Below the pieces are notes generated by a model that searched no databases, was not told the origin of the DNA, and was given only the letters and a program-made list of their open reading frames with translations. From positions 1 through 64,000 of the forward strand of contig NZ_JACJGB010000006.1 in the NCBI RefSeq assembly GCF_014164775.1: a stretch of DNA of 64,000 nt, in the 5' to 3' direction. Within the stretch, counting starts at the first letter, position 1, and each line of letters begins with the position of its first letter. Shown here in pieces: positions 1 to 64,000 of the stretch. The DNA comes from Tessaracoccus sp. MC1679 (GTDB lineage: Bacteria; Actinomycetota; Actinomycetes; Propionibacteriales; Propionibacteriaceae). The translations under genes and the position numbers were made by a program.

Positions 1-129
1 AGCCACCAACCAGACCAGCAGTCGACAACGGGACTCTGGACAACGGCCGCCCGGACATCGACTCACGGCTCACCGCACCCGACCATGAGATTCGCACGAA
101 GGTGGTAGTCACGACCCTTCGAGACGGGC
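1..129. other. left-edge sequence, no supported gene
   Basis: No gene can be supported here. One plus-strand frame is open from the window edge and runs without a stop into the tandem array as far as position 833. The approximately 30 residues before the array (ending EIRTKVV) resemble no family I recognise. It could be the tail of an upstream gene extended by the repeats, or chance openness in GC-rich DNA. Confidence 0.3.
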
Positions 130-805
130 CTCGCCGCTCCGCGGGCGGCCCTCCTCAGGGACCGAAGGGACGGGACACGCTCCGCGGGCGGCCCTGCTCA
201 GGGAGCGAAAGGGGACGGGCCTCGCCGCTCCGCGGGCGGCCCTCCTCAGGGAGCGGGAGTCGACCTGCCACGCCGCTCCGCGGGCGGCCCTCCTCAGGGA
301 GCGGGAGTCGACCTGCCACGCCGCTCCGCGGGCGGCCCTCCTCAGGGAGCGGGAGTCGACCTGCCACGCCGCTCCGCGGGCGGCCCTCCTCAGGGAGCGG
401 GAGTCGACCTGCCACGCCGCTCCGCGGGCGGCCCTCCTCAGGGAGCGGGAGTCGACCTGCCACGCCGCTCCGCGGGCGGCCCTCCTCAGGGAGCGGGAGT
501 CGACCTGCCACGCCGCTCCGCGGGCGGCCCTCCTCAGGGAGCGGGAGTCGACCTGCCACGCCGCTCCGCGGGCGGCCCTCCTCAGGGAGCGGGAGTCGAC
601 CTGCCACGCCGCTTCCGCGGGCGGCCCTCCTCAGGGAGCGGGAGTCGACCGGCCACGCCGCTTCCGCGGGCGGCCCTCCTCAGGGAGCGGGAGTCGACCG
701 GCCACGCCGCTTCCGCGGGCGGCCCTCCTCAGGGACCGAAAGGGGACGGGCCTCGCCGCTCCGCGGGCGGCCCTCCTCAGGGAGCGAAGGGGACGACCTC
801 GCCGC
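130..805. repeat. 48-bp tandem repeat array (about 14 units)
   Basis: The core TCCGCGGGCGGCCCT recurs at 138, 181, 229, 277, 325, 373, 421, 469, 517, 565, 614, 663, 712 and 760. Eight units from 229 onward are essentially identical with a 48-bp period. Three later units are 49 bp because of an added T, and the outer units are diverged (different GGGACC/GGGAGC junctions). Each unit contains an inverted repeat: CGCTCC, about 18 nt, then GGAGCG. It also has an inner CCCT/AGGG pair, so each unit can fold as a hairpin. Because 48 is a multiple of three, long open frames exist on both strands, but the 49-bp units break them and the coding look is an artefact. There are no spacers, so this is not a CRISPR. 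It lies just downstream of the minus-strand gene that ends at 843. Confidence 0.9.
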
Positions 806-842
806 CAGAACCAGGACCCCAAGGAACCAATGAGGATGCCCC

Positions 843-3272
843 CTAGCCGCCAGGGGTGTCCTCTGCGGCGAGGACCAGACCGTGGTCGCCGTCGACGGTG
901 ACCCGCCGACCCGTTGCCAGCGTCGAGGTGCCGTCACCGACCCCCAGCACCGCAGGGAGGCCGTACTCGCGGGCGACGATGGCAGCGTGCGACGCGGGAC
1001 CGCCGTGATCCACCACGACGGCGGCCGCCACCGCGAACAGTGGCGTCCAGGACGGGTTCGTCGCGGGGCACACCAGCACCTCGCCGGGGCGAAGGGTGGG
1101 GAACTCGCTCTGGTTCCTGATGACCCGGACCGCGCCAGTCGCGAGGCCCCCGCCCCCGGGCATGCCCGCAGCGAGGGCCTCACCCGAGGGGCGGCGTGGA
1201 TACAGCGTCGACGACGCGATGAGGGGGGCGCCGGAGAGTGCCGCGGCAGCGCGTTTCCTCCGCGCGATGGCGTCCCGCAGACTGCCGTCGACGGGGTGAT
1301 TCGCGGGATCGGGCAGCCGGTCGACCTCGCTCCACACGAGGAACCAGGCGTCCTCCGGCTCGTCGATCGCTCCCTGGAGGGCCATGCGACGACCCATCTC
1401 GAGCACCGCGCGGCGGACCGCGGGCATGGTGCGGACCAGCTCGAAGTGTGTGTCCTCGCGCAGCCCGATCCCCTCGCGGGCGTCGCTCAGCAACGAGCGG
1501 AGCGGGCGGCCGAGCCGGAGTCGGCGCACCCGGGGAAGCTCGAGGACCGCGCTCGCTCCGCTGCCCTCGTCCCTCGACTCACCGGCCGGCTGCCTGGCCA
1601 GCACCTGAACCAGGCCGAGGACCGTCGACGGCGAGTCTCCCCACGACGGATCCATCGGGAGGAGGATGCTCCCCGTCTCGCGGTGCCCGAAGCCGGCCAT
1701 CAGCGCGTCGAGGCCTGTGCGGAACTCGCCATCGCGGGGCAGCGCCTCGACGACGGGGACGAGCTCGGCTGGCGAGAGTGCGGAGAAGTCGCGGGCCAGC
1801 GCTGCGTTCGACCGCACGATCTCGGCGAGGGCCTCCAGCGCGGCGTTGGCGCGCATCGTGTCGGTGGTGGCGCCGAGCGCCGCGGTCATCGCGCCCTCCG
1901 GGGCACCCAGGCGCGGGAGGATCAGACTGAGCACCGCGAGGGCCCGCCCACCCGCGGGGAGGTAGCGGCCGCGGAGCTCGGCGAGCTCGACAGCGAGAAC
2001 CGAGGCCCGGTGCGGGATGGCGGTCAGCTCCGCCCAGGTCGCCCGCTTGACAGGAAACGCCTGCAGTTCCCTCCCACGGCGAACGATGTCCGGCCATCGA
2101 GGGTCGAGGCGCCAGTCCTTCGCCCGGTGCCGCGCGGCCCGCACGAAGGTGCGGACGAGTCGCGCGGGGGTCCTGCGCGTGGGGCGCGGGCTCGGCGGGA
2201 CCAACTCTCTGAGGACGCCGTCGTTCGCCAGCAGGGCGTCGGCCACGCCCATCCTGACTCCGACGATTGCGTCGGTGAGGCGCTCCAGGTGCGGGAAGAC
2301 AACCGGCTCGATCCAGGCCGTCAACTCCATCGGCAGGGGGCGGCGGGGCAACAGCTCGAGTACCACCGGCCCGGTCAACCGCTGCACGCGGCTGAGCCGG
2401 ATCGGCGCAGGCGGCAACGCCGTCATGGGGCGCGACTGAGTGAGAAGGATCGCGTCGCCTGCCAGGGCCCACTCGATGTCCTGCGGGGCGCCGAAGTGCC
2501 CGGCCGCCCGTCGGCCCTGCTCCGCCAGGCGGCGCAGGATGGCGTCCGGCAACTCGTGGACGCCCCTGTCTCCCCGCGCCGTCGTCGTCCCGCCACCCGC
2601 GGCCGGGAGCACGACCGACTCCCGGTGGCCGATCCGCCGGTCGACGACCGCTCCGTCCGGGCCCACCACCGCGTGGTCCGGAGTCACCGCGCCCGACACC
2701 ACAGACTCCCCCAACCCCGGGTTGGACTCGACGACGACCCGGTCCCGCGCCCCCGTCACCGGGTGCGCGGTGAACATCACCCCAGCCCACTCCGCGTCGA
2801 CCATGGTCTGCACCACCACCGCCATCGCGACGGCGTCGTCGGGGATACCGAGCCGGGAGCGATAGGAGATCGCCCGGTCGGTCCACAGTGACGCCCAACA
2901 GCCGCGCACCCCGGCTACCACCGCATCGGCCCCGATCACATTGAGAAACGAATCCTGCTGCCCGGCAAAGGTGGCCCCCGGCAGGTCCTCCGCCGTCGCG
3001 CTGGACCGCACAGCCACAGGGCCCTCCCCCAGGCTTCGGTACGCCTCCCGGATGGCCGTCTCCACTGCATCCGGTATGGGTGCCGCGGCGATCGCCGCCC
3101 TCGTCGGCTGAAGCGGGCCGACGGCGAGCTGGTACGCGTCGGTGGTGACCACGAACCCGGGCGGGACGTCGAACCCGGCGCCGATCAACTCACCGAGGTT
3201 GGCGGCCTTGCCACCTGCCAGAGCGAGGTCGTCGCGTGTGAGGTCCGATAGCGGACGGCAGAGGCGCACCAT
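843..3272 (-). CDS. PEP synthase/rifampin phosphotransferase-like protein
   Basis: 809 residues. An N-terminal PEP/pyruvate-binding ATP-grasp domain (about residues 1-290, with GGKAANLGEL and VAVRSSATAEDLP) is followed by a long middle region and a C-terminal swivelling PEP-utiliser domain. The phosphorylatable histidine is in GGPASHAAIVARE, near residue 762. This order, with the histidine domain last and no TIM barrel, matches rifampin phosphotransferases and related antibiotic or metabolite phosphotransferases, rather than PPDK or PEP synthase. The family uses ATP to phosphorylate the histidine with beta-phosphate transfer to a substrate. The real substrate here cannot be read from sequence, so resistance is only a possibility. 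It is a monocistronic minus-strand gene with ATG at 3272. The 48-bp repeat array follows its stop. Confidence 0.75.
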   Translation of the reverse strand: MVRLCRPLSDLTRDDLALAGGKAANLGELIGAGFDVPPGFVVTTDAYQLAVGPLQPTRAAIAAAPIPDAVETAIREAYRSLGEGPVAVRSSATAEDLPGATFAGQQDSFLNVIGADAVVAGVRGCWASLWTDRAISYRSRLGIPDDAVAMAVVVQTMVDAEWAGVMFTAHPVTGARDRVVVESNPGLGESVVSGAVTPDHAVVGPDGAVVDRRIGHRESVVLPAAGGGTTTARGDRGVHELPDAILRRLAEQGRRAAGHFGAPQDIEWALAGDAILLTQSRPMTALPPAPIRLSRVQRLTGPVVLELLPRRPLPMELTAWIEPVVFPHLERLTDAIVGVRMGVADALLANDGVLRELVPPSPRPTRRTPARLVRTFVRAARHRAKDWRLDPRWPDIVRRGRELQAFPVKRATWAELTAIPHRASVLAVELAELRGRYLPAGGRALAVLSLILPRLGAPEGAMTAALGATTDTMRANAALEALAEIVRSNAALARDFSALSPAELVPVVEALPRDGEFRTGLDALMAGFGHRETGSILLPMDPSWGDSPSTVLGLVQVLARQPAGESRDEGSGASAVLELPRVRRLRLGRPLRSLLSDAREGIGLREDTHFELVRTMPAVRRAVLEMGRRMALQGAIDEPEDAWFLVWSEVDRLPDPANHPVDGSLRDAIARRKRAAAALSGAPLIASSTLYPRRPSGEALAAGMPGGGGLATGAVRVIRNQSEFPTLRPGEVLVCPATNPSWTPLFAVAAAVVVDHGGPASHAAIVAREYGLPAVLGVGDGTSTLATGRRVTVDGDHGLVLAAEDTPGG

Positions 3273-3357
3273 GGGGCCACGCTACCCCCGGCTGGGCGCG
3301 GCCCGTCGGCTTCGGGAGTCACAGACATCTGCCGGCGCTGAGGGGCAGAATGACGGC

Positions 3358-3924
3358 ATGGACATCAAGGAGATCCTGCTCAACCACCTCCGATCCTCCC
3401 GAGAGGCGCTCCTGTGGAAGACCGAGGGTCTGAGCGAACGCGAGCTCAGACTCCCCCGCACCGTCACCGGGACCAACCTGCTGGGGCTGGTCAAGCACTG
3501 CGCCTTCGTGGAGCACGGATACTTCATCGACTGCTTCGCCAGGACCTCCCCCATCGTGATCCCGGCACTGGACTACGGCGCCGACCCCAATGCCGATTTC
3601 TACGCCACACGCGACGAGCGGGCCGTGGACCTCGTCCGGCAGTACCGCGAGGTGGGCCAGGTGGTGGACAGCGCCATCGAAGAGATGCCCCTGGAGACGC
3701 CTGGCCGCGTCGCCTGGTGGGGCGAGAGGGGCGAGACCACGCTGGCCAGGATCCTCGTTCACGTTCTCAACGACATCACCCGGCACGCGGGGCAGGCCGA
3801 CATCATCCGGGAGGGGATCGACGGGGCCGCCGGACTACTCAGCGGCAACACGAACCTGTGGGTACCGGCCGAAGGGTGGGCGGCCCACCGCACGATGCTG
3901 ACCCGGCTCGCGGACGAGGCGTGA
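3358..3924 (+). CDS. DinB-fold DUF664 family protein
   Basis: 188 residues from the ATG at 3358 (MDIKEILLNHL). An upstream in-frame extension runs through the divergent promoter region and is unlikely. The protein is a single four-helix-bundle domain of the DinB/DUF664 type. Candidate metal-binding histidines are in KHCAFVEHGYF and in NDITRHAGQADIIRE. Known relatives are metalloproteins linked to mycothiol- or bacillithiol-dependent transferases, and many are stress-induced, but the reaction is unknown here. It is transcribed divergently from the phosphotransferase gene, with 85 bp between starts, so the two may share control. It converges with the MFS gene, 10 bp between stops. Confidence 0.8.
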   Translation: MDIKEILLNHLRSSREALLWKTEGLSERELRLPRTVTGTNLLGLVKHCAFVEHGYFIDCFARTSPIVIPALDYGADPNADFYATRDERAVDLVRQYREVGQVVDSAIEEMPLETPGRVAWWGERGETTLARILVHVLNDITRHAGQADIIREGIDGAAGLLSGNTNLWVPAEGWAAHRTMLTRLADEA

Positions 3925-3934
3925 CCGAGGCTGC

Positions 3935-5365
3935 TCAGTGAGCCGCGGCGACCAGGTTCTCCACGTCGGCAGGCTTCCTGAGGAACAGCCCCGCGACAAC
4001 GGCGGCGGTCCAGATGGCTCCGGCCGCCATGAAGGCCCACCGGGCACCCACCAGCAGGGCCTCGGCCTCTGAGGCGGCCGTCGGGGCGGCCGCCGCCGAC
4101 TGGATGGCGAAGATCGTGACGAAGATGGCCGTGCCCGTGGCGCCCGCGACCTGCTGCACCGTGCCCACGACGGCGGACCCATGGGAGTACAGGTGCCGCG
4201 GCAGCGAGCCCAGCGCCACGGTGAACAGCGGGGTGAACATCGACGCGAACCCCACGCTCATCACCACGTGGCCGAGCATGATCGCCCACCACGGGGTGGC
4301 CAGGCTGATCGTGGAGTAGAACACGAACACGCCCATCACGACGACGCTCGCCGGCACCACGAGAGCCCTCGGCCCGACCCGGTCGTAGAGCCGGCCGACC
4401 ACCGGCGACAGGAGCCCCATCGCGATTCCGCCCGGCAGCAGCATCAACCCGACCTGCAGAGGCTCAAGCCCGAACGCCCGCTGGAGCAGGAGCGGCAGCA
4501 TGATGATGGTCCCGAACAGCGCCATCATCGCGATCGCCATCATCACCACCGCCACCGTGAAGGTGGCGTAGGTGAAGGTCCGCAGGTCCAGCAGCGCCGC
4601 GCCGCGGGCCTGGAGCGCGGACTGTCGCGCCACGAAGGCCGCGAGGCCCGCGACGCCGATCCCGATGGCCAGCAGGGGCACCCAGAACTCCACCTCGTCG
4701 GACCCGACCAGGCTCAGCCCGTAGACCAGAGGGCCGAACCCCAGCAGGGTGAGCGGCACCGAGACGAGATCCAGGGGCGTGTCCTTCGTCTCCCCCACGT
4801 TGGTCAATCGGCGGGAGCCGAGCCACAGCATGAGGAGCGCGATCGGGAGCACGACCCAGAAGATCCCGCGCCACGACGCCACCTGAAGGATCACGCCGGA
4901 CAGGGTGGGGCCGACGGCGGGGGCCACCGAGATCACCATCGAGACGTTGCCCATCACCCGGCCGCGATGCTCCCGGGTGACGAGTTGCATGATGGTGGTC
5001 ATCAGCAGCGGCATCATAATGGCGGTGCCGGTGGCCTGGATCACGCGCCCCAGCACCAGGAACCCGAAGCTCGGCGCGACCGCGCATGCCAGTGTCCCGA
5101 GGCTGAACAGGCTCAGGGCGAGGACGAACACGCGGCGCGTCGGCAGCCGGTCCAGCAGCCAGCCGGTCACCGGGATGACGACGGCCATGGTCAACATGAA
5201 CGCGGTGGTGAGCCACTGGGCGGAGCGCTCGGTGATGCCGAGATCGGACATGATCGAACTCAGGGCGACGTTCATGGTGGTCTCGTTCAGGATCACGACG
5301 AACGCGGCGACCAGGAGGATGGGGATGACCCTGCGGTCGGTGGGCCGAGGCATATCGGTGGACAT
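3935..5365 (-). CDS. MFS multidrug exporter, DHA2 (EmrB/QacA) type
   Basis: About 476 residues from ATG 5365 (MSTDMPRPTDRR). A further upstream start would add 14 residues without a better ribosome-binding site. Repeated hydrophobic segments run through the whole protein. The antiporter motif C is recognisable in VAPAVGPTLSG, about one third in, and the first loop has the GWLLDRLPTRR form of MFS motif A. Known relatives are proton-coupled drug or metabolite exporters with 14 membrane spans. No TetR or MarR regulator is adjacent, so the substrate is not indicated. The next gene upstream ends 55 bp away on the same strand. Confidence 0.85.
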   Translation of the reverse strand: MSTDMPRPTDRRVIPILLVAAFVVILNETTMNVALSSIMSDLGITERSAQWLTTAFMLTMAVVIPVTGWLLDRLPTRRVFVLALSLFSLGTLACAVAPSFGFLVLGRVIQATGTAIMMPLLMTTIMQLVTREHRGRVMGNVSMVISVAPAVGPTLSGVILQVASWRGIFWVVLPIALLMLWLGSRRLTNVGETKDTPLDLVSVPLTLLGFGPLVYGLSLVGSDEVEFWVPLLAIGIGVAGLAAFVARQSALQARGAALLDLRTFTYATFTVAVVMMAIAMMALFGTIIMLPLLLQRAFGLEPLQVGLMLLPGGIAMGLLSPVVGRLYDRVGPRALVVPASVVVMGVFVFYSTISLATPWWAIMLGHVVMSVGFASMFTPLFTVALGSLPRHLYSHGSAVVGTVQQVAGATGTAIFVTIFAIQSAAAAPTAASEAEALLVGARWAFMAAGAIWTAAVVAGLFLRKPADVENLVAAAH

Positions 5366-5419
5366 GGGAGAGTCCCTTCGTGGCGGTCGGAGTGCGTCCC
5401 GCCACACTGCAGCGGTTCG

Positions 5420-6745
5420 CTAGCGGCGGTACCGCAGCGGGTTGGGACAGCCCGGCGCCTCGGAACCGATCGCCAGGCCCGGGGCAATGAGCCCGCGCCC
5501 GCGCAGATCGAGGAGAGCGCTGACCACCCGATCACGCAGCGTAGCCGGTGCGATGGTGTTGAGGTAGACCTTCGTGGCCCCCTCGAACCCGGCCAGCGTC
5601 GAGATGCGCCACTTCAGCATCACCCGCCACGGCATCGGGAGGGTGACGTCGATCGGGCGGTAGTGCCATTCCTCGTTGCAGGGGATGGCCGACCCTGTGG
5701 CGGCGTGCATGGCGTGGATCATGTCCGACATCCCCCGCACCTCGTCGTCGCGCTGCTCCCACGGGTCGGAGGCCTCGCTGGTGGAGTGGATCTCGATGGT
5801 GGGATACCGATGCCCGAATCCCGCGAAGGCGACGGCATAGCCGCTCTCGGCGATGACGAGGTTGCGGCGAGCCGCGTAGTTGGGGCCGGCCTCGTTGAAG
5901 AGGTTCGCGTTGCCCCTCAGCCGGGCAAGGGTGGCCTCGTGGTGCGCGCCCCTCTCATCGATGGTCACGAGTTGTTTGTGCAGGTGGTCGAACGAGGCGC
6001 CCGCGGGCTTCAACCAGTTCTGGAACACGGCCACGTAGCGCGCGTACCGGTTGATCTCGTAGGCCATCCGGGCCGACTCGATCGTGTAGGCGACGAATCG
6101 GGCGTGCTCGTCCGGGGTGAGGGTCCCGGACGAGGCGAGCTGGGAGTCGTCGGTGGCACCGTCGACGAAGTGGCGACGGGCCACGATGAGGTCGTGGCCG
6201 CCGCCGAAGAACCCGGAGGCGCGGCCGATCCTCTCCTCCTCGGGGAGGGCCGCGATCTCGGCGTCGGTCATCCCGGAGGCGCGCAGCTTGGCGCCGATGA
6301 CGCTGAGGACGTGAGCCTTGCCCTCGGCTGAGGCAAGGTACGCGTCGCGGCGCAGGCGCACCCGGTCCGGCAGCTCGAACCCGTAGTTCTGATGCCAGTA
6401 GTCGAAGCTCAGGATCTCGAACAGGTTGGGGACGCGCCGGAACTCAGCGACGGTGGCGAAGAGGTCCTCCGCGGGGTTCCGGTAGATCGTCTTCCAGCCA
6501 CGCTCCCCCAGGATCACGCGGGACTTCTCCGGCGGAGTCTCCAGGTAACGCTCCTCGCAGAACGGGCAGTGCCGGCCGTGCAGCCCGGGATCCACCGGCC
6601 GCGGTTCGTGGACGGGAAGGCCGAGCGGGCGGTTGGCCCGCCCCGCGACCGTCCACACCTCGGTGCCGGTGAGGGGATTGATCTGCTTGACGGTGCCATC
6701 GCGCAGCACAGTGACGTAATCCGGCTCCCGGGCGAAGGGCTGCAT
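5420..6745 (-). CDS. DUF4921 family GalT/HIT-like protein
   Basis: 441 residues. It shows the hallmarks of the galactose-1-phosphate uridylyltransferase/HIT superfamily: a zinc-knuckle-like CPFCEER near residue 60, and a histidine motif FDHLHKQLV in the middle, corresponding to the HxHxQ active site that carries the nucleotidyl-histidine intermediate. A second histidine-rich stretch, GHRYPTIEIHS, follows. Length and sequence style fit the actinobacterial DUF4921 group, which has no assigned reaction that I know of. Nucleotidyl transfer to a sugar phosphate is a family-level inference. It stands alone, with no sugar genes beside it. Confidence 0.7.
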   Translation of the reverse strand: MQPFAREPDYVTVLRDGTVKQINPLTGTEVWTVAGRANRPLGLPVHEPRPVDPGLHGRHCPFCEERYLETPPEKSRVILGERGWKTIYRNPAEDLFATVAEFRRVPNLFEILSFDYWHQNYGFELPDRVRLRRDAYLASAEGKAHVLSVIGAKLRASGMTDAEIAALPEEERIGRASGFFGGGHDLIVARRHFVDGATDDSQLASSGTLTPDEHARFVAYTIESARMAYEINRYARYVAVFQNWLKPAGASFDHLHKQLVTIDERGAHHEATLARLRGNANLFNEAGPNYAARRNLVIAESGYAVAFAGFGHRYPTIEIHSTSEASDPWEQRDDEVRGMSDMIHAMHAATGSAIPCNEEWHYRPIDVTLPMPWRVMLKWRISTLAGFEGATKVYLNTIAPATLRDRVVSALLDLRGRGLIAPGLAIGSEAPGCPNPLRYRR

Positions 6746-6875
6746 CCCCCGACGATAGTGCGCAGTGGCGGGCTGCGGAGGCTTGCTCGGCAGCTCCTAC
6801 TGTTCGTCGAGCGAGGAGAACGCGGCGAGGCGCCGCTGGGGCGCCGTCAATCGCAGCGAATTCTGGCGCAGGACA

Positions 6876-7802
6876 CTAGAACAGGAGCGGGTCGATGGCC
6901 ACCGCGAGGAACAGCAGGGCCAGATAGGTGTTGCTCCAGTGGAACAGCCGCATTGCCTTGAGCTGGGGCCCCTCGGCGCCCGCCCTGGCTCTACGCCACA
7001 GCGCCACGGCCTCGGCGAGGAACACCGCGCCCAGCACGCCCGCGACAATCGGGTACAGCGGCCCGGTGGGGGTGACGGGCCACAGCAGCAGCGACACCAC
7101 GACGGTGGCCAGCGTGTACCAGAAGATCTGAGCGGCGACCCGCGGCGGGGTCGACACCACCGGCAGCATCGGCACCCCGGCTGCCGCATAGTCCTCGCGG
7201 TAACGGAAGGCCAGCGCCCACGTGTGCGGTGGCGTCCAGAGGAAGACGACGGCGAACAGGATCAGCGGCGGCCAGGCGACGCTGCCCGTCACAGCTGTCC
7301 AGCCGATGAGCGGCGGGAAGCAGCCCGCGATGCCGCCCCACACGATGTTCTGCCAGGTGCGGCGCTTGAGCCACATGGTGTAGACGAACACGTAGAACGC
7401 GTTCGCGGTGAGCGCCAGGACGGCGGAGAGCCAGTTGGCGCCGAATCCGAGCACGAGCGTGGCAAGGACTCCGAGCACGACACCGAAGACCAGCGCGTTG
7501 CGCGTGGAGACCTGGTGTCGCGGGACGGGTCGGCGGCGGGTGCGCCGCATCACCTCGTCGATGTCCGCGTCGATCACGCAATTGAAGGTGTTGGCCGACG
7601 CCGCGGCGAACAGCCCGCCGATCATGACCACCACGATCAGCTCCCACGGCGGCAGCCCGCCGGCCGCCAGGAACATCGCCGGAGCGGTGGTGACGAGCAG
7701 CAGTTCGATGATGCGCGGCTTGGTCAGGGCAACATACGCCTTGACCACATCCCAGAAGCGGGCCCCCGAGGACGCAGCGACAGAGCCGACCGCCACATGC
7801 AC
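6876..7802 (-). CDS. ctaB: protoheme IX farnesyltransferase (heme O synthase)
   Basis: 308 residues, UbiA-type prenyltransferase with about nine hydrophobic segments. The first aspartate motif is [18 protein letters not shown], with RRPVP following, and the second loop holds [17 protein letters not shown], both characteristic of CtaB/COX10. It transfers farnesyl to protoheme in the membrane, giving heme O for an aa3-type oxidase, so the organism should have a heme-copper oxidase. The gene diverges from zwf with 111 bp between starts. In many actinobacteria ctaB sits next to tkt-tal-zwf; tkt and tal are not here. Confidence 0.93.
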
Positions 7803-7913
7803 CTCATTCCCTCACCTTCGCTCCCGGCAGTCTATCTCGCCCGATGGGGGGCACCCAAAGCGCGGCGCGGGATCCGTTCCCCCGCTGCCCTCGCAGGGAT
7901 AGGGTTGGCGACG

Positions 7914-9443
7914 ATGAACAGCTACGAGAACCCACTGCGCGATCCGCAGGACCGACGGCTCCCCCGGATCGCCGGGCCCTGCGTCCTCGTCATCTTCGGG
8001 GTGACCGGGGACCTGTCCCGCAAGAAGCTGATGCCGGCCGTCTACGATCTTGCCAATCGCGGCATGCTTCCCCCCGGCTTCGGCCTGGTGGGATTCGCGC
8101 GCCGGGACTGGGCGGACCAGGACTTTGCGCAGGTCGTCCACGATGCGGTGAAGGAGAACGCGCGCACACCCTTCCGGGAGGAGGTGTGGGAGCAGCTCCT
8201 GGAAGGCATCCGGTTCGTCTCCGGCACGTTCGACGACGACGAGTCGTTCGAGCGGCTGCGCGGCACCATCCGGGAGCTGGACACTGCCCGCGGCACCGGC
8301 GGAAACCACGCGTTCTACCTGTCCATCCCCCCGTCGAGCTTCGAGCAGGTGATGACGCAGCTGCGGCGCCACGGCATGACCGAGCGCTCCGAAGGCAACT
8401 GGAACCGGGTGGTCATCGAGAAGCCGTTCGGCCACAACCTGGCCTCGGCGCGCGAGCTCGACGACGTGGTCTCAGCGCTGTTTCAACCCCATGAGGTGTT
8501 CCGCATCGATCACTACCTGGGGAAGGAGACGGTGCAGAACATGCTGGCGCTGCGCTTCGCCAACCAGATGTTCGAGCCGATCTGGAACAACCACTACGTC
8601 AGCCACGTCGAGATCACGATGGCCGAGGACATCGGCATCGGTGGCCGCGCCGGCTACTTCGACGGGATCGGCATCGCCCGCGACGTCATCCAGAACCACC
8701 TCCTCCAGCTCCTGGCGCTGACGGCGATGGAGGAGCCCACCTCGTTCGAGGCCAGCCAGCTGCGTGCCGAGAAGCAGAAGGTCCTCGCCGCGGCCCGCGT
8801 CCCCTCGCGATACGACCTGCACACCGCGCGCGGCCAGTACGCCGCCGGATGGCAGGGCGGCAAGCCCGTGATCGGGTACCTGCAGGAGGAGGGCGTGCCG
8901 GAGGGCTCGAAGACGGAGACCTACGCCGCGATGCGCGTGGACATCGACAACCGCCGCTGGGCCGGGGTGCCCTTCTACCTCCGCTCCGCCAAGCGCATGC
9001 CCCGCCGCGTCACGGAGGTGGCGCTGAGCTTCAAGCGGGCACCCCACCTGCCCTTCACCGCCACTGATACCGAGGAGCTCGGAACCAACGCCCTCGTGAT
9101 GCGGATCCAGCCCGACGAGGGGGTCACGCTCCGGTTCGGGGCCAAGGTCCCCGGCACCCAGATGGAGATCCGGGAGGTGTCGATGGACTTCGGCTACGGG
9201 GGGTCGTTCACCGAATCGTCCCCGGAGGCCTACGAGCGGCTCATCCTCGACGTCCTGCTCGGCGACCCGCCGCTGTTCCCGCAGCAGGAGGAGGTGGAGC
9301 TCAGCTGGAGCATCCTGGACCCGGTGATCGAGTACTGGGCCTCCGTCGAGGGTCAACCTGAGCAGTACGCGTCCGGCACCTGGGGCCCCGCCTCCGCATA
9401 CGAGATGCTGGCCCGTGACGGTTTCAACTGGCGTAGGCCCTGA
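7914..9443 (+). CDS. zwf: glucose-6-phosphate dehydrogenase
   Basis: 509 residues from ATG 7914 (MNSYENPLRDPQ). A much longer open frame upstream runs through ctaB and is not real. The NADP-binding motif GVTGDLSRKK lies at residues 29-38, and the active-site motif RIDHYLGKE near residue 197. It catalyses the first oxidative step of the pentose phosphate pathway, glucose 6-phosphate to 6-phosphogluconolactone, giving NADPH. It is first in a tight operon: opcA starts 11 bp downstream and pgl one base after opcA, so enzyme, assembly factor and lactonase are co-expressed. Confidence 0.96.
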   Translation: MNSYENPLRDPQDRRLPRIAGPCVLVIFGVTGDLSRKKLMPAVYDLANRGMLPPGFGLVGFARRDWADQDFAQVVHDAVKENARTPFREEVWEQLLEGIRFVSGTFDDDESFERLRGTIRELDTARGTGGNHAFYLSIPPSSFEQVMTQLRRHGMTERSEGNWNRVVIEKPFGHNLASARELDDVVSALFQPHEVFRIDHYLGKETVQNMLALRFANQMFEPIWNNHYVSHVEITMAEDIGIGGRAGYFDGIGIARDVIQNHLLQLLALTAMEEPTSFEASQLRAEKQKVLAAARVPSRYDLHTARGQYAAGWQGGKPVIGYLQEEGVPEGSKTETYAAMRVDIDNRRWAGVPFYLRSAKRMPRRVTEVALSFKRAPHLPFTATDTEELGTNALVMRIQPDEGVTLRFGAKVPGTQMEIREVSMDFGYGGSFTESSPEAYERLILDVLLGDPPLFPQQEEVELSWSILDPVIEYWASVEGQPEQYASGTWGPASAYEMLARDGFNWRRP

Positions 9444-9454
9444 GGAGGATTGTC

Positions 9455-10357
9455 ATGATCATCGAACTGACCGACACGTCGTCCCGAGAAGTGGCGTCCG
9501 CCCTCATCAGCGCCAAGCGCACCGCTGGGGCCAGCGGCCTCGTGCTGACCCTCCTCATCGTCACCACTGACGGGCACTTCGACGAGGTGCTAGAGGCCGC
9601 GAAGGCCTCAGCCACCGCCCACCCGTCGCGGGTCATCCTCGTGACCTACGTGGAGGCCGACCAGGCCCGGCTCGACGCGACCATCGAGGTGGGCGAGGGC
9701 CTTCCCGGGGATCTCGTCGTGTTGAGGCTCCACGGGGAGCTGCGCCACCACGGGGACTCGATCTGCCTTCCGCTGCTGCTGCCGGACTCCCCGACCATCG
9801 TGTGGTGGCCGCACGAGGCGCCGGACCATCTCGCCGACGACCCCATCGGTGGCCTCGCCGATCGGCGCATCACAGACGCGGCCGGCTGTCACGACCCTCA
9901 GGATGCGCTGCTGCGCCGCGCCCGCAACCACGCCCCAGGCGACACTGACCTCACCTGGACCCGGCTGACCCGGTGGCGCGCCCTGCTCGCGGCGGCCATG
10001 GACCAGACGCGCTCCGAGGTCATCGGCGCCATGGTCTCCGCCGCCCCGGACAACGCCCCCGCGACACTCCTGTCCGCGTGGCTGAGCGACAGGCTCGACG
10101 TCCACGTCGAACGCCGTGACGGCGACCAGCCCGGCGTCAACGAGGTGCGGCTCACCACCCTCGAGGGCGACATCACGGTGCGTCGCGTGGCGGAGGGCAC
10201 CGCCCTCTACCAGGTGCCGCATCAACCGCAGCGCACCGTCGCACTCAGGCGCCGGCCGCTGACGGACCTCCTGACCGAGGAACTGCAACGCATGGACGCC
10301 GACGACATCTTCGAGGCGGCCACGAGCCGTCTCGTGGCCGACGCCGAGGGGCGCTGA
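9455..10357 (+). CDS. opcA: glucose-6-phosphate dehydrogenase assembly protein OpcA
   Basis: 300 residues with a strong ribosome-binding site (GAGGAGG) before ATG 9455. The conserved OpcA segment is present: RVILVTY, then GDLVVLRLHGE, then LPDSPTIVWWP in the first half, with TRWRALLAAAMDQ in the middle. OpcA is an allosteric or assembly partner of Zwf in cyanobacteria and actinobacteria and has no catalytic site. It lies between zwf and pgl in one transcription unit, which is the standard actinobacterial arrangement. Confidence 0.93.
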   Translation: MIIELTDTSSREVASALISAKRTAGASGLVLTLLIVTTDGHFDEVLEAAKASATAHPSRVILVTYVEADQARLDATIEVGEGLPGDLVVLRLHGELRHHGDSICLPLLLPDSPTIVWWPHEAPDHLADDPIGGLADRRITDAAGCHDPQDALLRRARNHAPGDTDLTWTRLTRWRALLAAAMDQTRSEVIGAMVSAAPDNAPATLLSAWLSDRLDVHVERRDGDQPGVNEVRLTTLEGDITVRRVAEGTALYQVPHQPQRTVALRRRPLTDLLTEELQRMDADDIFEAATSRLVADAEGR

Positions 10358-10358
10358 C

Positions 10359-11090
10359 GTGTACACCCGAGTGGTCCGGATGCCGGGCGCGGACGAGGTG
10401 AGCCACCTGGTGGCGCAGCGGTTGCTGGACCGCCTCGTCGAGCTTCAGGACACCCAGCCGATCGTGCACGTCTGCCTGACCGGGGGCAATGCCGCCAACG
10501 CCATGTATGAACGCTTCGCCGAGCTGGCCGTGGGCTCAGACCTCGACGCCGCGAAACTGCAGCTGTGGTGGGGCGACGAACGGTTCGTCCCCGCGACGGA
10601 TCCGGACCGCAACTCGCTGCAGGCGGTGTCGCGGCTGGCCCGAACCGTGTCCATCAAGTCGGCCGACACCCACATGATGGCCGCTCAGGACGGGCGGAAG
10701 GACTCGCACGAGTGCGCCGCGGAGTACGAGGCCGAACTGGGTACCACCCATTTCGACATCATGCTGCTGGGCGTCGGGGAGGACGGACACGTCGCCTCGA
10801 TCTTCCCGGGGCACCCCAGCTTCGATCCCACTACGCGCAGCGTGATCGGCGTCACGGATGCACCCAAGCCCCCGACGGAGCGGATCTCGCTCACCATCCC
10901 GGCGCTCAACAGGTCCACGGAGATGTGGATCATGGCCACCGGTGCGGCCAAGGCCGGCGCCGTCGCCGGGGCCCTGCAGGGGGATCGGAGGCTTCCCGCC
11001 TCTCACGTGCGCGGGGAGAAGGTCACCCTGTGGTATCTGGATGACGCCGCCGCGAGCGGCCTTCCTGCGCAGTACAGCTGCCCGTTCTGA
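10359..11090 (+). CDS. pgl: 6-phosphogluconolactonase
   Basis: 243 residues from GTG 10359, one base after the opcA stop, with GAGGGG as ribosome-binding site inside opcA. NagB/RpiA-like fold motifs are visible: CLTGGNAANAMYERF near residue 35, WWGDERFVP near residue 70, and the catalytic segment LGVGEDGHVASIFPG in the middle. It hydrolyses 6-phosphoglucono-1,5-lactone, the product of Zwf. It is the last gene of zwf-opcA-pgl and converges with rbpA. Confidence 0.95.
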   Translation: MYTRVVRMPGADEVSHLVAQRLLDRLVELQDTQPIVHVCLTGGNAANAMYERFAELAVGSDLDAAKLQLWWGDERFVPATDPDRNSLQAVSRLARTVSIKSADTHMMAAQDGRKDSHECAAEYEAELGTTHFDIMLLGVGEDGHVASIFPGHPSFDPTTRSVIGVTDAPKPPTERISLTIPALNRSTEMWIMATGAAKAGAVAGALQGDRRLPASHVRGEKVTLWYLDDAAASGLPAQYSCPF

Positions 11091-11100
11091 GCAGGCAGCT
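11076..11100. terminator. short hairpin between pgl and rbpA
   Basis: AGCTGCC and GGCAGCT form a perfect 7-bp stem with an 11-nt loop that includes the pgl stop codon. It sits between convergent genes and has no U-tract, so it is at best a weak bidirectional terminator. Confidence 0.4.
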
Positions 11101-11114
11101 GCACCGCAGGGGAC

Positions 11115-11471
11115 TCAGTAGATGACCTCGCCGGAGGCGCGGCGCGCGCGCAGGGCGGACACGGCCTCTTCCAGGATCTGGGCAGCTTCCGCGTCGGTGC
11201 GGCGCTCCTTCACGTAGGCCAGGTGCGTCTTGTAGGGGGTGATCTTCGGCGGCGGCGGCGGATTGTCTGCGTCCATGTTCGCCGGGAGCCCGCAGCGGGG
11301 GCAGTCCCACGACTCGGGGATCGGTGCATCGACGGCGAAGGCCGGCCGGGTCACATGCCCACTGGCGCAGAAGTACGAGACGTGGAGCCGCGGCGCGGTA
11401 TCGCCACGCTCTGCCTCACCCATCGGTCCGGCGCCGACACGGCTGCCGCGAATGGCGTTGCCACTTGCCAC
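11115..11471 (-). CDS. rbpA: RNA polymerase-binding protein RbpA
   Basis: 118 residues from GTG 11471 with a good AAGGAGA ribosome-binding site. It begins MASGNAIRGSRVGAGP, the typical RbpA N-terminal tail. A core domain follows, with the CASGH and CPRCGLPA cysteines and a C-terminal helical region (KTHLAYVKERRTDAEA). RbpA is an actinobacteria-specific factor that binds the beta subunit and principal sigma factors and stabilises the open promoter complex. It is a strong marker of the phylum. It lies 41 bp downstream of secG on the same strand. Confidence 0.95.
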   Translation of the reverse strand: MASGNAIRGSRVGAGPMGEAERGDTAPRLHVSYFCASGHVTRPAFAVDAPIPESWDCPRCGLPANMDADNPPPPPKITPYKTHLAYVKERRTDAEAAQILEEAVSALRARRASGEVIY

Positions 11472-11511
11472 TTGTGTTCTCCTTGAGACGTGATGAAGGG
11501 GTCGTGCCGGG

Positions 11512-11772
11512 TCAGGCGCCGATGCGGTACAGCACCAGCAGCCCGATGATCGTCAGAAGCCAGACCAGCGACAACACGACCGTGATCCGGTCCAGCCGGC
11601 GCTCCGCCGTCGACGCTCCACCCATGGAGGTCGACATGCCGCCGCCGAAGAGATCAGACATTCCGCCGCCACGACTTTTGTGGAGGAGGACGGTGGCCGC
11701 GAGGAGGACGCTGAGGACAATCGCGATGATTGAGAGCGTCGTCACCGGCCAAGACACGAGGGGGACAATCAC
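11512..11772 (-). CDS. secG: preprotein translocase subunit SecG
   Basis: About 86 residues from GTG 11772. The open frame extends to 11853, but the extra 27 residues are polar and atypical for SecG. There are two membrane segments (LSIIAIVLSVLLAATVLL and VVLSLVWLLTIIGLLVLY) joined by the glycine-rich loop HKSRGGGMSDLFGGG, which is the SecG signature. It is an accessory subunit of the SecYEG protein channel. It lies downstream of gap-pgk-tpiA, its usual position in actinobacteria. The exact start is uncertain because no clear ribosome-binding site precedes the chosen GTG. Confidence 0.88.
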   Translation of the reverse strand: MIVPLVSWPVTTLSIIAIVLSVLLAATVLLHKSRGGGMSDLFGGGMSTSMGGASTAERRLDRITVVLSLVWLLTIIGLLVLYRIGA

Positions 11773-11905
11773 GCCGTACAGACTATCCGACGACGACCGG
11801 TTATCCACATTCGCCCCCGCCTGTCCGGCCCTGGACGGCGCGGTGGGCCGCAACGCCGAGCGGCGCGGGACCTATCGTCCCGCGCCGCCCGCCTGCTTGC
11901 TTTTC

Positions 11906-12684
11906 TCAGAGCTGGTAGAACCGCACGATGGCCGCGAACTCATCGGGCTTCAAGGCGGCACCCCCGACGAGGGCACCGTCGACGTCCGGCTTGCTCATGA
12001 TCTGGGCCACGTTGTCCGCCTTGACGGAACCGCCGTACTGGATGCGCACGGACTCGGCCGTGGGCTCGTCGTAGAGCGCGGCGACCTCCTTGCGGATGGC
12101 GCCACACACCTCCTGCGCGTCGTCCGGGGTGGCCACCTCGCCGGTGCCGATGGCCCACACGGGCTCATAGGCGATGACGAGGCCGGCGACCTGCTCGGCC
12201 GTCAGACCGGCCAGGGTGCCGCGCACCTGATCGAGGGTGTACTCGACGTGGCGCCCCTCCTTGCGGATGTCCAGACCCTCGCCCACGCAGATGATCGGCG
12301 TGATGCCCGCGGCCAGGGCCTTGGCGGCCTTGGCGTTGATGATCTCGTCGGTGTCGCCGAAGTACTGGCGACGCTCGGAGTGGCCGACGACCACGTAGCT
12401 GACGCCGAGCTTCGTGAGCATCGAGGTGGAGATCTCGCCGGTGTAGGCGCCGTTGTCGAACTGCGAGACGTTCTGCGCGCCCAGTTGGAACGGCAGACGG
12501 TCGCCGTCGATCAGGGTGCGCACGGTGCGCAGGTCCGTGAACGGTGGGATGAGGACGGCCTCGGACTTCGACGCGTCGTAGTCCTTGTCCAGGAGTGCGT
12601 AGTGGATCTTCTCCACCAGTCCAGTGGCCTCGATGTGGTCGACGTTCATCTTCCAGTTACCGGCCATGATCGGCTTGCGGGTCA

Positions 12685-12685
<1 letters not shown>
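11906..12685 (-). CDS. tpiA: triosephosphate isomerase
   Basis: 259 residues, full family length. Catalytic residues are visible: lysine 12 in AGNWKMN, histidine in VVVGHSERR near residue 99, glutamate in [12 protein letters not shown] near residue 170, and the phosphate-binding YGGSVKADN and GALVGGAAL. It interconverts dihydroxyacetone phosphate and glyceraldehyde 3-phosphate. Its ATG overlaps the pgk stop by one base (TGATG) and has a GGAGGA ribosome-binding site in pgk, so the two are translationally coupled. Confidence 0.97.
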
Positions 12686-13899
<1,214 letters not shown>

Positions 13900-13937
13900 A
13901 GTGAGCCTTTCTTTGGTCGGTGTTGTTCGGTGGGGCG

Positions 13938-13979
13938 ACGACGGCCCTGCGACCCCCGCGGGGATCACAGGGCCGTCGT
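13938..13979 (-). terminator. hairpin between gap and pgk
   Basis: ACGACGGCCCTG and CAGGGCCGTCGT form a perfect 12-bp stem, and the loop itself contains the palindrome CCCCGCGGGG. It lies 3' of gap and 39 bp before the pgk start. Without a U-tract it may act as a partial terminator or an RNA-processing and stability element that uncouples gap levels from pgk-tpiA. Confidence 0.6.
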
Positions 13980-13999
13980 TCAGACCACTGGGAGTCGGA

Positions 14000-15016
<1,017 letters not shown>

Positions 15017-15116
15017 CTACCTTGCGCGAAAAAGCGCATGTGGACGCCTTCATCCTAACCAGTTGTGGCCTCCAGGGAAGGTGGGGGGTCAGTTTGGCCT
15101 GACCTCTACTTCGCGG

Positions 15117-16100
15117 TCATTCGTCGTCGCGGAGATCCGCGGGCAGGCTGGCCTCCGTCGTGGGGATGCCCATGTCCTCTGCCTGCTTGTCCGCCGTGGC
15201 CAGAAGCCGACGGATGCGGCCCGCCACCGCGTCCTTGGTGAGGGGCGGTTCGTGGAGGCTGCCCAGCTCCTCCAGGCTCGCCTGGCGGTGCGCGAGGCGC
15301 AGCTCGCCTGCGGTCCGCAGGTGCTCCGGGGCATCGTCGCCGAGGATCTCCAGGGCGCGCTCCACCCGTGCGCTCGCCGCGACAGCCGCGCGGGCCGACC
15401 GACGGAGGTTCGCGTCGTCGAAGTTGGCCAGGCGGTTCACGCTCGCTCGGACCTCGCGCCGCTTGCGCCGCTCCTCCCAGGCGAGCCGGGTCTCTCCCGC
15501 GCCCATGCGGGTGAGCAGCTCGGCGATGGCGTCGCCGTCGCGGATGACGACCCGGTCGATCCCGCGCACCTCGCGCGCCTTCACCGCGACACCGACCCGT
15601 CGGGCGGCGCCGACGAGCGCGAGCGCGGCCTCCGAGCCGGGGCAGGTGATCTCCAGCGCCATCGACCGGCCGGGTTCGGTGAGCGAGCCTCGGGCCAGGA
15701 AGGCACCGCGCCACATGGCCACGGCATCAGCCACAGACCCGCCCACGACCGAGGGCGGCAGGCCGCGGACGGGGCGGCGGTGCTGGTCGACCAGGCCGCT
15801 GAGCCTGGCCAGCTGTTCGCCGTCGCGCACCACGCGCAGCGTGTAGCGGGGGCCGCGCCTGACGCCGGAGCCGTTGATCACGAGCAGATCGCTCTCGACG
15901 TTGTAGAGCTCGGTGATGAAGGTGCGCAGACGGCGGGCCGCGGCGCCGGTGTCCAGCTCGGCCTCCACGACGATCCGACCCCCCACCAGGTGCAGCCCTC
16001 CCGCGAACCGCAGCAGGGCGGCAACCTCCGCGCGGCGCACTGACGGGTGAGGCGCGACGACCGTCGCGAGCTCGGACTTCACCTTCTGTGTCAGCGCCAT
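15117..16100 (-). CDS. whiA: WhiA, DNA-binding sporulation/division regulator
   Basis: 327 residues from ATG 16100 ([14 protein letters not shown]). The frame is open 10 codons further up, without family similarity. The N-terminal half is a degenerate LAGLIDADG homing-endonuclease-like domain ([15 protein letters not shown], then [14 protein letters not shown]). The C-terminal part is a helix-turn-helix region containing [14 protein letters not shown]. WhiA works with WhiB in streptomycetes to trigger division genes, and in non-sporulating relatives it still influences division. It lies in the conserved rapZ-yvcK-whiA block. Confidence 0.95.
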
Positions 16101-16133
16101 GCTCGCAGTGTGCCACACCCTTCCGAGCACCCG

Positions 16134-17081
16134 TCAGCCGCCGATGACCTCACTGAACACGGCCGCCAGCCGGTTGGGGTCGTGCGAGGGAGAGCCGTCG
16201 CGGGCCATGATGTCCGCCGTGACGAGGCGTCCCCCGAGCGAGTGGACGTAGGCCGCGAGGTGCTCGTCGGTGTCGGCGAAGCGGCCGTCGGCGATCACCA
16301 CGTCGAGCCTGAGGCCAGGGGCATGCTCCGCCAGAAGCTCGATGTGGCGCGACGGTGAGAACCCGTCGGTCTCTTCGGCGGGAGCGATGTTGAGGACCAG
16401 AATCCGCTGCGCGGAAGTCTCGAGCACGGCGCGCGCGAGGTCCGGCACGAGGAGGTGCGGGATCACGCTGGTGAACCATGAGCCGGGCCCGAGCACCACA
16501 CTGTCCGCCTCGCGGATCGCGGCGATCACCTCCGGGCGCGCGGGGGGACGGTGGGGAATCAGCCTCACCGACTGGACCGTGGCGCGCGTCTTCGCGACGG
16601 TGGCCTGCCCGGACAGGGTGCACACCTCGTCGGGGGCCATCGGGTCCAGCCCCACCACGTCGGCCTCGATCTCCAGCGGCACGGAGCTCATCGGCAGCAC
16701 CCGGCCGCGGGTCCGCAGGAGGTCCCCGACCATGTCCAGGGCGGCGACCGGATCGTCGAGTTGCTGCCAGAGGCCGGCGATGAGGAGGTTGCCGATGGCG
16801 TGACCGCCGAGCGGACCCTCTCCATGGAAGCGGGCCTGCAGCACACTGGCCCAGGTCCGGCCCACGTGATCGTCCGAGCAGAGCGCCGCCAGCGCCATCC
16901 GGAGGTCACCGGGCGGGAGGCAACCCAGCTCCTGACGCAGACGACCCGACGAGCCGCCGTCGTCGGCGACCGTCACCACCGCCGTCAACCGGTCGGTGAC
17001 CCGGCGCAGGGCGGTCAGCGACGCGGCCAGCCCATGCCCACCCCCCAGCGCGACCACTCGGGGAAGCCGCTGAAGGGTCAT
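16134..17081 (-). CDS. YvcK/GlmR family gluconeogenesis factor
   Basis: 315 residues. The N-terminal GGGHGLAASL and TVADDGGSSGRLR motifs identify the CofD/YvcK fold, with GGHAIGNLLIAGL and VVLGPGSWFTSVIPHLL later in the chain. YvcK-type proteins bind UDP-GlcNAc and help channel carbon to the cell wall on gluconeogenic substrates. The reaction, if any, is unknown. Its ATG overlaps the rapZ stop by four bases (ATGA), and whiA follows 33 bp later, consistent with one operon. Confidence 0.93.
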   Translation of the reverse strand: MTLQRLPRVVALGGGHGLAASLTALRRVTDRLTAVVTVADDGGSSGRLRQELGCLPPGDLRMALAALCSDDHVGRTWASVLQARFHGEGPLGGHAIGNLLIAGLWQQLDDPVAALDMVGDLLRTRGRVLPMSSVPLEIEADVVGLDPMAPDEVCTLSGQATVAKTRATVQSVRLIPHRPPARPEVIAAIREADSVVLGPGSWFTSVIPHLLVPDLARAVLETSAQRILVLNIAPAEETDGFSPSRHIELLAEHAPGLRLDVVIADGRFADTDEHLAAYVHSLGGRLVTADIMARDGSPSHDPNRLAAVFSEVIGG

Positions 17082-17941
17082 TCCTTGCCCAGGTCCCGGT
17101 GGAGAACCGTGGTGGGGAAGCCCTTCTCGCGGAGCCTGACCGCGAACTCCTCGCTCATGGAGGTGGAGCGGTGCTTGCCGCCCGTGCAGCCGATGGCGAC
17201 GGTGACCTGGCGCTTCCCCTCCGCGAGGTATCCGGGGGCAACCGTCTCCACCAGGTTGAGCATGGCCCCCAGGAAGTGCTGGGCCGCGTCGTGCTTGAGC
17301 ACGTACTGCGCCACGTCCTTACTGAGGCCGGACTTCGGGCGCAGCTCCGGGATCCAGAAGGGGTTGGGCAGGAAGCGCACGTCGAAGACCATGTCGGCGT
17401 CGATCGGCACCCCGTTCTTGAAACCGAAGGAGATCAGCGCGATCTTCAGTTTGTCCGTCGCCTCGTCACCGAAGTGGTTCGACACCCGTTGGGTGAGCTG
17501 CCGCGCCGACAGGTACGTGGTGTCCACGACGATGTCGGCCTCCGCGCGGAGGTCGGCGAGCAGCCGCCGCTCCCGGTCGATGCCCTCGATGAGCCGGTCC
17601 CCACCCTGCAGCGGGAGGGGACGACGGTTGGACTCCTGCCTGCGCACGATCACGTCGTCGGCGGCCTCGAGGAACACGCTGGTCACCGAGGCCCCTTCGG
17701 ACTTCAGCCGCTTGATGGCGTCGGGCAACTGCTCGAACTGCTCGCGCGAGCGCACGTCCGCCACCACGGCGATCCGCACCACCCCGTAGCCACGCAGGGT
17801 CTGGGCGAGCGTCGGCAGCATCACGGGCGGGAGGTTGTCCACGACATACCAGCCCAGGTCCTCCATGGTGTGAGCTGCGGTGCGACGGCCCGCGCCGGAC
17901 AGGCCGGTGATGATGGCGATCTCCTGCGTGGCATCGGTCAT
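17078..17941 (-). CDS. rapZ: RapZ family nucleotide-binding protein
   Basis: 287 residues. The Walker A segment near residue 13 reads GLSGAGRRT, with arginine in place of the usual lysine, as I recall for actinobacterial relatives. The C-terminal signature IGCTGGKHRSTS is intact, as are DNLPP and FGFKNGVP. In E. coli RapZ is an RNA-binding adaptor for a GlmZ-like sRNA. Actinobacteria lack that sRNA, so the role here, probably UDP-GlcNAc or cell-wall sensing with YvcK, is inference. It is first gene of rapZ-yvcK-whiA. Confidence 0.93.
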   Translation of the reverse strand: MTDATQEIAIITGLSGAGRRTAAHTMEDLGWYVVDNLPPVMLPTLAQTLRGYGVVRIAVVADVRSREQFEQLPDAIKRLKSEGASVTSVFLEAADDVIVRRQESNRRPLPLQGGDRLIEGIDRERRLLADLRAEADIVVDTTYLSARQLTQRVSNHFGDEATDKLKIALISFGFKNGVPIDADMVFDVRFLPNPFWIPELRPKSGLSKDVAQYVLKHDAAQHFLGAMLNLVETVAPGYLAEGKRQVTVAIGCTGGKHRSTSMSEEFAVRLREKGFPTTVLHRDLGKE

Positions 17942-18013
17942 GGCGTCAGCCTAGTAGCCGGAGCGCCAGTGAGCGCCCCCACGCTGGGCGAACCCGGACC
18001 CTATGCTCGGTCC

Positions 18014-19315
18014 ATGTCGCTGACCTCTGCCGCATCGTCGACCGCCGGGCCGCACTCGGTCTCCCTTGCCGCCGGCCCCGGCATCGGGCCCGCCGGGAGG
18101 GTGGAGAGTCCGCACTTCTTCTCCGGAACTGTCGTCGACGCCGAACAGTGCGCTCGGGGGATCCTCGCCGTCGCCGACGTGGCGGCCACCAGCTATTACC
18201 GGCGGATCGAGTGGAGTTCGTTGGACCCTGTGGTCACCAGCGACGGGGAGCGCCTGCGGTTCGAGTCGTTCTCTGGCTGCGGCGGGGTCTACGCCCGTTT
18301 CGACCTGCTGCCAGAGGCCCTGTCCGGAGCGCCCGGCGAGCTGGGGACAACGAACATCGACGTCAACCAGCCCCTGCGACACGCGCTCGCCACGGTGCGC
18401 TCGGGCGAGCCGCTTCGGCTCGAGGTGGGCGCTGACTCGCTCAAGGCGTCCACGGTCACCGGGGAGGTCACCGAGCGCAAGGTGAAGCTGCCGGAGCGAT
18501 GGATCCGCGGGTTCGGGGAGGCCTCGGTCGCGGCCTCCTCCATGAGACTTCGTGCGGAGGTGGGGCCGGCCGATGCGCTCCGGTTCCTCCGGTCACTTCC
18601 GCGCGACGGCCGCCGCCTCTGGATCGTCCCCTCGGGTCGGTCGCTGCGGGTCTCCGCCGTCGCCTCGCCAGGCGCGATCCACCTCGACGGCGTCGCCCGC
18701 CTGACCGAGCTGCAGCCGCTGCTGCGCTGGGCGACCGCACTGCGGGTCCACGCGCCTGAGTCCCCCGACGCGTCCCCGACAGCGAGCGCATGGGAGCTGG
18801 TCCTTCGGTCGGCCCGGCTGACCCTGACCATCTCCCCCGAGGTCCCACGCGGATTCAGCGGGGAAGGGGCTGTCCTGACGGACCTGGCCGCGGGAGACCC
18901 GGAGGATGCCGACGCCGTGCTGGAGCAACTCGCATGGACCCCCGGTGCAGCCTCCGACACAGTGGCGTTCGCGCTCGGCTGGGACGAGTCGCGGGTGGTC
19001 CGCGCACTCACGCTGCTGGGCACGTCGGGGCGCGTCGGCTTCGATACGGCAGAGAGCACCTACTTCCACCGCGAGCTGCCGTACGACTCGGCAGCGGCTG
19101 CGCGTCGGAACCCCCGGCTCGTCGGCGCCCAGCGGCTCGTCGCCGCGGGCGCCGTGACGTGGGAGGGTGATCGTGCTGTCGTCGACTCCGACGGCACGCT
19201 CTACCGGCTGCGCCGTCACGGCGATGGATGGGCCTGCACCTGCCCGTGGTGGACCCGCTACGAGGGCCATCGCGGCCCCTGCAAGCATACGCTGGCCGTG
19301 GAGCTCACACGATGA
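18014..19315 (+). CDS. SWIM zinc-finger protein
   Basis: 433 residues from ATG 18014. The far longer open frame upstream lies antisense to rapZ. The last 30 residues carry a SWIM zinc finger (CTCPWWTRYEGHRGPCKH, i.e. CxC...CxH), a domain seen in DNA- or protein-binding factors. The N-terminal 350 residues belong to no domain I can name. The neighbouring DUF6493 gene starts inside its stop codon (ATGA), so the two are surely co-translated and probably act as one complex. Homologous pairs are known in other actinobacteria, without an established function that I can cite. Confidence 0.8.
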   Translation: MSLTSAASSTAGPHSVSLAAGPGIGPAGRVESPHFFSGTVVDAEQCARGILAVADVAATSYYRRIEWSSLDPVVTSDGERLRFESFSGCGGVYARFDLLPEALSGAPGELGTTNIDVNQPLRHALATVRSGEPLRLEVGADSLKASTVTGEVTERKVKLPERWIRGFGEASVAASSMRLRAEVGPADALRFLRSLPRDGRRLWIVPSGRSLRVSAVASPGAIHLDGVARLTELQPLLRWATALRVHAPESPDASPTASAWELVLRSARLTLTISPEVPRGFSGEGAVLTDLAAGDPEDADAVLEQLAWTPGAASDTVAFALGWDESRVVRALTLLGTSGRVGFDTAESTYFHRELPYDSAAAARRNPRLVGAQRLVAAGAVTWEGDRAVVDSDGTLYRLRRHGDGWACTCPWWTRYEGHRGPCKHTLAVELTR

Positions 19316-21819
19316 TCGACCTGCGGCGGCTGGAGGCAGCCCTGCGCAGCGACGATTCCGCCGCTGTCGCCTCGGCGTTCACCGGCGCCTCCGAGGCGGA
19401 TCGAAAGCAGGTCCGCCCGTTCCTTCGCGCTCTGCAGAAGGAGCGCTCCGAGTACTGGCGCACCGGACGCCGACCGGCGCGACCGGTGGGGGAATTCGCC
19501 CTTGACACCGCGCGGCTCGCCACCACGCCGTCGGCGGAGGGTGCGGCGAGCGTGCTGCGCGGGGGCGACCACCCGGTCCGCACTCAGGTCATCCTGGAGC
19601 GGCGGGTGAGCTGGCTGCCGAAGCTTCTCGTTCTGCTGACCACCGTGAGCGTGAGCGCCGAGACTGGGCGCGCGGAGGTGCCGTGGCAGGTGGTCGACGC
19701 GCTGCTGGACCGCTGCGGCCTCAGCCACCTGGACACGCCGGACTACGCCTTGAACTATCTGCGGAGGCAGGATCCGCGGCTCGACGCCGCGGCGCAGCTC
19801 GCCGTCGATCCCGCGCTGCCACACCTGCTGCTGCGCGCCCTTGAGTCGGATCGCCTGCACGACGCAGTCGTGGCCGACTGGGTGAATCCCCACGCCAAGG
19901 GCCGGGAGCGGCGCTGGGCCGAGATCGCCGCGGCCTGGGCCGCCTGGGGCGCGCTGGACCGCGCCGAGCTGCACCGTCGGGTGGTCGCCGCCCTGATCCG
20001 CGGCGGGATGCAGCCGCACCTGCGCGTTCTGGTGTGGATCCTCGAGGAGTTGGCTCCTGACCCCGCTGAGCTGCGCCCCCTGCTGCGCGACTATCTGGCA
20101 CTCCTGGACAGTCGGCAGGGATTCGTCGCCGCTCGCGCCCTGCGGTCGGTCCGAGCCATGGACGCGGAGGAGCACCTCGTCGCCGCGACACTCACCGACG
20201 CGTGTGCCCGACTGCTGTCCCGCGCGGACACCTCGCTGCCCCAGGCGGCGCTCTCCTGGCTGCGGCTCCTCGCGGCACGGGAGCCGGCAGCCGTCTCGGA
20301 GGTCGTTCGAGCGGCCACTCTCGGACTGGGCCACCCCAAGCGGGCCGTCCAGGAAAAGGCTCTCGCGCTCATCGAGCACCTGGGCCCCGTCGACGACGCC
20401 TCATCCGCGGAGGTGGCGTGGGCCTTGGAGGGCGTGGACGCGACGGTGCGCGGCGCCACGGTGCGCGCGTCCGACCTGCTCCCGGAGCGGCCGCCGCTCC
20501 CCGCCTGCCCGCCTCTTGAGCCTGTGACCTCCGGCGATGAGCTGGTGGACCTTGCTCGGCGCATCGCGAGCGTGGAGGGGCGCTTCGGCGACGACGAGCG
20601 CCTCCTCAATGGCGTCGCCGCGTTCGGCGCCCGGCTCACCCGGGAGCAGAGGGCGGAGCTCTCGCAGCACCGTCCCGGCTGGGGGCTGACCGATCTCCTC
20701 ATCGACGGCCTCACCAGACCGGCACCCGGCCTCCTCGGGAGGCTCCTGGGTTCCGTGCCTGGCACGCGACGCAACGGAATCACGCGAGGACAGGGCGAGC
20801 GGGCCGACGACGTCCTGGCCGCCGTCCGCGCCGGCACGTCCGCGCCGTTGGTGTCGTTCCCCCGGGACGCCTCCGGCCTGGTCGACCCTGACGCCGTGAT
20901 CGCGGGCCTCGAGCGTGCGCTGTCCGAGCGGCGCCGGGTCCCCGCCACCGACCTGGAGGTCGCCTGGCTCCGGCTCCCCCTGAATCACTCCGCCGACCTG
21001 GCCCCCCGGATCGCGGCTGTGGGCGGCCCCGATGCGGCGTGGCTGTCGGCGCAGCTGGGGCACAAGCTGGAGCCTCCGGTCCTGGCTCTGCAGAACGTCC
21101 AGCGGGAACGCGGCGCCGGTGAGGAAGTCCGCCTGAGAGGTTCCTGGCCCGGGGCGAGGGGGCGCGGCGGAAAGGTGCTGGCCAGTTGGGGGGACCTGCC
21201 GGCACTGGACAGGTACGACCTGTCGACGCAGCTGCCCGAGGTGGCGCTCTTCCCCACACAGCGGGAGTTGCTCGCCGCGTATCTCCTCCGCACCGTCGCC
21301 TTCTGGATGGGCGACCAGACCCCAGCGCTGGCCCTCCTCCCCCACCAGCAGGGGCCGACCGGTCCCGTGACGGCAACGCTGCTCGCCCTGGGCGCGTCGA
21401 GCGATCAGATCCCGGCCCGGGCTGGAGCCATCGACGCCACCCTGGGCCTGCTGGCGAGGGGGCAGCTCACAGGCGACGCGGCGGGCGCCGCCTGGGCGAG
21501 GCTCGTCCCCCATCACCAGGTCAAGCTGCCTCGCTGGCACGCACACCTGCGCGACGTGGCGGGCTCCAGCGTCGCCGGAAACGAGTACGTCTGGGACGTG
21601 CTCCGGCAGGTGCTCGCGCTCGGGCTCCCCACAGGCCTCGCGAAACGTGCCGGGGCGGCGGACCTGGTGGGCCTGGCTGCGGAGGCTGCGCTGGCCATCG
21701 GTGCAGGAGGCGAGGTTCCCGGGCTGGACGAGGTGGCCGAACGCCCGGGTCGAAGCCGAATCGCCACAGAGGCGCGGCGCCTGCGCGACGTCCTCCGTGG
21801 CGGCACAGGCGCCGGCTAG
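19312..21819 (+). CDS. DUF6493-like helical-repeat protein
   Basis: 835 residues from ATG 19312, overlapping the SWIM gene by four bases. It is rich in leucine, alanine and arginine helices with repeated HEAT-like character (for example LLRDYLALLDSRQGFVAARALRS and AVQEKALALIEHLG, both mid-protein), suggesting an alpha-solenoid scaffold. There is no nucleotide-binding, nuclease or membrane motif. The family call is from its pairing with the SWIM protein and general sequence style and is less certain than the pairing itself. Its TAG stop shares the tetranucleotide CTAG (21816-21819) with the stop of the convergent ecfT. Confidence 0.65.
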   Translation: MIDLRRLEAALRSDDSAAVASAFTGASEADRKQVRPFLRALQKERSEYWRTGRRPARPVGEFALDTARLATTPSAEGAASVLRGGDHPVRTQVILERRVSWLPKLLVLLTTVSVSAETGRAEVPWQVVDALLDRCGLSHLDTPDYALNYLRRQDPRLDAAAQLAVDPALPHLLLRALESDRLHDAVVADWVNPHAKGRERRWAEIAAAWAAWGALDRAELHRRVVAALIRGGMQPHLRVLVWILEELAPDPAELRPLLRDYLALLDSRQGFVAARALRSVRAMDAEEHLVAATLTDACARLLSRADTSLPQAALSWLRLLAAREPAAVSEVVRAATLGLGHPKRAVQEKALALIEHLGPVDDASSAEVAWALEGVDATVRGATVRASDLLPERPPLPACPPLEPVTSGDELVDLARRIASVEGRFGDDERLLNGVAAFGARLTREQRAELSQHRPGWGLTDLLIDGLTRPAPGLLGRLLGSVPGTRRNGITRGQGERADDVLAAVRAGTSAPLVSFPRDASGLVDPDAVIAGLERALSERRRVPATDLEVAWLRLPLNHSADLAPRIAAVGGPDAAWLSAQLGHKLEPPVLALQNVQRERGAGEEVRLRGSWPGARGRGGKVLASWGDLPALDRYDLSTQLPEVALFPTQRELLAAYLLRTVAFWMGDQTPALALLPHQQGPTGPVTATLLALGASSDQIPARAGAIDATLGLLARGQLTGDAAGAAWARLVPHHQVKLPRWHAHLRDVAGSSVAGNEYVWDVLRQVLALGLPTGLAKRAGAADLVGLAAEAALAIGAGGEVPGLDEVAERPGRSRIATEARRLRDVLRGGTGAG

Positions 21820-22439
21820 GCCCCGTCGTCGGGGAGGCCCCTGGCGTGGAGGGCTTCGCCTGTGCGCTCCGCGTAGGCCACGGCCCCCACCACCACCGGG
21901 GTCAGCAGCAGGGCCGGATTGCGGTCCCGGCCGCGGGCGCGGGCGGCGTCGCGCGCGTCGTCGATGGAGCCGATGAGGTACGGCACTGAGCGGATCATCA
22001 GGGCGACGGCAAGAGCCACCTGCTGCGGGTCGATCCGCAGCCACCGCACCGGGGCGAGGCCGCGGGCCAGCGCGTCCATCAACACCGGGGTGGAGGTGGT
22101 GAGGGTGAGCATCCGCGCAGCCAGGACGGCGACGAGGATGTTGCCGGACTGCACCACCGCCGCTGTCGGATTGAGCGAGATCAGGTGGTAGGCCGCCATC
22201 ACGGCGAGCAGCATCCAGAGCACCCACCCGATCCGCAGCGCCCGCACGGGCGTGATGCCCGAGGTCCACAGCAGCCCCAGCACCACCGCCAGAGCGGCGG
22301 CCGTCACCCACCATGTGCCGGCAGCCAGCGGAGGGATGGTCACCGCGAGAAGAAGCAGGTACTTGGCCCCCGTGCCGAGCCGGAACAACCAGCCCTCCCC
22401 TGGCTCGTAGAGCCCCAGTAAGGACGCGTGCGCGTTCAC
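21816..22439 (-). CDS. ECF transporter transmembrane subunit EcfT (BioN-like)
   Basis: 207 residues with four or five membrane segments. The two coupling-helix motifs typical of EcfT are present near the C-terminus (DAARARGRD and GEALHARGL), which contact the ATPase. It is the third gene of a bioY-ATPase-ecfT operon, with an ATGA overlap to the ATPase gene, so it is the T component of a dedicated biotin importer. BioN would be the biotin-specific name. Confidence 0.88.
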   Translation of the reverse strand: MNAHASLLGLYEPGEGWLFRLGTGAKYLLLLAVTIPPLAAGTWWVTAAALAVVLGLLWTSGITPVRALRIGWVLWMLLAVMAAYHLISLNPTAAVVQSGNILVAVLAARMLTLTTSTPVLMDALARGLAPVRWLRIDPQQVALAVALMIRSVPYLIGSIDDARDAARARGRDRNPALLLTPVVVGAVAYAERTGEALHARGLPDDGA

Positions 22440-23131
22440 ACCACCACCGCCTCGTAGGCCGCGAGCGCCTCGGCGGGGACTCCGTCGGCCACGACGCGGC
22501 CCTCGTGCACCACGATCACCCGGTCCGCATCGGCGGCGATGTCGAGGTCGTGGGTGGAGAAGATGATCTGTTGACCCAGCTCGGCGAAGGTCCTGCGCAG
22601 CTCCCGCCGGTTGCGGAGGTCGAGGAGGGTGGTGGGTTCGTCGGCGACGAGGATCGACGGCTCGACTGCCAGCACGCTGGTCAGCGCCACCAACTGGCGC
22701 TCTCCACCGCTGAGGTCGTAGATGCTCTGGTGCGCCAGGTGCCCCAGCCCACGGGCGTCAAGCATCTCCTGCGCGCGGCGGTTCCGCTCGGCCCGACCCC
22801 TGATCCGGCCACGGAGGCTGAGCTCGACGTCCTCGATGGGCGTCGACATCAGCAGTTGGGCGAGCGGATCGGTGAAGACGAAACCGACCCGCGCACGCAC
22901 CGCCCTGGCGTCCTTGACCGTGTCCAGGCCGTCGACGGTGACCGTGCCCACCGTCGGACGCCGGAGGCCGTTGAGCAGACGCAGCAGGGTGGACTTCCCC
23001 GATCCGTTGGCGCCGACCAGCGCGATGCGCGGCTCGGCGAGGTCGAGGGTGACGGGATGGAGGAGCACGCGGTCGGCGTCGCCCCGGCGCACGGCCGGGA
23101 TGACGACGGTGACCCCGCGCAGGCTGATCAT
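22436..23131 (-). CDS. ECF transporter ATPase (BioM-like)
   Basis: 231 residues from ATG 23131, overlapping the bioY stop (ATGA). A longer open frame continues upstream out of frame with bioY and is not used. Walker A is GANGSGKSTLLRLL near residue 40. The Q-loop region FTDPLAQLL, signature LSGGERQLVAL, Walker B SILVADEPTTLLD and switch histidine STHDLD are all present. It is a single ATPase, likely a homodimer (A2), powering the BioY-EcfT importer. Confidence 0.9.
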   Translation of the reverse strand: MISLRGVTVVIPAVRRGDADRVLLHPVTLDLAEPRIALVGANGSGKSTLLRLLNGLRRPTVGTVTVDGLDTVKDARAVRARVGFVFTDPLAQLLMSTPIEDVELSLRGRIRGRAERNRRAQEMLDARGLGHLAHQSIYDLSGGERQLVALTSVLAVEPSILVADEPTTLLDLRNRRELRRTFAELGQQIIFSTHDLDIAADADRVIVVHEGRVVADGVPAEALAAYEAVVV

Positions 23132-23718
23132 CGGCCGAGCAGCCTCGGGAATGCCTTGTGCACGGCGAACGCGATGACGGCGGCAACGATTCCCTTGAGG
23201 ATGTCGCCGGGCCAGAAGGCCAGGTCGCTCAGCCAGATCTCGCCGATGGGCTTGCCGACCGCGCGCGCGATGCCCGCCACGCCGAGCGGCCAGATGATCA
23301 GCACCCGGGCGGCGAAGACACCGAGGAAGAACAGCACGGGCGTCCACCTGCTCAGACCGCGGCGGACCGCCCACTGGGCGACGAGGCCCACCGCGAACGT
23401 CGAGAACAGGAAGGCCACGAGGTAGCCGCCGGTGGGGCCGACCAGCACGGCGAGGCCGGCGCGCCCCCCGGAGAAGACCGGCAGCCCCGCGAGGCCGACC
23501 AGCAGGTACAGCCCAACCGCGGCGGCGCCGCGCCAGGCCCCGAGGCAGAGCCCGGCAAGCGCCACGCCGAGCGTCTGCAGCGTGATGGGCACGCCCAGGC
23601 TGCCGATCGGGATGGGCGGTGTCAGCGCGAGGGCCGCGATCAGCGCCGCGAAGACGGCGACGTAGGCGAGGTCCGCCGGGGCGAAGCTGCGGACAGTTGG
23701 TGCGGTGGTGGCGCTCAT
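23128..23718 (-). CDS. bioY: biotin transporter BioY (S component)
   Basis: 196 residues from ATG 23718 (MSATTAPTVRSFAPADLAYV). About six membrane segments. BioY motifs include PIPIGSLGVPITLQTLGV near residue 45, FSGGRAGLAVLVGPTGGYL in the middle, and a glycine/arginine-rich loop. It binds biotin and passes it through the ECF module encoded by the next two genes, with ATGA overlaps throughout. A BioQ-like palindrome lies 44 bp upstream of the start, so expression is probably repressed when biotin is plentiful. Confidence 0.93.
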   Translation of the reverse strand: MSATTAPTVRSFAPADLAYVAVFAALIAALALTPPIPIGSLGVPITLQTLGVALAGLCLGAWRGAAAVGLYLLVGLAGLPVFSGGRAGLAVLVGPTGGYLVAFLFSTFAVGLVAQWAVRRGLSRWTPVLFFLGVFAARVLIIWPLGVAGIARAVGKPIGEIWLSDLAFWPGDILKGIVAAVIAFAVHKAFPRLLGR

Positions 23719-23761
23719 GAAGGGCTCCTGTGGTGAGGTGTCGCCCCATCCTGCATCAGAG

Positions 23762-23778
23762 TTTGAACGTTGTTCAAA
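23762..23778. promoter_or_regulatory. BioQ-like operator upstream of bioY
   Basis: TTTGAAC-GTT-GTTCAAA is a perfect 7-bp inverted repeat with a 3-bp centre. It resembles the TGAAC-N3-GTTCA-type motif bound by BioQ, the TetR-family biotin repressor of actinobacteria. It lies between the bioY start (23718) and the uvrC stop (23784), where the bioY promoter must be. Being AT-rich in a GC-rich window adds weight. The regulator gene itself is not in the window. Confidence 0.75.
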
Positions 23779-23783
23779 TCGGC

Positions 23784-25703
23784 TCACGTCTCGGTCACCT
23801 CGCCGGTGGTGAGATTGATGGCCTCGCCGCCCGTATCGGCCACCGCCGCCTTGACGGTGAGCGCAAGCCGGGGTCCGAATCCGGGGACGGCGGCGATCTC
23901 GTCGACGCTGGCCTGCCGCAGCTTGCGCAGACTTCCGAAGTACGTGAGGAGCGCTTTGCGGCGCAGCTCGCCCAGGCCCGGAACGTCGTCGAGGACGGAT
24001 TCGACGACCTGCTTGGCCCGTCGCGACCGGTGGTGGGTGATCGCGAACCTGTGGGCCTCGTCGCGCAGCCTCTGGAGGAGGTAGAGCCCCTCCGACGCCC
24101 GGGGCAGGATCACCGGGTACTCCTCCCCCGGCACCCACACCTCCTCGAGCCGCTTGGCCAGGCCGCAGAGCGCGATCTCACCGTCGAGCCCCGCCGCGGC
24201 CAGCGCGGCCGCGGCGGCGTTGACCTGCGGGAGGCCGCCGTCGACCACGATGAGCGCCGGAGGATAGGAGAACTTCGCCGCCTCGCCCGTGGTGGCGTCC
24301 ACCTTGACCTCCGAGGCGCGGTCGTCGACCAGGCGGCGGAGCCTCCGCTGAAGCACCTCGCTGATGGCCGCCACGTCGTTGGAGCCCTCGAAACTCTTGA
24401 TGATGAACCGCCGGTACTGGCTCGTGCGGGGAAGCCCGTCCTCGAACACCACCATCGAGCCCACCACCTCCTCGCCCATGGTGTGGGAGATGTCGTAGCA
24501 CTCGATGCGCAGGGGCGGCTCGGACAGCCCGAGGGCGTCGGCGATCTCGTCGAGAGCCATGTTGCGGGTCGTGAGGTCTGAGGCGCGCCGGAGTTTGGCC
24601 TGGGCGAGCGCCATCTCCGCGTTCCTCACCGCCGTGTCCAGCAGCGCCCGCCTGTCGCCGCGGAGGGGGACCTTGATGCTGACGCGCGCCCCGCGCCGCG
24701 CGCTCAGGTGCTCGACGAGGGTGTCCTCGGCCTCCACGGAGGTGAGGATGTGCGGCGGGATCTCAAGGTCGTCGGTGTAGACCTGCTCGAGGAACACCTC
24801 CAGCAGCTCTGTGAGCTCCGTGTCGTCGGCGCGGTCCGCGATCCAGCCGCGCTCCCCCAGGATGCGCCCGTCGACGACGTGGAAGACCTGCACCGCCACC
24901 TGCTGCCCGTCGTCGGCGAACCCGACGATGTCCGCACGGGTGCCGTCGGCCAGCACCACCGAGTTCTTCTCCTGCACCCGCTTGAGCGCCCCCAGCGAAT
25001 CCCGCAGGACCGCCGCCCGCTCGAAGTTGAGCTCGGCGGACGCCGCGTACATGTCGCGCTCGATCCGGCCGATGATGCCACCGGTGTTTCCGCCCATGAA
25101 GGAACAGAAGTCCTCCGCCACGGCCCTGTGCTCCTCTGCAGAGACCCGCCCCACGCAGGGCGCCGAACACTTGCCGATGTCTCCCAGCAGGCACGGCCTG
25201 CCCGAGGAACGGGCGCGGTTGAACACGCCCTGGGTGCAGGAGCGCATGGGGAAGACGCGCAGGAGAAGGTCCACCGTCTCCCGGATGGCCCAGGCCTGGC
25301 CGAAGGGCCCGAAGTAGCGGGTGCCGCGCTTCTTGGCACCGCGGCCCACGAAGACGCGCGGGTACTCGTCGCTCATGGTGACCGCGAGCCACGGGTAGGA
25401 CTTGTCGTCGCGGTACTTGACGTTGAACCGCGGGTCGAACTGCTGGATCCAGGTGTACTCGAGCTGGAGCGCCTCGAGCTCGTTGGCCACCACGGTCCAC
25501 TCCACCTTGGCGGCTGTGCGGACCATGGTCTGAGTGCGGAAGTGCAGCGCCGACGGGTCAGCGAAGTACGAGTTGAGGCGTTGGCGCAGGTTCTTGGCCT
25601 TGCCAACGTAGATGACATTGCCGAACGCGTCGAAGAATCGGTAGACCCCGGGACCTGTGGGAATGCTGCCCTGTGGGGGGCGATAGCTCGCGGGATCGGC
25701 CAT
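23784..25703 (-). CDS. uvrC: excinuclease ABC subunit C
   Basis: 639 residues from ATG 25703 ([23 protein letters not shown]). The longer open frame runs over the Rieske gene and is rejected. It has an N-terminal GIY-YIG nuclease (GVYRFF, then [14 protein letters not shown]), a cysteine-rich segment [16 protein letters not shown], a UvrB-binding UVR motif, and a C-terminal RNase H-like nuclease ([28 protein letters not shown]) followed by helix-hairpin-helix ([18 protein letters not shown]). It makes both incisions in nucleotide excision repair after UvrA/UvrB loading. Confidence 0.97.
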
Positions 25704-25734
25704 GCGCGCAAGTGTAGGTGCGTAGGCTGAGGCC

Positions 25735-26124
25735 ATGAACACGCGGAGAGAGCTGATCGCCGGCGGCGCCGCCATCGCCGCTGCCCTCCTGGCCGGATGT
25801 GCGGCGGATGAGACGTCGTCCAGCTCGGCCCCCGCCGACGAGGTGACGGTGGCCAAGGATTCGGTGCCAGTCGGCGGCGGCCTCGTGCTCGACGGCGGGT
25901 TCGTCGTCACCCAGCCCGAGGAGGGCTCGTACTTCGCCTTCTCGTCGCGCTGCACGCATCAGGGCTGCACGGTCTCCGACGTGCGCGACGACGGCATCTT
26001 CTGCAAGTGCCACGGCTCGCTGTTCGCGCTCCTCGACGGCACTCCGCTTCAGGGCCCGGCCACGGACCCGCTGGTGCGCGCCACCCTCACCGAATCGGGC
26101 ACCGACCTGATCGTCACCGCCTGA
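25735..26124 (+). CDS. Rieske [2Fe-2S] lipoprotein
   Basis: 129 residues. It starts with a lipoprotein signal, [22 protein letters not shown], with the acylated cysteine at residue 22, then a serine-rich linker and a small Rieske domain. The cluster ligands are C and H in CTHQGC and C and H in CKCHGS, so the cluster site is complete. It is much shorter than cytochrome bc1 Rieske proteins and resembles the small secreted Rieske proteins of actinobacteria whose electron partner is unknown. It diverges from uvrC with 31 bp between starts and has no redox gene beside it. Confidence 0.87.
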
Positions 26125-26154
26125 CCCGACGCGGCAGACCGGGAATACCCCCGC

Positions 26155-26203
26155 GCTGTCGGGGTTGGGACGCCCTGCGAGCCGATCGACGGGGTCCGAC
26201 AGC
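26155..26203. repeat. 8-bp hairpin after the Rieske gene
   Basis: GCTGTCGG (26155-26162) and CCGACAGC (26196-26203) are perfect inverted repeats separated by 33 nt. It may terminate the Rieske transcript. It is the first of several inverted repeats filling 26125-26874, a 750-bp stretch in which I see no credible gene. Confidence 0.5.
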
Positions 26204-26209
26204 CTAAAT

Positions 26210-26318
26210 GTCACTTCTGGTGTCGACTACGGCACCACCTCTAACGTTTAGCGGGAGGAAGTTGGAGGCAAGGGCGCTAACCGTCACTTCTGGTGTCGAC
26301 TACGGCACCAGAAGTGAC
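26210..26318. repeat. 28-bp direct repeat, second copy completed into a palindrome
   Basis: A 28-bp sequence beginning GTCACTTCTGGTG occurs at 26210-26237 and again at 26283-26310. In the second copy the continuation makes a perfect 13-bp stem: GTCACTTCTGGTG at 26283-26295 and CACCAGAAGTGAC at 26306-26318, with a 10-nt loop. The first copy keeps only the 5' arm and the start of the 3' arm (CACCA), so it looks like a broken version of the second. Origin unknown; a mobile-element remnant or protein-binding site is possible. Confidence 0.8.
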
Positions 26319-26563
26319 AGCCAGGCGACAGCGACAGCTGCGGGGCACATTGGAAGACGACGCGAGGGTGAAGGACGGCAGCGTTGGCGCCTGCGGTAAG
26401 TCTGGCCGCCCGCGCAACAGCGCCGGCGGCTGAACCCAGGGCAGGCGGCTCCGGGGCGCCTGCGATCTAGCGCAGGCGCCGGGACACAAGCCAGGCGACT
26501 CAACGCAAGACAGGCGCCGAGACATAAGCCAGGCGACTAAACGCAAGACATAAGCCAGGCGAC
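26319..26563. repeat. short direct repeats (AGCCAGGCGAC)
   Basis: AGCCAGGCGAC occurs at 26319, 26489, 26527 and 26553. The last three are embedded in a longer shared context (ACA.AAGCCAGGCGAC followed by AAACGCAAGAC-like sequence), with the last two 26 bp apart. The copies are imperfect and the spacings irregular, so this is not a CRISPR array. No gene is seen here. Confidence 0.65.
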
Positions 26564-26578
26564 GAGACGGGGACAGCA

Positions 26579-26691
26579 GGACGGCGGGTGGTGGGGGCCG
26601 GGGCAGGTTGGGTGGGCGTTGATGACGGCGCGGCAGCGCGAAGCGCCGCCGCCGGCATCATGGGCGGCCCGGCCCCCACCACCCGCCGTCC
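26579..26691. repeat. 24-bp perfect inverted repeat (large hairpin)
   Basis: The 24 bp at 26579-26602 (starting GGACGGCGGGTGG) are exactly complementary to 26668-26691 (ending CCACCCGCCGTCC). The 65 nt between can also pair partly around GATG...CATC and GGCGCGGC...GCGCCGCC, so the whole 113-nt segment could fold into one long hairpin or a DNA cruciform. Confidence 0.85.
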
Positions 26692-26713
26692 AACCCGACC
26701 CCGCGCCAACCTC

Positions 26714-26866
26714 GGGTCCCATCGTTCAATGTCGCGAAGCCCCTCGCGGTTCCTGTTCCTCCAGAACGATGGCCGGGAGCCCTGGGGCATCGAGAGCCGA
26801 TCTGGAGGAACAGCAACCGCGGGCAGGGCGGGCGCCCCAACCAGATGCGCTGGACGATGGGAACCC
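26714..26866. repeat. nested inverted repeats next to the uvrA 3' end
   Basis: The outer arms are GGGTCCCATCGT (26714-26725) and ACGATGGGAACCC (26854-26866, one bulged base). The inner arms are 20 bp, 26745-26764 and 26802-26821, starting CGCGGTTCCTG and CTGGAGGAACAG, with one mismatch. The innermost arms are CGATG/CATCG. The stem ends 8 bp before the uvrA stop, so it could also work as the uvrA terminator, but it is far larger than needed. Confidence 0.8.
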
Positions 26867-26874
26867 AGGGCTCC

Positions 26875-29727
26875 TCAGGAGCGGTCGAGAAGGGTCTTGA
26901 GGAACGTACCGGTGGCGGACCCCTCGGTGACGGCGATCTCCTCAGGGGTCCCCGTCGCGATCACCTGGCCTCCACGGTTGCCACCGTCGGGTCCCATGTC
27001 GATGACCCAGTCAGCCGACTTGATCACGTCCAGGTTGTGCTCGATCGTCACCACCGTGTTCCCGGCGTCCACCAGCCTCTGTAGGACCGCCAGGAGCCGC
27101 CGGATGTCCTCGAAGTGCAGGCCCGTGGTGGGCTCGTCGAGGACGTAGAGGGTCCGCCCGGTTGAGCGCTTCTGCAGCTCGGCGGCCAACTTGACGCGCT
27201 GCGCCTCTCCGCCGGAGAGCGTGGTGGCGGGCTGTCCAAGCCTCACGTATCCGAGGCCGACCTCCGTCAGGGTGCGGAGGAACCGCGCGATGGACTGGAT
27301 GGACTCGAAGAACTCCACCGCCTCGCTGATCGGCATGTCCAGCACTTCGGCGATGGTCTTGCCCTTGTAGTGCACCTCGAGTGTCTCCCGGTTGTACCTG
27401 GCGCCGTGGCACACCTCGCACGGCACGTAGACGTCGGGAAGGAAGTTCATCTCGATCTTGATGGTGCCGTCGCCCATGCAGTGCTCGCACCGGCCACCCT
27501 TGACGTTGAAGGAGAACCGGCCCGGCTGGTAGCCGCGCACCTTCGCCTCCGGCGTCTGGGAGAAGAGGGTCCGGATCTTGTCGAAGACGCCGGTGTACGT
27601 GGCGGGGTTGGACCGCGGGGTGCGACCGATCGGCGACTGGTCCACCTGGATGACCTTGTCGATGTGCTCCAGCCCCTCCAGCGACTTGTGCCGGCCCGGT
27701 ACCGCCTTCGAGCCGTAGATGGCCTTCGCCGCAGCGGTGTAGAGGATGGAGTTGACCAGCGAGGACTTGCCCGAGCCGGAGACGCCGGTCACGGCGATGA
27801 ACTGGCCCAGGTTGAAGGCTGCGTCGATGCCGCGCAGGTTGTGCTCGCGGGCGCCTTTGACGACGATCTGGTGTCCGTTTCCGGGGCGCCGCACCGCTGG
27901 GACCGGGATGGACAGCCGGCCGGAGAGGTAGGCCCCGGTTCGTGATTCCGGATGGTTGAGGAGGGCCTCGACCGGGCCGGACACGACCACCTCGCCGCCG
28001 CCCTCCCCGGCGCCGGGGCCGATGTCGACGGCCCAGTCCGCGGCGCGGATGGTGTCTTCGTCGTGCTCGACGACGATGAGCGTGTTGCCGAGGTCGCGGA
28101 GCCGGTGCAGGGTCTCGATGAGGCGCAGGTTGTCGCGCTGGTGTAGTCCGATGCTCGGCTCGTCCAGCACGTAGAGCACCCCGACGAGGCCGGAACCGAT
28201 CTGGGTGGCCAGCCTGATGCGCTGCGCCTCGCCGCCGGAGAGGGTGCCGGCCGCCCGCGACAGCGTGAGGTAGTCCAGCCCCACGTCGAGCAGGAAGCGG
28301 AGCCGGGCGTTGATCTCCTTGACGAGTCGCTCGGCGATGGCGGCGTCGCGCTCGGTGAGTTCCAATGCGGCGAGGAAGCTGGACGCTTCACCGATGGAGA
28401 GGCTGGACAGGTCCGCGATGGTGCGGCCGGCCACCGTGACCGCCAGGCTGGAGGGCTTCAGCCGCGCCCCGCCACATGCGGCACAGTTGATCTCCCGCAT
28501 GTATCCGCCCCAGCGGTCCCGTGCCGAGTCGGTCTCCGCCTCTTCGTGGCGCCTGCGGATGAAGGGAATGACACCCTCATACTTTTGTGAGAAGGACCGC
28601 ACACGGCCGAAGCGGTTGCGGTAGCTCACCACCACATTGCCCTTGGCGCCGTGCAGGAGGAGCTTCCGCGCCGCCGGCGACAGCTCGCGCCACGGCTCGT
28701 CCACCGAGAACCCGTGCTCCTCGGCCAGGGAGCGCAGCACGTGCTCGTAGTGTGACTTGATGGTGGGCGTGGTCCAGGGCGCGATGGCACCCTCGGCGAC
28801 GGACAGGTCGTCGTTGGGGATGAGCAGCTCGGGGTCCGGGTCCAGCAGCGTGCCGAGGCCTGAGCATTCCGGGCAGGCGCCCCATGGCCCGTTGAAGGAG
28901 AACTGTCTCGGCTCCAGTTCGTCGATGTTGACATCGTGCTCGTTGGGGCAGCCCATCTTCTCCGAGAAGCGGCGCTCCCGTTCCGGGTCGGTCTCGGGCA
29001 GGTCCACGAAGTCGATGGTCACCACTCCGCCGGCCAGGCCCAGCGCGGTCTCCACGGACTCGGTGATGCGCTGCTTGGCGTTGGGCCGCACCACTGCGCG
29101 GTCCACCACCACCTCAACGTCGTGCTTGCGGTTCTTGTCGATCGACGGCAGTTCCGTGAGCGGGTATGTCTCACCGTCGATGCGGACCCGGCTGTAACCG
29201 TCCCCGACGAGCTGGCGGAACAGCTCGGCATGTTCGCCCTTGCGGCCGCGCACCAGCGGGGCGAGGATCTGGAAGCGGGTCCCCTCGTCCATCGACATCA
29301 GCCGGTCCACGATCTGCTGCGGCGTCTGCCGCCCGATCACGGCCCCGCACACCTCGCAGTGGGGTACACCGATCCTGGCGAACAGCAGGCGGAGATAGTC
29401 GTAGACCTCCGTGATGGTGCCGACGGTGGAGCGCGGGTTGCGGCTGGTGGACTTCTGGTCGATCGACACCGCGGGTGACAGCCCCTCGATGAAGTCCACG
29501 TCCGGCTTGTCCATCTGACCGAGGAACATGCGCGCGTAGGCCGACAGCGATTCGACGTAGCGCCGCTGCCCCTCCGCGAAGATCGTGTCGAAGGCCAGCG
29601 AGGACTTGCCGGAGCCGCTCAACCCGGTGAAGACGATCAGAGAGTCCCTCGGCAGCTCGAGGGAGACATTCTTCAGGTTGTGCACGCGGGCACCCCGCAC
29701 GACGAGCCGATCATTCACGCCCGCCAT
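26875..29727 (-). CDS. uvrA: excinuclease ABC subunit A
   Basis: 950 residues, full length. Two ABC ATPase modules: Walker [15 protein letters not shown] near residue 35 with signature [13 protein letters not shown], and Walker [14 protein letters not shown] near residue 645 with [12 protein letters not shown]. Zinc-finger cysteines are at CPECSGLG, in [11 protein letters not shown] and in CEHCMGDG...CEVCHGARY. UvrA dimers find bulky DNA lesions and load UvrB. It is between the Rieske-side repeat island and the divergent isomerase-like gene (25 bp between starts). Confidence 0.97.
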
Positions 29728-29752
29728 GGTACGGCTTTGCTAGGTTGGGGCC

Positions 29753-30442
29753 ATGCCCACGAGCCGTGCCCCCTTCGTCGACGTGGTTGCCGCGGTGCGC
29801 GAGCACACGTCCCAACTGCTGGGGCGGACCATCGGCCTGTCGGACGAGGATTGGGCCGCGCCGACGGCCTTGCCCGGCTGGACCCGCAGCCACGTGGCCG
29901 CTCATCTCGTCGACGGGGCCCGTAGACTCGTGCGCGTCATCGACGGGCTCCACTCCGGGCAGTCGCGGACGATGTACGACTCCGAGGCCGAGGAGCGGCG
30001 CACCATCGAGTTGGGCGCCTTGGCCGGCGGATTGGAGCTGCAGATTCAGCTGGACACCACCGCCAGCGAGCTGCAGGAGCTGTTCGGCTCGCTGGAGGGC
30101 GATTCGTCGCCGGTGGATCTTCGACCCGGATACCGCATCAAGGCGTGGCAGATCCCGCTGTCCCGGCTCGGCGAGGTGGTCGTGCACGAGATGGATCTCG
30201 ACAGCCGCTCCACCACCATGGACCTGGCATCTGAGACCGCGGTGTCGCTGCTGGCCTTCCAGGTCGAGCGGCTGGCGCATCGCCACGACCGCCCTGCCGT
30301 TCGCCTGGTGGCCGACGAGGGCTACGAGGCCGTCCTCGACGGCGAGGGCGACTTCACCGAGGTGCGCGGCCCCGCCGCGGACCTCATCGCGTGGCTGGCG
30401 CGGGGCGTCAATTCCCCCCGCCTGATCCGCACCTTCTCCTGA
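29753..30442 (+). CDS. maleylpyruvate isomerase-family mycothiol-dependent protein
   Basis: 229 residues. The N-terminal MDMPI_N/DinB-like helical domain carries the signature [17 protein letters not shown] near residue 45 and the later metal-ligand segment [11 protein letters not shown] near residue 145. The C-terminal domain ends in a [15 protein letters not shown] motif typical of the family. Relatives use mycothiol as cofactor for isomerisation or thiol-transfer reactions; the substrate is unknown. It lies 52 bp before uvrB on the same strand and may be co-transcribed. Confidence 0.83.
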
Positions 30443-30494
30443 CGGGAGCCTTCCCTCGGGCGGGCTGTCGGTGGGCACTATTACCCTGGCTCTC

Positions 30495-32549
30495 ATGCGT
30501 CCTCTCGAAGAGCTTCAGCGCCAGGTGGCGCCGCTGCAGGTGATCTCCGACTACGAGCCTGCCGGGGACCAGCCGCGCGCCATCGCCGAGTTGCAGCGCC
30601 GGATCGGGGCCGGGGAGAAGGACGTGGTGCTGCTGGGCGCCACCGGCACGGGCAAGACGGCCACCGTCGCCTGGCTCGCAGAGCGGCTGCAGAGGCCCAT
30701 GCTGGTGATGCAGCCCAACAAGACGCTTGCCGCCCAGTTCGCCAACGAGCTGCGGGAGCTCCTGCCCAACAACGCCATCGAGTACTTCGTCTCCTACTAC
30801 GACTACTACCAGCCGGAGGCCTACCTCCCCCAGACGGACACCTACATCGAGAAGGACTCCTCGCTCAACGAGGAGGTGGAGCGGATGCGGCACGCGGCCA
30901 CCAGCTCGCTGCTCACGCGGCGAGACGTGATCGTCGTGGCCACGGTCTCGGCCATCTACGGTCTGGGCACGCCTCAGGAGTACCTGGAGCAGCGGGTCAC
31001 CCTGCGCGTGGGCGACGAGATGGACCGGGACCAGCTGCTGCGGCACCTGGTGGACATCCAGTACGCCCGCAACGACATCGGCGCCGGCCGCGGCACGTTC
31101 CGGGTCAAGGGTGACACGCTGGAGGTGTTCCCGATGTATGAGGAAAACGCGGTGCGGGTGGAGTTCTTCGGCGATGAGATCGAGCGGATCGCCACCATGC
31201 ACCCCCTCACCGGGTCCGTGATCCGGGAGGAGCAGGAGACCTACATCTTCCCTGCCACGCACTACTCGGCGGGCGCGCACCGGATGGAGCGGGCCATCTC
31301 CACCATCGAGGTGGAGTTGGCGCAGCGGCTCGCCGAGTTCGAGTCGCAGGGCAAGCTCCTCGAGGCGCAGCGCCTCCGGATGCGCACGAGCTACGACATC
31401 GAGATGATGCGCCAGATCGGCACCTGCTCGGGCATCGAGAACTACTCGCTGCACATCGACGGCCGAGCCCCCGGGTCGGCGCCGAGCTGCCTGGTGGACT
31501 ACTTCCCGGAGGACTTCATGCTCGTCGTCGACGAGTCCCACGTCACCATCCCCCAGATCGGTGGCATGTACGAGGGCGACGCCTCCCGCAAGCGCACCCT
31601 CGTGGAACACGGCTTCAGGCTGCCGAGTGCCATCGACAACCGGCCGCTGAAGTTCGACGAGTTCGTGGAGCGGATCGGGCAGACGGTCTACCTCTCGGCC
31701 ACCCCCGGGCCCTACGAGATGGAGCGCTCGGACGGCTTCGTCGAGCAGATCATCCGTCCCACAGGCCTCGTGGATCCGGAGGTGGTCTTGAAGCCCACCA
31801 AGGGCCAGATCGACGACCTCATGGCGGAGGTCAAGCAGCGCGTCGAGCTCAACGAGCGGGTGCTCGTCACCACCCTCACCAAGAAGATGGCCGAGGATCT
31901 GACGGACTATCTGATGGACCACGGGATCCGGACGCGGTACCTGCACTCGGACATCGACACGATCCGGCGCATCGAACTGCTCCGCGAGCTGCGCCTGGGC
32001 GAGTACGACGTGCTGGTGGGGATCAACCTGCTGCGCGAGGGCCTGGACCTTCCCGAGGTGTCGCTGGTGGCCATCCTGGACGCCGACAAGGAGGGGTTCC
32101 TGCGCTCGGCGCGATCCCTGATCCAGACCATCGGGCGCGCCGCCCGGAACGTGGCGGGCCAGGTGCACATGTACGCGGACAAGATCACGCCGTCGATGGC
32201 GCAGGCGATCGACGAGACCAACCGACGGCGGACCATCCAGGTGGCCTACAACCAGGAGCGCGGCCTGGATCCGCAGCCACTGCGCAAGCGCATCGCTGAT
32301 GTCTCTGAGATGCTCGCGCGGGAGGACGCCGACACGGATCAGCTGCTTGAGGCGGCCAAGCCGTCGGGCCGTAAGGGCCTGGATCCGACGAGGCTGGCCC
32401 AGGACGAGCTGACCACACTGATCGCGGACCTCACGGCGGCGATGCACCAGGCTGCCGCGGAGCTGCACTTCGAGGTGGCGGCGCGGCATCGCGACGAGAT
32501 CTCGGACCTGAAGAAGGAACTCCGCGGCATGATCGAGGCGACGAAGTAG
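30495..32549 (+). CDS. uvrB: excinuclease ABC subunit B
   Basis: 684 residues from ATG 30495 ([27 protein letters not shown]). A GTG at 30471 is in frame, but a TATTAC hexamer at 30479-30484 sits between the two and looks like a -10 box for a leaderless message. Helicase motifs: Walker [14 protein letters not shown]; the beta-hairpin [24 protein letters not shown]-like [11 protein letters not shown]; and motif [11 protein letters not shown]. The C-terminal UVR domain ([14 protein letters not shown]) binds UvrC. Confidence 0.97.
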
Positions 32550-32609
32550 GCCCTCAGGGCGCGCCCCTAGACTTCACCACACCCCATCACCTTCCTGAGA
32601 GAGGCCACT

Positions 32610-33605
32610 ATGACCGTGCGTTTCGGTATCCTCGGCGCCGCCGGGATCACCCCGTCCGCCCTCATCGCACCCGCCCACGCCAACCCTGATGTGCGGCTGA
32701 CGGCAGTGGCCGCCCGCAACCGGGCCCGCGCGGAGGAGTTCGCCGCCGAGCACGGCATCGAGCAGGTGTTGGACTCCTACGACGACCTTCTCGCCTCCCC
32801 GGATGTGGACGCCGTCTACATCCCGCTTCCCAACTCGGCCCACGCCGAGTGGACCGTGCGTGCGGCGCGCGCCGGCAAGCACGTCCTGGTGGAGAAGCCC
32901 TACGCCTCCAACGCCGAGGAGGCCCGGCGTGTCGTCAGCGAGATCGCGGGCCTGCCTGTGGTGGTGATGGAGGCCTTCCACTACCGCCACCACCCCCTCA
33001 TCCACCGGGTTGAGGAGATCCTCGCCGCCGGCACCATCGGCACCGTCACCTCCGCGAGCGCCGTGTTCGACGTCCAGGTGCCTGACCGCAGCAACATCCG
33101 GTACAACTGGGAGCTCGCCGGGGGCGCCACCATGGACCTGGGCTGCTACTCCATCCACCTGCTGCGCACTCTGCTCAAGGCGGAGCCCACCGTCGTGTCG
33201 GCCCAGGCCCGGCGGTTTGAGGGGGGCCAGATCGACGAGGCCCTCACCGCGCAGCTGGAGTTCCCGGGCGGCGTGACGGCCACGGCGTCGAGTTCGCTGC
33301 TGGAGGACGTCCAGGCCCAGACCGCGCGCCTGGTGGGCACGCTCGGCACCATCGAGTTCGAGGGCTTCGTCAAGCCACACGGCGGGAACAGCCTCACGGT
33401 CACGGTGGGAGACCACTCCACGACGGAGACCGTGGCGCCGGATGTGACAAGCTACGGGGCCCAGCTGAGCGCCTTCGTGGCGGCCGTCGAGGAGGGCGGC
33501 CCCGTGGTGATCGACGCCGCGGACTCGATCGCCACCATGGAGGTCATCGACGCGTGCTACCGGGCGGCAGGGCTCGAGCCGCGGCGAGCCGTCCCCTGGG
33601 CCTGA
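32610..33605 (+). CDS. Gfo/Idh/MocA family oxidoreductase
   Basis: 331 residues. The Rossmann N-terminus is FGILGAAGITPSAL, and the family catalytic motif EKPYASNAEEA is near residue 95 (lysine of EKP). The histidine/aspartate region GGATMDLGCYSIHLLRTL is near residue 175. These enzymes use NAD(P) to oxidise or reduce sugars, inositols or related compounds. The substrate cannot be told, and the neighbours (uvrB, iron transporter) do not help. GAGAGAGG precedes the start. Confidence 0.85.
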   Translation: MTVRFGILGAAGITPSALIAPAHANPDVRLTAVAARNRARAEEFAAEHGIEQVLDSYDDLLASPDVDAVYIPLPNSAHAEWTVRAARAGKHVLVEKPYASNAEEARRVVSEIAGLPVVVMEAFHYRHHPLIHRVEEILAAGTIGTVTSASAVFDVQVPDRSNIRYNWELAGGATMDLGCYSIHLLRTLLKAEPTVVSAQARRFEGGQIDEALTAQLEFPGGVTATASSSLLEDVQAQTARLVGTLGTIEFEGFVKPHGGNSLTVTVGDHSTTETVAPDVTSYGAQLSAFVAAVEEGGPVVIDAADSIATMEVIDACYRAAGLEPRRAVPWA

Positions 33606-33651
33606 CGCCCCGGTGTCCATGGACTGAACAGAGTTGCCGGGGGTCACCTCG

Positions 33652-33670
33652 AGGACTTAGCCTTACCTAA
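33652..33670. promoter_or_regulatory. IdeR/DtxR-like iron box
   Basis: TTAGCCTTACCTAA at 33657-33670 matches 13 of 14 positions of the right-hand part of the 19-bp DtxR/IdeR consensus (TTAGGTTAGCCTAACCTAA). The left five bases do not match. It lies 36 bp upstream of the start of the iron transporter's binding protein in an AT-rich patch, so iron-dependent repression is likely. Confidence 0.7.
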
Positions 33671-33705
33671 GTTACATTTTTGCAATGTTCTTAGGAGCTA
33701 TTTAT

Positions 33706-34752
33706 ATGTCGCGGACCCTTCTTGCTCTTCCCCTTGTGGTGAGCCTGTTAGCTCTGGGGGCCTGCTCCCCGGAGACGCCCGCCACCGAGGCGACGCCGGC
33801 GGCCGACGCATCGCTGGATGAGGCGACCACCCTGACGCTGTACTCCGGCCGCAGCGAGGATCTGGTGGCCCCGCTGCTCGAGAAGATCGAAGGTGCCACC
33901 GGCGTGACGGTGGAGGTCCGCTACGCCGGCACCGCAGAGTTGGCCGGCCAGCTGCTCGAGGAAGGCGACCGTTCACCCGCCTCGCTGTTCTTCTCCCAGG
34001 ATGCCGGGGCGCTCGGTGAGCTGAACAAGGCCGGACTGCTGGCCCCGATGCCGCAGGACATCCTGGACACCGTCGAGCCGGCCTTCCGCGACCCCAATGG
34101 CAGCTGGGTGGCCACGTCCGGGCGGATCCGGGTGCTCGCCGTCAATCCCGAGACGGCGCCGGAGGCCCTCGGCTACTCGACCATCGACGACCTTCTCGAT
34201 CCCGCCAACCGCGGCCAGATCGGCATCGCCCCCACCAACGCCAGCTTCCAGTCGTTCGTGACCGCGCTCCGCGTCGCCAAGGGAGAGGCCGCGGCCGAGG
34301 AGTGGCTCACCTCGCTCACCGCCCTCGAGCCGAAGACCTACGAGAAGAACACCGCGATCCTCGAGGCGGTGGATTCCGGGGAGATCGGCATCGGACTGAT
34401 CAACCATTACTACTGGCACCAGCTGCAGGCCGAGGTGGGCGATGACATCGTCGCCGAACTCGTCTACCTGGACGCCGGGGACCCGGGTGCGCTGCTGAAC
34501 GTCGCCGGGGTCGGCATCCTCAACTCCGCCGACGATCAGGAGGCCGCCGCGAAGGTCGCTGCCTTCCTGGTCAGCGACGAGGCGCAGCAGTTCTTCGCCG
34601 ACGAAACCGCCGAGTACCCGGTGGTGTCGGGCATCACCAGCGAGTTCGATCTCGCACCCATCGACGCGTCGAGCCAGGAGGGCGTCGATCTCAACGACCT
34701 CGATTCCCTGGCCGACACCCAGGCACTGTTGAGGAAGGTCGGACTGATCTGA
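33706..34752 (+). CDS. iron(III) ABC transporter substrate-binding lipoprotein
   Basis: 348 residues from ATG 33706 with AGGAG 9 bp upstream; an ATG at 33685 lacks such a site. Lipoprotein signal: MSRTLLALPLVVSLLALGAC, cysteine at residue 20. The mature part matches the FbpA/FutA-type periplasmic ferric-binding proteins: LTLYSGRSEDLVAPLLEKIE near the start, GLINHYYWHQL mid-protein (tyrosines are typical ferric ligands), then AAFLVSDEAQQFF. It is followed 5 bp later by the permease. The iron box and the tyrosine pair support Fe(III), though thiamine or spermidine relatives share the fold. Confidence 0.85.
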   Translation: MSRTLLALPLVVSLLALGACSPETPATEATPAADASLDEATTLTLYSGRSEDLVAPLLEKIEGATGVTVEVRYAGTAELAGQLLEEGDRSPASLFFSQDAGALGELNKAGLLAPMPQDILDTVEPAFRDPNGSWVATSGRIRVLAVNPETAPEALGYSTIDDLLDPANRGQIGIAPTNASFQSFVTALRVAKGEAAAEEWLTSLTALEPKTYEKNTAILEAVDSGEIGIGLINHYYWHQLQAEVGDDIVAELVYLDAGDPGALLNVAGVGILNSADDQEAAAKVAAFLVSDEAQQFFADETAEYPVVSGITSEFDLAPIDASSQEGVDLNDLDSLADTQALLRKVGLI

Positions 34753-34757
34753 GCGTC

Positions 34758-36290
34758 ATGAGCGTCGCGCTTCAGCGTCCGCACCTCCCGCGCATCGCGC
34801 TGTGGGTGTGGACGCTGGCGGTCGTTCTGGTGACCCTGATTCCGGGGATCTACCTTGTGGTCCGCGCCGGCCAGGCGGGGCTGGGCGGGCTGGTGCAGAT
34901 CCTGGTTGAAAGCCGGGCGGCGGAGCTGCTGGTCAGCTCGTTGCTCCTCGTGGCGGCCGTCACCGCGGTGGCCTGCGTGGTGGGCGTGATCCTGGCGTTC
35001 CTCGTCGAGCGCACCGACCTGCGGGGGCGACGGGTGTGGCGCGTGGCCCTCGCCCTGCCGTTGGCGGTGCCCAGCTACGTGGCGGCCTACGCCTGGGTCT
35101 CCACCGTCGGCGCCCAGGGGTTCTGGTGGTCGGTGGTGGTGTTGGGGCTGGGCACCTACCCCTATGTCTTCCTGTCCGTGTCCGCCGCTCTGCGCCGCGC
35201 GAACCAGAACGCCGAGGACGTGGCCCGCAGCATGGGCCTGTCCGGCTGGGCGGTGTTCGGGCGGGTCACCTTCCCCCATCTGAGGCCATCGATGGCAGCG
35301 GGCGCCCTGCTGGTGGCCCTCTACGCGCTCTCGGACTTCGGCGCCGTCTCACTGCTGCGTTACGACTCGTTCACCCGCGCGATCTTCATGAGCTACCGCG
35401 CCTCCTTCGACCGGACCACCGCGGCCGTGCTGGCGTTGCTCCTGATGGCGTGCACGCTGGCGATCACCTGGGCGGAGATCCGGATGCGGGGCCGGGCGGC
35501 CCGATCCGACGCGGTGGCCCACCGCACCCAGCAGCCCCTGCTCCTCGGGGCCTGGTCGACACCCGCCTCGACCGCCGCCGCCGTCGTGCTCGGGCTCAGC
35601 CTCGCCTACCCGCTGAGCGTCGTCACCGGGTGGACGTTCGTCGGGCGGAGCGCCGGCGTGGACTGGGCCGACCTGGGCCTGGCGACGTGGTCCACGCTCT
35701 GGATCTGTACACTCGCCGCGGCCGTGATCGTGGCCGTGTGTCTGCCCGTCGGGTGGGTCACCGGCCGCTCCGAGTCGAGGGCCTCGGCGTGGGTCCAGCA
35801 CAGCCTCTACGTCGCCCACGCGTTGCCTGGCCTGGTGGTGGCCTTGGCGCTGGTCTTCTTCAGCGTCCGCTTCCTCGAGCCCTGGTACCAGCGCACGCCG
35901 GTGCTCATCCTGGCCTACCTGGTGCTGTTCGCCCCATTGGCCGTGGGGGCCATCCGGAGCGCCGTTCTGCAGTGCCCCCCGTCGCTGGAGGAGGTGGCAG
36001 GCTCCCTGGGCCTTGGCCCGCTGGCCACCTTCTTCCGGGTCACCCTCCCTCTGGCTACCCCAGGGGTGGTCTCGGGGTTCGTTCTGGTGCTGCTGACCGC
36101 CATGAAGGAACTTCCCGCCACGCTCCTCCTCAAGCCCACGGGTGTGGACACGCTCGCCACCCGGCTGTGGATGAACACCGACAACCTCGCCTACGCGGCC
36201 GCCGCACCCTACGGTGTGGCGCTCGTGCTGGCCGCCGTCCCCGCCACCCTTGCGCTCTCGCTTGCAGAGCGCGGAAGGAGAACCCCATGA
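34758..36290 (+). CDS. iron(III) ABC transporter permease (FbpB-like)
   Basis: 510 residues, a fused two-domain permease with about twelve membrane segments. Each half has an EAA loop for the ATPase: NAEDVARSMGLSGWAVFGRV near residue 155, and SLEEVAGSLGLGPLATFFRV near residue 415. This duplicated layout is typical of ferric FbpB permeases. Its stop overlaps the ATPase start (ATGA). Confidence 0.88.
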   Translation: MSVALQRPHLPRIALWVWTLAVVLVTLIPGIYLVVRAGQAGLGGLVQILVESRAAELLVSSLLLVAAVTAVACVVGVILAFLVERTDLRGRRVWRVALALPLAVPSYVAAYAWVSTVGAQGFWWSVVVLGLGTYPYVFLSVSAALRRANQNAEDVARSMGLSGWAVFGRVTFPHLRPSMAAGALLVALYALSDFGAVSLLRYDSFTRAIFMSYRASFDRTTAAVLALLLMACTLAITWAEIRMRGRAARSDAVAHRTQQPLLLGAWSTPASTAAAVVLGLSLAYPLSVVTGWTFVGRSAGVDWADLGLATWSTLWICTLAAAVIVAVCLPVGWVTGRSESRASAWVQHSLYVAHALPGLVVALALVFFSVRFLEPWYQRTPVLILAYLVLFAPLAVGAIRSAVLQCPPSLEEVAGSLGLGPLATFFRVTLPLATPGVVSGFVLVLLTAMKELPATLLLKPTGVDTLATRLWMNTDNLAYAAAAPYGVALVLAAVPATLALSLAERGRRTP

Positions 36291-37285
36291 GCCTCCAGAT
36301 CAGCGGAGTGAGGCACGCCTTCGGCGCCAACACCGTGCTCCGCGACGTCGACTTCACGGTGCAACGCGGGCACCTGGCCGCCATCCTCGGGCGCTCCGGC
36401 TGCGGGAAGACCACCCTGCTGCGCATCATCGCAGGCCTCACCCGCCCAGACCAGGGCAGCGTCGTGCTCGCCGGTCGGGATCTCACGGGGATCCCCGCGC
36501 AGCACCGACGCATCGCGCTGGTACCCCAGGAGGGCGCCCTCTTCCCCCACCTCAGCGTGGCCGGCAACGTCGGTTTCGCGGTGAGAGGGCGGCATCGTCA
36601 GAGCCGGATCGCTGAGATGCTTGAGTTGGTGGGCCTGCAGGACCTGGGCGACCGCATGCCGCACGAGATCTCCGGCGGCCAGGCCCAGCGGGTGGCGCTG
36701 GCACGCGCCCTTGCGGTGCAGCCGGACCTGGTGCTCCTCGACGAGCCCTTCTCTGCGCTGGATGCGGCCACCCGCACGGCGATGCGCAGCGACGTCCGGC
36801 GCGTCCTCCACGACGCCGGCGCCTCCGCGATCCTGGTCACCCACGACCGCGAAGAGGCGCTGTCCCTGGCCGACCACCTGATCCTGATGGCGGACGGGCG
36901 TGTCATCCAGGACGGACCCCCGAGTGACGTCTACGACCACCCCGTCAGCCCACAGGCCGCGCTGCTGGCCGGCGATGCGTTCATGATCCACGCGACGGCG
37001 CGCGGCATGGCCGCCGATACCTCCGTCGGCCGAATCCCACTCGGGGTGTCCGCGCACGGCGAGGGCATGGTCCTGGTCAGGCCGGAACAGATCACCCTTG
37101 ACCCGGAGGGTGCGGTGTCGGCCCGGGTGCGCGACGTGACGTTCTACGGTCACGACGCCGACGTCCAGCTCCACGGGCTGCCGGGAGGCATCGAGATGGT
37201 GGCACGCGTGCAGCGGGCCACCTGCGCCCCCGGCGACGAGGTGCGGATCAGGGTGTCCCACGCCGCGCTCTTCTGCGCGGCGTGA
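36287..37285 (+). CDS. iron(III) ABC transporter ATP-binding protein (FbpC-like)
   Basis: 332 residues from ATG 36287, with GAAGGAG as ribosome-binding site in the permease gene. A much longer upstream open frame is antisense-like shadow and rejected. Walker A GRSGCGKTTLL near residue 36, signature ISGGQAQRVALARAL, Walker B LVLLDEPFSALD and switch histidine VTHDREEAL are present. A C-terminal TOBE-like regulatory domain (about residues 240-332, containing LVRPEQITL) is also seen. It completes a three-gene iron importer under the IdeR-like box. Confidence 0.9.
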   Translation: MSLQISGVRHAFGANTVLRDVDFTVQRGHLAAILGRSGCGKTTLLRIIAGLTRPDQGSVVLAGRDLTGIPAQHRRIALVPQEGALFPHLSVAGNVGFAVRGRHRQSRIAEMLELVGLQDLGDRMPHEISGGQAQRVALARALAVQPDLVLLDEPFSALDAATRTAMRSDVRRVLHDAGASAILVTHDREEALSLADHLILMADGRVIQDGPPSDVYDHPVSPQAALLAGDAFMIHATARGMAADTSVGRIPLGVSAHGEGMVLVRPEQITLDPEGAVSARVRDVTFYGHDADVQLHGLPGGIEMVARVQRATCAPGDEVRIRVSHAALFCAA

Positions 37286-37336
37286 TCCTGGCCGGGGGCC
37301 GATGACGCCGGGGCCCTCGATCGCCTAGGATGGGCG

Positions 37337-37490
37337 CGTACGCGGGAGAATCGGCCGAGGCCGATGCCGAAGGAGCAACCGCCCCGGAAACTCTCAGGCC
37401 CCAGGACCGCGCACGCACTGCACTCTGGAAAGTGGCCGCCAGGCCCGCCGACGGATATCAAGATCTCAGGCACCGCGACAGAGGGGGCGC
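37337..37490 (+). promoter_or_regulatory. tandem glycine riboswitch
   Basis: The first aptamer runs from GCGGGAGAA (37342) through GCCGAAGGAGCAA and AAACTCTCAGGC to CACTCTGGAAAG. The second follows with GCCGACGG, ATCTCAGGCACCG and GACAGAGGGGG. These are the conserved strings of glycine aptamers 1 and 2 in the usual order. A TAGGAT hexamer at 37326-37331 may be the -10 box. The gcvT start is 63 bp downstream. Such elements switch on the glycine cleavage operon when glycine is high. The second aptamer is unusually short. Confidence 0.92.
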
Positions 37491-37553
37491 TGACTATTAG
37501 GGTGGGACACGCCACCCGACGGCGCCGGTACCCGGCGGAAGGGGCAGAGAAAC

Positions 37554-38666
37554 ATGACCTCGTCATTGACCACTGCGCTGCACAGCCTCCACCTCGCCAC
37601 AGGCGGGAAGATGGTCGAGTTCGCCGGATGGGAGCTGCCCGTGCAGTTCGCCGGGGTGATGCCTGAGCATCTGCACACGCGGGCGCACGCCAGCCTGTTC
37701 GACGTCTCGCACATGGGCCAGGTCCTGGTCCGCCCCGTCTCGGGCTCGATGGAGGACGCTGCCGCGGCCCTGGAGCGGCTGATCCCCTCGAGCATCCTGG
37801 GCCTGGCTGAGCACCGGCAGCGCTACGGCCTGTTCACCGATGAGCGCGGCGGCATCCTCGACGACCTGATGGTCTCCCACCACGGCGACCGGTTCCTGCT
37901 GGTGGTCAACGCCGCCCGGACGGCCCACGACCTTCAATGGCTGGCGCAGCTCGACGGCGTCACCGTCGAACACGTCACCGATCGAGCGCTGCTGGCCCTC
38001 CAGGGCCCGGAGGCCGAGGCGGCCCTCGCCACCCTGATCCCCTCAGTGACGCGGTGCACCTTCATGGACTCCCTTCCCATGGAATGGGACGGCCGCGAGG
38101 TGTGGGTGTCGCGGTCCGGCTACACCGGCGAGGACGGCTTCGAGATCTCGGTGCCCGACACGGATGCCGAGCGGTTCGCCCGCGCCCTCCTCTCCGTCGA
38201 CGGCGTGCTCCCAGCCGGCCTCGGCGCGCGGGACTCGCTGCGGCTGGAGGCCGGCATGCCCCTGTACGGGCACGATCTCTCCCCAGACGTGACCCCCGCG
38301 CAGGCCGCGCTCGGGTGGGCCGTCCCGAAGGTACGCCGCGAAGGTGGGTCACGCTCCGGCGGCTTCCCCGGCGCTGACGTGGTCCTCGCGGAGCTGCGCG
38401 ACGGTGCCCCGCGGGTGCGCCGCGGTCTCCGGCCCGACGGCCGCGCCCCCATCCGGGAGGGCGTGCCGGTTTACGCCGACGACGCGGCCACCGAGCCGAT
38501 CGCCACCGTCACCTCGGGCGGGTTCGGCCCCACCGTCGGCGGCCCCATCGCGATGGCCATGCTCCCCGCGGGCACCGGGCCCACCGTCGTGGCGGAGCTG
38601 CGCGGCAGGCGCGTCCCCGTCTCAGTCGTCGACCTCCCCTTCATCACCCCGTCCTACAAGCGTTGA
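37554..38666 (+). CDS. gcvT: glycine cleavage system aminomethyltransferase (T protein)
   Basis: 370 residues, ATG with GGAAGGGG upstream. Family motifs: [12 protein letters not shown] near residue 23, [25 protein letters not shown] mid-protein, and [20 protein letters not shown]. It transfers the methylene group from the H protein's aminomethyl-lipoyl arm to tetrahydrofolate, releasing ammonia. It is first of gcvT-gcvH-gcvP behind a glycine riboswitch. The L protein (lipoamide dehydrogenase) is not in the operon. Confidence 0.96.
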
Positions 38667-38677
38667 GGAGACCAGCC

Positions 38678-39040
38678 ATGATCAAGTACACCAAGAGTCA
38701 CGAATGGATCGACACCACCGGGCCCGAGTTCGCCGTCGGCATCACGGAGTACGCCGCCAACGAGTTGGGCGAGATCGTCTTCATCGAGCTGCCCGAGGTG
38801 GGTACCGAGGTGACCGCGGGGATCGAGGTGGTGGTCATCGAGTCCGTCAAGGCGGCCTCCGAGATCATGTCGCCGCTGAGCGGGGTGGTGACCGCCGTCA
38901 ACGAGGAGCTCACCGACAATCCCGCGCTCGTCAACGAGGACGCGGAGGGCACCTGGTTCTTCCGGGTGGCGCCGTCGGATCCCTCCGAGGCCGAGGAGTT
39001 CCTCGACGAGGTCGCCTATGCGGCGCACATCGGCGCATGA
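38678..39040 (+). CDS. gcvH: glycine cleavage system H protein
   Basis: 120 residues from ATG 38678 with GAGGAG upstream; an in-frame start five codons earlier overlaps gcvT. The lipoylated lysine is residue 58 in IESVKAASE. The flanking fold ([20 protein letters not shown] at the N-terminus, [20 protein letters not shown] later) is standard. It shuttles intermediates between the P, T and L proteins. Its stop overlaps the gcvP start (ATGA). Confidence 0.96.
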
Positions 39041-41868
39041 CGGGGGCCTGGCAGAGGGTCGACTACAACCCCGACGACTTCGCTCACCGTCGCCACATCG
39101 GCCCCAGCCCGGCAGAGATGCAGCGGATGCTCGAGGCCATCGGTGTCGACTCCCTCGATGAGCTCATCGATCAGACCATCCCTGAGGGGCTGCGCCAGTC
39201 TGAGCCCCTCACCTGGGAGCCACTGACCGAATACCGGCTGACCCAGAAGCTGCGCGCCGTCGCGGCCAGGAACCAGGTGGCCACCTCCCTGATCGGCCAG
39301 GGCTACTACGGCACCGTGACGCCACCGGCGATCCAGCGCAACGTGCTGGAGAACCCGGCCTGGTACACGGCATACACGCCCTACCAGCCCGAGATCGCGC
39401 AGGGCAGGCTCGAGGCGCTGCTCAACTTCCAGACCATGGTGGAGGACCTGACAGGGCTGCCCATCGCCAACGCCAGCCTGCTGGACGAGGCCACCGCAGC
39501 CGCCGAGGCCATGGGCATGGCCAAGCGGACCGCCAAGTCCAAGAGCTCGCGGTTCTTCGCGGCCGAGGACCTGCACCCGCAGGTGCTCGCGGTCCTCGCC
39601 ACGCGCGCCGAGCCCCTGGGCATCGAGCTCGTGACCGGCCCGGCGGAGGACTTCGTCGCCGACGACCTGTGCGGCGCGATCTTCGCCCACCCCGGTACCC
39701 ACGGCCACGTGCGTGACCTCACCGCGCAGTGCTCCGCGCTGCGCGCCGCGGGCGCGGTGTCCATCGTGGCCACGGACCTGCTGGCCCTCTGCGTGGTGAA
39801 GGAACCCGGCGCCATGGGCGCCGACATCGCCATCGGATCGGCGCAGCGGTTCGGTGTGCCGATGGGATTCGGAGGCCCACACGCCGCGTTCATGTCCTGC
39901 CGAGACGACCTGAAGCGCGCCATGCCCGGGCGGCTCGTCGGCGTCTCCGTCGACGCGGCGGGCACCCGTGCCTACCGGCTCGCCCTCCAGACCCGCGAGC
40001 AGCACATCCGCCGCGAGAAGGCCACCTCCAACGTGTGCACAGCCCAGGCGCTGCTGGCGGTGATGGCCTCGTTCTACGCCGTGTTCCACGGTCCCCTCGG
40101 GCTCAGGGCCATCGCCCAGCGCACGCACCTGATGGCCGCCACGCTGGCAGCCACGCTCAGGGCCAACGGCGCTGAGGTGGAGCCTCGGCACTTCTTCGAC
40201 ACCATCACCGTGCGGGTCGGCGTGGGCCAGTCCGGGATCCTGGCCGCAGCCGAGCAGCGGGGCATCAACCTGCGCCGGGTCGGCCGGAGCCGGGTGGGCA
40301 TCTCCGTCGACGAGACCACGGACCTCGACGTCGTGTGGCGGGTGCTGGACGCGTTCGGCATCGACGAGCGGCCGGACCTGGGCGAGGAGCCCGCCATCCC
40401 CGACGAGCTGCTGCGCACCAGCGACTACCTGACGCATCCGGTCTTCCACATGAACCGGGCCGAGTCGGAGATGATGCGCTACATGCGGCGCCTCAGCGAC
40501 CGCGACCTGGCGCTCGACCGGGCGATGATCCCGCTCGGCTCGTGCACGATGAAGCTCAACGCCGCCGCCGAGATGATGCCACTCACCTGGCCGGAGTTCG
40601 GGGCCCTGCACCCCTACGCGCCCTCGCACCAGGCCGCCGGGTACGCGGAGATGGTGGCGGACCTGGAGCAGAAGCTGTGCGCGATCACCGGCTACGACGC
40701 GTTCTCCATGCAGCCCAATTCGGGCGCCCAGGGCGAGTACGCGGGACTGTTGACCATCGCCGCGTACCACCGTGCACGCGGTGAGCGGCGCGACGTGTGC
40801 CTCATCCCCACCTCTGCCCACGGCACGAATCCCGCCTCCGCGCAGATGGCGGGGATGAAGGTGGTGGCGGTCAAGGCCACCGCAGATGGCGAGATCGACG
40901 TCGACGACTTCCGCGCGAAGGCTGCCGCCGCCGGGGAGGCGCTCGCGGCGGTGATGATCACCTACCCGTCGACGCACGGCGTGTTCGAGGAGTCGGTGCG
41001 ACAGGTGTGCGACATCACCCACGAGTTCGGCGGGCAGGTCTACATCGACGGCGCCAACATGAACGCGATGGTGGGCCTGGTACGGCCGGGCGACATCGGC
41101 GGCGACGTGAGCCATCTCAACCTGCACAAGACCTTCGCCATCCCCCACGGCGGCGGCGGCCCCGGCATGGGTCCCATCGGCGTGAAGAGCCACCTGGTGG
41201 AGCACCTTCCCTCGGATCCGCGCACCGGTGAGGCGGGGGCGGTGTCGGCCGCTCCGCTGGGCTCGGCGTCGATCCTGCTCATCTCGTGGGCCTACATCCT
41301 GCTCATGGGCGGGGCCGGCCTGACCCAGGCCACGCGGGTGGCCATCCTGAGCGCCAACTACCTTGCCACCCGGCTCGGCGGGGCCTTCCCCATCCTCTAC
41401 CGCGGGGCCCGGGGCCGCGTCGCGCACGAGTGCATCCTGGATCCGCGGGAGTACGCCCACCACGGGATCACCGTCGACGACATCGCCAAGCGCCTGGTGG
41501 ACCACGGCTTCCACGCCCCCACCATGTCGTTCCCGGTGCCGGGCACCCTCATGGTGGAACCCACCGAGTCCGAGACCCTGGCCGAACTGGACCGGTTCGT
41601 CACCGCGATGCTGGACATCGCCCGCGAGGCCGACGTGGTGGTCGCGGGCGGCATGAGCGCTGAGGAATCCCCGCTCAGGCGCGCCCCGCACACCGCCCAG
41701 GACCTGGTGGGCGAGTGGGACCGGCCGTACTCCAGGGAGCAGGGATGCTTCCCGCCGGGCGCGTTCCGGGTGGACAAGTACTGGCCCCCCGTCGGCCGGG
41801 TGGACAACGCCTACGGCGACCGGAACCTGGTCTGCGCCTGCCCTCCCTGGGAGGGGACCGACGCCTGA
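39037..41868 (+). CDS. gcvP: glycine dehydrogenase (decarboxylating), P protein
   Basis: 943 residues from ATG 39037, which overlaps the gcvH stop. It is a single-chain (fused alpha/beta) P protein. The N-terminal half begins [19 protein letters not shown]. The C-terminal catalytic half has the pyridoxal-phosphate lysine in [17 protein letters not shown] near residue 697 and [15 protein letters not shown]. It decarboxylates glycine and loads the aminomethyl group on GcvH. A large antisense open frame over the same region is a GC-bias shadow. Confidence 0.97.
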
Positions 41869-41882
41869 GCCTGACGGCTCAG
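41865..41882. terminator. hairpin over the gcvP and coaE stop codons
   Basis: CTGAGCC-TGAC-GGCTCAG is a perfect 7-bp stem with a 4-nt loop. It spans both stop codons of the convergent genes gcvP and coaE, which are only 10 bp apart. No U-tract follows, so it is a plausible but weak shared terminator. Confidence 0.45.
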
Positions 41883-42475
41883 CCGCTGAGGGCGACGAGG
41901 GCGGGCCACAGGGCCTCCACCTGACGCACGGTGGAGGCCTGGTCCCCCGAGTTGTCGATCACCCAATCCGCCGCCGCGCGCCGGTCCGCCCGCGACGCCT
42001 GGACCCGGACCCTGGCCCACGCTCGGTCCAGGCTCAGGTTGTTGCGCTGCATCAACCGCCTGACCTGGGTCTCGGTGGGCACGTCAACGCAGATGATGTG
42101 GTCGAAGGCCTTGTCCAGGCCGGTCTCGACCAGCAGCGGAATCACCTGGACCGCCACCGTGCCTGGCGGGGCGGCTGCCACCAGCTCGTCGGCGCGCTGC
42201 CGCACGAGCGGATGGACGATGGCGTTGAGGTCCGAGCGGGCCTCGTCGTCGACGAACACCAGGTCGCCCAGCTTGGTGCGGTCCAGCGTCCCGTCGGCGT
42301 TCAGCATCCCGGAGCCGAAGCGCTCAACGATGCGGTGCAGCCCATCGGTGCCGGGCTCCACCACCTCCCGGGCGACAAGATCCGAGTCGATCACGACGGC
42401 GCCCAGGCGGGCGAGCTCGTCGGCCACCATGGACTTGCCCGAGGCGATCCCGCCGGTCAAAGCGATGCGTGCCAT
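41879..42475 (-). CDS. coaE: dephospho-CoA kinase
   Basis: 198 residues. The P-loop GGIASGKS is at residues 8-15. DSDLVAREVVEPG, the lid region FVDDEARSDLNAIVHPLVR and VIPLLVETGLDK are as in CoaE. It phosphorylates the ribose 3' hydroxyl of dephospho-CoA, the last step of CoA synthesis. There is no C-terminal GrpB (UPF0157) domain, which some actinobacterial CoaE proteins carry. It is next to rpsA as in other actinobacteria. Confidence 0.95.
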   Translation of the reverse strand: MARIALTGGIASGKSMVADELARLGAVVIDSDLVAREVVEPGTDGLHRIVERFGSGMLNADGTLDRTKLGDLVFVDDEARSDLNAIVHPLVRQRADELVAAAPPGTVAVQVIPLLVETGLDKAFDHIICVDVPTETQVRRLMQRNNLSLDRAWARVRVQASRADRRAAADWVIDNSGDQASTVRQVEALWPALVALSG

Positions 42476-42534
42476 GGCCCGATGCTACTGGGGTTAGGCT
42501 GGATGCACGATCATCCCACCTCAGGAGGTAAATC

Positions 42535-42690
42535 ATGGCAAGGATTCTGTGGATCGTGTTCGCAGTCATCATCGCACTCTGGCTCATCGGGCTGATCGCC
42601 AAGGTGGCGGGCGGGTTCATTCATCTGCTGCTGCTGGTGGCCCTGGCCATCCTCGTCTACAACCTGATCACCGGCCGGCGCGCACTCTGA
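42535..42690 (+). CDS. small membrane protein, lmo0937-like
   Basis: 51 residues with a textbook AGGAGG site 7 bp before ATG 42535. The chain is almost all membrane: a first segment (ILWIVFAVIIALWLIGLI) followed by GGFIHLLLLVALAILVYNLI and a basic tail GRRAL. Size and pattern match the lmo0937/DUF5670 family of tiny membrane proteins, often stress-induced, function unknown. It is a lone gene between coaE (divergent) and rpsA (convergent), ended by a strong hairpin. Confidence 0.8.
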   Translation: MARILWIVFAVIIALWLIGLIAKVAGGFIHLLLLVALAILVYNLITGRRAL

Positions 42691-42695
42691 CAAAG

Positions 42696-42736
42696 CAAGG
42701 AGCCGCCCCCTCTCATCGAGAGGGGGCGGCTCCTTG
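42696..42736. terminator. bidirectional terminator between small membrane gene and rpsA
   Basis: A perfect 19-bp stem: the left arm starts CAAGGAGCCGCC and the right arm ends GGCGGCTCCTTG, with a 3-nt loop ATC. It lies 5 bp after the small plus-strand gene and 10 bp after the minus-strand rpsA, so it serves both. It is the strongest terminator-like hairpin in the window. Confidence 0.85.
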
Positions 42737-42746
42737 ATGCTACGAG

Positions 42747-44186
42747 TCAGCGACCGCCGGTGAGCTTGTCCCGCAGTGCCTGCAGGGTCTCATCCGAGGC
42801 GAGCTCGCCGGAGCCCTCGGACTCGGTGGTGTAGCCAGCAGCCGCAACCGTGGCCGCATCGCGGTCCGCGGTCTCGGCCGATTCGACCTGACGCTTGTGG
42901 GTCTCCCACAGGGCGTGCGCCTGGGCGTACTGGGCCTCCCAAGCAGCGCGCTGCTCGTCGAAGCCTTCCTTCCAGTCGTTGGTCTCCGGATCGAAGCCCT
43001 CGGGGTAAATGTAGTTGCCCTGGTCGTCGTAGGACGCCTGCATGCCGTAGAGCAGCGGATCGAAGTCGTCAGCTGCGACGTCGACGCCCTCGTTGGCCTG
43101 CTTCAGCGACAGCGAGACGCGACGGCGCTCCAAGTCGATGTCGATGACCTTGACCATGCGGTCGTCGCCCACGGAGACAACCTGCTCGGGGATCTCCACG
43201 TGACGCTCGGCCAGCTCGGAGACGTGCACCAGGCCCTCGATGCCCTCGCCGACCCGCACGAACGCGCCGAACGGAACGAGCTTGGTGACCTTGCCGGGGA
43301 CGATCTGCCCGATCTGGTGCAGGCGGGCGAACGTCTGCCACGGATCTTCCTGGGTGGCCTTCAGCGACAGGGAGACGCGCTCACGATCCATGTCCACCTC
43401 GAGCACCTCGACGGTGACGGGCATGCCCACCTCGACCACCTCGTTGGGGTGATCGATGTGCTTCCAGGAGAGCTCGGAGACGTGCACGAGGCCGTCGACT
43501 CCGCCGAGATCGACGAAGGCGCCGAAGTTGACGATCGAGGACACGACACCCTTGCGGATCTGGCCCTTCTGCAGCTGCGTGAGGAACGTCTGGCGCACCT
43601 CGGACTGCGTCTGCTCCAGGTAGGCGCGGCGGGACAGGACCACGTTGTTGCGGTTCTTGTCCAGCTCGATGATCTTGGCCTCGAGCTCCATGCCCACGTA
43701 GGGCTGAAGGTCGCGGACGCGCCGCATCTCGACAAGCGAGGCGGGAAGGAAGCCGCGGAGGCCGATGTCGACGATGAGGCCGCCCTTGACCACCTCGATG
43801 ACGTGGCCGGTGACGACGCCGTCCTCTTCCTTGACCTTCTCGATCGTGCCCCAGGCGCGCTCGTACTGAGCCCGCTTCTTGGACAGGATGAGGCGACCCT
43901 CCTTGTCCTCCTTCTGCTGAACGAGGGCCTCGATCACATCGCCGACCTGGACCACGTCGAACGGGTCCACATCGTGCTTGATGGAGAGTTCCTTGGAGGG
44001 GATGACGCCTTCGGTCTTGTAACCGATATCGAGCAGGACCTCGTCCCGGTCGACTTTGACGACGGTGCCAGAGACAATGTCTCCGTCGTTGAAGTACTTG
44101 ATGGTGGCGTCGACCGCGGCCATGAAGGCCTCTGGGGTGCCGTAGTCATCGACCGTAACGGTCGGTGCCTCAGTGGAGGAGGTCAT
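42747..44186 (-). CDS. rpsA: 30S ribosomal protein S1
   Basis: 479 residues from ATG 44186 (MTSSTEAPTVTVDDYGTPEAF). The frame stays open 30 codons upstream, without family similarity. Four S1 RNA-binding repeats are visible, with starts near residues 32 (GDIVSGTVVKVDRDEVL), 117, 202 (GVVSSIVNFGAFVDLGGVDG) and 287 (GKVTKLVPFGAFVRVGEGIEG). A C-terminal acidic/serine tail follows. It binds mRNA at the ribosome entry. Four repeats, fewer than the six of E. coli, is normal for actinobacteria. Confidence 0.96.
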   Translation of the reverse strand: MTSSTEAPTVTVDDYGTPEAFMAAVDATIKYFNDGDIVSGTVVKVDRDEVLLDIGYKTEGVIPSKELSIKHDVDPFDVVQVGDVIEALVQQKEDKEGRLILSKKRAQYERAWGTIEKVKEEDGVVTGHVIEVVKGGLIVDIGLRGFLPASLVEMRRVRDLQPYVGMELEAKIIELDKNRNNVVLSRRAYLEQTQSEVRQTFLTQLQKGQIRKGVVSSIVNFGAFVDLGGVDGLVHVSELSWKHIDHPNEVVEVGMPVTVEVLEVDMDRERVSLSLKATQEDPWQTFARLHQIGQIVPGKVTKLVPFGAFVRVGEGIEGLVHVSELAERHVEIPEQVVSVGDDRMVKVIDIDLERRRVSLSLKQANEGVDVAADDFDPLLYGMQASYDDQGNYIYPEGFDPETNDWKEGFDEQRAAWEAQYAQAHALWETHKRQVESAETADRDAATVAAAGYTTESEGSGELASDETLQALRDKLTGGR

Positions 44187-44389
44187 GTAGTAAGGGCTCC
44201 GAAAGTGAATGACAGTGCACAGCAGCCCTGCCGAAACGCGCGGTCCCCACTCCGTCCGAGGGATCGCAGGCCACAATGCCTCCCCAGCCTAGCTTTGATG
44301 GGGTTCAGGAGCAACCTGGGTCAGTCCCTGCCACGGTGGGTTGTCCACAGGGCTTCTCGCCGGTCGTGGGCGCTGCCTAAGCTTGGTGT

Positions 44390-45160
44390 GTGACCACTCC
44401 TCCGCAGCAGTCGCGCTCGCGCCTCCCCCTGCTCATCGTCCTTGCCGCGGCGCTCGTGGTCGTTGCGCTGATCGCGCTGATGATTCCCAGGGGCGAGGAC
44501 ACTGACGCCCTCCCCGTCCCGGCCACCTCCACGCCCGTCCCCGCCGCCTCCGCGCGGCCCTCGCCGTCGACGGCTCCCCCGACGCCCTCCGTCAGCCCCT
44601 CTCCCCTGCCGGCGAGCTCCTCTCCGGCTGCCGGGCCCCCCACCCTCGGCACCGCGACGCCTGACTGCACGGATCCGGCCGCCGGCTTTGTCCCAACCCG
44701 CTTCGCGATCCCGGCCGTCGGTGCTGACGAGCCCGTGGTCTCGCTCAACCTCGACGAAGACGGCAACATAGCCGCGCCGCCCAAGGACGAACCGCGAACC
44801 GCGTCCTGGTGGAACGCCGGCCCGATGCCCGGCGGCGACGCGGGGAAGGCCCTCCTCTCCATCCACACGTACCGCACGGGCAAGGCGTTGGGCAACGAGC
44901 TGTACGCCGGCGGTGAGCCGCAGCTCGTGGCCGGGGACCTGATCAAGCTGTACGGCGACGACGGCGTGGTCCAGTGCTACGAGTTCACCAGCTCCACCAA
45001 GGTGTGGGTGGCGGACTACGACCCGAACTCCGACGTGATGGTGGACTTCGAGGGAGCCCCGCAGCTGGCCATCATCATCTGCTGGGACTACAACCGCTCC
45101 AGCGGGGAGTGGGACTCGCGGATCTTCTTCTACGGCACGCCGGTCAGCGCCTCGGCCTGA
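44390..45160 (+). CDS. class F-like sortase
   Basis: 256 residues from GTG 44390. An N-terminal membrane anchor (LPLLIVLAAALVVVALIALMI) is followed by a long proline/serine/threonine stretch (about residues 40-95) and a sortase beta-barrel. Catalytic candidates are H in LSIHTYR, C in IIICWDYN and R in EWDSRIFFYG, in the correct order. Sortases cleave cell-wall sorting signals and attach proteins to peptidoglycan or pili. No substrate with an LPxTG-type signal is nearby, so its target is unknown. A TAAGCT hexamer 6 bp before the start hints at a leaderless message. Confidence 0.8.
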   Translation: MTTPPQQSRSRLPLLIVLAAALVVVALIALMIPRGEDTDALPVPATSTPVPAASARPSPSTAPPTPSVSPSPLPASSSPAAGPPTLGTATPDCTDPAAGFVPTRFAIPAVGADEPVVSLNLDEDGNIAAPPKDEPRTASWWNAGPMPGGDAGKALLSIHTYRTGKALGNELYAGGEPQLVAGDLIKLYGDDGVVQCYEFTSSTKVWVADYDPNSDVMVDFEGAPQLAIIICWDYNRSSGEWDSRIFFYGTPVSASA

Positions 45161-45163
45161 TCC

Positions 45164-47839
45164 TCAGTGGGCCGCCGACTGCCACGAATCGCCCACCCCA
45201 ACGGAGACTTCCAGCGGAACCGCAAGGCTGAACGCACCCGTCATCTCCGCCTGGACCAGGTCAGTCAACCGCTCGCGTTCGCCTGGGGCCACCTCGAACA
45301 CGAGCTCGTCGTGGACCTGGAGGAGCATGCGGCTGGCCAGTCCCTCCGCCTCGATGGCCCGCGCCACGTTGATCATCGCCACCTTGATCACGTCAGCCGC
45401 GGACCCCTGGATGGGTGAGTTGAGCGCGGCCCGTTCCGCCATCTCCCGGCGCTGCCGGTTGGTGGTGGTGAGGTCCGGCAGGTATCGGCGTCGGCCGAGC
45501 ATCGTCTCGGTGAAGCCCCGCTTGCGGGCCTCCTCCACGACGGCGGCCAGGTACTCGCGCACGCCCCCGACCCGCGTGAAGTAGTCCTCCATCAGGGTCT
45601 TGGCCTCGCCCACCGAGATCTTGAGCTGGTTGGACAGGCCGAAGGCACTCAGCCCGTAGGCCAACCCGTAGTTCATGGCCTTGATCTTGGCGCGCATCTC
45701 CCCGGTGACGTCCTGCGGCTCCACGCGGAACACCAGCGAGGCCATCTCGTTGTGGAAGTCGCGACCGGAGGTGAACGCCTCGATCAGGCCCTCGTCGCCG
45801 CTGGCGTGGGCCATCAGCCGCATCTCGATCTGCGAGTAGTCCGCCGACATCAGCGACTCGAACCCCGCCCCCGGCACGAACGCGGAACGGATCTGGCGCC
45901 CCATGGAGGTGCGGATGGGGATGTTCTGCAGGTTGGGATCCGTCGAGGACAGCCGGCCGGTGGCCGCGATGGTCTGCACGTAGGTGGTGTGGATGCGGCC
46001 GTCGTCGCCGATGGCGGCCAGCAGCCCGTCGACGGTCTGGCGCAGCCGGATCTGGTCGCGGTGGGCCAACAGGTGACCCAGGAAGGGATGCTCGGTCTTG
46101 ACGAACAGCGACTCCAGGGCATCGGCGTCGGTGGTGTAGCCGGACTTCGTCTTGCGGGTCTTGGGCATGCCCAGCTCGTCGAACAGCACGGACTGCAGCT
46201 GCTTGGGGGAGCCGAGGTTCACCTCGTGCCCCAGCACGTCGAAGGCCGCCTGCTGAGCGGCCGCGACGGCGCCGTCGAACTCATCGCGGAGGGCCTGCAG
46301 CCGGGCGATGTTCACGGCCACACCCACCCGCTCCATCGTCGCCAGGGTCCGTTGGAGCGGAAGCTCGACGTCGGCCATCAGGGCCGCCGCGTTGCGCTCC
46401 ATCAGCTGGCCTTCCAGCGCCTCGGCCAGGTCGAAGACGGCCCGAGCAAGCAGGAGCGCCCGCTCCATGGACCCGTCGTCGGGCTCGCCGAAGTCCAGCG
46501 TCGCCTGCGCGTCGTCCGGGGCCATGGGCTCTGCGGAGAGGTCGCGCTGCAGGTAGCGCACAACCAGGTCCCCCAAGTCGTAGGTCCGCTGGTCCGGGCG
46601 CAGCAGGTAGGCCGCCAGGAGGGTGTCCTGCGCGACGCCGACCAGATCCCATCCGCGGGCCCAGCACGCCAGGGTGGGTCCCTTGGCTTCGTGCACCAGC
46701 TTCCCGCGCGACGGGTCCGCCAGCCAGGCGGCAAGCGCGGCGTCGTCATCGGGGGTGAGGTCTGCCGTGTCCACATAGGCTCCGGCACCGTCGGCGGCTG
46801 CCAGCGCCAGCGCCGTGACGTCCCCGGTGCCGCCGCCCCAGCGACCCACCAGGTGCAGCGCGGTGCGCTCCGTGGCGTGGGCGTCGAGCCAGGCAGCGAC
46901 CTCACCCTCCGCCAGACGGTCCCCCTGCACAGCGAAGCTCTCGGTGGCCACGGGCTCGGCGGGCGCCAGGTCCAGGAGCCGCTCGCGCAGCACCCGGAAC
47001 TCGAGCGCGTCGAAGAGCTGGTGCACCCGCTCGCGGTCCCACTCGTGGCGGGCGGTGGCGTCGAGGGTGATGTCGAGGTCGAGGTCGCGGACGAGCGCGT
47101 TGAGTCGGCGGTTGCGCACCACGCCGTCGAGGTGGGCGCGGAACGACTCCCCCGCCTTGCCAGGCACCTGCTCGGCCCGGGCGACGAGGTTGTCCAGGCC
47201 GTCGAACTGGTCCAGCCACTTGGCTGCGGTCTTCGGGCCGACGCCCGGGACGCCTGGGAGGTTGTCGCTGGTCTCGCCGACGAGCGCGGCGAGCTCCGGG
47301 TATCGACTGGGGGCAACCAGGTACTTCTCGGTGACGGTCGCGGGGGTCATCCGGGCGAGGTCGGAGACCCCCTTGCGGGGATAGAGCACGGTGACGTGGT
47401 CGGTGACCAGCTGCATGGCGTCCCGGTCCCCCGAGACGATGAAGACGTCGTAACCTTCCGCCTCAGCCTTCGTCGAGAGCGACGCGATGATGTCGTCGGC
47501 CTCATAGCCCGGCATCTCCAGGTAGGGCACGTTGAGCGCGTCGAGGACGTCCTTGACAAGCGCCACCTGCCCCTTGAACTCCTCGGGTGACTTGGCGCGG
47601 TTGGCCTTGTACTCCGGGTACTGCTCAGTCCGGAACGACTCCCGCGCCACGTCGAACGCCACCACCAGATGCGTGGGCTGCTCGTCGCGCAGCACATTGA
47701 TCAGCATCGAGGTGAAGCCGAACACCGCGTTGGTGTGTTGCCCCGTCGTGGTGGCGAAATTCTCCACGGGCAGCGCAAAGAAAGCGCGGTAGGCCACCGA
47801 ATGGCCATCGATCAACAGCAGCTTGCCCGAGTCAGTCAC
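45164..47839 (-). CDS. polA: DNA polymerase I
   Basis: 891 residues from GTG 47839. The N-terminal 5' nuclease domain (about 1-290) has LLIDGHSVAYRAFFAL, VSGDRDAMQLV and the helix-hairpin-helix GVPGVGPKTA. The middle proofreading domain is present but degenerate: the D-x-E of exonuclease motif I is not found, and motif II reads HEAKGPTL without its aspartate. The C-terminal polymerase domain has motif A SADYSQIEMRLMAHASGD, motif B and motif C LQVHDELVFEV. It should fill gaps and remove primers without 3'-5' proofreading, as in mycobacteria. Confidence 0.96.
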   Translation of the reverse strand: MTDSGKLLLIDGHSVAYRAFFALPVENFATTTGQHTNAVFGFTSMLINVLRDEQPTHLVVAFDVARESFRTEQYPEYKANRAKSPEEFKGQVALVKDVLDALNVPYLEMPGYEADDIIASLSTKAEAEGYDVFIVSGDRDAMQLVTDHVTVLYPRKGVSDLARMTPATVTEKYLVAPSRYPELAALVGETSDNLPGVPGVGPKTAAKWLDQFDGLDNLVARAEQVPGKAGESFRAHLDGVVRNRRLNALVRDLDLDITLDATARHEWDRERVHQLFDALEFRVLRERLLDLAPAEPVATESFAVQGDRLAEGEVAAWLDAHATERTALHLVGRWGGGTGDVTALALAAADGAGAYVDTADLTPDDDAALAAWLADPSRGKLVHEAKGPTLACWARGWDLVGVAQDTLLAAYLLRPDQRTYDLGDLVVRYLQRDLSAEPMAPDDAQATLDFGEPDDGSMERALLLARAVFDLAEALEGQLMERNAAALMADVELPLQRTLATMERVGVAVNIARLQALRDEFDGAVAAAQQAAFDVLGHEVNLGSPKQLQSVLFDELGMPKTRKTKSGYTTDADALESLFVKTEHPFLGHLLAHRDQIRLRQTVDGLLAAIGDDGRIHTTYVQTIAATGRLSSTDPNLQNIPIRTSMGRQIRSAFVPGAGFESLMSADYSQIEMRLMAHASGDEGLIEAFTSGRDFHNEMASLVFRVEPQDVTGEMRAKIKAMNYGLAYGLSAFGLSNQLKISVGEAKTLMEDYFTRVGGVREYLAAVVEEARKRGFTETMLGRRRYLPDLTTTNRQRREMAERAALNSPIQGSAADVIKVAMINVARAIEAEGLASRMLLQVHDELVFEVAPGERERLTDLVQAEMTGAFSLAVPLEVSVGVGDSWQSAAH

Positions 47840-47877
47840 ACCGGCGAGCCTACCGAAGGTGTGGAAGAGTGCGGCCC

Positions 47878-48282
47878 ATGAACAGCGTGCCCCCCTGGCT
47901 GCCCGACATCACCTCGCCCCTCGACGACAAGCTGGGCGTCGAGATCACCGAGCTGACGCCCGAGCGCGTCGTCGGCTCGATGCCCGTGGAGGGCAACCTG
48001 CAGCCGTTCGGGCTCCTGCACGGGGGAGCTTCGGGCGTCCTGGTGGAGACGCTGGCGTCGATGGGGGCGATGGCGCACGGCTATCCGGACCGCGTCGGTG
48101 TAGGGGTGGACCTGAACGTGACGCACGTTCGGGCGGCCAGGACGGGGCGCGTGACGGGGACGGCGACCGCGATCCACCTGGGCCGGTCCATCGCCACGTA
48201 CCGCGTCGACATCGTCGACGACGAGGGTCGGCTCACTGCGACGGGTCGGTTGACGTGCCACATGATCTCGCCGCCCCGGTAG
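47878..48282 (+). CDS. hotdog-fold PaaI-type thioesterase
   Basis: 134 residues from ATG 47878; a GTG three codons earlier is an alternative. The hotdog signature is GLLHGGASGVLVETLAS (catalytic histidine/glycine turn and glutamate/aspartate helix) near residue 50, with GVDLNVTHVRAARTGRVTG after it. Such enzymes hydrolyse aryl- or hydroxynaphthoyl-CoA esters. A menaquinone role (MenI) is possible but not shown by the context. It diverges from polA with 38 bp between starts. Repeat array A begins 51 bp after its stop. Confidence 0.8.
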   Translation: MNSVPPWLPDITSPLDDKLGVEITELTPERVVGSMPVEGNLQPFGLLHGGASGVLVETLASMGAMAHGYPDRVGVGVDLNVTHVRAARTGRVTGTATAIHLGRSIATYRVDIVDDEGRLTATGRLTCHMISPPR

Positions 48283-48332
48283 TTCGGTCGCTCTCGCCCC
48301 ACCGTCGAGCCCGCTCCGAGCCACCCAACTGA

Positions 48333-48537
48333 GCACGACACGCCGCCCGAGTCCGCTCACACCCACACCCCTGGCCAAGCAACGCGCTTCCGACGGCGTT
48401 TCGTGCCCACCCCACCGATGCGCCCGCCCCACCGTCGCGCCCCATGCCGAGGCACCCACCGGAGCACGACACGCCGCCCGAGTCCGCTCCCACCCACACC
48501 CCTGGCCAAACAGAGAGCTTCCGACGGCGTTTCGTGC
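48333..48537. repeat. array A: two copies of a 74-bp inverted-end element
   Basis: The two elements are 48333-48406 and 48464-48537, both exactly 74 bp and 131 bp apart. Each starts GCACGACACGCCG and ends CGGCGTTTCGTGC, a 13-bp inverted repeat with one mismatch. The ends, the CCGAGT block near position 15-20 and the TTCCGACGGCGT block near position 56-67 are shared with the four elements of array B beyond the nuclease gene. The 296 bp between the thioesterase stop (48282) and the nuclease start (48579) hold nothing else I can identify. Confidence 0.9.
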
Positions 48538-48578
48538 GCGACCTGCGGCCTGTCCACAGCCACGCGACGGGGTGGGAA

Positions 48579-49442
48579 ATGGCCTGCGCGCTCCACGAAC
48601 AAGGGCAGGTGAGGATCTACCATTCCCGCGGCGCCGGCGGCGTTGTCACACGCAAGGAACTTCTGGCTGAAGGTATGTCCCGCAGACAGATCGAGGCAGC
48701 AGAGCTCGACGGTTCACTCCTCCGCGTTGACAGGTGCAGGTATGCACGCGCCAACGCTATTCCGGAGGTCGTCGCCGCAGCGCGCGCTGACGCCACCCTG
48801 ACATGCCTTTCTGCCTTGGCCGCACACGGCCTGTGGACCCTTCCGTCGACCGGTCTTCATCTGCGACGGGGTAGCTACGGGATGCGCAAACGCGACCTGC
48901 CCCCTGGCGGTCGGCTGTGTTTCAGTCCTTCAGCGCCGACGGTCAAACCGCTCGACTCGATACCTGCCGCGCTGGGTGCCGCTGTCCGCCACCACAGTGC
49001 CGAGGAAGCTGTCATGGCGATGGACTCGGTCCTGCATCGCCGACTGTTGACAAGGGCTGAGCTGGAGTCCCACTTTGCGGGAGAGGGGCCGCGGGCCAGG
49101 GAACTTCTGGCGCGCGCCGACGCTCGGACCGAGTCTGCACTTGAGTCCATCGCACGGCAGCGTCTCCGTGCTGCCGGCTTTCAACCCCGTGTCCAGGTGC
49201 CGATTCCACGGCTCGGGCGCGTCGACATGATGATCGGGCGGCGCCTGATCATCGAGACCGACGGTCATCAGTTCCACACCGGCGAGGACAGCTTTGAAGA
49301 GGACCGGCGCAGGGATCGTGTGGCCGCAAGTCTTGGGCTGGTATCCGTCCGGCTGACATGGACGCAAGTCCTCAACCAGTGGGACGAAGCGCTCGCAGAC
49401 ATCCGCGCCATTGCGGATCGCACGAGGCGCCGTCGGCCCTGA
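48579..49442 (+). CDS. DUF559/AbiEi-like PD-(D/E)XK nuclease-domain protein
   Basis: 287 residues from ATG 48579; a longer in-frame extension would run through repeat array A and is rejected. The N-terminal winged-helix region (GGVVTRKELLAEGMSRRQIE) resembles the AbiEi antitoxin/transcription-factor type. The C-terminal 90 residues are a DUF559 (Vsr-like) endonuclease fold: E in ALESIARQRLRAAG, D in GRVDMMIG, then E-x-D in IIETDGHQFH, with RRRDRVAASLGL after. Actinobacterial genomes carry many such genes, mostly unstudied. Both flanks hold the 74-bp elements. Catalytic residues look intact. The combination could act in defence or mobility, but that is inference. Confidence 0.78.
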   Translation: MACALHEQGQVRIYHSRGAGGVVTRKELLAEGMSRRQIEAAELDGSLLRVDRCRYARANAIPEVVAAARADATLTCLSALAAHGLWTLPSTGLHLRRGSYGMRKRDLPPGGRLCFSPSAPTVKPLDSIPAALGAAVRHHSAEEAVMAMDSVLHRRLLTRAELESHFAGEGPRARELLARADARTESALESIARQRLRAAGFQPRVQVPIPRLGRVDMMIGRRLIIETDGHQFHTGEDSFEEDRRRDRVAASLGLVSVRLTWTQVLNQWDEALADIRAIADRTRRRRP

Positions 49443-49486
49443 CGGAGCTGTCACAGCGTCAGGGCCAAAGCCACCGAACGGTCCGT

Positions 49487-49946
49487 GCACGAATGTCCGG
49501 CCGAGTGCCCCACCGCCGCCACCGTCGTACCCGAGGAGCGGTTCCGACGGCGTGTCGTGCACAGGGGGGCGGCCCACACCCAGTCCTGTGGAGCGGGACC
49601 CGGGACCTGGGTGCGCACGAATGTCCGGCCGAGTGCCCCGCCGACGCCACCGTCGTACCCGAGGAGCGGTTCCGACGGCGTGTCGTGCACAGTGGGGCGG
49701 CTCACTCCCCGGCGTGTGCAGCGGAGACCCGGGGGATCCGGGTGCGCACGAATGTCCGGCCGAGTGCGCCGTCGGTGCCGTAGTTGCACACGAGGAGGGG
49801 TTCCGACGGCGTGTCGTGCACAGGGGGGCGGCCCACACCCAGTCCTGTGGAGCGGACTCGGGACCTGGGTGCGCACGAATGTCAGGCCGAGCGCCCCGTC
49901 GATGCCGCAGTTGCACACGAGAGGCGGTTCCGACGGTGGGTCGTGC
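49487..49946. repeat. array B: four copies of the 74-bp inverted-end element
   Basis: Elements are at 49487-49560, 49615-49688, 49746-49819 and 49873-49946, each exactly 74 bp, with starts 128, 131 and 127 bp apart. All begin GCACGAATGTC and end TCGTGC; in the first copy the inverted ends extend to GTGCACGA/TCGTGCAC. Centres differ: copies 1-2 share one centre, copies 3-4 another. After the first and third copies, CACAGG...CCTGTG adds a second small hairpin. The stretch 49443-49947 contains no gene. The apparent open frames are repeat artefacts, because the spacings are not multiples of three. Confidence 0.92.
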
Positions 49947-49947
49947 C

Positions 49948-50346
49948 TCAGGGAAGGAACAGGGACTCGTACGGCGCAATGCGGACCAGCCCGTCGGCGC
50001 GCCCGGCCAGCCGCGGCTCCCCACACACCAGGGCATCCGCCGCAAGCCGGGTCACCGCGACATACTCCGCATCCCGCAGCGACTCCCAGCCGTGCTCGAG
50101 CGCCATCTCCCAGGCCAACCGCCGCGACACCCGGTCGTTGAGTACCCGAAGCTTCGCCTCAGCCACCCGATCCAACAGTCCCAGCGCATCCCGCCTGTCC
50201 AACCCGTCGCGGACGCGAGCGAGCACCAGCTCGAGGGCCTGGGCCCGGACAGGGTTGGGCGCGACGAGGCTGTGGTCTGGGTGGACCGGAACCCCGCCGT
50301 CGATGATCGACAGCAGGACGGGGGCGTCGACGACGAATCGAGTCAC
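49948..50346 (-). CDS. PIN-domain protein (VapC-like), solitary
   Basis: 132 residues from GTG 50346. PIN acidic residues in order: D in FVVDAPVLL near residue 7, E in [11 protein letters not shown] in [12 protein letters not shown] near residue 92, and a final acidic position in [15 protein letters not shown] proteins are Mg-dependent ribonucleases, often VapC toxins. No VapB-type antitoxin gene is upstream: pdtaR ends 14 bp before its start on the same strand. The last 74-bp element ends one base before its stop codon. Confidence 0.78.
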
Positions 50347-50360
50347 CGCGACCCCGCGCG

Positions 50361-50939
50361 TTACTTCTTCTTGTGCGAGATGACGCCGTCGGCGACGTCG
50401 CGCATGGACTTGCGCAGGTCCATGGCGGTCTTCTGGATCCAGCGGAACGCCTCGGGCTCTGTGAGTCCGAGGTCCTGCTGCAGGATGCCCTTGGCCTGGT
50501 CGATGACCTTGCGCGACTCGAGGCGCTCCTCGAGCGAGACCAGCTCGTCCTCGATGGCCTTGATCTCCTGGAAACGGCCCAGCGCGATCTCGATGGCGGG
50601 CACCACATCGGAGGCGCCGAACGGCTTGACGACGTAGGCCATGGCGCCGGCCTCGCGCGCGCGCTCGACGAGGTCACGCTGGCTGAAGGCGGTCAGCATC
50701 ACGACGGGGGCGATGCGCTCCTCGGCGATGATCTCCGCGGCGGTGATGCCGTCCATCTTGGGCATCTTGACGTCCATGATCACCAGATCCGGCTCCAGCT
50801 CACGGGCCAGCTTGACGGCCTCTTCGCCGTCGCCGGCTTCGCCGACCACCTCATAGCCCTCCTCGGTCAGGAGTTCCACCAGGTCCAGGCGGATCAGCGC
50901 CTCATCCTCGGCGACGATCACTGTGGGCTTCTTATTCAT
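50361..50939 (-). CDS. pdtaR: ANTAR response regulator, PdtaR-like
   Basis: 192 residues. An N-terminal receiver domain has phospho-acceptor D56 in [10 protein letters not shown], acidic pocket AEDE and KPFGASD. The C-terminal ANTAR RNA-binding domain ([19 protein letters not shown], then [20 protein letters not shown]) follows a coiled linker. PdtaR binds dual-hexaloop RNA terminators when phosphorylated by the PdtaS kinase, which is not in the window. The position beside tRNA-Leu and pyk is conserved in actinobacteria. Confidence 0.92.
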
Positions 50940-51052
50940 CCGTTGGTCACTTCTTTCTGGCGGCCGGCCGCAAGAGGGCCTGAAATACCTGCGCTGATCC
51001 TACTCGGCATTGCCGCGGGATTCCCACTCAGCGCCGAGGGTGGGCGGTGTGG

Positions 51053-51058
51053 CACAAT
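51053..51058 (+). promoter_or_regulatory. possible -10 box of tRNA-Leu
   Basis: CACAAT, preceded by TGTGG, lies 14 bp upstream of the tRNA 5' end. No convincing -35 hexamer is seen at the right distance. Tentative. Confidence 0.3.
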
Positions 51059-51072
51059 GTTTCACGCGCTGC

Positions 51073-51155
51073 GCCCGGGTGGCGGAATGGCATACGCGGA
51101 CGGCTCAAACCCGTCTGGCCGAAAGGCCTTAGGGGTTCGACTCCCCTCCCGGGCA
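51073..51155 (+). tRNA. tRNA-Leu (anticodon CAA)
   Basis: 83 nt. The acceptor stem GCCCGGG/CCCGGGC is perfect. The D arm is GCG...CGC. The anticodon stem GACGG/CCGTC encloses the loop CTCAAAC, giving anticodon CAA for UUG codons. A long class II variable arm (GGCC-GAAA-GGCC) identifies leucine, and the T arm is GGGG-TTCGACT-CCCC. Discriminator A; the 3' CCA is not encoded. It stands alone between pdtaR and pyk, ended by a strong hairpin. Confidence 0.97.
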
Positions 51156-51170
51156 CGAGCAGGAACGCAG

Positions 51171-51196
51171 AAAGGGAGCCCCGAGGGGCTCCCTTT
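51171..51196. terminator. bidirectional terminator between tRNA-Leu and pyk
   Basis: AAAGGGAGCCCC and GGGGCTCCCTTT form a perfect 12-bp palindrome around GA. A-tracts and T-tracts at its edges suit intrinsic termination in either direction. It is 15 bp after the tRNA and 16 bp after the pyk stop (minus strand). Confidence 0.85.
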
Positions 51197-51212
51197 CGCT
51201 GTTGTGACGGGC

Positions 51213-52640
51213 TCAGCTGAGTTCGCCGAGCTCCTTGACCTTGTGCACGCGCAGGGTATTCGTCTTGCCGGGGATGCCCATGGGCGAGCCCGACACGATG
51301 ACGATGCGCTCGCCAACTTCGATCATGCCGCGGTCACGCAGGTGGCGGTCGACGGCCTCGACCATCTCCTCCTGCTCCGCGAACTCGGGCGTGATCTGGG
51401 TGTCCACGCCCCACGACAGGGTCATGGTCTGCTGGGTGGAGCGCTCCGGCGAGAACACCAGCATGGGGATGGGGGAACGAAGCCGCGACAGCCGGCGCCC
51501 CGTATCGCCCGACTTCGTGAAGGCCACCAGGTAGCGGGCGCCGATGCGCTCGGCCACCTCGGCGGCGGCCTTGGCCAGGATGCCTCCGGTGGTGTGCGGG
51601 TCCCAGTCGATGATGTGGATCTCGGCGTGGCCCTCGCGCTCGGTCTTCTCGACGATGCGCGCCATGGTGGAGACGGTCTCTACCGGGAAGTCACCGACGG
51701 AGGTCTCGCCCGAGAGCATGACCGCGTCAGCCCCGTCGAGGATGGCGTTGGCGACGTCAGAGGCCTCCGCGCGGGTGGGCCGCGGGTTGGTGATCATCGA
51801 CTCCAGCATCTGGGTGGCGACGATGACCGGCTTGGCCCACTTGCGGGCGGCGCGGATGATGCGCTTCTGCACCAGCGGGACGTCTTCGAGGGGCAGTTCG
51901 ACGCCCAGGTCACCGCGGGCGACCATGAACATGTCGAACGCGTCGATGATGTCCTGCAGGTTGGCGATCGCCTGCGGCTTCTCGAGCTTGGCGATGACGG
52001 GGACGTGGCGCCCCTCCTCGTCCATGATCTCGTGCACGCGCTTGATGTCGTCGCCGGAGCGGACGAAGGACAGCGCGACCATGTCGATGTCCTGGTGGAG
52101 GGCCCAGCGGAGGTCCCGCTCGTCCTTGTCGCTCAGGGCGGGGACGGACACCGCGACACCTGGCAGGTTGATGCCCTTGTTGTTGGACACGGGGCCGGGG
52201 ACGGTGACGACGCACACCACGTCGGTGTCGGTCACTTCGAGGGCCTGGAGGCCCACCTTGCCGTCGTCGATGAGGATGTGGTCACCCACATGGACATCGC
52301 CCGGAAGGCCCTTGTAGGTGGTCGAGCAGCGCTCGACGGTACCCAGGATGTCGTCGGTGGTGATGGTGAACTGGGCGCCGGTGGCGAGGAAGACCTTCTG
52401 GTCATCCACGAAACGGCCCAGGCGGATTTTGGGGCCCTGGAGGTCCGCGAACACACCCACAGTCTTGCCGACGGCTTCTGAGGCGGCCCGCACATTCCTG
52501 AGGCGGTTTCCGTGCTCCTCGTAGTCTCCGTGGCTCATGTTGAGACGGGCGACGTTCATGCCCGCGTTCATCAGCTCGATCAGGCGGTCAACGGTCTCGG
52601 CGGAGGGGCCGAGGGTACAGACGATTTTTGCTCTACGCAC
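51213..52640 (-). CDS. pyk: pyruvate kinase
   Basis: 475 residues from GTG 52640. Motifs: the substrate/potassium site [13 protein letters not shown] near residue 35, catalytic lysine region [11 protein letters not shown], metal site [12 protein letters not shown] and TQMLESMI. The C-terminal allosteric domain is complete. It makes pyruvate and ATP from PEP. It lies downstream of the pseudouridine synthase gene on the same strand (67-bp gap). Confidence 0.96.
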
Positions 52641-52707
52641 GGGGCAACCCTACCGGAATGGGTGCCGTGGCGCAGCGGGGGTGGCGCCAACGACACCACA
52701 GGCGGGC

Positions 52708-53628
52708 TCAGCCCTCGCGGACGATGTCCAGCGCGCGACTGAGGTCCGGCGGATACGGCGACCGGAAGGTGACCTGCTCCCCTGAGGTCGGGTGGGTGAA
52801 CCCGAGCTCGACGGCGTGCAGCCATTGGCGCACCAGCCCCAGCCGGGCCGCGAGCACCGGATCTCCACCGTAGAGGGGATCGCCCGCGCATGGATGTCCG
52901 ATGGCGGTCATGTGGACCCGGATCTGGTGGGTGCGCCCGGTCTCCAGGTGGATCCGCAGCAGGGTGGCGGAGCGGTGTGCCTCAATGGTCTCGTAGTGCG
53001 TCACGGAGTGGCGGCCCCCCTCGACGATCGCCATCTTCCAGTCCGACCCGGGATGGCGTGCAATGGGGGCCTCGATGGTGCCTTCGAAGGGATCCGGATG
53101 CCCCTGGACCAGGGCGTGATAGGTCTTGGCGACGGTGCGGTCGCGGAACGCCTGCTTGAGCACGCTGTAGGCGATCTCGGACTTGGCCACCACCATCAGC
53201 CCGCTGGTGCCCACGTCGAGGCGTTGGACAATCCCCTGCCGCTCCGCGACACCCGAGGTGGAGATCCGCACCCCGGCCGCCGCCAGGTGCTCCACCACAG
53301 ACGGCCCGTCCCAGCCGACGGTGGGGTGCGCCGCCACGCCCACCGGCTTGTCGACGACCACCAGGTCCGAGTCCTCGAACACGATCCGGACCCCGTCTGC
53401 CAGGTGGGGGGAGACCCGCACCCCGGCGGGGGCCGCATCGTCGGCCAGTTCCAGGAGCTCTCCGCCGGATACGCGTTGGGACCCTTTGGCCACCAGCACC
53501 CCGTCGAGCTGCACTCCCCCGGCCTCGATGATCGACTCGATGCGGGACCGGCTGTACCCGGAGACTCGGGCGGCCGCGGCGTCGATCCGCTCGCCGGCGA
53601 GTGCGTCCGGGACGATGAAGACGCTCAC
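52708..53628 (-). CDS. RluA/RluD-family pseudouridine synthase
   Basis: 306 residues from GTG 53628, which overlaps the lspA stop (GTGA). The long open frame above it is out of frame with lspA and rejected. An N-terminal S4-like RNA-binding region (RIDAAAARVSGYSRSRIE) comes before the catalytic domain. The catalytic aspartate is in IVQRLDVGTSGLMVVAKS (HRLD-type motif, here QRLD) and the tail has ETGRTHQIRVHM. It probably modifies 23S rRNA helix 69 uridines as RluD does, but the exact target is inference. Confidence 0.92.
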   Translation of the reverse strand: MSVFIVPDALAGERIDAAAARVSGYSRSRIESIIEAGGVQLDGVLVAKGSQRVSGGELLELADDAAPAGVRVSPHLADGVRIVFEDSDLVVVDKPVGVAAHPTVGWDGPSVVEHLAAAGVRISTSGVAERQGIVQRLDVGTSGLMVVAKSEIAYSVLKQAFRDRTVAKTYHALVQGHPDPFEGTIEAPIARHPGSDWKMAIVEGGRHSVTHYETIEAHRSATLLRIHLETGRTHQIRVHMTAIGHPCAGDPLYGGDPVLAARLGLVRQWLHAVELGFTHPTSGEQVTFRSPYPPDLSRALDIVREG

Positions 53629-54137
53629 GCGTCCGCCTCGGCGGCCTGCTTGGCCTCCGCACGCTCGTCGCGGAATCCACCGATGACGATGAGCGCGGCC
53701 GCGGCGGTGATGCAGACGTCGGCGACGTTGAAGATCGCGCCGAAATACTGCAGCTGGAACATGTCGATGACGTGTCCGCGGAGGAACGAGGGCGGTTGTG
53801 TGATGCGGTCCACCAGGTTTCCGGTGATGCCGGCCAGCAGCAGGCCCAGCGCCACACCGTGCCACAGCCTGGTGATCCGGGGAAGCGCAACGACGAGGCA
53901 GACCGTGAGGGCCACGATCGCGAAGATGGAGAACACGATGGTGGCCTGCGCCCCCATGCCGAAGGCGGCGCCAGGGTTGCGGATGAGGTTCAGCTTCAGC
54001 AACTGGCCGACGAATTCGACCGGTTGGCCGGGCTCGAGGAAGGCCACGCTGGCGATCTTGACGAGCTGATCCACACCGAGGCCGAGGAGCCCGATGCCGA
54101 CGGCGATCCGACGGATGCCGCGGCGTCGGGGGGTCAG
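53625..54137 (-). CDS. lspA: signal peptidase II (prolipoprotein), probable CTG start
   Basis: 170 residues if translation starts at CTG 54137, which has GAGGAA 6 bp upstream and overlaps the dksA-like stop (CTGA). The alternative GTG at 54224 would put 29 unrelated residues antiframe inside that gene. An internal GTG would cut into the first membrane helix. Four membrane segments are seen, and both catalytic aspartates: GITGNLVDRI near residue 113 and FNVADVCI near residue 140. It cleaves lipoprotein signal peptides; the window encodes at least three lipoproteins. It lies between the dksA-like gene and the pseudouridine synthase gene, its usual position. Confidence 0.88.
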   Translation of the reverse strand: MTPRRRGIRRIAVGIGLLGLGVDQLVKIASVAFLEPGQPVEFVGQLLKLNLIRNPGAAFGMGAQATIVFSIFAIVALTVCLVVALPRITRLWHGVALGLLLAGITGNLVDRITQPPSFLRGHVIDMFQLQYFGAIFNVADVCITAAAALIVIGGFRDERAEAKQAAEADA

Positions 54138-54559
54138 CGCCGTTCCTCGCGCTGCTTGCAGGTGACACACATGGTGGCGCGGGGGAACACCTGGAGGCGA
54201 CCCTTGCCGATGGGGTTGCCGCACACTTCGCAGTTGCCGTACTCGCCGCTGTCGAACAGGTGGATGGCCAGCCTCAGCTGCTCGGCCATCTCGCGCACGT
54301 TCTGTGCCAGCGACAACTCCTGATCCCGCTCGAAGTTGCTGGAGCCGACGTCTGCCGGATCTCGTCCGGCGCCGTCTGTGCCGCCCTTCAGGAGCGCCTC
54401 CAACTCGGCTTCGGTGACCTCGATCCGGCGTTCGAGCCGCTCCAGTTCGTCCTGAAGTTCGGCGCGCTGCTCTGCGACCTCTTCGGGCGTCCAGGGCTCC
54501 TCTCCCTCGAGGACCGGCAGCACCGCGTTGGGGTCTGCGGCTTTCTTCGACGTGGGCAT
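54134..54559 (-). CDS. DksA/TraR-family zinc-finger protein
   Basis: 141 residues from ATG 54559 (MPTSKKAADPNAVLP) with GGAGAG upstream. A coiled-coil (about residues 35-75, EQRAELQDELERLERRIEVTE-like) is followed by the C4 zinc finger CEVCGNPIG...CVTC. DksA-type proteins insert the coiled coil into the RNA polymerase secondary channel. This shorter, RbpA-era actinobacterial form sits beside lspA in many genomes and its effect on transcription is little studied. A good promoter lies just upstream. Confidence 0.88.
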   Translation of the reverse strand: MPTSKKAADPNAVLPVLEGEEPWTPEEVAEQRAELQDELERLERRIEVTEAELEALLKGGTDGAGRDPADVGSSNFERDQELSLAQNVREMAEQLRLAIHLFDSGEYGNCEVCGNPIGKGRLQVFPRATMCVTCKQREERR

Positions 54560-54589
54560 TCTGTGCTCTCCTGTCAGGGCTGTTCGGGA

Positions 54590-54617
54590 AGGGTACACCA
54601 CCGGCCGGTCAAGTCAA
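54590..54617 (-). promoter_or_regulatory. promoter of the dksA-like/lspA operon
   Basis: Read on the minus strand, TTGACT (54612-54617) and TACCCT (54590-54595) are separated by 16 bp, giving a -35/-10 pair about 30 bp from the start codon at 54559. The -35 matches 5 of 6 consensus positions. Confidence 0.55.
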
Positions 54618-54618
54618 C

Positions 54619-54644
54619 AGGCCGACGCCCGTGGGCGCCGGCCT
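54619..54644 (-). terminator. terminator hairpin between divIVA and the dksA-like gene
   Basis: AGGCCGACGCCC and GGGCGCCGGCCT pair at 11 of 12 positions around GT. It lies downstream of divIVA on the minus strand and directly before the next promoter, so it probably ends the divIVA transcript. Read on the minus strand, GTTGACTTGA follows, with few U residues. Confidence 0.6.
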
Positions 54645-54662
54645 GTGTGGTGATGCTGGGGT

Positions 54663-54833
54663 GACTAGTGGTTATCACCGTTAGTTCGTCGGGGGGATGG
54701 GTGGTCCAGGTGCGTGCAGTGCAAGGCGGAGGAGTGAGGCGATGCGGGGGTATCGTCGATCGACGACAACGAAGGAATGTGCGTGCCTGGGCCGGCTAGA
54801 CCCCCGGTGACCTAGCGGTGATGACCACTAGCC
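54663..54833. repeat. 171-bp segment with 22-bp inverted ends (MITE- or IS-remnant-like)
   Basis: The left end 54663-54684 (starting GACTAGTGGTTATC) and right end 54812-54833 (ending GATGACCACTAGCC) are complementary at 19 of 22 positions. The 127 bp between contain a small palindrome CGTCGATCGACG but no gene. The right end covers the divIVA stop codon (54828-54830), so the end of divIVA may come from the element. The layout is that of a miniature transposable element or the fused ends of a decayed insertion sequence. No target-site duplication is obvious. The stretch 54560-54827 holds no gene. Confidence 0.65.
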
Positions 54834-55769
54834 CTGATCGCCGCCTGCCAGCGCGTCGAGGCGCGGGGTGCCGGACTGCCCCTGGGCAAGCTCGGGCACG
54901 TCCTCCGGCTCCGACTTCGCCCCGTCCAGGGTGCTCATGAAGCGGTGCAGGACACTGGACATGTTCTCGCGGAAGCTGGCTTCGAAGCCGCGCAGGTGGT
55001 CCACCTTGGTGGTGAGCTCGCCCTGCTCGCGCTCCAGGTCCGCGAAGAGTTCGCGACGACGCTCGGCCGCCTGGTGGTCCACCGCAGCGGCGCGTGTGGA
55101 GGCTTCGTGGGTCATCTGCTCCGCGTTGACGCGGGCCTCGGACTCGATGCGCTCGGCCTTGGTGCGGGCATCGGTCTTGATCTCACCGGCGCGCTGTTCA
55201 GCCTCATCCAGCTTGCGCTGAGCCTCCACCTGGGCCTCGTTGACGAGTGTGGTGGCCTGCTCTGTGGCCATCTGCAGCAGGCGGGTGACCGCGGGCGCGG
55301 CCTCGGCGCTGGAGGTGACGGTGAGGTGCTCGGCGCCGCCCACGGAGGTGACACGCTCGGAGCGCAGCCTGTCGTACTCGGAGCGCACCTGCTCCAGCTG
55401 GTTGCGCAGCTGCTCGTTCTCTGCCGTGAGCTCGCGGATCCGCTGCTCGGAGGCCGAGAGCGCTGCGTTGGCGTCTCCACCCTCGCTGAGGGCGCCGTTG
55501 AGCCGGTCCACCTCTGAGCGCAGGGACTCGATCTCGCGGTCCTTCTCCTGGAGCGCGGGCCCCGCCGAGGCTTCGTCGCCGCCCGAGACGCTGGCCTGCT
55601 GAACCGACTCGAGCTCGCGGCGCATGCGCTCGCGCTCCTTGTCGAATTCGTCGAAGGTCAGCTCCACCTTGTCGATGAACGTGTCAACGTCACCCACCTG
55701 ATAGCCGGTCTCGCCACGGCGCGACATGCGGAAGCGGATCTGGCGAACCTCATCCAAGGTCAGGCTCAT
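54828..55769 (-). CDS. divIVA: DivIVA/Wag31 polar growth and division protein
   Basis: 313 residues. The N-terminal membrane-binding domain is MSLTLDEVRQIRFRMSRRG and GYQVGDVDTFIDKV. A short variable linker and a long coiled coil follow (about residues 75-110, then 160-270). In actinobacteria DivIVA (Wag31) gathers at poles and septa and recruits wall synthesis. It is last gene of ftsZ-sepF-yggT-divIVA. The stop codon lies inside the right end of the 171-bp inverted-repeat segment. Confidence 0.95.
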   Translation of the reverse strand: MSLTLDEVRQIRFRMSRRGETGYQVGDVDTFIDKVELTFDEFDKERERMRRELESVQQASVSGGDEASAGPALQEKDREIESLRSEVDRLNGALSEGGDANAALSASEQRIRELTAENEQLRNQLEQVRSEYDRLRSERVTSVGGAEHLTVTSSAEAAPAVTRLLQMATEQATTLVNEAQVEAQRKLDEAEQRAGEIKTDARTKAERIESEARVNAEQMTHEASTRAAAVDHQAAERRRELFADLEREQGELTTKVDHLRGFEASFRENMSSVLHRFMSTLDGAKSEPEDVPELAQGQSGTPRLDALAGGDQG

Positions 55770-55880
55770 TGTTGCTCCAATAGATCGAAAGGAATCGGGC
55801 CGGACAAGCCCGGCTCAGTTTCAGGCTAGCGTAGCGCTTCGCGCCTGTGCCAACAGCTAACGGACGGGTTCAACCTTCTG

Positions 55881-56165
55881 TTAGAAGGGAATGAATCCCA
55901 CGAATGACTGCAGGATCTGCAATCCGATGAACAACACCAGCACGCTGAGATCCAGCGACACGTTGCCGATGCGCACGGGCTTGATCACCTTGCCGAGCGC
56001 CTTCACGGGCGGGTCGGTCAGCGTGTAGACGAACTCCACGATGACGAGGATCAGCCCCTTCGGGGTCCACTGGGGCGCGAACATGGGGATCCATGAGAGG
56101 AGCACCCGGGCCAGCAGCACCCAGATGTAGAGGCCGATCAGCCACCAGAGGATGTAGGCGACCAC
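55881..56165 (-). CDS. YggT family membrane protein
   Basis: 94 residues, two or three membrane segments. The typical segments are LLARVLLSWIPMF near residue 18 and LTDPPVKALGKVIKPVRIGNVSLD-type loop mid-protein, then a hydrophobic C-terminus. YggT proteins are linked to division and osmotic tolerance, without known biochemistry. It starts 3 bp after sepF, its standard position. Confidence 0.9.
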   Translation of the reverse strand: MVAYILWWLIGLYIWVLLARVLLSWIPMFAPQWTPKGLILVIVEFVYTLTDPPVKALGKVIKPVRIGNVSLDLSVLVLFIGLQILQSFVGFIPF

Positions 56166-56168
56166 GGG

Positions 56169-56648
56169 TCAGCTCTGATTGAAGAAGCCACCGGTTGCGA
56201 TGCGCTCCTTGTCTTCAGGCCCTACCACAAGGTTGTGCGGGCACAACAGGAACACCTTGCTTGAGACTCGTTCGATGTTTCCGCGCAGACCGAAGATCAG
56301 CCCCGCTGCGAAGTCCACCAGCCGCTTGTCGTCGCCGTCCTCCATGTCCGAGAGGTTCATGATCACTGGGATCCCGTCGCGGAAGTTCTCCCCGATCACC
56401 CGGGCCTCGTTGTAGGAGCGGGGCCGGACGCTGACGATGCGGCTGAGATCGGCCACTTCCTTCTGCGCGGCCGGCGGCACCACGGTGGGGCGGCGCGTGG
56501 GAAGTGAAGCCACCTTGCTCATCTCTTCGCTCTCCTCATCCACGTAGACGTCGTCGGTGAGCTCCGCGTCGTCGTCACGATGGTCCTCGTCACGATAGCG
56601 GCCGTCCTCGACGAGACCCATCCACGCGGCAAGCTGTCGAACGCCCAC
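56169..56648 (-). CDS. sepF: cell division protein SepF
   Basis: 159 residues from GTG 56648. The N-terminal amphipathic helix (AAWMGLVEDGRY) is followed by an acidic variable region, then the SepF domain: VVPPAAQKEV, VRPRSYNEARVIGENFRDGIP-like segment, VIMNLSDMEDGDDKRLVDFAAG and the FGLRGNIERVSSKVFLL end. SepF tethers FtsZ to the membrane in actinobacteria, which lack FtsA. It follows ftsZ by 80 bp. The pgeF and yggS genes usually found in between are absent. Confidence 0.95.
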   Translation of the reverse strand: MGVRQLAAWMGLVEDGRYRDEDHRDDDAELTDDVYVDEESEEMSKVASLPTRRPTVVPPAAQKEVADLSRIVSVRPRSYNEARVIGENFRDGIPVIMNLSDMEDGDDKRLVDFAAGLIFGLRGNIERVSSKVFLLCPHNLVVGPEDKERIATGGFFNQS

Positions 56649-56728
56649 GGTGCCTCCTTCATAGATATGGGAATGAGGCTAGCGCCCGTTTGCAACTGTG
56701 GGGCGGGCGACGCACCGAAGCGCGCCGA

Positions 56729-57868
56729 TCACTTCATGAAGTCGGGCACGTCCAGGTCGTCGTCGTCCATCGGGCGGGGCGAAGGCTGCGCCGTCGGTGC
56801 GGGGCGCTGGCCAGGCATGGGGCTGACCTGCGGCGCGTTGCTGACCGGAGGCTGCGAGGAGGGGCGCGACGGCTGGCCCGCACGCTGCTCGACCGGGCGG
56901 GCCTGGCGCTTCTGGGGCTGGCCACCGTCGAAGCCGGCGGCGATGACGGTGACCCGTACCTCGTCGCCGAGGGCGTCGTCGATCACGGTGCCGAAGATGA
57001 TGTTGGCCTCGTCGTGCGCGGCCTCCTCGATCAGCTGGGCCGCGGCAGAGACCTCGAACAGGCCCAGGTCCGAGCCGCCCGCGATCGACAGCAGGACGCC
57101 GTGTGCGCCATCAATGCTGGCTTCCAGGAGGGGGGACGAGATGGCCATCTCGGCGGCGGCGCGGGCGCGGTCCTCGCCGCGGGCCGAGCCGATGCCCATG
57201 AGGGCGGAGCCGGCCTGGCTCATGATCGATTTGACGTCCGCGAAGTCCAGGTTGATCAGGCCAGGGGTGGTGATGAGGTCCGTGATGCCGGAGACGCCCT
57301 GCATCAGCACCTGGTCGGCCTGCTTGAACGCGTCCAGAATGGCCACCTGGCGGTCCGTCATCTGGAGCAGCTTGTCGTTGGGGATGACGATGAGGGTGTC
57401 CACCTCTTCGCGCAGCCCCTCGATCCCGGTCTCGGCCTGGGAGGAGCGGCGACGGCCCTCGAAGGAGAAGGGGCGCGTCACCACGCCGATGGTCAGCGCG
57501 CCCAGCGAGCGGGCGATCTTGGCCACGATGGGCGCGCCGCCGGTGCCGGTGCCGCCGCCCTCTCCGGCGGTGACGAAGACCATGTCGGCGCCCTTGAGCG
57601 CCTCCTCGATCTCATCGGAATGATCTTCGGCGGCCTGGCGGCCCTTCGACGGGTCTGCCCCGGCGCCGAGCCCGCGGGTGAGTTCGCGGCCGATGTCCAG
57701 CTTCACGTCGGCGTCGCTCATCAGCAGCGCCTGCGCATCCGTGTTGATTGCGATGAACTCCACACCGCGGAGCCCGGCCTCGATCATGCGGTTGACGGCG
57801 TTGACGCCGCCGCCCCCGACGCCGACGACCTTGATCACCGCGAGGTAGTTCTGAGATGCGCTTGCCAT
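56729..57868 (-). CDS. ftsZ: cell division GTPase FtsZ
   Basis: 379 residues. GTP-binding GGGTGTG is at residues 104-110, with [15 protein letters not shown] at the start and the T7 loop [15 protein letters not shown] later. A proline-rich linker of about 60 residues precedes the C-terminal peptide [12 protein letters not shown], which is the SepF-binding site. It forms the Z ring. It is separated from ftsQ by four genes, unlike the usual ftsQ-ftsZ adjacency. The 109 bp upstream probably hold its own promoter. Confidence 0.97.
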
Positions 57869-57977
57869 GCCCCGAAGGCTATGGGAGCGCCACGTCCAGC
57901 GTCCAACGCCACGTCGTATTCGATCAGGATTGACCTCAAGTGCTACTTCAGGGTTGAGACATCGGCGCGCCGACGCT

Positions 57978-59015
57978 TCAACCCACCCGCGCGCGAAGGT
58001 AGTTGTCCAAGGGCCGACGGCGGTGCCAGCCGAGCGACAGAGCCGCCGCCAAGCTCGCCCCCAGGGGCGCCGACAGCGCGATCGGCAGCAGCTCGGCGAG
58101 CGGCACAGCGGCCGCCGCGGACCACCGGAAGGCGGCGGCGATCACCAGGATCGACCCTCCCAGCGCGGCACCGGCGGTCCCCCATGCCAGGGACTCGATC
58201 AGCGACTGGGCCGCATGGGCCGCCGCCGGGACCCCCGCTGCCCGAGCGGAGATGGCTTCGACCGCCCTAGCCCGCCAGGAGAGCCACCCGACGACGGCGC
58301 CACAGATCAGCGCGAGCAACCAGGCATAGGCGCGGACACCGCCCGTCGGCGCGCTCAGCACCCCGCCGGCGGCCGGATTCAGCGGCGTCACGGCCAGGTT
58401 CGCGTCCTCGGTGGACGCCAGCGCCACCACCGTCAGCCACGAGGGGGCCTCGCGCCTCGGGTCCGCGAGCCGGACCCAGCACTGGTCGGCGGCGTCGGTC
58501 AGGCCGCCCTGCACGATGCCGGCCCCGACAGGGGATCTGCGTCCGTCCTCGGGCCAGGCGAACGTCGCGTCGACGGGGGTCAGGTTGCCCTCCATCATCA
58601 GGCGGGCGCCCAACGCATCGCTGAGTGCCGACGCCGCCACCACCGACGCGGCACCTCCGGTGTGCCACTGAATCCAGGAGCGCGAGGCCGAGAAGAGCTC
58701 CAGGTCGTGGGCGGGCAGAACGGTGAGGGCCACGGCCCCCTCGCGGCGCACGGCGCCCGACGCCTCCACCGCGGACGACCCACGCAGAGCGTCGCAGCGA
58801 CGCACGTCGATCGCGCCGGGTGCCTCGACGATGACGACGTCGCCGCCCATGGCGACATAGCGCTGCTCCTCCGCCTGGACGACCCAGGACTCCTCCATGG
58901 CCACGAGCCCGAGGACCGCCACGATGACGGCCACCGCGAGGCTGAGGGGGACGGCGTGCGCGGCCCCGGTGATCAGGTTGACGCGCGCCTCGCGCGCCAC
59001 GAGCCGGGCCCTCAC
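57978..59015 (-). CDS. ABC exporter permease-like membrane protein
   Basis: 345 residues from GTG 59015, overlapping the ATPase stop (GTGA). The layout is one N-terminal membrane segment ([23 protein letters not shown]), a large extracytoplasmic domain (about residues 45-220), then three membrane segments at the C-terminus. This is the FtsX/MacB permease topology, though sequence similarity to named members is weak by eye. It pairs with the adjacent ATPase and the preceding adaptor-like protein as a three-part exporter or mechanotransmission system. Substrate unknown. Confidence 0.68.
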
Positions 59016-59620
59016 CCGTCCCCCGACGGTCCCGACAAGCGGACGGCCTGGCCACAGGCGTCCGCCACTCGTGGGTCGTGGGTGGCCACGACGAGGGTGG
59101 CGCCCAGGTCCGTGACGCGACGCAGCGAGGCGACCACCGACATGGCGTTGCCGGCGTCGAGGGACGCCGTCGGCTCGTCGGCGAGGATGAGGTCGGGTTG
59201 CTCGGCCATGGCGACCGCCAGCCTGATCCGCTGCGCCTCGCCGCCGGACATCTCAGAAAAGGGTCGGTGCAGCGCACCGTCGAGTCCCAGCGTCGCGGCG
59301 ATCCGTTCGGCCTCATGCCAGCCCGTCGTCAGGTCGGCGCCGCGTGCCCACCAGGGCAGCGCGATATGGTCGACGACCGTCCGCGGACCAACGCCGTGGG
59401 GGGTCTGATGGACCAGGCTGATCCTCGTCGTAGGCGGGATCTCCACACTCCCCTCGGTCGGAGCCAGCGTTCCGGCAAGGATGCGCAGCAGGGTGGACTT
59501 CCCGCTCCCGGACGGACCGACCACGGCCACGCTCCCCTGCTGCGGTACCGAGAACGAGACGTCCCGGAACAGCCACGCATCGCCGAATCGGTGCCCGAGC
59601 GCACGCACGCTCACGGGCAT
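59012..59620 (-). CDS. ABC transporter ATPase (LolD/MacB type)
   Basis: 202 residues from ATG 59620 (MPVSVRALGHRFGDAWLF). A longer open frame over the upstream gene is rejected. Walker A GPSGSGKSTLLRIL near residue 36, signature [15 protein letters not shown], Walker B LILADEPTASLD and switch histidine VATHDPRVAD are intact. It overlaps the upstream adaptor-like gene by 10 bp and the downstream permease by 4 bp, so the three are one unit. Confidence 0.88.
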   Translation of the reverse strand: MPVSVRALGHRFGDAWLFRDVSFSVPQQGSVAVVGPSGSGKSTLLRILAGTLAPTEGSVEIPPTTRISLVHQTPHGVGPRTVVDHIALPWWARGADLTTGWHEAERIAATLGLDGALHRPFSEMSGGEAQRIRLAVAMAEQPDLILADEPTASLDAGNAMSVVASLRRVTDLGATLVVATHDPRVADACGQAVRLSGPSGDG

Positions 59621-60657
59621 CGCGACGCCACATCGGGGTCGAGTCGAACGGCCGATGGTGCCGATCCGCCCGGGAACTCCACGAGTGTCCTGCCCAACCT
59701 GGAGCTCACCACCGCGACGGACAAGGCGGTTCCCGAGTCCGAGATCACGCAGGGGGCAGCCGTGCCGGGCAGGACGGCGGATGCGGGGACGACCCCGACC
59801 TCCAGCGTCTCCGCCAACCGATACGTGCCCACGATGGGCACCTGCCCACCGGTCAGCCTCCACTGGGAGTAGGCCGCCGTGCCCATCAGCGCGGCGATGT
59901 CGGGCTGGCTGGTCACCCGGTCGTCCTCGACGACGACCTCGATGTCTTCCACGACGATGTGTCGGGGCCCCTCGATCGAGCCGACGGCGGTGGGGTCGAC
60001 GGAGAAGGCCGTGACCGAGGTCAGCCCTCCGATCCGCTGATCCATCGCGACGCGCGACCCTCGCGGGCTCGCGCAGCTCTGCCAACTCATCGGCGACTCC
60101 GGAAGCCACAGCAGCGCTGAGGCCGGGATCTGATCAGCCTCCTCGGAGACCTCGACCAGCGCGGTCAAGGCCCGCCAGCTGGCGTCGGTGAAGGCCTCGC
60201 CAGGGTTGTCGGCGAGCGCGCCCGCCGCGACCAACGCCGCGTGCACATCGGCCACGGCCGCGCCGCGGTCCAGCCTGCCCACGGGTCTCGTCCACGGCAG
60301 CTGCGTGGAGAGCGCGACGGTGGTGGTCGTGCCCTGGGCGGACCGCACCCGGAACACGGGAGCCGCGGACGCCAGCTGCAGGCCGGGTTCGCAGGCGGTC
60401 CAGATGAGGATCCCCTCCGCCCGGGCGTCTACGGCCAACTCCGGACCCTGGGTGACGGTGAGCGTCACCTGGCGCGCGTCGTCGAAGCCCTCCAGGCTCA
60501 CGGCCACCGAGTCCGGCCTCGACGACACCGCCTTCGCATGCCGCCCAACGACCATCGCCCCCACCGCCACGGCGGCGCCGGCGAGGAGCGCCGACAGCAG
60601 CATCAACAGCACCACCACCGAGCGGGCCGGCGGCTGGGCCCCGGCGGGGCGCGTCAC
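59611..60657 (-). CDS. membrane-anchored protein with peptidoglycan-binding-like region
   Basis: 348 residues from GTG 60657. An N-terminal membrane anchor (VVVLLMLLSALLAGAAVAV) is followed by an extracytoplasmic chain. Around residues 125-165, GRLDRGAAVADVHAALVAAG and the following FTDASWRALTAL resemble a PG_binding_1 helical repeat. The rest looks like the barrel part of HlyD/MacA-type adaptors. In the exporter this would be the periplasmic/cell-wall adaptor. The assignment is by layout and position; no catalytic motif is seen. Confidence 0.6.
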   Translation of the reverse strand: MTRPAGAQPPARSVVVLLMLLSALLAGAAVAVGAMVVGRHAKAVSSRPDSVAVSLEGFDDARQVTLTVTQGPELAVDARAEGILIWTACEPGLQLASAAPVFRVRSAQGTTTTVALSTQLPWTRPVGRLDRGAAVADVHAALVAAGALADNPGEAFTDASWRALTALVEVSEEADQIPASALLWLPESPMSWQSCASPRGSRVAMDQRIGGLTSVTAFSVDPTAVGSIEGPRHIVVEDIEVVVEDDRVTSQPDIAALMGTAAYSQWRLTGGQVPIVGTYRLAETLEVGVVPASAVLPGTAAPCVISDSGTALSVAVVSSRLGRTLVEFPGGSAPSAVRLDPDVASRCP

Positions 60658-60660
60658 CGG

Positions 60661-61239
60661 CTACTCCCCCTTGGGCAGAGCATCGCCCAGGGTGAGGCAG
60701 TCGAGGTAGAGCTGGAGTCCGGGCCCGAACGCCGTGTCGGCGGACGTCTGGTCGCGCTCCAGATCCGCCACGCTGTAACCCTCGCCGACGACGCCCATCC
60801 GCTTGAGGCACCGGACCGTGACCTCCGGCTGGGAGTCTCGCGCCGGATTACCACGAATCTGCACGAACCAGGGCTCGATGATGTCGATCGTCCCTGGGCG
60901 ACAGGTCTCCGCCGCCTGGTCCGCGTCACCGCTTCCCGTGCTGAACCCCGCGAACTGGCCGTGGCTCTCCGTCATCTCGATGGCGACGCCGAGTCCATCC
61001 ATGCACTCCTGGAACGCGGCGAACGCCTCGCGGAACTCCGCTTCGGTGATGGCACCGTCGCTCAGGATCTCGCGCTCCAGCGGCGAGGTGGCCTCCTCGG
61101 CCGCCCGAATCACATCCTCGCGCCATGCCGACGGCTCCGGCTCAACGGTGGGCGAACACCCTCCGGCGAGGAGCAGAGCCGCGAGCGGGAGGAGCGCCAA
61201 GCGCCAGATCAGCGACGCACTCCTCTTCATTGCATTCAT
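60661..61239 (-). CDS. hypothetical lipoprotein
   Basis: 192 residues from ATG 61239 (MNAMKRSASLIWRLAL). The lipobox LLLAGGC puts the acylated cysteine near residue 28. The mature part is acidic, with four further cysteines (for example FQECMDGLG, TCRPG, VRCLKRMG, LDCLTLG) that could form two disulfides. I recognise no family. It lies 3 bp before the adaptor-like gene and 70 bp after ftsQ, all on one strand, so it is probably a part of the exporter unit. Confidence 0.7.
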   Translation of the reverse strand: MNAMKRSASLIWRLALLPLAALLLAGGCSPTVEPEPSAWREDVIRAAEEATSPLEREILSDGAITEAEFREAFAAFQECMDGLGVAIEMTESHGQFAGFSTGSGDADQAAETCRPGTIDIIEPWFVQIRGNPARDSQPEVTVRCLKRMGVVGEGYSVADLERDQTSADTAFGPGLQLYLDCLTLGDALPKGE

Positions 61240-61309
61240 TCGACCCCCGCGGTGAATTTTCGACGCGGCATTGCATCGTGACGCACCATAACAGGCGGGG
61301 TGGGTCACT

Positions 61310-62038
61310 TCACTTGGTGGTGGGGTGGCGGGGGGCGGAAACGTCGTAGACCTCCGCCTCCACCGACGCCAGCAGCGCCGCAGCCACCTCCGCCTTGAGC
61401 TCGGACTCCTCCGCGCTCCCCCACACCAGCGTCCGTCCCCCGTCGAGGGTGAGCGTGATCCTGTCCACCGCCTCCGCCGTCATCCTGCGCACCTCGGGCA
61501 GCAGGTCCTCGGGCACGTGCGCCGCGACGACCGCGACGTCGCGCAGGAGCCGTTCGTCGGTGCTGCTGCTGGTGACCTGGATGGTGCCCGGGCGCGGATC
61601 CGCGGTGCGGTGGAACACCACGCCGTCGGCATCCACCCAGTCCCACTCGCCCTCCCGCCGCCGCTGGAACGCTACCTCCCGCTCGGTCACCTCCACCGCG
61701 ACAGTGTTGGGCACCCGCCGCGACACCCGCACCTCGCGCACCGGGGTCAACGCCCGGACCCGCTCGGTGATGGCGGCCACGTCCTGGCGCATCAGCGGCA
61801 CGCCCAGCTCGACGCCGGCCGCGGCGGTCACCTCGTCGACCGTGAGCAGCGAGGTGCCCTCGACGACGACGGCGCGGGCCTCGAACACCGGGGAGAAGAA
61901 CGCCAGCCAGCCACCCGCGAGCAGCAGGACCACGGCCGCGGCGAGCGAGCCGCGGATGATCCAGCGACGGCGCCGCTCCGAGGTCCGCTTCTCCTGCAGC
62001 GCTTTGGCGAACTCACCCGGCGGCAGGGCCTCCGTCAC
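61310..62038 (-). CDS. ftsQ: cell division protein FtsQ
   Basis: 242 residues. A short basic cytoplasmic tail (EKRTSERRRRWIIRG) and one membrane segment are followed by a POTRA domain (FEARAVVVEGTSLLTVDEVTAAAG region, near residue 52-75). The FtsQ beta domain follows, with VSRRVPNTVAVEVTEREVAF and DGVVF. It links early and late division proteins. Its start overlaps the murC stop (ATGA). Confidence 0.93.
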   Translation of the reverse strand: MTEALPPGEFAKALQEKRTSERRRRWIIRGSLAAAVVLLLAGGWLAFFSPVFEARAVVVEGTSLLTVDEVTAAAGVELGVPLMRQDVAAITERVRALTPVREVRVSRRVPNTVAVEVTEREVAFQRRREGEWDWVDADGVVFHRTADPRPGTIQVTSSSTDERLLRDVAVVAAHVPEDLLPEVRRMTAEAVDRITLTLDGGRTLVWGSAEESELKAEVAAALLASVEAEVYDVSAPRHPTTK

Positions 62039-63483
62039 GAGGCCCGGGCGTCCGGCCGCTGCTTCAACAGGTCCGCGAGCAGGGGGCCGACGATGGTCAC
62101 GTCGCCGCAGCCGAGCGTGATGATGAGGTCTCCGGGGCGGGCGATCTCGTCGAGGGCGGCGGGGAGGTCGTACTTCTCCTTCACGTAGACCACGTCCTTG
62201 GCGCCGTGACGGATGGCGGCGTCCACCACGAGTTCGCCGGTGACGCCGGGGACGGGATCCTCGCGGGCGCCGTCGACGTCGTTGATCACGGCGACATCCG
62301 CCAGCGTCATCACCTGCCCGAATTCGTCGGAGAAGTCCACGGTGCGGCTGTAGAGGTGCGGCTGGAAGCAGGCGATGAGGCGGCCCTGAAGCCCGGTTGC
62401 CTCGTTGCCGGCGGCGGTGGCGCGGCGGGCGGCCGTCAGCGCGGCGCGGATCTCGGTGGGGTGGTGCGCGTAGTCGTCGTAGACGCGGATCCCGGCCGTG
62501 TCCGTGATGAGCTGGAAACGGCGCAGCGTCCCCTCGAAGCGGCCGAGCGAATCGATGGCCTCCTGGTGGCTGAGCCCCAGGATGCGGCCCACCGCGTAGG
62601 CGGCCGACGCGTTGGCCAGGTTGTGGTTGCCCGGCACCTGCAGCACGATCCGGCCGGCCTCCTCGCCGTAGGTGAGGGTGGCCGCGACACCGTTGCCGTG
62701 GGCCACCACGTCGGTGATCCGCACGTCCGCGTCCGCGGACTCGCCGTAGGCGATGATGTGCTTGGCCTCGCCGATCAGGTCGTGGGCCAGCGCCCGGGAG
62801 CCCGGATCGTCGACGTTGATCACCACGTGCTGGACGTGCGGGCGGGTGGCGTAGGCGCGGAAGCCGTCCGCGTAGGCCTCGGGGGTGCCCCAGTTGATGA
62901 GGTGGTCCGCCTCCACGTTGGTGATGACGGCGATCTCGGTGGGGTACTGCAGGAAGGACGCGTCCGACTCGTCGGCCTCGACGACGAACGCCGGCCCCGA
63001 TCCGATGGCGGAGCTGGCGCCGGTGGTGGACAGCGGCGCGCCGATCACGTAACTGGGGTCCCGCCCGGCCTCGCTCAGCATGACGGCCGTCATGGCCGTG
63101 GTGGTGGATTTGCCGTGGGTGCCGGAGACCGACACGCCGCGCTTGCCCTGCATCAGGGCGGCGAGCGCCGCGGAGCGGTGCCAGATCCGCAGGCCCCGCC
63201 GTCGGGCCTCCACCAGCTCGACGTTGTCCGGCCGGATGGCCGAGGAGATGACGACGGTGCGGGCGTCTCCGAGCTGCGACGCGTCGTGGCCCACGTAGGT
63301 GGTGACGCCGGCGCGGGCCAGGCTCCGCAGCGCCGTCGAATCCGAACGGTCAGACCCGGAGGTCTTGATCCCCAGCTCGGCGTAGAGGCGGGCGACGCCG
63401 CTCATGCCTGATCCGCCGGCGGCGATGAAGTGGACGGGGCCGACCTGATCGACCGGGACGACCTCAACGGGATTGAGGAGCAT
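62035..63483 (-). CDS. murC: UDP-N-acetylmuramate-L-alanine ligase
   Basis: 482 residues from ATG 63483; a GTG one codon earlier (63486) is also possible, but AAAGG is better spaced for the ATG. Motifs: HFIAAGGSGMSGVARL near the start, ATP-binding SGTHGKSTTTAM near residue 118, VVEADESDASF, and DDYAHHPTEIRAAL in the C-terminal domain. It adds L-alanine to UDP-MurNAc in the cytoplasm. It directly follows murG. Confidence 0.96.
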   Translation of the reverse strand: MLLNPVEVVPVDQVGPVHFIAAGGSGMSGVARLYAELGIKTSGSDRSDSTALRSLARAGVTTYVGHDASQLGDARTVVISSAIRPDNVELVEARRRGLRIWHRSAALAALMQGKRGVSVSGTHGKSTTTAMTAVMLSEAGRDPSYVIGAPLSTTGASSAIGSGPAFVVEADESDASFLQYPTEIAVITNVEADHLINWGTPEAYADGFRAYATRPHVQHVVINVDDPGSRALAHDLIGEAKHIIAYGESADADVRITDVVAHGNGVAATLTYGEEAGRIVLQVPGNHNLANASAAYAVGRILGLSHQEAIDSLGRFEGTLRRFQLITDTAGIRVYDDYAHHPTEIRAALTAARRATAAGNEATGLQGRLIACFQPHLYSRTVDFSDEFGQVMTLADVAVINDVDGAREDPVPGVTGELVVDAAIRHGAKDVVYVKEKYDLPAALDEIARPGDLIITLGCGDVTIVGPLLADLLKQRPDARAS

Positions 63484-63486
63484 CAC

Positions 63487-64000
63487 TCACACCTTTCCAT
63501 CTGAGGCCACCGCAAGGACGGCCTCTGCAAGCACATCGGCGGCGTCCGACGGGTACATCCCTCGGCACGCCTCTGACATGGCGGCCAGCCGCCCGGGATC
63601 CCCGAACGTGTCCAGCACCAGCGCGGTCAGTCTACTCGGCGTCAACTCGTCGTCCGACACGAGGAAACCGGCCCCCGCCGCGACGAGCTCGGCGGCGTTG
63701 CGCGCCTGCTCACCGTTGCCGTAGGGCAGCGGGACGAAGATCACCGGCACCCCGGAGACCGCGGTCTCCATCACGGTGCCCGCCCCGGCCCGGCCCAGCA
63801 TGAGGTCCGCGGCGGCGTAGGCCAGGGCCATGTCGTCGACGAACTCGACCGGGAGGTAGACCGCGCCGGAGGCGCCGCGGACTGGCACCAGGTCCGGGGT
63901 GAAGTTCTTCGGCCCCAGCACGTGCAGGATCTGGATGCCGGCGGCGAGGATGGCGTCCCTGGCCTCGGTCACCGCGACATTGATGCTCCGCGCACCCTGC
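63487..64000 (-). CDS. murG: UDP-GlcNAc transferase MurG, C-terminal part (window edge)
   Basis: Partial: the frame is open past the right edge, and its first visible residues QGARSINVAV are the well-conserved GGSQGA-RxIN region, so the gene continues outside. What is seen, about 170 residues, is the C-terminal UDP-GlcNAc-binding half: VEFVDDMALAYAAADLMLGRAGA, then PVIFVPLPYGNGEQARNAAEL. It adds GlcNAc to lipid I to make lipid II. Its TGA stop is immediately followed by the murC start codons. Confidence 0.93.
   Translation of the reverse strand, partial: QGARSINVAVTEARDAILAAGIQILHVLGPKNFTPDLVPVRGASGAVYLPVEFVDDMALAYAAADLMLGRAGAGTVMETAVSGVPVIFVPLPYGNGEQARNAAELVAAGAGFLVSDDELTPSRLTALVLDTFGDPGRLAAMSEACRGMYPSDAADVLAEAVLAVASDGKV

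Follow-up and report, generated by a model that had tools for sequence, protein, structure and literature searches.

What are the six palindromic elements that surround a DUF559-type nuclease gene in Tessaracoccus sp. MC1679, and do they belong to the nuclease? The elements were found on the forward strand of the window, the whole 64-kb stretch (64,000 nucleotides) that was analysed. Elements 1 and 2, at 48333..48406 and 48464..48537, lie upstream of the gene, and elements 3 to 6, at 49487..49560, 49615..49688, 49746..49819 and 49873..49946, lie downstream. Each is exactly 74 bp long and all begin with GCACGA and end with TCGTGC, as the first-pass annotation of the window had reported, and the CCGAG and TTCCGACGG blocks that it had described as common were seen in the aligned elements. 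The ends of element 1 are GCACGACACGCCG and CGGCGTTTCGTGC; those of element 6 are the most diverged of the six, and this element was absent from the automatic length-free detection and was entered in the consensus set by hand. The two upstream elements are 57 bp apart and the gaps between the four downstream ones measure 54, 57 and 53 bp, so that the spacers span 53-57 bp where about 54-57 bp had been claimed. Elements 4, 5 and 6 stand in a tandem array with steps of 127-131 bp. The pattern GCACGA-N62-TCGTGC occurred six times in the window, whereas 49 of 50 dinucleotide shuffles gave no match and the remaining one gave a single match, so the six elements are not products of chance.

The nuclease gene occupies 48609..49442 on the forward strand and encodes 277 amino acid residues, assigned by Pfam, PADLOC and fold to an AbiEi-type winged helix-turn-helix (wHTH) domain followed by a DUF559 (Vsr/EDxHD-like PD-(D/E)XK) nuclease. 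The homologs placed the start at the GTG at 48609, with an alternative in-frame ATG at 48579. A long open reading frame (48444-49442) overlaps element 2, but since homology puts the protein start near 48609, this element is upstream of the gene and ends 71 bp 5' of the inferred start codon. With this start, the described order of two elements before the gene and four after it holds, and element 3 begins 44 bp 3' of the stop codon. The third-position GC content of the nuclease gene is 0.71, against 0.92-0.93 in the adjoining polA and thioesterase genes.

Length, anatomy and conservation of the elements

The genome of the window was searched for GCACGA and TCGTGC separated by 40-68 free bases. 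Matches of many lengths were obtained; among the matches listed, the length was 74 bp wherever the longer end motif was present, and three further 74-bp matches look like chance. With the pattern GCACGANANGCCG-N48-CGGCGTNTCGTGC and up to two mismatches, the same genome gave 26 forward matches and the reversed-pattern control gave 0. The family was present in 8 of the 60 genomes searched, including that of the window, all of the same genus. A scan of 84,980 species, in which the total length was free between 64 and 94 bp, returned 83 stretches; lone matches in unrelated phyla were taken as chance, and Curtobacterium and Saccharothrix had the same half-site in other arrangements. In Curtobacterium sp. 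MCSS17_008 (L050, L055, L060, L066, L074, L086, L101, L110, L121), GGTCGCACGACNCGCCG half-sites were seen, some about 31 bp apart, and eight of the nine classified lay between convergent genes.

The element length was surveyed with the total length free between 60 and 95 bp. In the Propionibacteriaceae MAG24 (JAPUEL), 33 of 34 detections were 74 bp long; the length was 73 bp in 27 of 28 in JAUNKV and in 10 of 12 in JAUNKK (G018, which has 8 elements by the exact pattern), and 84 bp in 13 of 15 in CAMCJC. The window genome showed 74 bp in 25 of 27 detections at loci that had been chosen from 74-bp matches, and by the exact pattern G062 has six elements of 73 bp and two of 74 bp. Lengths were mixed in Arachnia propionica OH887 (G034), with 61, 73, 74, 75, 76 and 82 bp among 10 detections. 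One dominant element length is found in most sampled genomes, and 84 bp exceeds 73-74 bp by about one helical turn.

Outside called genes lay 119 of the 123 placed elements, a count made with a gene caller that failed to call the window's own DUF559 gene, and the gene gaps were convergent, tandem and divergent. The proposal that the elements are substrate repeats of a REP/MITE family is supported in spirit. Arrays of up to seven 73-bp elements were seen in the Propionibacteriaceae MAG S30M_Sa_58 (L104 3782-4512, L087, L114), mostly with steps of 99-100 bp and spacers of 26-27 bp. Another palindromic repeat, of the GGTCTCGAC...GCTCGACCAGCGG kind, was seen at L104, L087 and L264, between 73-bp elements or at an element-free site.

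The consensus, for which both orientations were pooled, is an interrupted dyad with an outer GCACGACACGCCGTC, followed by A18, C28 G29 and C34, all mirrored; the inner dyad is C28 G29 C34 / G41 C46 G47. Covariation was tested on the 26 elements of the window genome. Standard pairs made up 79.5% at the mirror positions, against 80.9% in shuffles, and the covariation score was 0.052, where shuffling gave 0.070 on average. In 18 of the 26 elements position 7/68 was unpaired, and RNAalifold kept nine pairs, none of them with a compensatory change. Half-sites that are read independently of each other on double-stranded DNA would be expected to lack covariation in this way. The private families L188, L194 and L201, which are treated below, have long near-perfect arms, so hairpins may form there.

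Conservation in place was examined at matching intergenic sites of the window genome and MAG24, where 15 element pairs were compared, some of them one copy against two, with the window copies matched by order and the MAG24 copies taken from the 74-bp list. The ends had 17 differences in 390 positions and the centres 211 in 720, and the flanks needed many gaps. Within the inner dyad, C28, C34 and G41 differed in 1, 1 and 2 pairs, whereas G29, C46 and G47, with 4, 3 and 4, were no quieter than many other positions. These comparisons support selection on the length and the ends of the element as the reading of the sequences. The constant length had been attributed to selection for a fold or for spacing; selection on length is retained, and the fold is not, the mirror positions being without covariation in the window genome.

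The nuclease protein and its clade

The window protein matches Pfam DUF559 with 28.8 bits (cut-off 20.6) and AbiEi_4 with 20 bits, under the cut-off of 25 for that family. PADLOC gave AbiEi matches for it, and AbiEi_4 was detected at E <= 0.01 in five of six clade members. In a weak structure model (mean pLDDT 64.8, built from three sequences), the C-terminal domain resembles NGO0050 (target TM 0.72) and the catalytic domain of I-Bth0305I (0.74). Foldseek returned 3hrl and 3r3p at probability 1.00 with E above 0.001, and no match at E <= 0.001. The DUF559 score above the Pfam cut-off and the PD-(D/E)XK fold matches place the protein in this nuclease group. The acidic and histidine residues of the nuclease domain, which we take to be catalytic, are invariant across six clade proteins.

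A homing endonuclease gene interrupts the target site of its enzyme and thereby protects the allele that carries it. The window gene lies between complete elements and interrupts none, and we do not count it as a homing endonuclease gene. The modelled fold of its catalytic domain is nevertheless like that of the EDxHD homing endonuclease I-Bth0305I and of Vsr-DUF559 enzymes. In the available text of PMC3943268, I-Bth0305I is a homing enzyme that dimerises on a target of nearly 60 bp, a long dimeric target comparable to the elements; the difference is that the window-type gene sits between complete copies of its presumed target and that many targets stand alone. The N-terminal domain is similar to that of the AbiEi antitoxins of the type IV AbiE systems (AbiEi_4, PADLOC AbiEi), which, as the accessible part of PMC7319586 states, bind inverted repeats and autoregulate through them; unlike in these antitoxins, the C-terminal part of the window protein is a nuclease. 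MTES_1575-type nucleases are described in the portion of PMC3710099 at hand as Vsr-like restriction endonucleases in conflict proteins. Another DUF559 Vsr-like endonuclease is Caulobacter VsrA, to which a section heading of PMC12907096 ascribes the SOS response seen in a subset of the cells that lack the methyltransferase ScmA; the main text of that paper, as far as available, mentions no palindromic elements.

DUF559 genes are present in 35 of 39 genomes of the genus. In the window genome, one of the five Pfam DUF559 genes is near elements among the matches listed, and most elements are located away from its DUF559 genes; by their positions, DUF559 is not the neighbour of most elements. From this genome alone no link is apparent, but the comparison of flanks across genomes reveals one. 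A single gene flanked on either side by elements no more than about 100 bp away was found in each of G019 (4 of 7 DUF559 genes scanned), G022 (5 of 6 scanned), G034 (5 scanned) and G010 (3 scanned). The bracketed gene of G019 is the counterpart of the window gene, in the same polA-thioesterase setting, and is therefore not independent of it. In a tree of 36 DUF559 rows, which is limited to proteins of 200-450 residues and in which two genes were entered twice, the five flanked genes and L140 of G062 formed one clade with a support of 93/94, below the program's 95 mark.

The elements of G062 were not known beforehand. They were predicted from the clade position of L140, and 73-bp elements were then confirmed. 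Three of these surround the gene in a loose bracket: on one side there are two, the nearer at 217 bp, and on the opposite side there is one at about 1.06 kb. G024 was found later through the clade alignment and has one element on each side of the gene. In all seven genomes found with the clade, the clade gene lies between elements of its own genome. None of the 43 other DUF559 loci (38 distinct genes) had a 73- or 74-bp family element within 1.1 kb, where an 86-bp match in a coding region of L154 was taken as chance, and the nearest family elements were at 1.9 and 2.3 kb. In G018, a metagenome-assembled genome of 220 contigs, elements are present and no clade gene was found at E <= 1e-40. Both elements and clade gene are patchy within the genus. 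In the complete 3.3-Mb genome of G062, seven of the eight exact-pattern elements lie in G062:C1:925386-1006060, within 50 kb of the nuclease gene at 974 kb, a clustering that hints at local spread.

The first-pass annotation had tied the array to the nuclease, and this tie is upheld by the bracketing of one protein clade. The count of copies and of co-occurrence with DUF559 genes that it had proposed gave about 26 copies here and a link of this family to that clade. It had also expected that copies scattered through the genome, or stems without covariation, would leave an ordinary intergenic repeat. Both were observed, yet that conclusion is not warranted, since the comparison of genomes brings out the link to the nuclease.

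Recent copying may be reflected in G034, where four dispersed copies have centres that are 84-89% identical in the pairs listed and mostly unrelated flanks. In the window genome, the centre identity of dispersed copies is at most 0.66 outside L014; with so little shared centre sequence, recent copying is not visible there. MITEs and insertion sequences are marked by terminal inverted repeats, by target-site duplications and by empty sites that are clean. Two G034 loci have counterparts in G010 that lack the element, and at these the junctions were not clean and no target duplication was seen. The G010 locus L269 (C46) shares the right half-element and the right flank with the G034 locus L105, while the left half and flank are unrelated, as if a rearrangement had broken inside the element. 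Among the neighbours within 2.5 kb of the elements, no family recurred beyond ABC proteins, a few matches in two or three genomes, and synteny. At L014 4593-8254 (contig C15 of G000), two 74-bp elements, whose centres are 79% similar, stand on either side of HepT-like and AEP-TOTE/helicase conflict-system genes, and RlaP-like and ParE-like genes come next after this cassette. Defence genes may also be marked or carried as cargo by the elements.

Private dyads at other DUF559 genes

Homologs inside and outside the clade were analysed with a strict bracket test, which required two dyads built from the same 12-letter word, one to the left and one to the right of the gene, and equal in length (+/-2). 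With gene bounds taken from the match and the short loci L191 and L199 left out, the test was passed by 24 of 56 homolog loci and by 0 of 280 shuffles. Control genes, mostly drawn from element-bearing loci, passed in 4 of 350 cases: one was a DUF559 gene, one its neighbour, one a gene between two 74-bp elements, and one is unexplained. The difference corresponds to a Fisher p of about 2e-19, calculated on loci that are related. Pairs from the far flanks passed in 0 of 52 cases and cross-locus pairs in 2 of 300, both within one genus. When the seven clade loci were removed, 22 of 49 passed. The layout seen in the window, with a private sequence at each gene, is repeated at many related nuclease genes of other actinobacteria. 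Of the 32 loci that failed, five belong to the clade and are visibly flanked, by elements with unlike ends; five other DUF559-type loci of the window genome also fail.

The left and right dyads were of exactly equal length in 21 of the 24 passing loci, although a difference of +/-2 was allowed (63/63, 69/69, 73/73, 74/74, 79/79 and 92/92 are examples), and the two copies were often just 54-75% alike. The nearest relative outside the clade, in G007, has 73/73 copies that also start with GCACGA. Two private families were sought genome-wide, and both are dispersed, with solo copies. The CGCAGAAACCGGGCA family, with 73 bp fixed in the pattern, had 21 copies in G177, 28 in G174 and 0 in the other 28 genomes sampled from that genus; the TGCACGACCCGGG family, with 69 bp fixed in the pattern, had 6 copies each in G321 and G645 and was absent from the remaining 57 genomes. 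The G321 gene is flanked by two identical copies in direct orientation. A GGCTCGACCAACC dyad was observed next to the DUF559 gene of L188. In MAG24, a DUF559 gene of another subfamily lies between private 50-bp dyads, GAACTGGTCGCT (L112/L172 5745-6662); a clade gene is present too, and two nuclease-dyad systems may coexist in this genome.

Competing explanations and the comparison with REPINs

The reading that we prefer, with a probability of about 0.6, is that the six elements are members of a family of double-stranded DNA dyads, constant in length and dispersed through the genome, and that their cognate protein is the AbiEi-type winged-helix/DUF559 nuclease that they bracket. For this nuclease-dyad system we infer binding, cleavage and mobility. 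A dimer would read the two outer half-sites and the inner contacts through its wHTH domains, and by reading both half-sites it would need a fixed helical spacing. The Vsr/EDxHD-type domain might cut or nick within or beside the element. Solo elements would be spread and maintained by cut-and-repair or by copying, and the element-gene-element unit would persist as their source.

The elements could instead be sites of a regulon or of chromosome organisation, served by a regulator or an architectural protein that binds DNA, controls its own gene through the brackets and has a host role at the dispersed sites, the nuclease being secondary or lost. Ends that are conserved in place across species fit host-useful sites, as do the 119 of 123 placed elements outside called genes, and AbiEi relatives autoregulate through inverted repeats (PMC7319586, in its accessible part). 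We consider this unlikely, because the elements occur in convergent, tandem and divergent gaps alike, because no neighbour family recurs within 2.5 kb apart from those named above, because the putative catalytic residues are invariant in six clade proteins, and because neither the sites nor the gene occur throughout the genus. It is still less probable that the elements are MITE-like repeats of an unknown transposase between which DUF559 genes have settled as passengers: although the similar dispersed copies in G034, the two elements around the HepT-like/TOTE cassette of L014 and two others that flank a called gene in L017 would suit such repeats, each DUF559 locus has motifs of its own (in cross-locus pairs, 2 of 300 matched), clade membership predicted the G062 elements, and no recurrent transposase was found among the neighbour clusters.

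A structured RNA, whether a type III-like repeat-RNA antitoxin, a riboswitch or a bidirectional terminator, is very improbable. The 13-bp complementary ends, the arrays next to the gene and the long near-perfect arms of some private families speak for it, but in the window genome the mirror positions show no covariation and frequent mispairs, the length is fixed across unpaired centres, and copies occur genome-wide. No Rfam family reached its gathering score in 47800-50400, the single match having 24.4 bits against 50. In type III toxin-antitoxin systems, a tandem repeat RNA lies upstream of a ToxN-like endoribonuclease and is processed by it. Here the elements stand on both sides of the gene and throughout the genome, the protein has a DUF559 domain and no ToxN Pfam match, and covariation is missing. 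The proposed hairpin RNA array is therefore not supported, the Rfam match being far below the gathering score and most elements lying away from DUF559 genes.

For the preferred nuclease-dyad system, the closest comparison is with the REPIN-RAYT systems of Pseudomonas and other bacteria. In the available sections of PMC3116915, the critical features of the REPIN spacer are its length and its capacity to form a hairpin, with compensatory changes being common, and REPIN clusters adjoin RAYT genes, each single-copy cognate enzyme gene having a family of its own next to it. Common to both are dispersed extragenic inverted pairs of fixed length with conserved ends and a less conserved spacer, tandem clusters, and copies beside one cognate enzyme gene. 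The window-genome elements differ from these REPINs in that they show no compensatory changes, and the enzyme combines an AbiEi-type wHTH domain with a PD-(D/E)XK nuclease domain. A Y1_Tnp (PF01797) gene was found in none of the nine element-bearing genomes, while 5 of 14 control genomes were positive. The missing Y1_Tnp gene and, in the window genome, the missing compensatory changes rule out membership among the RAYT systems. By analogy, our best reading is that the system works like REPIN-RAYT, with a dsDNA nuclease that would replace the ssDNA HUH transposase, and is not a member of it.

With somewhat less than even confidence, we extend this to AbiEi-wHTH/DUF559 nucleases across Actinobacteria. 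These could be the engines of a new miniature two-component class, selfish or domesticated, in which each nuclease would recognise its own helically phased dyad, private and constant in length, in double-stranded form, would have it on both sides of its gene, and would spread and maintain tens of solo copies, and which would have evolved independently of REPIN-RAYT. In the literature covered, with subscription journals and preprints outside its scope, no title or abstract opening linked DUF559 with such elements, and the partnership of nuclease and repeat looks like an unrecorded one. In conclusion, a subset of DUF559 nucleases gains candidate DNA targets that can be read from the gene flanks, a class of intergenic repeats is accounted for, and it is suggested that the REPIN-RAYT life style arose a second time, from an unrelated origin.
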